Virus record (IMG/VR): IMGVR_UViG_3300031631_000035
Span: 1 to 20,488 of that record
Source: a virus
DNA length: 20,488 nucleotides
Direction: 5' to 3' (one strand)
The position numbers and the translations under genes were made by a program. The notes below the pieces were generated by a model. That model saw only the letters and a program-made list of their open reading frames with translations, was not told the DNA's origin and did not search any database. Below are positions 1-20,488 of the stretch, one piece after another. Position 1 is the first letter of the stretch, and each line of letters opens with the position of its first letter.

Positions 1-2
1 CC

Positions 3-290
3 CTTAAATTATATAACGAATTACAAGATGTACTTGGGTTAGAGGTACCTGTACTAGAAGAGATTATATATACACCACCTGTATATCCTTGCCCATATAT
101 ACCGTACACACCTTACCCTAGTCCATGGGGGGTAGACCCTCATCCTTATTACCACTATGGTTATTATGGCTACAACTACAATACATACGTTACTTGTGGT
201 ACAAGTGGTACAAGTGGTACAAGTGATTTAAGGTCTTCAATAACATTTACGAACACAACAGATGAAAATGAATATTACGGCAAGGGATAA
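3..290 (+). CDS. 3' end of a Tyr/Pro-rich protein of unknown function (partial)
   Basis: An open frame enters from the left edge and ends at TAA 288-290; 95 residues are visible and the start lies outside the window. The visible part begins with a short charged stretch, then turns low-complexity: residues about 23-41 alternate Pro and Tyr, residues 49-62 are dominated by Tyr, Gly and Asn, and residues 66-74 are three exact Gly-Thr-Ser units. The tail is Ser/Thr/Asn-rich and ends in Tyr-Tyr-Gly-Lys-Gly. No domain, signal peptide or membrane segment can be recognised. Sticky Tyr/Pro/Gly segments of this kind occur in structural or surface-exposed proteins, but that is only an analogy. Coding is supported by the long open frame, the codon-phased 9-bp repeat and the sense strand shared with everything downstream. 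Confidence 0.6.
   Translation, partial: LKLYNELQDVLGLEVPVLEEIIYTPPVYPCPYIPYTPYPSPWGVDPHPYYHYGYYGYNYNTYVTCGTSGTSGTSDLRSSITFTNTTDENEYYGKG
198..224 (+). repeat. Three tandem 9-bp units encoding Gly-Thr-Ser
   Basis: The 9-mer GGTACAAGT occurs three times head to tail with no mismatch and in phase with the codons of the enclosing frame, giving (Gly-Thr-Ser)x3. Identical codon use across the units points to recent slippage expansion rather than old selection for the peptide. Confidence 0.9.
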
Positions 291-316
291 GATAAAATAA
301 GATAAACCCACATATT

Positions 317-369
317 ACTGTGTAAAAAGGTGTAACAGCAAACCGTGTTTAAACCACCTGTAACACAGT
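317..369 (+). other. Imperfect inverted repeat in the 291-452 intergenic gap
   Basis: ACTGTGT (317-323) pairs with ACACAGT (363-369), and inside it AGGTG (328-332) pairs with CACCT (355-359), leaving a small asymmetric internal loop and a loop of about 22 nt. There is no U-tract after the second arm, so a simple intrinsic terminator is unlikely. It could be an operator, an mRNA 5' structure for the gene at 453, or chance. I see no convincing -35/-10 pair in the 162-bp gap. Confidence 0.35.
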
Positions 370-452
370 TATTGTCGGGGTAAATAGAAGAAAAGTAGTA
401 ACACCCTAATTTATGGGTAAAACTGAGTAAAAGTAAGAGTAAAAGGAGAAAT

Positions 453-833
453 ATGAACATGAACAAGAAAATAAAAGCGGATATAACAATAGTATTGCCT
501 GTCTTTAATATAACCACTGGATGGTTTTTTGGTGACTTCACCACATTTGTAAAAGCATGCAGTGAATTAGATGGCAGTAGTTGTGATTTAGGAGGTATAA
601 AATACGATGGCTATTGTCATGGTAGTTTAACATGGGTTGAAGACAAATGGGATACCAATACTGTTATACATGAGTTAACACATTTAGTGGATCACGTATT
701 AGAAGCTGTAGGTGTAGATGACTGTGAGACTCGTGCTTATTGCATGGGGTACTTAGGTGAAAAGGTGTTTACTGCCATAGCCAAGAAATACAAAAAAGGA
801 AAGGAGGCACACCATCCCAACGTATATTTATAA
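453..833 (+). CDS. Small HExxH (zincin-like) putative metallopeptidase
   Basis: The 126-residue product carries the zincin signature HELTH at residues 73-77, with His73 and His77 as probable zinc ligands and Glu74 as catalytic base. Glu92, in the Asp-Cys-Glu-Thr-Arg-Ala-Tyr stretch, is a good candidate for the third ligand; this HELTH plus E-x-R-A-Y layout is familiar from small phage proteins annotated only as HExxH metallopeptidases. There is no signal peptide or membrane segment, so it would act in the host cytoplasm. The substrate is unknown. GGAG at 445-448 precedes the ATG, although the second ATG at 459 has a more usual spacing and cannot be excluded. The C-terminus is Lys-rich. Its last 20 bases overlap the zinc-ribbon gene at 814 and contain that gene's Shine-Dalgarno sequence, so the two are likely translationally coupled. 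The motif is seen directly; activity is inferred. Confidence 0.75.
   Translation: MNMNKKIKADITIVLPVFNITTGWFFGDFTTFVKACSELDGSSCDLGGIKYDGYCHGSLTWVEDKWDTNTVIHELTHLVDHVLEAVGVDDCETRAYCMGYLGEKVFTAIAKKYKKGKEAHHPNVYL
801..816 (+). promoter_or_regulatory. Strong Shine-Dalgarno in front of an ATC start codon
   Basis: AAGGAGG (801-807) is followed by a 6-nt spacer and then ATC at 814-816. In this frame the nearest upstream stop is TAG at 778-780, and no ATG, GTG, TTG or CTG lies between that stop and the ATC. The next in-frame ATG falls inside the zinc-ribbon fold. The site therefore decides the start of the next gene. Confidence 0.6.
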
Positions 834-999
834 ATGCCCAAATTGTGGCAAAACAATAGAAGAATTTCACGCCATGAGCGAATCCCCTGTGTTTGTTTGT
901 GACACATGTGGAAATAAATTCGTGAGAGTAGTATCAGGTGGCACAGCTACATTGTATAAATCAAAAGGTTTCACACAATACAATGGACGAAGCAATTAG
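814..999 (+). CDS. FmdB-type zinc-ribbon protein, apparent ATC start
   Basis: This 61-residue protein has two CxxC knuckles (Cys8/Cys11 and Cys29/Cys32) that should bind one zinc ion. Read with Met at the ATC, the N-terminus is Met-Pro-Thr-Tyr-Ile-Tyr-Lys-Cys, the hallmark opening of the FmdB/CxxC regulatory-protein family, and the C-terminus has the family-like pattern of a Gly-Gly segment then Lys-Gly-Phe-Thr-x-Tyr. Family members are short proteins of uncertain role, often called transcriptional regulators; no DNA target is known here. The gene is easily missed because no standard start codon is available. It overlaps the metallopeptidase gene by 20 bases in another frame, and its TAG stop shares its last base with the GTG of the next gene. 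Alternatives are an assembly error turning ATG into ATC, or expression by a frameshift from the upstream gene, for which I see no canonical slippery site. Confidence 0.7.
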   Translation: MPTYIYKCPNCGKTIEEFHAMSESPVFVCDTCGNKFVRVVSGGTATLYKSKGFTQYNGRSN

Positions 1000-1730
1000 T
1001 GGAAACTGACTTAACCAAGGAAATAAAATATGAATTAATGGCTCACTACCGCACAAAAAGGGATATGCACGTGGCACAGGAATGTGGAAACATGGATGTA
1101 TTAGCTATAAGCAAAGAAGGCGTGAGTTACGAGTTTGAAGTAAAAATTAGCAAGAGTGACTTAGTTGCTGATAAAAAGAAACGCAAACACAGTGCCAGAC
1201 CCAAAACCCATTTCTTTTACTACGTGGTACCACCTGAATTAAGTGAAGCCACTATGACACAAGCAAGTAAATTGAGTCCTGCCTATGGAGTAATTGTTTA
1301 CAACAGTGGTTGTTTAGAAATTATTAAAAGAGCTAAGAAAAGGAAAACGGGTACAAATCTAGAGCACTTGTTATATGGCAACATCAGTTACGCATACGTA
1401 CTAAACTACAAAAAGGTTTGCTTATATGAACAAGATAGAGAAAAACTGATTCCACAGGGTGTGAGTAAAAAAGCTGAAACCATATACAGGCACTTGTTAA
1501 AAATCTACTCTATAGACACTGTGGCGTTATTTGTGTATAATAGAGTATCAGACGTAATCACATATGACAACAAACACACTATAGTTTTTAAACCCACTAA
1601 TTGTTACGTGGGACAGAAAATTGTGAGTTATAAAAGTGATAGACGCTACGATAGTTGGACAACGGTGGTGTTACAGGGGGTAAGCAAATGGATAAACGAA
1701 TCAAAAAAAGGCATAGTATTCACGATGTAG
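999..1730 (+). CDS. PD-(D/E)XK nuclease-like protein (MmcB-like)
   Basis: The 243-residue product has, near the N-terminus, the layout of a PD-(D/E)XK core: a first helix, Met-Asp-Val-Leu-Ala with Asp33, then Glu45-Phe-Glu47-Val-Lys49 as the E-x-K strand, followed by Asp54, Asp58, Lys59 and His64. The order 'DV...EVKIS.SDL..D.KK.KH' and the following strand ending in Tyr-Tyr-Val-Val-Pro resemble the MmcB family of DNA-repair-associated nuclease-fold proteins. The C-terminal 120 residues are not recognised. The start is GTG at 999, overlapping the upstream stop by one base; it has only a weak SD and is probably reached by coupling. ATG at 1038 would delete part of the first helix. The 3' end overlaps the next gene by 43 bases. 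Fold assignment is from motif reading; nuclease activity on DNA is inferred. Confidence 0.6.
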   Translation: METDLTKEIKYELMAHYRTKRDMHVAQECGNMDVLAISKEGVSYEFEVKISKSDLVADKKKRKHSARPKTHFFYYVVPPELSEATMTQASKLSPAYGVIVYNSGCLEIIKRAKKRKTGTNLEHLLYGNISYAYVLNYKKVCLYEQDREKLIPQGVSKKAETIYRHLLKIYSIDTVALFVYNRVSDVITYDNKHTIVFKPTNCYVGQKIVSYKSDRRYDSWTTVVLQGVSKWINESKKGIVFTM

Positions 1731-1993
1731 CAATACTAACACACTTGTCAGATTATATAATAAGAGACTATGAACAAGGGGTCGTGGACAGTCTTGATTT
1801 TACTACATGGATGTCTTTGGCATCATATTATGGTAGACAGATGTTAGAAGTGCCATTTTTTATTCACTCCTTGGAAAAAAGTATCAGCGAAACATATTTT
1901 ATGCACTTAAGAAACGGGGAACCTATACAATTCAGTTGCCTCATGGCTTTTAATGAAATGATTGAAAAGAAGGAAAAGGAGAATAAATGTTAG
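1688..1993 (+). CDS. Small protein with XRE-like helix-turn-helix character
   Basis: ATG at 1688 is preceded by GGGGG ending at 1680, a much better start than the in-frame TTG at 1655; the product is 101 residues. Residues about 9-48 read like an XRE-type HTH: His-Asp-Val-Ala-x-Leu-Thr-x-Leu-Ser, then Ile-x-Asp-Tyr-Glu-x-Gly, then a helix with Leu-Ala-x-Tyr-Tyr-Gly. The remainder is helical and ends in a Lys/Glu-rich tail. If the HTH is real it may be a DNA-binding regulator or adaptor; the match is weak and a purely structural role is possible. It overlaps the nuclease-like gene upstream by 43 bases and the metallophosphoesterase gene downstream by 7 bases, so it is very probably co-translated with both. 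Confidence 0.55.
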   Translation: MDKRIKKRHSIHDVAILTHLSDYIIRDYEQGVVDSLDFTTWMSLASYYGRQMLEVPFFIHSLEKSISETYFMHLRNGEPIQFSCLMAFNEMIEKKEKENKC

Positions 1994-3216
1994 AAAATAT
2001 ACCCAATACGAGGCTACGCGAGGTATCAGAGTACACAGAAACTTTTGGCGTAGAAAAAGCTGAGATTTTCTTTGGTATACTGAGGGATACAATTAAAAGA
2101 TATATTAGATTGTATAAGAAGAGGATGGAAGGAGGAGAGCCCAAAATGGATGAATTAAATGGAGTCAAAGAAGAGGTTGTTGAAAAAAACACTATTAAGC
2201 AAACAGTGTTGTCATCAACCAAGTTTACAAATGCGGAACAACTAGCAGAGTTTTGTAATATAGATTTAAAGATTTGGGAAGCATCTAAAATTGTAACCAA
2301 TCAATGGGGTAAATCGGATAAACCTATGTGGCAGTTCAAGGTCATATGGAATCGAATAAAAGGACTTAGCCCACAAGCAATAGCAGAGATGGTTGAAAAC
2401 CATATTAAAGAATATGTATTTACACCCCCTACTCCTTATGAAGTGGTTACGGGAAAGACATGTTTAGAAATCCAGATTCCTGACGCACATTTAGGTCGTT
2501 TTGTAGCTTCTACAAATTCTGATAAACCTTACAACATGCAATTAGCACATGATGTATATTTAGAAGCCAACAAATATTTTTATGAGATGAACAAACATCT
2601 TGATGTAGAGAAAGTAGTAATGCTTTTAGGCGGAGATTTTTTAAATTGTGATAACGCTTTACAGTCAACATCTCATGGCACACCACAAATAGAAGAGAGT
2701 GTACACAAGGAATCATTTGACATGGCTATTAAAACTGCTGTGGATACTATTGAGTTTTGGCGTAGTTGTGGATATGCTGTTGAAGTCAAGATAGTTGCAG
2801 GCAACCATGATGAAGTTCGTATGTACAGTTTGGGCTGTGTAATGGAAGCACAATATAAAGACGTGGATTCCGTGGTTATAGACAACTCACATAAATCAAG
2901 GAAATATTTTGTGTATGGTTGTAACATGATAGGATTTACACATGGTAAAAAAGATGCTAAACGATTACGTTCAATTTATCAGTCTGAAATGCGTGAGTAT
3001 TTATCTCAGTGTACAAATATTGAATTTCATATCGGACACACCCATGCTGAAAAAGTAGTAGAGGATTTTGGTAGTGTAATTATTAGAACTATTCCTAGTC
3101 TAGCACAGCATGGTGATTGGGAAATAGAAAATGGGTATAGTGGAAATCGTAGAGCACAGGCATTTGTATGGCATAAAGAAAAAGGGTTATTGAATATAAC
3201 TTACTTTACACCATAA
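1987..3216 (+). CDS. Metallophosphoesterase with N-terminal helix-turn-helix
   Basis: The 409-residue product contains all calcineurin-like phosphoesterase motifs in order: D-x-H at Asp166/His168, GGDFLN with Asp217 and Asn220, GNHD at residues 272-275, a Phe-Thr-His-Gly at 317-320 and GHTH at 350-353. These are the ligands and catalytic residues of a two-metal hydrolase. Residues about 8-46 look like a helix-turn-helix (Phe-Gly-Val-x-x-Ala...Asp-Thr-Ile-Lys-Arg-Tyr-Ile), and residues 50-150 form a helical linker. The HTH suggests a DNA-associated role; phage relatives are usually annotated as putative exonuclease or phosphoesterase. The actual substrate (DNA ends, nucleotides, RNA or protein phosphate) cannot be told from the sequence. 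AAGGAG upstream and the 7-bp overlap with the previous gene support the start at 1987. Confidence 0.85.
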   Translation: MLENIPNTRLREVSEYTETFGVEKAEIFFGILRDTIKRYIRLYKKRMEGGEPKMDELNGVKEEVVEKNTIKQTVLSSTKFTNAEQLAEFCNIDLKIWEASKIVTNQWGKSDKPMWQFKVIWNRIKGLSPQAIAEMVENHIKEYVFTPPTPYEVVTGKTCLEIQIPDAHLGRFVASTNSDKPYNMQLAHDVYLEANKYFYEMNKHLDVEKVVMLLGGDFLNCDNALQSTSHGTPQIEESVHKESFDMAIKTAVDTIEFWRSCGYAVEVKIVAGNHDEVRMYSLGCVMEAQYKDVDSVVIDNSHKSRKYFVYGCNMIGFTHGKKDAKRLRSIYQSEMREYLSQCTNIEFHIGHTHAEKVVEDFGSVIIRTIPSLAQHGDWEIENGYSGNRRAQAFVWHKEKGLLNITYFTP

Positions 3217-3220
3217 TCAC

Positions 3221-3251
3221 CTACATTGCAAAAACACTAAAAACAATGTAG
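3221..3251 (+). repeat. Perfect 8-bp inverted repeat after the metallophosphoesterase gene
   Basis: CTACATTG (3221-3228) and CAATGTAG (3244-3251) are exact reverse complements with a 15-nt A-rich loop, placed five bases after the upstream stop codon and upstream of the next SD. The stem is AT-rich and there is no U-tract, so it is a weak terminator at best. It may be a dyad operator or an RNA-processing or stabilising hairpin between the accessory block and the genes leading to the terminase. Confidence 0.5.
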
Positions 3252-3282
3252 AGTATAGTAAACAACAAGAAAGGAGAAAATA

Positions 3283-3558
3283 GTGATAGTAAAATTCGTG
3301 GGAAAGCTAGCGGGCAAATATACGGAGTATGTAGAAGACAATGTAGAACGGTATTTATTCGAAAACAGGTGCGATGAAATGTGCGACATGGTATTCACGG
3401 GAGCGCGAGACGTACCTTATTCAAAAGTAAGACTTATATTCAAAGACAAAGACAAAGCCCCGATTGACATTTCATTTAATGACAAGGTATTTTGTATGGA
3501 GGGCTCTAACGGGCGCACCATTGACATACTCAAATACGATGTGCGCAAAGATTATTAG
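3283..3558 (+). CDS. Hypothetical protein, 91 residues
   Basis: GTG start at 3283 with AAGGAG at 3271-3276, six bases away, so the start is well supported. The 91-residue product is mixed charged, with an N-terminal beta-like segment, a Cys-containing middle (Arg-Cys-Asp-Glu-Met-Cys) and alternating hydrophobic strands toward the C-terminus. I do not recognise a family. No membrane segment or signal peptide is seen. Its stop codon TAG is embedded in GATTATTAGG, the same 10-mer that ends the next small gene, and the overlapping AGGG may serve as a ribosome binding site for the gene at 3568. Confidence 0.65.
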   Translation: MIVKFVGKLAGKYTEYVEDNVERYLFENRCDEMCDMVFTGARDVPYSKVRLIFKDKDKAPIDISFNDKVFCMEGSNGRTIDILKYDVRKDY

Positions 3559-3567
3559 GGTATAGTT

Positions 3568-3738
3568 ATGGCTACAAAATCTTTTTATCGTGATATTATT
3601 ACAAATAGTAGAAAAGCTAAAAAGTTATTAACTTCTTTAACTAAAAAAGACAGCACACAAATAGGGCGAAACATCGTCCCCGAAGGCAGTAAACTTGTAT
3701 CAAATTTACAAGTACAAAATATACTGCGGGATTATTAG
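3568..3738 (+). CDS. Small basic hypothetical protein, 56 residues
   Basis: An ATG at 3568 opens a 56-codon frame that fills the gap before the small terminase gene. It is preceded by AGGG (3557-3560) at about 7 bases. The product is rich in Lys, Ser and Thr with a predicted helical N-terminal half (Ser-Phe-Tyr-Arg-Asp-Ile-Ile) and ends in Arg-Asp-Tyr, similar to the Lys-Asp-Tyr end of the preceding protein. No family is recognised. Its stop overlaps the AGGAG used by the terminase small subunit at 3749, an arrangement typical of coupled genes. A longer in-frame extension of the terminase gene back to 3695 would overlap it, but the SD position favours two genes. Confidence 0.5.
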   Translation: MATKSFYRDIITNSRKAKKLLTSLTKKDSTQIGRNIVPEGSKLVSNLQVQNILRDY

Positions 3739-3748
3739 GAGAACTAAC

Positions 3749-4390
3749 ATGTCTGATGGACAAGAAATAATAAATGGATTAGAAAAAGAATCAACTTGGT
3801 TCAGGGTATTGAAGCCACAGGAGAAATTGTTTGTAGCTGAGGTATGTATGAATGGTGGGCACGCTGACAAAGCCGCAAAGAAAGCAGGGCGTAAAGGTGT
3901 GGGCACGTTGTTGTCTAATGAAGCAATTATAGAAGCCAAAAAAGAATTTATGACTGCGGTACTTTCGACACGTGTTGCCGAATTGGAAACAAAGATAACT
4001 GATGTATTGTGGAAACGAGCATTTTACAATCCATTTGATTTAATTGATGAACTAGGACAACCTCTTACTGCTGATGGCAGTCCCTACGACTCCGATACTT
4101 TTGATTTAAAAGAGTATAAGGAACGGTTAGGGGATTGGGCAGTATGTATTGAAGGAGTGAAACGACTACTTCATCCACGTAACCCGGATATAACGGTGAT
4201 TACTTTGGAATTAGCGGATAGACGACAAGCACTCAAAGAACTCACAAGTTATATTGGTATGAGTCATGAAGACACTGCGGAGAAAGGCAGTTCATTCGTG
4301 GTTAATGTTAGTGTTGATAACGAGAAAGTAAAATCAGAAGAGTTTAAAATAATTGAGTACAAGCCTGAACCAAAAGTTAAGGCTATATAA
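3749..4390 (+). CDS. terS: Terminase small subunit
   Basis: The 213-residue product starts at ATG 3749, seven bases after AGGAG (3737-3741); an in-frame upstream ATG at 3695 lacks a ribosome binding site. The N-terminal 60 residues have the small-terminase HTH pattern: Leu-Lys-Pro-Gln-Glu-x-x-Phe-Val-x-Glu, Asn-Gly-Gly, and Ala-Ala-x-x-Ala-Gly-Arg, which recognises the packaging site on phage DNA. A central helical part (about 65-175) would form the oligomerisation ring, and the Lys/Glu-rich C-terminus would contact the large subunit. The position immediately in front of TerL and the domain order agree. The cognate pac or cos site is not visible with confidence; it is often in or near this gene. 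Confidence 0.8.
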   Translation: MSDGQEIINGLEKESTWFRVLKPQEKLFVAEVCMNGGHADKAAKKAGRKGVGTLLSNEAIIEAKKEFMTAVLSTRVAELETKITDVLWKRAFYNPFDLIDELGQPLTADGSPYDSDTFDLKEYKERLGDWAVCIEGVKRLLHPRNPDITVITLELADRRQALKELTSYIGMSHEDTAEKGSSFVVNVSVDNEKVKSEEFKIIEYKPEPKVKAI

Positions 4391-4407
4391 ATAATAGGAA
4401 GAAAAGA

Positions 4408-6969
4408 ATGGCATTAGATATAAAATTACACCCCAAACAACTACTCGCACTTAATACTCCTGCAACAGAAGTGTTATATGGTGGAGCAGTAGGTGGGGGC
4501 AAGGCACTAGATGTAAACACTCCTATACTCACTACCTGCGGGTGGAAAACTATGGCATCACTTGTTGTAGGCGATAAAGTATTTGATGAACACGGACAAC
4601 CATGTAATGTAGTAGCGAAATCTAAAGTAGATAAAGTTAGTGCTACTTATGAAGTTGAATTTGATGGTATAAAAAGTAAGGTTATCGCATGTGACGGCAG
4701 ACATCAGTGGAGCACACTTTCACGCACAAATAGGTTAAATAGAGTTACTGAACACACCCCTAAAACTACGAATGAAATACGTCACAGTATAAAAGCAGAA
4801 CATGGAAAACGAAACAATCACACTATACAGGTAACAAAACCTGTACAGCTCGGAGAGAGAGTACTTGACATAGACCCTTACATTTTGGGAGCTTTTCTTG
4901 GTGGTGGGGTATATGCTCGTAAGGCAAAGAAAGGCATGGTCATTACAAGCAGGTGTGCGTCAACAACAACCAATTTAACCAAGTATAAAGATGGAAAATA
5001 TTATGATAAAGAGGATTGGAAAGCGTTACTAAAAAGTGTGGGGTTATATGGAGTAAAACCACGTGACCTTTTTATACCCATTGATTACCAGCTTGGTTCA
5101 ATAACACAACGCACAGACTTACTAAAAGGTATGTTAGATGTGCGGGGTACTGTTTACAGTGATAGTTATAGATATAAGCGATCAGCGGGTCAAGTAGAGA
5201 TGTATACCGATGGGCAACAATTGTGTAAGGATGTTCATTTCATGTTGTTGTCACTTGGGCAAAAGTCTTTGATGTATGCACGAGAGGATAGTAGACGCCC
5301 TACTTGTGCGTGGCGTGTACGTGTATTTGCTGATATGATATTATTCAACAGCAAAGACAAATCTATGCAACAGCGTAAAAGCATGGGTAGCCTTAGAACA
5401 GCTAGGCAACGCCACTACATTTCTGATGTACGCAAGGTAGAAAAACGTGCAATGCAATGTATACAGGTTGACAGTGATAGTAGTTGCTATCTTTCCGGTG
5501 AGTACCTTATTCCCACTCACAACAGTTATTTAATGCGTATAGCATCTATTGTGTGGGCTATGGAGGTACCGGGAATACAGATTTATTTGTTTAGGTTAAC
5601 TCAGAAAGAACTTGATGACAATCACATGGTAGGCAGTGGTGGATATTATACATTGCTTCTTGATGCAGTCCATTCCAAATATGTGAAGATAAACAGTTCA
5701 AAAAACATTATACAGTTTAGGAATGGAAAGCATAATGGGTTTATGGGCGGTTCTATAATTCATCTTTGTCATTGTCAGCACGAGGACGACAAGTATTTGT
5801 ACAAAGGTGCGGAGATGGATGTGTTGATGATTGATGAAGCCACGCACTTTACCCGTACAAAATATGAGTATTTGCGAACAAGGGTTAGACGCCCCAAAGA
5901 CAACCCATTGCCAGATGCAGTAATAAAAAAGTATGGAGCTAAATACTTTCCACGTATACTATTGGGAACAAATCCCGGAGGCATATCTCATAATTTCTGG
6001 CGTAGAGAATTTGTAAAAATAGCAGAACCCATGAGCATTGTGCAAATGCCAAATACTAAAGGTGGGATGTTGCGACAGTTCATACCCGCACAGTTATCTG
6101 ACAATCCTTCTATAGACAAAGAAGAGTATGAGGGCAAGGTAATGGGTGTTGGCAATGAAGCCACTGTTCGTATGTTGTTGGATGGTGATTGGGATGCAGT
6201 TGCAGGTGGAATGTTTGATGATGTATGGGATGCTGATGTACACATGATACCGCCATTTGAAATTCCCTTTTCATGGTATTGTGACCGTAGTTTTGATTGG
6301 GGCTACACAGACCCGTTTAGTGTTGGTTGGTGGGCTCAGTCGGATGGGAGTTCAGTAAAATTGGCTGACACAACAAAAGACGGTGTAGTAGTAAAAGGGG
6401 AAACCGTAGTATTCCCAAAAGGCACATTATTTCGTATAGCAGAATGGTATGGATGGACGGGTGAAGAAAATATTGGTATAGGGCTTACTGCGTATGAGAT
6501 TGGGCAAGGTATTAGTAAAATGGAAAGAACTAATGCAGTATTGAAAAACATTGAAAGAATAGTACCGGGGCCCGGCGACCATCAGGTATGGAATAGTAGT
6601 CCCAAGCAAGATTCTAGTTATAGGTCACTTATACACGAGTTAAACGCAGGGTATTATGGAAACGACAATTATATGTTGTTTGATATTTTTACTAAAGCTG
6701 ACCAAACAGCAGGTAGTCGTCCACGAGGTTGGGACATATTAAGGACTCACTTGAAAAATTCTGTAAATTATCCTAAAATAGATAGACCATGTTTATTTAT
6801 CTTTAATACGTGTGAAACACCTAATAGGATTATACCTACGTTAATTAGACATGACAAGAAGATTGAGGACATCGCAGACCATCAAGAAGACCACGTTGCT
6901 GATGAAATGCGTTATAGAATACAGCATGCAGTACATCAAACTAAAAGAATACCAACAAGGATGGGTTAA
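4408..6969 (+). CDS. terL: Terminase large subunit precursor with in-frame intein
   Basis: The 853-codon frame encodes a DNA-packaging motor interrupted by a 340-residue intein (residues 33-372); the ligated protein would be 513 residues. The ATPase half starts with a Q-motif-like His-Pro-Lys-Gln (8-11), a Walker A of GGAVGGGK (25-32) completed by Ser373 after splicing, and Walker B Leu-Met-Ile-Asp-Glu (473-477). A likely coupling motif is Gly-Thr-Asn-Pro-Gly near 520. The C-terminal RNase H-like nuclease has Asp630 in Asp-Trp-Gly-Tyr-Thr-Asp-Pro, Asp724 in Pro-Gly-Asp, and the typical final Asp-His-Val-Ala-Asp-Glu-Met-Arg-Tyr (Asp828, Asp832). It cuts concatemers and pumps DNA into the prohead through the portal encoded just downstream. 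Because the intein sits inside the P-loop, the unspliced precursor should have no ATPase activity. The SD is modest (AGGA before 4408). Confidence 0.93.
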   Translation: MALDIKLHPKQLLALNTPATEVLYGGAVGGGKALDVNTPILTTCGWKTMASLVVGDKVFDEHGQPCNVVAKSKVDKVSATYEVEFDGIKSKVIACDGRHQWSTLSRTNRLNRVTEHTPKTTNEIRHSIKAEHGKRNNHTIQVTKPVQLGERVLDIDPYILGAFLGGGVYARKAKKGMVITSRCASTTTNLTKYKDGKYYDKEDWKALLKSVGLYGVKPRDLFIPIDYQLGSITQRTDLLKGMLDVRGTVYSDSYRYKRSAGQVEMYTDGQQLCKDVHFMLLSLGQKSLMYAREDSRRPTCAWRVRVFADMILFNSKDKSMQQRKSMGSLRTARQRHYISDVRKVEKRAMQCIQVDSDSSCYLSGEYLIPTHNSYLMRIASIVWAMEVPGIQIYLFRLTQKELDDNHMVGSGGYYTLLLDAVHSKYVKINSSKNIIQFRNGKHNGFMGGSIIHLCHCQHEDDKYLYKGAEMDVLMIDEATHFTRTKYEYLRTRVRRPKDNPLPDAVIKKYGAKYFPRILLGTNPGGISHNFWRREFVKIAEPMSIVQMPNTKGGMLRQFIPAQLSDNPSIDKEEYEGKVMGVGNEATVRMLLDGDWDAVAGGMFDDVWDADVHMIPPFEIPFSWYCDRSFDWGYTDPFSVGWWAQSDGSSVKLADTTKDGVVVKGETVVFPKGTLFRIAEWYGWTGEENIGIGLTAYEIGQGISKMERTNAVLKNIERIVPGPGDHQVWNSSPKQDSSYRSLIHELNAGYYGNDNYMLFDIFTKADQTAGSRPRGWDILRTHLKNSVNYPKIDRPCLFIFNTCETPNRIIPTLIRHDKKIEDIADHQEDHVADEMRYRIQHAVHQTKRIPTRMG
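4504..5523 (+). mobile_element. Class 3 intein in TerL P-loop with degenerate LAGLIDADG endonuclease
   Basis: The intein runs from Ala33 to Asn372 of the precursor, inserted between Lys32 and Ser373 of the Walker A motif. Block A begins Ala-Leu-Asp-Val-Asn-Thr-Pro-Ile. The N-terminal nucleophile is Ala instead of Cys/Ser. Block B is Asp96-Gly-Arg-His99-Gln-Trp101, block F has Cys351 (Gln-Cys-Ile-Gln-Val-Asp) and block G ends Pro-Thr370-His371-Asn372. Trp101, Cys351 and Thr370 are the W-C-T triad that defines class 3 inteins, in which the block F Cys attacks the upstream splice junction directly. Between the splicing halves is a two-motif LAGLIDADG domain: Leu-Gly-Ala-Phe-Leu-Gly-Gly166-Gly and Leu-Leu-Lys-Gly-Met-Leu-Asp-Val-Arg246-Gly. 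The catalytic acids expected before the last Gly are Gly166 and Arg246, so DNA cleavage is probably lost while splicing residues are intact. Confidence 0.92.
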
Positions 6970-6974
6970 TTATA

Positions 6975-8630
6975 GTGTTAGAATATACAAAAATTATAAA
7001 AGATACAAAGGGAAATAAATATTCATTTATAGAAGGTATTGAGATACCGCACCCCGATTATGTCAAATATGCTCCTAGATGGAAAAAAGCAAGAGACGTA
7101 ATAGAGGGTGAAGACGCTGTAAAGGATACTGTTAATAGAGAAGTTTATTTACCTCGTTTAGGTGGGCACACGAATGACACACAGGGTAATGCCGACTACA
7201 ATTCATTTGTTGAATACGCGGAGTTGTTTAACGCAACAGGACGCTCAGTGGAGGCATACCGAGGATTACTTAACCGTAAACTTCCTTTTATAAAACTTCC
7301 ACCTAGTGTACGTGATTTGATTGAATCATTTACTATTAAAGATGAGTCCATTTACACATTTATGGAACAAATAGAAGTGGAAACAATAGTGACAAATCGT
7401 GTAGGACTTTTTGTAGACCATCCATATGTAGATGGTGATAGGGCACTGACTAAACATGAAGCACGCTTTATGAACATGAGTCCTTATGGCACTATGTACA
7501 CTGCTGAATCAATTATAAATTGGGAAGAGAAACGTATAAACAACCGAATCATGACTAGTTTAGTTGTGTTGAAAGAAACAGAATATGTTCGCGTAGATTC
7601 TTTTATACCTGAGCTAAAGACAACATACAGGGTATTAGAGATTGATGATGATGGATTCTATAGGCAAATCATTGTAGAACCTGAAGTCATTGTAACAAAT
7701 TTAAACGAGCAAGGCGTAACACGCAACGTAGTAGTTGATGAAGTGTATCCATTACAAGATGGGAAGAAGATGACGCACATACCTTTTTATCCTGTAACAG
7801 CGCAAGGCGTAACATGGGAATTAAGCAAATCAGTTATTGGCGATTTAGTAAATGTAAATATAGCACATTATAGAAACACGGCTTTTCATGAAAAAGCTAT
7901 TATGTGGACGGCGAGCCCAACAGCAGTTTTTAGTGGATTACCTACAGATACTCAGAGTATTGGTATAGGTTCTACAGAGGCAGTTATTATAGCTCCCGGA
8001 GGCACTGCCAAATATTTGGAGTATGAGGGACGAGGACTTGAGGACATTAAATTAGCACTTGATAAAAAAGAACAGCAGATGGCTATATTGGGTGCAAAGA
8101 TATTGGCAAATGAAGTAAATGGTATTGAGAGTGGTGAAGCCGCAATGATACATCGTGCAGGAGAACAGGGTATATTAGCGGATATAGCAACTACTATTGG
8201 AAACGCGATGGAGCAATTGATTAAAGTTATTTGTAATTGGCGAAAAGTCAGTTACACAGATAATTCTATTGTTGTTGATATTACCAAAGATTACACACCT
8301 GCTGTTATTGATGCAAACACAATTATAGCGTTGGGTAAAGAGGTATCTGAAGGACGTTTGAGTTATGAATCTTATATCGGTGCAATGCAGAGAGGTGAAA
8401 TAATTCCTGCAACCCGTGATGCCAAAGCAGAATTGAAGTTAATTGCTAAAACGCATGAAGGCACGGTATTAACAAACACAGAAAGAATTGAGTATTTGGA
8501 GAAGAAGGGAATGATGGATATACTAAAAAGAGCAAAGGATTTAGAGGAACAAGCAAATCCTGAGCCAAAAGTAGTAGAAGAAGTTAAAAAAGAAGAACCA
8601 GTAGTAGAACCAAAAACTATGGAACTATAA
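6975..8630 (+). CDS. Portal protein (DUF4055-like)
   Basis: The 551-residue product forms the dodecameric ring through which DNA enters and leaves the head. Recognition rests on the order seen in DUF4055-type portals: Tyr-Val-Lys-Tyr-x-x-x-Trp (about 28-36), an Arg-Asp-Val-Ile-Glu-Gly segment, Val-Tyr-Leu-Pro-Arg-Leu (about 57-62), an Asn-Ala-Thr-Gly-Arg-Ser wing region, a central beta-rich clip, then the long C-terminal helix beginning Leu-Gly-Ala-Lys-Ile-Leu and continuing Glu-Ala-Ala-x-x-Ile-His-Arg-Ala-Gly-Glu-Gln. The last 25 residues are Glu/Lys/Pro-rich. It starts at GTG 6975, five bases after the TerL stop, with only a weak SD, so translation is likely coupled to terL. Length and position between TerL and scaffold fit a portal. 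Confidence 0.85.
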   Translation: MLEYTKIIKDTKGNKYSFIEGIEIPHPDYVKYAPRWKKARDVIEGEDAVKDTVNREVYLPRLGGHTNDTQGNADYNSFVEYAELFNATGRSVEAYRGLLNRKLPFIKLPPSVRDLIESFTIKDESIYTFMEQIEVETIVTNRVGLFVDHPYVDGDRALTKHEARFMNMSPYGTMYTAESIINWEEKRINNRIMTSLVVLKETEYVRVDSFIPELKTTYRVLEIDDDGFYRQIIVEPEVIVTNLNEQGVTRNVVVDEVYPLQDGKKMTHIPFYPVTAQGVTWELSKSVIGDLVNVNIAHYRNTAFHEKAIMWTASPTAVFSGLPTDTQSIGIGSTEAVIIAPGGTAKYLEYEGRGLEDIKLALDKKEQQMAILGAKILANEVNGIESGEAAMIHRAGEQGILADIATTIGNAMEQLIKVICNWRKVSYTDNSIVVDITKDYTPAVIDANTIIALGKEVSEGRLSYESYIGAMQRGEIIPATRDAKAELKLIAKTHEGTVLTNTERIEYLEKKGMMDILKRAKDLEEQANPEPKVVEEVKKEEPVVEPKTMEL

Positions 8631-8679
8631 ACCTATGGAATAGGCGAGTTTCAAGTAGAAGAAACCTAGAGGGTACAGA

Positions 8680-9558
8680 ATGAGTGACAATAGTGAAGTA
8701 AAGAGTGTAGTAAAGTTTTTAATGAATGTTAAGACAATGTTTGACATAACAAACACGAAGCTACCTGAAGACGCAACCAAGATTGATTTCGATCAGTTTG
8801 AAACAGATTTTTATAAAGCAAATGAGGGATTGCAGAAAAACAGAGATCAATTGAAGACAGAAAAGCTAAAATTAGTAGATGAAGCAGATGCAAACAAGAC
8901 TACAATGGATGAATTAACTAAAAAGTATAGCTCTATTGACGAAAACCTTCCCGACAAGTATAATAAGGCAATTGATGAATTAAGTGGGTTAAAAGCTAGT
9001 ATAAAAGACGGAGCAGTTGACATTGATTTGATTAATAACAAACACCAATCAGAGATTGAGTTATTGACAACAACAATGGAAAAAGCAAAGACTGATGAAT
9101 TAGCGGTAAAAGATACCGAACTTAATTCTTTTAGGACTTCATCGGACACGTTTAAAGGGTTGTATACAAAGACTCTGCGTAAAGAGGGTCTTATGAATGA
9201 GTTAGAAAGAATTAATGTGAATCCAGAGGACAGACCATTAATAATGAGGGCATATTTAGGCAGAGCCGAGGTGTCGAATGAAGGTGAAGACAAAGATAAA
9301 TTTGATGTCTTCTATAAAAACGATAAAGGCGATTTACAATCAGGCACTGAGTTTTGGGACAAATGGGCGACTGACGGGCATAATCAGAAATATGTATTGG
9401 CTGACGAGAACAAGGGTGGGGGTGCTAATCCGAATAAAAACCCTGTTGCCGTTAATCCAAATGATAAAAATCTGAAAACCCTGAATGAAGAAAGCGACAC
9501 ATTATCCTTACAAGACAAGATGACACTGATGGAGAATATGTCGCCTGCAAAGAAATAA
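8680..9558 (+). CDS. Capsid scaffolding protein (putative)
   Basis: The 292-residue acidic protein is almost entirely helical: residues about 40-165 have heptad-like spacing of hydrophobics among Lys, Glu and Asp, typical of a coiled coil. The C-terminal third (about 165-245) is a smaller mixed segment with Phe-Asp-Val-Phe-Tyr and Phe-Trp-Asp-Lys-Trp, then an Asn/Pro/Gly-rich linker and a final short helix that could be the capsid-binding tail. Such proteins guide prohead assembly and then leave or are cleaved. No protease gene or Ser-His-Asp motif is seen, so release without proteolysis is likely. It lies directly between portal and major capsid genes, the standard scaffold slot. GAGGG before ATG 8680 is an acceptable SD. 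Called from position and composition rather than a motif. Confidence 0.72.
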   Translation: MSDNSEVKSVVKFLMNVKTMFDITNTKLPEDATKIDFDQFETDFYKANEGLQKNRDQLKTEKLKLVDEADANKTTMDELTKKYSSIDENLPDKYNKAIDELSGLKASIKDGAVDIDLINNKHQSEIELLTTTMEKAKTDELAVKDTELNSFRTSSDTFKGLYTKTLRKEGLMNELERINVNPEDRPLIMRAYLGRAEVSNEGEDKDKFDVFYKNDKGDLQSGTEFWDKWATDGHNQKYVLADENKGGGANPNKNPVAVNPNDKNLKTLNEESDTLSLQDKMTLMENMSPAKK

Positions 9559-9561
9559 TTT

Positions 9562-9577
9562 GGAGGAATAAATTATG
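9562..9577 (+). promoter_or_regulatory. Strong ribosome binding site of the major capsid gene
   Basis: GGAGGA (9562-9567) with a 7-nt A/T-only spacer to ATG 9575. The core TTTGGAGGA followed by ...AATTATG is repeated before the first tail tube gene (14467-14483), so the two most abundant virion proteins share nearly the same initiation region. Confidence 0.75.
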
Positions 9578-10600
9578 TCACAGGTAAGTGGAGTATCCCA
9601 ATATTGGAACAGCCCTCAGTACGAGGGAATGTTATGGACAGCAGATCAAGTACCGGGGAGAGCGAATAACCTTCCTTTTCTAGGGATTCTTGGTGGATTA
9701 ACGGGCGCAAATTACAGGATAGTTCCTGATTTTGATTATGCAATGAGTGCAGTATACGATTTTGCTGTACCTTCTCAGCCAGATATTGATGAAACAGATT
9801 CATTGACGGCAATCGCGGCTACATCTCCTGTTTTATCACAGGTGAGAAATAGTTGTGGAATCGCACAGGGCACAGTAAACATTTCGTACAAGAAATTGTC
9901 TACGATGGCTCGTGTAGCTACTGATATAGTAGCAGGTGGAGTTGGTTATTGGGCTAAAGAAGGCACACCAATTGAGAACGCAATACAGGAGAGAAAATCT
10001 TATATCTTTAAGAAACTGGCAAGAGACTTGAATTACACATTTATGAATGGTACTTTTCAGGAATCAACAGGGGTAACCGTTTCAGGTATGACCCGTGGTG
10101 TTGTAACAGCGGCATCCACAAACGCAACAGCGGCAGGTAGTATAGAACTAAACGAAGCACTCTTACAAGAGTTATTCGCAGATTGTGCAGTTAATTCAGG
10201 CAGACAGTGTTTTAACAGTTATCCAGTAATGTTTGTAACCGCAATTCAGAAATACAATATTTCCAAGATTTTTGGTTATCAGCCAGCGAATTGGAATATG
10301 GGTGGAGTTGCAATAGACACTATTTTAACTGATTTTGGAACAGTAGGTGTTGTTCATGAACCAATGGTTCAAGTAGACACAGCAAGCACAGACACTATTG
10401 CTTTACTCGCAATGGACGCAATTCGTCCGGTATTCAATCCGGTTATTACGGAAAACGGTACAGCAGGTTTGATGGTATATGAAGATATGGCAAAACTTGG
10501 TGGTGGGTATCAGGGATTCTTTCAGACACATGTTGGTATTGACTATGCAAATGAAAAAATGCATGGGAAAATCACTGGCTTGACTCAGAGCAGAATTTAG
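9575..10600 (+). CDS. Major capsid protein (SU10/DUF5309-like, HK97 fold)
   Basis: The 341-residue product is the main shell subunit. It matches the pattern of the DUF5309/SU10-type capsid family: an N-arm rich in Gln, Ser and Asn, then Ser-Pro-Val (about 87-89), Asn-Ser-Cys-Gly-Ile, Thr-Met-Ala-Arg-Val-Ala-Thr-Asp, the spine helix containing Lys-Lys-Leu-Ala-Arg-Asp-Leu-Asn-Tyr, and Phe-Met-Asn-Gly-x...Arg-Gly-Val on the loop after it. The C-terminal half holds a P-domain/A-domain-like alternation and ends Gly-Lys-Ile-Thr-Gly-Leu. No protease-cleaved delta domain is apparent, since the recognisable core starts close to the N-terminus. A GGAGGA SD, the preceding scaffold and a strong hairpin right after the stop all suit a very highly expressed gene. 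Confidence 0.85.
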   Translation: MSQVSGVSQYWNSPQYEGMLWTADQVPGRANNLPFLGILGGLTGANYRIVPDFDYAMSAVYDFAVPSQPDIDETDSLTAIAATSPVLSQVRNSCGIAQGTVNISYKKLSTMARVATDIVAGGVGYWAKEGTPIENAIQERKSYIFKKLARDLNYTFMNGTFQESTGVTVSGMTRGVVTAASTNATAAGSIELNEALLQELFADCAVNSGRQCFNSYPVMFVTAIQKYNISKIFGYQPANWNMGGVAIDTILTDFGTVGVVHEPMVQVDTASTDTIALLAMDAIRPVFNPVITENGTAGLMVYEDMAKLGGGYQGFFQTHVGIDYANEKMHGKITGLTQSRI

Positions 10601-10622
10601 CAACTAGTTAGATGGAACTAAC

Positions 10623-10646
10623 GTGGGGGAAACCCCACTTCATTTA
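10623..10646 (+). terminator. GC-rich hairpin with GAAA tetraloop after the capsid gene
   Basis: GTGGGG (10623-10628) pairs perfectly with CCCCAC (10633-10638) around a GAAA (GNRA-class) tetraloop and is followed by TTCATTT. In this AT-rich sequence such a stem stands out. It lies 22 bases after the capsid stop. The imperfect U-tract suggests a partial terminator or an mRNA-stabilising 3' structure that keeps capsid message abundant and reduces downstream transcription. Confidence 0.65.
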
Positions 10647-10664
10647 AGACAAAAGGAGAGACAA

Positions 10665-11618
10665 ATGTATCAAGAATATAGGGTAAAAAATGTAGCCCTT
10701 GGAACAGAATTAAAAAACAAATTTGGTGCGCGTACACAAGCAGACGGCACTATAGCAAAAAATAGACTTATTGAAGAAGATGCTAGTAATGACATTATAG
10801 CGGGAACACTGGATTCCGTGAGGTCATTTGCGGCTAATCAAAGTGCAGGACGTGTTGATGAAGATTATTTCCTAGCAGAAACTGGACTGGTAAATCTTAC
10901 CGCAGGAACTGACATGGTAGCGGGACAGCGTTTCAAATGTGGAACAGCAGGTAAAGCAATTGCTTTTCTTGATTCCGTATTAATTGACACAACTATCGCC
11001 ACACAGGTTGGCGTACCTTTTACGAATCAGCCAGCAACAGACACAGTAGATGTTGAAAGTTCAAGTGCGTTAGATGTCACACAGACAGTAACACTTTATG
11101 GAACAGACTCAGCAGATGCGTATATTACTGAAACCCTTACTCTCACAGGCACATCGGCAGTTTCTACTGCTAGTGCATTATGGAAAGCAGTATGTGGTAT
11201 TGAATTGAGTGCGGCATGTGTGGGTACAATGACAGTTACTGAAAACAGTGGTGGACTAACCATTAAAGCAGTTACCATTGGTGACACATCAGCGAGTATT
11301 ATAGCAGTAACTGATGGTTATAGTTATAACAAGAAAGCTGAGATTAAAGCTAGTGGGGCATCAACAGGACAGATTGTATCATTTATTGAAGCAACTGATG
11401 GAGCAACAGCAAGTGGATTAGCAATACAGATAAATGGGGCAACAGAAGTACTATATGGTACAGTTAGTTATAAAGTTACTAATTTGATGGTTGGAAATGT
11501 AGCCGCAGATAGAACACTTACACTAGCTACATCAAGTACAGAAGACGATATTAAATTAGCGGTTGGAAAAGTCATTAAAGGGGCTGATGCAGGTGATGAG
11601 ATAATCGGGCTTATATAA
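10665..11618 (+). CDS. Virion structural protein, probable capsid cement/decoration protein
   Basis: Start is ATG 10665 behind AAAAGGAG (10651-10658); the longer frame back to 10623 would run through the hairpin and lacks an SD. The 317-residue product is rich in Thr, Ala, Gly and Val with almost continuous beta-strand alternation. An N-terminal segment with Leu-Thr-Ala-Gly-Thr-Asp-Met-Val-Ala-Gly-Gln-Arg and a C-terminal segment Val-Gly-Lys-Val-Ile-Lys-Gly-Ala-Asp-Ala-Gly-Asp-Glu resemble the two ends of small capsid cement proteins (DUF2190-like). About 150 residues between them (roughly 125-270) look like one or two Ig-like or beta-sandwich domains, including Thr-Val-Thr-Leu-Tyr-Gly and Glu-Thr-Leu-Thr-Leu-Thr-Gly. 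The position right after the capsid gene agrees with decoration. Function is inferred from position and composition. Confidence 0.6.
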   Translation: MYQEYRVKNVALGTELKNKFGARTQADGTIAKNRLIEEDASNDIIAGTLDSVRSFAANQSAGRVDEDYFLAETGLVNLTAGTDMVAGQRFKCGTAGKAIAFLDSVLIDTTIATQVGVPFTNQPATDTVDVESSSALDVTQTVTLYGTDSADAYITETLTLTGTSAVSTASALWKAVCGIELSAACVGTMTVTENSGGLTIKAVTIGDTSASIIAVTDGYSYNKKAEIKASGASTGQIVSFIEATDGATASGLAIQINGATEVLYGTVSYKVTNLMVGNVAADRTLTLATSSTEDDIKLAVGKVIKGADAGDEIIGLI

Positions 11619-11643
11619 TCACGAGAAATAAGGAGAAAGTATT

Positions 11644-12192
11644 ATGATGTTTACGGGAAAAGGAAAGGTTTGGGATAGCAAGAAGAATATTAGCCTATGT
11701 AATTTTGGTTTAAAAGGGGTACTACACACGGAAGACGCTTATGTAATTAAACGACTTCGTGAATTAGGGTATGTCGAAGCCAATGAAAGCAATATGGTGA
11801 ATGTTGAAATCTGTAATGGTATAAATGTGGATTGGCGTGAAAAGTATGACACAGTTATGGAAACCAACAGAAAGCTACGTAGTGACATGATTATTTTAAG
11901 GCAAGAGTATACAGCGATGGAAACACGGCTGACTAACCTTGCAGAAGTGGTTGAAGTCCCTATTGCTGTAAAAGCCCCAGACAAAGTTGTAGCAGATTGG
12001 AAAGCTGAGTTTTATGAAGTCGGTGGTAATTATGTAACACGTGATTATCCAAATATAAATGGTGTGAGTGCATTGAATAAACTTAAAACTTTTATTAAAT
12101 CACAAACAGGTGTTACTGATATGAGGGCGATGAAGAAAGATGAGACAATACGAGCTGTGACAAAAATACTTAAAGACAAGGGATTAATTTAA
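11644..12192 (+). CDS. Head-region protein of unknown function, 182 residues
   Basis: AGGAG at 11631-11635 precedes ATG 11644; the adjacent in-frame ATG 11647 is an alternative. The first about 45 residues, with Lys-Gly-Lys-Val-Trp-Asp, a Phe-Gly-Leu-Lys-Gly turn, Thr-Glu-Asp and Leu-Arg-Glu-Leu-Gly-Tyr, form a compact domain found at the N-terminus of several phage proteins encoded after the capsid gene. A coiled-coil stretch follows at about 65-100, and the last 45 residues make a helical module (Ala-Leu-Asn-Lys-Leu-Lys...Met-Arg-Ala-Met-Lys-Lys-Asp-Glu) somewhat like HeH/LEM/SAP-type small helical domains. It could be an accessory head or connector protein. It ends just before a strong terminator, so it closes the capsid transcription unit. 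Confidence 0.6.
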   Translation: MMFTGKGKVWDSKKNISLCNFGLKGVLHTEDAYVIKRLRELGYVEANESNMVNVEICNGINVDWREKYDTVMETNRKLRSDMIILRQEYTAMETRLTNLAEVVEVPIAVKAPDKVVADWKAEFYEVGGNYVTRDYPNINGVSALNKLKTFIKSQTGVTDMRAMKKDETIRAVTKILKDKGLI

Positions 12193-12210
12193 TTTAATTT
12201 AATAATACAT

Positions 12211-12237
12211 AGGGGGATGAACAATCCTCCTTTTTTT
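12211..12237 (+). terminator. Rho-independent terminator between capsid and connector blocks
   Basis: GGGGGAT (12212-12218) and ATCCTCC (12224-12230) form a 7-bp stem with one G-U pair around a GAACA loop, directly followed by seven T residues (12231-12237). This is a canonical intrinsic terminator. There is no room for a full promoter in the 16 bases before the next ATG, so the downstream genes depend on read-through or antitermination. Confidence 0.88.
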
Positions 12238-12253
12238 ATAATAGGAGAATAAA

Positions 12254-12565
12254 ATGGGGTATACATTACGGGAGAAAACACTACTGAGTGCAGTAGTAAC
12301 AGATACAGTGGGGACAGAAATAAATGTCAGTTTATATGGTGCATTGACTTTTCAGGTAATAGCAACAGGGGCACCCGCTGTGGCAACAGTAACAGTAGAG
12401 TGCTCGTTAAATGGAACAAATTGGGTAACATACAAGACATGGTCGGTGACGGTGGCAACATCGGATATATACGGTATAGATGGACAGCCTATGAAATATG
12501 TACGTGCTAGTGTTTCAAGTCACGCAAGTGGAACTTATAGCGTACTAATGTTAGCACGAGAGTAA
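12254..12565 (+). CDS. Small beta-rich virion protein (putative)
   Basis: ATG 12254 has TAGGAG just upstream (12241-12246), immediately after the terminator U-tract. The 103-residue product is nearly all beta-strand: Val-x-Thr-Val-Glu-Cys-Ser-Leu-Asn-Gly-Thr-Asn-Trp-Val-Thr-Tyr is the type of strand-turn-strand found in small jelly-roll or Ig-like phage head and tail proteins that describe 'sample versus ligand' style beta sandwiches. No signal peptide or helix-rich part is present. Placement between head and connector genes suggests a decoration or joining role. I cannot name a family, and the role is inference from composition and position. Confidence 0.55.
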   Translation: MGYTLREKTLLSAVVTDTVGTEINVSLYGALTFQVIATGAPAVATVTVECSLNGTNWVTYKTWSVTVATSDIYGIDGQPMKYVRASVSSHASGTYSVLMLARE

Positions 12566-12578
12566 AAAGGAGTAGTAA

Positions 12579-13103
12579 ATGTCATTTATTTCAGCCGATG
12601 GCACCGGATTATCCACGGCCACATCGTATACGACTTTAGCGTATGCAAATACTTATGCAGACTCTTTTTTCGATGAAGCTAGTTGGCTTCTTTTTGACGC
12701 ACTTGCAGACAGTTCAAAAGAGAGATTTTTAAACAGAGCTACGATGTATATCAATGATACATATTCTTTTGTAGGTGATAGAGGTAGTGCAGATCAGGCC
12801 CTCGAATGGCCGCGAGATTACGCGTATAATTCCGAAGGTGATGCAGTAACAGGTATTCCATCAGCAATTAAACAAGCTACGGTTCTTAGTGCGAAGAGAC
12901 TTTTAAATTCCACGGAGCTGAGTCCCGACTTAGAACGTGGTGGAGCAATAACGAGTGAGAAAATTGACGTAATAACTATTACTTATAGTGAAGGTGCATC
13001 AAGCTACACCAAGTTTACTGAGATAGAAAACTTATTGCGTACGTCAGGCTTAATAGAAGCCAACCGAAATGCAATTGTAAACGCTCGCCTAACATTGAGA
13101 TAG
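12579..13103 (+). CDS. Head-tail connector adaptor (DnaT-like family)
   Basis: The 174-residue product matches the phage family called 'putative DnaT-like ssDNA-binding protein', members of which are head completion adaptors docking under the portal. Evidence: Ala-Thr-Ser-Tyr-Thr-Thr followed by Ala-Tyr-Ala-Asn-Thr-Tyr-Ala-Asp (about 14-28), a Lys-Glu-Arg-Phe-Leu-Asn-Arg-Ala-Thr helix, the diagnostic Gln-Ala-Leu-Glu-Trp-Pro-Arg (about 73-79), and Ile-Pro-Ser-Ala-Ile-Lys-Gln-Ala-Thr leading into the last helices. The family name is historical; DNA binding is not implied in this context. AAGGAG precedes ATG 12579. The following genes are head closure and tail completion, so the connector cluster is intact. 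Confidence 0.8.
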   Translation: MSFISADGTGLSTATSYTTLAYANTYADSFFDEASWLLFDALADSSKERFLNRATMYINDTYSFVGDRGSADQALEWPRDYAYNSEGDAVTGIPSAIKQATVLSAKRLLNSTELSPDLERGGAITSEKIDVITITYSEGASSYTKFTEIENLLRTSGLIEANRNAIVNARLTLR

Positions 13104-13115
13104 GGTAAGGTAACC

Positions 13116-13508
13116 ATGGATTATACAGCATTAAAGACAAGAGTAAACAGTTTAATAAAACGCTATACGGAGTTGACAATCTCGTTTACTCGAACTGAGT
13201 CCACTACGGCATCAAAGATATATGACCCCGCTACAAACACCTTTAAATGGTACACAGATGGTTCTGAGGTGACTGCACCGACAGCTACTGATTATGAGGG
13301 ATATTGTATTGAAACTTTCACAAGTGATTATTTCAAAGCAAAGGGATATGTCAATGAATCAGATCGTACATTTATTACCAATGGTATACCAAAACTAAAC
13401 AAAAATGAAACCGTTACTATTGATGGCACTGCTTATACAGCTTATAGAGTAGCAACAGTGAATCCCGGTGGCACAGATGTATTATATAGAATTAATGTGA
13501 GGGTTTAA
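13116..13508 (+). CDS. Head closure / neck protein (putative)
   Basis: The 130-residue product has an N-terminal helix followed by a small beta-barrel pattern: Leu-Thr-Ile-Ser-Phe-Thr-Arg, a long loop of Asp, Thr and Pro, Tyr-Glu-Gly-Tyr-Cys-Ile, then Ile-Asp-Gly-Thr-Ala-Tyr-Thr-Ala-Tyr-Arg-Val and Val-Leu-Tyr-Arg-Ile-Asn-Val-Arg at the C-terminus. This strand order is typical of small head-tail joining proteins encoded between the adaptor and the gp10-like protein. It likely seals the portal channel after packaging. Start ATG 13116 follows GGGTAAGG, a weak SD close to the upstream stop. Assignment is by size, position and strand pattern rather than a catalytic motif. Confidence 0.65.
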   Translation: MDYTALKTRVNSLIKRYTELTISFTRTESTTASKIYDPATNTFKWYTDGSEVTAPTATDYEGYCIETFTSDYFKAKGYVNESDRTFITNGIPKLNKNETVTIDGTAYTAYRVATVNPGGTDVLYRINVRV

Positions 13509-13511
13509 TCA

Positions 13512-14030
13512 ATGGACACCTTTGGTAAACAAGTGGAAACAAGTGTTAATAAAATACTTGGTTCTATGAATAAAGTTCTACAGGAAACAACAGTGGAATT
13601 ATATTCTGATGCGGTGGTACGTACTCCTATTAAAGCAACTGATGCAATTAATTCATGGGGTGTTTCAATTAACACTTCTGATGGAGCAAGCAAATTAACG
13701 GTTTCTAGCAATGATGAAAAAGAAAGTGTGGCACAGCAGGTACACGCAGTGATTGCAGGTTCTAAACTAGCAGATAATTACTATTTGAAAAATGATATTT
13801 ACTATATACTTTTACTAGAGAATGGGGGTTATGCAGGTATACCACTTCATGAGCGAGACCCTTATCCACCTTGGTACCCTGCTAGTCAGTACCCACGACC
13901 TTTTACTTTGTTGACACAAGGAGCAAATGGGCCAATTTCAAAGAAAGCCCCAAAGGGTATGGTTAAAACTACTATGGCAGAATCTGCGAATGTTTTCAGA
14001 GACATGTGTACAAAATACGGGGGTAAATAA
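13512..14030 (+). CDS. Tail completion protein (HK97 gp10-like)
   Basis: The 172-residue product follows the HK97-gp10-like layout: an amphipathic N-terminal helix, Val-Arg-Thr-Pro-Ile-Lys-Ala-Thr-Asp-Ala-Ile-Asn-Ser-Trp (about 36-49, the conserved 'R-T-P-V-x-T-G-x-x-x-x-x-W' position), a beta hairpin, then Tyr-Tyr-Ile-Leu-Leu-Leu-Glu-Asn-Gly (about 97-105) and the closing Ala-Pro-Lys-Gly-Met-Val segment. These proteins sit at the neck and help join tail to head. The loop at 108-130, rich in Pro, Tyr and Trp, is longer than in HK97. The gene begins three bases after the previous stop and ends directly against the next start, so these genes are probably translated as a coupled set. Confidence 0.75.
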   Translation: MDTFGKQVETSVNKILGSMNKVLQETTVELYSDAVVRTPIKATDAINSWGVSINTSDGASKLTVSSNDEKESVAQQVHAVIAGSKLADNYYLKNDIYYILLLENGGYAGIPLHERDPYPPWYPASQYPRPFTLLTQGANGPISKKAPKGMVKTTMAESANVFRDMCTKYGGK

Positions 14031-14453
14031 TTGGCAAATACAGCACAGAATGATATAATTACGGTAATGCAAACTCCTTTGGCTTCACTAACAACTATCA
14101 GTGCAGGTAACATAGCGTATATAAATGACGACTACAAACCTGTTAGAGGTACTTCTTGGTTACAGTCTTGGATGTTTTTTACTGAGTCCACACAGGCTAG
14201 TTTAGGTACTACGGGGCAACAGCGTTATGATGGATACATGCAGATAGATGTGGCTGTACCGGTAGGAAATGGACGTACAGATGTGAACCCTATATTAGCA
14301 GAGTTGATGACAGCGTATAAAAGAGGCACTACATTGACTAATTCTGATATAAGTGTAGAATGTAAGAGAGCGTGGGAAAGCACCCCGTATAGTGGTGAAG
14401 GTTGGTACATCATACCGTTGAATGTTCGGTGGTATGCGTACACAGAGATATAA
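14031..14453 (+). CDS. Tail terminator protein (DUF4128-like)
   Basis: A TTG start at 14031 follows the upstream TAA without a gap; GGGGG (14019-14023) with a 7-nt spacer supports it. The 140-residue product has the tail-terminator pattern of an N-terminal helix, Tyr-Lys-Pro-Val-Arg-Gly-Thr-Ser-Trp-Leu (about 34-43), Leu-Gly-Thr-Thr-Gly-Gln-Gln-Arg-Tyr-Asp-Gly (about 57-67), Val-Pro-Val-Gly-Asn-Gly-Arg-Thr-Asp, a helix, and a final strand Trp-Tyr-Ile-Ile-Pro-Leu-Asn-Val-Arg-Trp. Such proteins cap the tail tube once it reaches the length set by the tape measure. The location just before the tube genes is the expected one. Confidence 0.78.
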   Translation: MANTAQNDIITVMQTPLASLTTISAGNIAYINDDYKPVRGTSWLQSWMFFTESTQASLGTTGQQRYDGYMQIDVAVPVGNGRTDVNPILAELMTAYKRGTTLTNSDISVECKRAWESTPYSGEGWYIIPLNVRWYAYTEI

Positions 14454-14466
14454 ATAAAAGAATAAA

Positions 14467-14483
14467 TTTGGAGGACAATTATG
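14467..14483 (+). promoter_or_regulatory. Strong ribosome binding site of the first tail tube gene
   Basis: GGAGGA (14470-14475) lies five bases before ATG 14481 within the context TTTGGAGGA...AATTATG, which nearly copies the capsid gene's site at 9560-9577. It fits the high output needed for a tube subunit. Confidence 0.7.
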
Positions 14484-15428
14484 AGTTTTAGTTCAGGGTC
14501 GCAAAGAGACCTATATTTTAAAAAAGAAGTTACATATGGAACAGTAGACCCTACCGCAGGTGGAACTGTCTACGCAGGATTTGAGGAAATACGTAACACA
14601 GAGGATTCAATCAGTTTAGTTAGAGATAACTTTGTATCTGATGAACGTAGAGGGGATAGAGGTATTCACGACATGAGGTTGGGAAACAGACAACCGGCAG
14701 GGGATATTGGATTTGAATTAAGTTATGATTCATTTAATGAATTTCTAGCAGGTGCATTTTGTAGTGCATGGGCAGGTGCAGGTAGTTTAATTTTAAAGAA
14801 GGGTACTACACTATCTTCATACTCAGTAGCTAAGGTATTTTCTGATTTGCCTGAGTATCAGTTATATACAGGTGGAGTAATCAATACCATGTCGTTGGAC
14901 ATCAATCCAAACGCAATGGTAACGGGTTCATTTGGTATGATTTTCAAAGGCATGACAAGTGGGAGCACAGCATATGTAACAAGTCCTACGGCAACAGGCA
15001 CAAATAGACCTTTTGATGGATTTACAGGGTTAATTACTGAAGGCACAGGAGCAGGGGTAACCATAGGGGTTGTTTCCGCCCTTAGTTTGAGTTTAGATAA
15101 TGGATTTGAACGAAACTTCGTATTGATGAACGATGAAAATCCACAGGTTACATGGGGAAAATCAAATGTAACAGGTAGCATGACATTGTACTTTGAAGAT
15201 ACAACCGAGTATGACAAATTTGTTGGGGAAACAGAATCAGGGTTAACCATAACCTTAGATGATTTAGAGGCAGGTGGAAACACATATATAATCAATCTTC
15301 CTCGTATCAAATATACGAGTGCTGATGCACCTGTAAACAGTGATGGTGCTACAATGATAACAATGAACTTCCAAGCACTTGATGATGTAACTGCGGAATC
15401 GAATATAGTTATCACGAAATCATCATAG
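14481..15428 (+). CDS. Tail tube protein 1 (compact paralog)
   Basis: The 315-residue product is a major tail tube subunit candidate. It shares long stretches with the next protein: the Ser-Ser-Gly-Ser-Gln-Arg-Asp-Leu start, the block Glu-Ile-Arg-Asn-Thr-Glu-Asp-Ser-Ile-Ser (35-45), Asp-Glu-Arg-Arg-Gly-Asp-Arg-Gly-Ile-His-Asp-Met-Arg (54-66), Tyr-Thr-Gly-Gly-Val followed by Met-Ser-Leu-Asp-Ile-Asn-Pro-Asn-Ala, and Tyr-Thr-Ser-Ala-Asp near the end. The arrangement, with a conserved N-terminal strand-loop, central Gly-Ser-Phe-Gly-Met and C-terminal Met-Asn-Phe-Gln-Ala-Leu-Asp, is typical of the phage tail tube fold that stacks as hexameric rings. Position between tail terminator and chaperones agrees. 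Ten residues (96-105) replace the large insertion of the second copy, so this version is the likely ancestral form and, by its stronger SD, the main subunit. Confidence 0.82.
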   Translation: MSFSSGSQRDLYFKKEVTYGTVDPTAGGTVYAGFEEIRNTEDSISLVRDNFVSDERRGDRGIHDMRLGNRQPAGDIGFELSYDSFNEFLAGAFCSAWAGAGSLILKKGTTLSSYSVAKVFSDLPEYQLYTGGVINTMSLDINPNAMVTGSFGMIFKGMTSGSTAYVTSPTATGTNRPFDGFTGLITEGTGAGVTIGVVSALSLSLDNGFERNFVLMNDENPQVTWGKSNVTGSMTLYFEDTTEYDKFVGETESGLTITLDDLEAGGNTYIINLPRIKYTSADAPVNSDGATMITMNFQALDDVTAESNIVITKSS

Positions 15429-15438
15429 GGGGTGAGTT

Positions 15439-16875
15439 ATGGGCGATTTTAGTTCAGGGTCACAAAGAGACCTTTTTTACACATTAGAAGACAGCTTTGG
15501 TTCAGGGCCTAGTGTTCTGAACATGGCTGAAATAAGAAATACTGAAGACTCCATTAGTTTAGTAAGAGACAATTTTGTTTCCGATGAACGCCGTGGTGAC
15601 AGAGGTATTCATGATATGAGGCTAGGCAATAAACAGCCTGCCGGAGATATGGGATTTGAATTAAGTTTTGATGAATATGACAGATTAATACCATTAGCAC
15701 TTTGCAGTGACTTGGCGGCAAATACGGTTATCACTACAGATATGACAGCCACTTATATAGATAAAGATACAGGTGTTATGACTTCAACAGGAGAAACATT
15801 TGTAGCAAAGGGATTTGAGGTAGGGGATAAAGTAGTTACAACGGGTTGGAGTGATGGCGGAAACAATGGTACATTTACTATAAATGCAGTTACTGAAGAA
15901 ACTATGACACTTTCACCTATTACAGGCTTAGTAACAGTGGCAGTAGGGGATGCAGAAGCAACAGTAGATTTAGCGGCATGGAGTCCTTGGACAGCACCTT
16001 ATACTGATTTATCGGTATCGGTAGTAGCAACAATAACGGTAAATACATTTGTACGTGCAGGTGGTAGTTGGATTACAGACGGAGTACGAGTTGGGGATGC
16101 AATAACAACTACAACTTTTGATGTTGAAGCAGGAAACAATTTAACTACTTATGTAACTGCTTTATCAGCATTGACTATGACGGTAGCAGGAGCACTTACT
16201 ACAGCTATTGCAGATGTAGGAGTATTTAACACAACTGCAAGAGAAATAAAGAAAGGAACAACGGTAAGAAGTCTAGTAGTGGAAAAGGCTTACACAGATA
16301 TAGCAGAGTATCAGAAATACACAGGTGGAGTTGTAAACACGATGTCGTTGGACATCAATCCAAATGCTATGGTAACAGGTTCTTTTGGAATGTTATTCAA
16401 AGATGCGGCAAACAGTACATCAGCGTATCACAGTGGAACACCTGTGGTAACGACCGCTAATAGACCTTTTGATGGGTTTAGTGGGTACATAAATGAAGCA
16501 AACGCCGCAAACGCATTAGCAAGTGGCATGAGCATTAGTTTAGACAACGGGTTTGAACGAAACTTTGTATTAATGGCAAATACTTGTCCTCAAATGACAA
16601 GTGGTAAATCAAATGTAACGGGGTCAATAACTTATTACTTTCCTGACCAAGTACTTTATAACAAGTTTGTTAATGAAACAGAATCTAGTCTTGAAGTAAG
16701 ATTTGTAGATGATGACTTAGAAGGATTTATTGTTACATTACCAAGAATAAAATACACCAGTGCTGATACCCCTGTCAATAGTGACGGAGCAGTTATTAAC
16801 ACAATGAATTTTCAAGCACTTGATGACTCAACAGAGGCTTCAAACATAATTATTAGGAGACAACCTGCGGTATAA
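15439..16875 (+). CDS. Tail tube protein 2 (paralog with an inserted tandem-repeat domain)
   Basis: The 478-residue product is a tandem duplicate of the preceding tube protein, alignable from residue 4 to about 90 and again from Lys271-Lys-Gly-Thr-Thr to the end. At DNA level a 23-base stretch encoding the Met-Ser-Leu-Asp-Ile-Asn region is identical (14889-14911 and 16342-16364). Between Cys89-Ser90 and Lys271 it holds about 180 residues where the first copy has 10. The gene has its own good SD (GGGGGTGAG before ATG 15439), so both proteins should be made. It may form decorated rings within the tube, a distinct segment near one end, or an alternative tube. The fold assignment is firm because of paralogy; the division of labour is inference. 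Confidence 0.8.
   Translation: MGDFSSGSQRDLFYTLEDSFGSGPSVLNMAEIRNTEDSISLVRDNFVSDERRGDRGIHDMRLGNKQPAGDMGFELSFDEYDRLIPLALCSDLAANTVITTDMTATYIDKDTGVMTSTGETFVAKGFEVGDKVVTTGWSDGGNNGTFTINAVTEETMTLSPITGLVTVAVGDAEATVDLAAWSPWTAPYTDLSVSVVATITVNTFVRAGGSWITDGVRVGDAITTTTFDVEAGNNLTTYVTALSALTMTVAGALTTAIADVGVFNTTAREIKKGTTVRSLVVEKAYTDIAEYQKYTGGVVNTMSLDINPNAMVTGSFGMLFKDAANSTSAYHSGTPVVTTANRPFDGFSGYINEANAANALASGMSISLDNGFERNFVLMANTCPQMTSGKSNVTGSITYYFPDQVLYNKFVNETESSLEVRFVDDDLEGFIVTLPRIKYTSADTPVNSDGAVINTMNFQALDDSTEASNIIIRRQPAV
15709..16248 (+). repeat. Insertion in tail tube 2: two related beta-rich repeats
   Basis: Relative to tail tube 1 this stretch encodes an additional domain pair. Unit one (residues about 100-178) contains Gly-Phe-Glu-Val-Gly-Asp-Lys-Val, then Asn-Asn-Gly-Thr-Phe-Thr-Ile-Asn-Ala-Val and Met-Thr-Leu. 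Unit two (about 195-262) contains Gly-Val-Arg-Val-Gly-Asp-Ala-Ile, Gly-Asn-Asn-Leu-Thr-Thr-Tyr-Val-Thr-Ala-Leu and Met-Thr-Val in the same order. The Val-Gly-Asp turn plus Asn-Asn and Met-Thr strand is the shared core. Such surface beta modules on tail tubes are usually exposed outside the tube and may touch the host surface. Confidence 0.65.
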
Positions 16876-16908
16876 ATTGTGGGTATAGATAAACAATAGG
16901 AGAACAAA

Positions 16909-17310
16909 ATGGGAAAAATGGTAGATTTAAGTAAATTTTCAGTAAAAGAATTATCGAATGAAGGTGTAGTATTTAAACTTATAGACGACTTTGGTATAAT
17001 TGTCGATGAGGGTGATGAAGTTCCGATCGACTTTGTTCTATATGGAGCAGATGCGAAGAAGATTTCAAAAGCACGGGCAACATACAATGCTGTGTTAGAG
17101 ATTAAGAATGTCAAGGCACACAAGAAAGAAGCGGCATCAATGGTATTTATAGGTGCATGTGTACGTTCATGGAGCGATTTCATGTATGCGGGCGAAGTAG
17201 TCAAAGACGGTGATGTGAATGCGTTAACAGTGTTCTTAGAAGATTGCCCAATGTTTAGAGATCAAATTATTGAATTTGTATTTGCACGTGACAATTTTTT
17301 AGCGAGCTAA
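16909..17310 (+). CDS. Tail assembly chaperone, short form (lambda G-like)
   Basis: The 133-residue in-frame product starts at ATG 16909 behind TAGGAG. Acidic N-terminal half (Val-Asp-Glu-Gly-Asp-Glu-Val-Pro-Ile-Asp) and helical C-terminal half with Glu-Asp-Cys-Pro-Met-Phe-Arg-Asp-Gln-Ile are usual in the first chaperone of siphophages, which coats the tape measure and recruits tube subunits. The strongest evidence is context: it lies between tube and tape measure genes, and three codons before its stop is a T TTT TTA slippery heptamer leading into a second open frame. Most ribosomes would stop at TAA 17308-17310 to make this short form; a minority would make the fused long form. Confidence 0.78.
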   Translation: MGKMVDLSKFSVKELSNEGVVFKLIDDFGIIVDEGDEVPIDFVLYGADAKKISKARATYNAVLEIKNVKAHKKEAASMVFIGACVRSWSDFMYAGEVVKDGDVNALTVFLEDCPMFRDQIIEFVFARDNFLAS

Positions 17311-17333
17311 GACAGCAATTACACGAGGCTGTC
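17295..17333 (+). promoter_or_regulatory. Programmed -1 ribosomal frameshift signal (slippery heptamer plus hairpin)
   Basis: T TTT TTA (17295-17301) is in the correct phase relative to ATG 16909: codons TTT and TTA slip to TTT and TTT. Nine bases later GACAGC (17311-17316) pairs exactly with GCTGTC (17328-17333) around an 11-nt loop, a plausible stimulatory hairpin at the usual distance. The zero-frame stop TAA (17308-17310) lies in the spacer. Heptamer class, phase, spacing and the open -1 frame all agree. Confidence 0.82.
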
Positions 17334-17642
17334 GATGCTAAAATAGATTTAACATATCCAAAGAAAGACGGTACAATATTATATGACCATCTTATACAGG
17401 TAGAGAAATCAACAGGAAAAAGGGATACTTTATTAGATAAGGTATCCCCTCCTATATGCTATACTGATATTTGGGAAATGTATTGGAGAATTAGAAGGGG
17501 GGAGTCGTTGCAATGTAGTGAAATACTAGCATATAAGCTTCTTACCGAGGAAGAAATAGGACGATATGAGACGAACTTGTTGTTGATGATGGACGGTTTT
17601 GTTTCCTCTAAAATGGAAGCGAAGCGAAAGAGTGAGAGTTAA
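17301..17642 (+). CDS. Tail assembly chaperone, T extension made by -1 frameshift (long form spans 16909-17642)
   Basis: This frame adds 113 residues to the first 131 residues of the short chaperone, giving a predicted long form of 244 residues (lambda GT-like). It cannot easily be an independent gene: the frame opens at 17292 right after a TGA, and there is no ATG, GTG or TTG for the first 59 codons after the slip point; the first ATG at 17478 leaves only a fragment and has no SD. The product is helical with Gln-Gln-Leu-His-Glu-Ala-Val-Asp-Ala, Pro-Pro-Ile-Cys-Tyr-Thr, Trp-Glu-Met-Tyr-Trp-Arg-Ile-Arg-Arg, Ala-Tyr-Lys-Leu-Leu-Thr-Glu-Glu-Glu-Ile and a basic tail. In lambda-like phages the T domain binds the tail tube protein while G binds the tape measure. 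It ends 15 bases before the tape measure ATG. Confidence 0.78.
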   Translation, partial: SELRQQLHEAVDAKIDLTYPKKDGTILYDHLIQVEKSTGKRDTLLDKVSPPICYTDIWEMYWRIRRGESLQCSEILAYKLLTEEEIGRYETNLLLMMDGFVSSKMEAKRKSES

Positions 17643-17657
17643 GAGGTGGTTTAACAC

Positions 17658-20488
17658 ATGAGCGAAGAGAGAAATGTCCTTTATTTTGAGATAAAGAAAG
17701 TCGGTGTTGATGCCGCCAATAAAGCTTTAGAAAAATACATAAAACTCTCTAAAGAAGCTGATGCAGTTAAGAACAAGTCGGCAAAAGGTGGTAGTTCTAG
17801 TTTTGCTAAATCTGCATCAGAAGCGGGACAATATGGTTCCGCACTTAAAAAATTAAATTCAATTCAAAAAACCTCAGTAAGCATTGAAGAGCAATTTACA
17901 CAGCACCAGAGCATAAATGCGGCAATAATAGCAAAAGTGAGTAGTCGTATTAAGGAGTTGAGTGCTTCCAAGGCAAAAGAGATACTTGTTGCAGAAAAGG
18001 GCGCTCATGTATACTCGGATTCAGCACAAAAAGCGGAAATGTTACGTGTAAAAGAGGTTATGTTGCAGGCTACTTTTAAAGCAGGTCTACAGGTATTCCA
18101 AGAACACAATGAAGCCATAGAAATGATGAACCTCAAACTTAAAGGGATTCATCCCGGAGTAGAGAGATTAACTGAAATACTGCATATGAAAACCGTGAAT
18201 GAAAAAGCGGGTACGAAAGCCACAAGAGAGTCAAACAAAGCTATTGGTATGCTTACAAAGACACTTAAAACCACTACTGATGAAATGAAGCGACAAGAGA
18301 TTCAAGAAAAAATAGGAATACTTACTAAAAATAAAGCCATTTCTTTAGCCATGAAACGGGCACAGACTGAGAAACTTTGGATAGACCAAGAACACAATAA
18401 AACTCGTATTATAGCACAAGCTAATACACAATTAAAGTTATACAACCTAACCTTAAAACAAGTGGATAAAGAGTTGAAAGTAACCAAAGACGGTGTTAAG
18501 AAACTCACTGTTATGTTTCAGCAAAAGAATAAAGTTACTAATGGAGCTAGTAGCACTATAAAGGCGTATAACCAACGAATAAAACAAGTACGTGCTGATA
18601 TTGCAAAAAGTACTGATTCACTTGAAAAAGAAGCTTTAGCGCTTAAAAGGAAAGCTCTTATAGAGGCTAGGCACAGTACCCAACTTGCTAAAAGAACAGC
18701 ATTAATGAAACTAGCGAATATAGCTCAGAAGCAAGATAAGTTTTTATTAAAAGATGCAAGTATGGCTATACTGACATATAATGACAAGATCAAGAAACTT
18801 GTCAAAACTATTCAAGACGAACACAATGTAATGAAAAAGGTTACTGTCGCTAATAAAGCCATGAAGCAGGCACACACCCTAGGTGCACAGCTAGCTAAAT
18901 CGTATGCCCACGCACTTGACGAGATAGAGAAAGAATTAAAACAGAACATGAGTGCGGAAAGGCGATTAGCCCTTGAGATGAAACAACGTGCTCTTCAGGA
19001 AGCCAAACTAGCTTCGATAACGTCAAGTACTAATGGGTTGTTGAAGATAAGACGTGTGCGATTAGATGCGATGTCTAAAAGTTACATGAAGGCTAGTCAG
19101 GCAATGACACGATTTGGACGAGTTATGATACGATATGTGACGACTACTATGGTAGCGGCTTTGGCTCAAGGTGTAAAGTTTGCGGCGAATATTGAAGCAC
19201 AGACAGTTCGATTTGGTGTATTGACCGGTAGCTTGAAAAAAGGTTCACGATTGTTTCAAGAGATAATTGCATTTAGTGCAAAGACTCCATTTTTACTGCC
19301 TCAGTTAGACCAAGCCGCACAGGTGTTGTTGGCATTTGGTTCACCGTTAAAAGACGTAATGACTGAGTTACGTATGTTGGGTGATGTAGCACAGGGTGAC
19401 GCTCAAAAACTAGAACGTATTGCCACATCTTTTGGTAAAGTACGGGCTCGTGGAACCGCACATATGAGAGAGTTAAATCGTTTCATCATGAGTGGTGTCC
19501 CAATTATTGCAGAATTAAATAAACAGTTTGGGTTAACTGGAAATGCACTTTTCACTATGATACAAAAGAATCAGATTAGTTTTGATAATATTAACAAAGC
19601 ATTTAAGACCATGACCGAAGAGGGTGGTAAATTTTATAAGATGACTGAAAATGTGGCTAAAACATTGGAAGGTCGTTTCAGCACCGCCGTGGATAATATG
19701 AATTTGAATCTAGCACGACTTGTTGAAGATTTCACTCCTAAATTAAAGAGATTGTTGGAACAGTTTATTGATTGGTCACAGGCATTTAGAACGTTGGATA
19801 AAGATGCACGTAGAGCACTTGTAACTACTATGGCAATAACTGCGGCTATAGGGCCTGCGGCATTAGCGGTAGCAGGTGCGGTCAAATTAATTGCTAATGC
19901 TGTGGCAGGAAATTGGGCGGGATTAATTATCGCAGCTGTAGCTTTAGCCGCCTCTTTTGTTGGTTGGTTTGTTTTAGCAAAGAAAATGGATGATATAAGT
20001 GCCAAAGCAATTGCCCTTAAAGAAAGCACAGAAAAATTAGCAAAGGCAGAAAAGTTTCAAGAAGGCATGCTCCCCGGATTAACCAAGGAAATGTTTGACT
20101 TGGCAAAAGCTTATGACGCTTATGGGATGGCGGTTCAGCAAGCAAACGAAATAGTGGCGTTACAGGCTAGGTTAAACCCTGAAGATGGGGAGATTTTAAC
20201 TAAAAATTTAGAGAAAGCATTTAAAACAATACAAAACATGCAAAATAAGAAAATACATGTAGGTGGTTTGTTCCGAAATATTCCTAGTGCTATAGACATG
20301 GCTACTGATCTTATTTCACCTGAAAAGTTACGTAGTTATTTTAATGAGTTACAAGTAGTAATTCCTGAAACAGAAACTGTTATTGCAGAGGCTATTAGAG
20401 CAAAACTAGGTACGGATAAAAGTCTTGATGCAATGACCACCGCAGAATTTAACAAATTTACTACAGAGGATTGGAAAGCGTTAGGTGC
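17658..20488 (+). CDS. Tail tape measure protein (partial, runs off the right edge)
   Basis: From ATG 17658, behind GAGGTGG (17643-17649), the frame stays open for 943 codons to the window edge. Residues 1 to about 480 are Lys/Ala/Glu/Gln-rich long helices with few prolines, expected of a coiled coil. From about residue 483 a tape-measure N-terminal-type domain follows: Phe-Gly-Arg-Val-Met-Ile-Arg-Tyr, Gly-Val-Leu-Thr-Gly-Ser, Phe-Ser-Ala-Lys-Thr-Pro-Phe, Leu-Asp-Gln-Ala-Ala-Gln-Val-Leu-Leu-Ala-Phe-Gly, and Glu-Leu-Asn-Arg-Phe-Ile-Met-Ser-Gly-Val-Pro-Ile. Residues about 725-774 form a hydrophobic, Ala/Gly/Val-rich stretch that could be one or two membrane-inserting segments. The protein sets tail length and is ejected ahead of the DNA. 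Most such proteins have the domain nearer the N-terminus, so the 480-residue leading helix region is noteworthy. Confidence 0.88.
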   Translation, partial: MSEERNVLYFEIKKVGVDAANKALEKYIKLSKEADAVKNKSAKGGSSSFAKSASEAGQYGSALKKLNSIQKTSVSIEEQFTQHQSINAAIIAKVSSRIKELSASKAKEILVAEKGAHVYSDSAQKAEMLRVKEVMLQATFKAGLQVFQEHNEAIEMMNLKLKGIHPGVERLTEILHMKTVNEKAGTKATRESNKAIGMLTKTLKTTTDEMKRQEIQEKIGILTKNKAISLAMKRAQTEKLWIDQEHNKTRIIAQANTQLKLYNLTLKQVDKELKVTKDGVKKLTVMFQQKNKVTNGASSTIKAYNQRIKQVRADIAKSTDSLEKEALALKRKALIEARHSTQLAKRTALMKLANIAQKQDKFLLKDASMAILTYNDKIKKLVKTIQDEHNVMKKVTVANKAMKQAHTLGAQLAKSYAHALDEIEKELKQNMSAERRLALEMKQRALQEAKLASITSSTNGLLKIRRVRLDAMSKSYMKASQAMTRFGRVMIRYVTTTMVAALAQGVKFAANIEAQTVRFGVLTGSLKKGSRLFQEIIAFSAKTPFLLPQLDQAAQVLLAFGSPLKDVMTELRMLGDVAQGDAQKLERIATSFGKVRARGTAHMRELNRFIMSGVPIIAELNKQFGLTGNALFTMIQKNQISFDNINKAFKTMTEEGGKFYKMTENVAKTLEGRFSTAVDNMNLNLARLVEDFTPKLKRLLEQFIDWSQAFRTLDKDARRALVTTMAITAAIGPAALAVAGAVKLIANAVAGNWAGLIIAAVALAASFVGWFVLAKKMDDISAKAIALKESTEKLAKAEKFQEGMLPGLTKEMFDLAKAYDAYGMAVQQANEIVALQARLNPEDGEILTKNLEKAFKTIQNMQNKKIHVGGLFRNIPSAIDMATDLISPEKLRSYFNELQVVIPETETVIAEAIRAKLGTDKSLDAMTTAEFNKFTTEDWKALG

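Follow-up and report, generated by a model that had tools for sequence, protein, structure and literature searches.

The stretch of DNA analysed here, referred to below as the window, is a virus record of 20,488 bases (IMGVR_UViG_3300031631_000035) that carries terL, the gene for the large terminase subunit TerL, as a single open reading frame of 853 amino acids at positions 4408-6969 of the + strand, on which all features of terL given below also lie. A gene for the terminase small subunit precedes terL, and genes for the portal, scaffold, and major capsid proteins follow it. An insert divides the reading frame into an N-extein of 32 amino acids (4408-4503, from the translation), which ends in GGAVGGGK and is 75-100% identical in the close relatives L001-L007, all of them intein-bearing, and a C-extein of 481 amino acids (5524-6969), which holds the remainder of the ATPase and the nuclease domain. 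The C-extein matches PHROG 979 (E 9.7e-27) and the large terminase folds 5oe9, 4znl, and 4dkw, and the phage terminase context given in the first-pass annotation is supported. A megablast search of the window against phages returned no match, and a search of genome contigs with a C-extein profile for a prophage carrying the clade described below gave best matches just 40-42% identical. Elsewhere in the window, the adjacent genes at 14481-15428 and 15439-16875 share a near-identical stretch (EIRNTEDSISLVRDNFVSDERRGDRGIHDMRLGN) and have similar C-terminal halves; a gene that probably encodes a virion protein has been duplicated here in tandem, and its second copy has an additional middle part.

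The insert at 4504-5523 is 1020 nucleotides or 340 codons long, in frame, and without a stop codon, and lies between the Lys and the Ser of the TerL Walker A motif (GGAVGGGK^S). Its removal joins GGAVGGGK to SYLMR, giving a predicted ligated TerL of 513 amino acids (853-340). The precise cut between Lys and Ser had been proposed beforehand and is confirmed by 13 related TerLs from viral contigs (L009-L014, L019, L021-L023, L025, L028, L029) that are empty at exactly this site, residue 32 of the N-extein abutting residue 1 of the C-extein; both the K^S insertion and the empty homologues are as expected of a P-loop TerL intein. The insert begins with Ala, which leaves no nucleophile at position 1, as is characteristic of class 3 inteins. 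Block B reads D64-G-R-H67-Q-W69 (4693-4710; D96, H99, and W101 in precursor numbering) and thus contains the expected DxxH (D64/H67), block F supplies Cys319 (5458-5460; precursor Cys351), the class 3 nucleophile, and block G closes the intein with Thr338-His339-Asn340 (5515-5523; precursor Thr370 and Asn372), including the terminal H339-N340. The +1 residue is Ser (5524-5526; precursor Ser373) and doubles as the Walker A Ser of TerL. The first-pass annotation had called a class 3 intein at 4504-5523, and the residues that it named in precursor numbering (Trp101, Cys351, Thr370, Asn372, and Ser373) are all correct, as are their coordinates.

In phmmer searches against the PDB, the intein matches the class 3 DnaB inteins 6rix, 6riy, and 6bs8 at E-values between 1.5e-13 (Mycobacterium DnaB, 6rix) and 2.9e-11 (6bs8), HQW, Cys, and THN aligning with their counterparts in the Mycobacterium class 3 DnaB inteins, a resemblance to class 3 inteins far beyond chance. 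A profile built from 42 relatives matches 6rix at E 1.2e-39. Residues W69, C319, and T338 align with those of 6rix and 6bs8 and of 66 other inteins, the Trp, Cys, and Thr being retained in every one of the 67 distinct class 3 inteins that were gathered. Family databases were less informative: the intein has no Pfam or NCBIfam match at E<=1, whereas relatives with intact endonuclease motifs match LAGLIDADG_3 and Hom_end, PHROGs match the intein mainly as terminase, and a search with the intein alone returned only L006. AlphaFold2 models the precursor with a mean pLDDT of 86.8 and the intein alone with a pLDDT of 92.4 and a pTM of 0.91. The predicted splicing domain superposes on 6bs8 (Z 21.3, 1.5 A, 125/125 residues) and on 6rix (Z 21.3, 1.9 A, 130/130 residues), so that the model has the HINT fold of class 3 inteins and the Trp, Cys, and Thr are not placed away from the active site, a placement that would have spoken against the assignment. 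On these sequence features and on the predicted fold, the assignment of the insert to class 3 is supported throughout. The mycobacterial DnaB-1 inteins of 6bs8 and 6rix share with the window intein the class 3 splicing domain, the WCT residues, and the P-loop K|S position, at 35-36% identity and at 1.5-1.9 A on the predicted model; however, they are mini-inteins without a homing endonuclease (HEN) and reside in DnaB, whereas the window intein has a HEN and resides in a terminase. The names of the two host proteins may be confused in some records: in the Escherichia phages FL04, FL15, and PTE-Eco09 (H58, H59, and H62), the class 3 intein matches are annotated as replicative helicase DnaB, sister records name the same gene terminase large subunit, and the DnaB name may have been carried over via the intein.

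The insertion site is an ordinary one for class 3 inteins, since a P-loop Gly-Lys precedes and a Ser or Thr follows the insertion in 57 of the 66 distinct class 3 inteins whose flanks could be read and since the TerL1-a intein of mycobacteriophages is published at Lys|Thr of the TerL Walker A motif (PMC5050341). The GK^T site is also used in the T4-like phage ELT3, in mycobacteriophages, and in a Brevibacterium phage DnaB. TerL1-a (Kelley et al. 2016, PMC5050341) occupies the same slot, between the invariant Lys and the nucleophilic Ser or Thr of the TerL Walker A motif, but the window intein sits in another TerL family and has Ser at +1. Both the intein type and its Walker A location are therefore already known, and the window intein is another member. 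A different, distant class 3-like intein with intact GDG and DTDG motifs (L008:4894-6000; Gly1, D..H.W, Cys, THN) shares this Walker A position in a TerL that is 46% identical, which suggests that the site was occupied independently there.

The middle of the insert is taken up by a LAGLIDADG homing-endonuclease domain (4837-5403, intein residues ~112-300), which the first-pass annotation omitted and which is catalytically degenerate. Profile matches of this region are to PI-SceI and I-DmoI, and the intein model superposes on PI-SceI over 310 residues (Z 24.0, 3.5 A), the predicted model showing the two motif helices of the LAGLIDADG fold. Catalysis by PI-SceI uses D218, K301, and D326. As placed by profile alignment, the equivalents of all three are replaced in the window: motif C (YILGAFLGGG, 4879-4908) has Gly134 (4903-4905) in place of the catalytic Asp aligned with D218, motif E (LLKGMLDVRGT, 5119-5151) has Arg214 (5143-5145) in place of that aligned with D326, and Leu189 (5068-5070) stands at the position of K301. 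The acids that end the motifs of an active LAGLIDADG endonuclease are thus missing, and because the two metal-binding Asp residues and the Lys of the active site are all replaced, the window HEN would be expected no longer to cut DNA. An Asp or Asn in motif C together with an Asp in motif E is found in 60 of the 67 distinct class 3 inteins, and in 60 of the 61 outside a clade of six lineages formed by the window, L006, L007, L001, L002=L003, and L004=L005; these six and L138 make up the seven exceptions. Within the clade, the motif E acid is absent from every lineage, with R, R, R, A, V, and S respectively in its place, motif C has Gly in five of six, the Asp of L007 aligning only through a one-residue insertion, and the Lys at the K301 position is lost in three of six, against its retention in 36/36 class 3 inteins outside the clade. 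Both motif acids are likewise missing from the unrelated class 3 intein L138:3009-4013 (LGKG, DSGG), a loss independent of that in the clade. Among mycobacteriophages, mushipu and NelitzaMV (L197 and L198) carry near-identical class 3 TerL inteins, of which that of mushipu has an in-frame deletion within the HEN and DTNG where DTDG is expected, possibly a snapshot of recent HEN decay.

Comparison with characterised inteins places these losses in context. PI-SceI, the yeast VMA intein, has a similar overall two-domain architecture, but it is a class 1 intein, active at D218/D326, and has an extra DNA-recognition region, whereas the window intein is class 3 with its catalytic residues replaced. 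The two mycobacteriophage TerL inteins that were tested, at sites b and c, had active endonucleases (PMC5050341), whereas the window intein has lost the catalytic residues. PhoVMA, the VMA intein of Pyrococcus horikoshii (7qst; PMC8966425), likewise has a folded LAGLIDADG domain without either catalytic Asp. It is, however, a class 1 intein of an archaeal ATPase with one helix truncated, whereas the fold in the window is complete in the predicted model and the loss of the residues is common to a clade under constraint.

This constraint is most apparent between the window and its nearest relative L006, where dN/dS in the HEN region is 0.171 (95% bootstrap 0.105-0.270), compared with 0.154 in the splicing part, 0.145 in portal, 0.147 in major capsid, and 0.231 in scaffold. 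The HEN value lies near those of the structural genes, and the dead domain is therefore as constrained as they are, purifying selection resting mainly on this one close pair and a simple Nei-Gojobori count. When neutral evolution of the HEN was crudely simulated, the median amino acid identity was 0.69 at 15% nucleotide change, against 0.81 observed, which agrees with constraint and adds little beyond dN/dS. HEN identity between the window and L007 is 0.485 at a splicing-domain identity of 0.514, above >99% of pairs with intact motifs, and that between L006 and L007 is 0.50, nearly the splicing-domain level, although pairs in such comparisons are phylogenetically non-independent. L001, L002, and L004, in contrast, have a HEN identity of 0.358 at a splicing identity of 0.745, where intact-motif HENs average 0.628, and their HEN looks to be under relaxed constraint. 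By these sequence comparisons the clade appears divided, with the HEN constrained in the window, L006, and L007 and relaxing in the other three lineages. A stop, frameshift, or mini-intein is found in none of the six.

Inheritance of the intein was addressed by tree comparison and by synonymous divergence. The six lineages form a single group in the extein, splicing-domain, and HEN trees, and the extein and HEN trees agree in splitting the window, L006, and L007 from L001, L002, and L004; the splicing-domain tree, from 109 columns only, disagrees with the extein tree on the positions of L007 and L004. At fourfold sites, window and L006 differ at 18 of 63 in the HEN and 81 of 227 in the rest of TerL (p 0.37), for which reason gene conversion of the HEN, as could be read from its NG86 dS of 0.59 against 0.87-1.1, was rejected. 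As intein and extein divergence match and the trees agree, there is no sign of recent homing within the sampled clade, every sampled member of which has the intein. The intein thus looks to be inherited vertically with terL, non-homing and still constrained. L006 also carries a second, class 1-like intein in the same terL (L006:4954-6000; Cys1, ...LSGN|S), inserted at GGISH|S, with a Pfam Intein_splicing match (E 9e-13) and both LAGLIDADG acids present (LSEG, LGDG). It is absent from the window, where the corresponding point GGISH|N (5989-5994) is uninterrupted, and from all other close relatives, and looks to have arrived more recently; window and L006 form an intein-minus/plus pair at this point.

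Following class 3 biochemistry (PMC7664689, PMC6195587), Cys319 would attack the Lys-Ala junction after translation, the N-extein would be transferred to the +1 Ser373, and Asn340 would cyclise, joining the P-loop and releasing the 513-residue TerL. Splicing is probably constitutive, because TerL is essential and the insertion destroys its ATP-binding loop. The nested LAGLIDADG domain would formerly have driven homing, with the intein now passing vertically with terL. Retention of the dead HEN is most likely due to a dependence of splicing on its fold, a HEN-HINT mutualism, and to the need for an exact deletion if the terminase is to stay functional. Taken as a whole, this account of class 3 splicing, a dead HEN, vertical passage, and retention through mutualism and the rarity of exact deletion is probably the right one. 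Splicing of TliVMA drops when its HEN is removed, but PhoVMA, with both Asp absent and its HEN degenerate, splices without its HEN, so that such dependence is no rule (PMC8966425).

The HEN might instead have died in the ancestor of the clade and be drifting to loss without dependence or benefit, the intein remaining just because exact deletion is rare. The homing cycle is expected to pass through a stage with dead HENs (PMC8966425), and the low HEN identity among L001, L002, and L004 fits such drift; the window-L006 dN/dS with its low upper bound, the window-L007 HEN identity, and the uninterrupted frames of all six lineages argue against it, leaving plain decay a possible but doubtful explanation. 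The same purifying selection, together with the full predicted LAGLIDADG fold and the displaced Asp of L007, could be taken to mean that the HEN remains able to cut or nick DNA through a non-canonical centre and that the intein is still homing. This is very improbable given the absence of the metal-binding acids at both positions in five of six lineages and of the motif E acid in all, the loss of the K301 position in three, and the equal divergence of intein and extein in agreeing trees. It is also conceivable, if unlikely, that the dead HEN of the window, L006, and L007 has been repurposed as a non-cutting module that binds DNA or a partner, a reading that includes the replacement of the catalytic Asp by Arg214 and the conserved residues 212-236 that follow. 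Residues 217-236 are 70% conserved between window and L007, against a mean of 46% in intact-motif pairs (top 1%), which is a lead only because it was noticed post hoc. If true, maturation of TerL would be coupled through this module to some factor of the infected cell, and the window intein would be a domesticated, non-homing class 3 intein.

The first-pass annotation further proposed that without splicing the motor cannot bind ATP and that splicing could therefore gate DNA packaging. The former is reasonable, because the insert divides the P-loop, whose residues 26-31 and 371-373 are among those modelled with low confidence in the precursor; the gate found no support. A conditional gate, in which splicing answers a signal such as zinc, oxidants, or infection stage and thereby sets when the ATPase is activated and DNA is packaged, would draw on the splitting of the ATP-binding motif, on the inhibition of a mycobacterial DnaB class 3 P-loop intein by zinc and H2O2 (PMC7360933, PMC6195587), and on the fixation of a vertical, non-homing intein in the sampled clade. 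The zinc ligands of MsmDnaBi1 are C118 and Y128 (PMC7360933); equivalents are present as C319 and, ten residues on, Y329, Tyr being common at that place, and by this analogy zinc inhibition of the window intein is possible. The redox partner Cys48 of MsmDnaBi1, however, is Thr48 in the window and its five relatives (6/6), splicing in reporter constructs was fast for five terminase inteins of mycobacteriophages (PMC5050341), and neither a regulatory element nor a conserved sensor was found, all of which makes such a gate unlikely.

The value of the window intein lies in a clean natural test of why inteins outlast the loss of homing, as the clade offers both states, the nuclease centre being lost throughout and the HEN being either constrained, as in the window, L006, and L007, or relaxing, as in L001, L002, and L004. 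Whether splicing depends on the HEN or the HEN is simply decaying could be told apart by comparing its deletion in these two subgroups.
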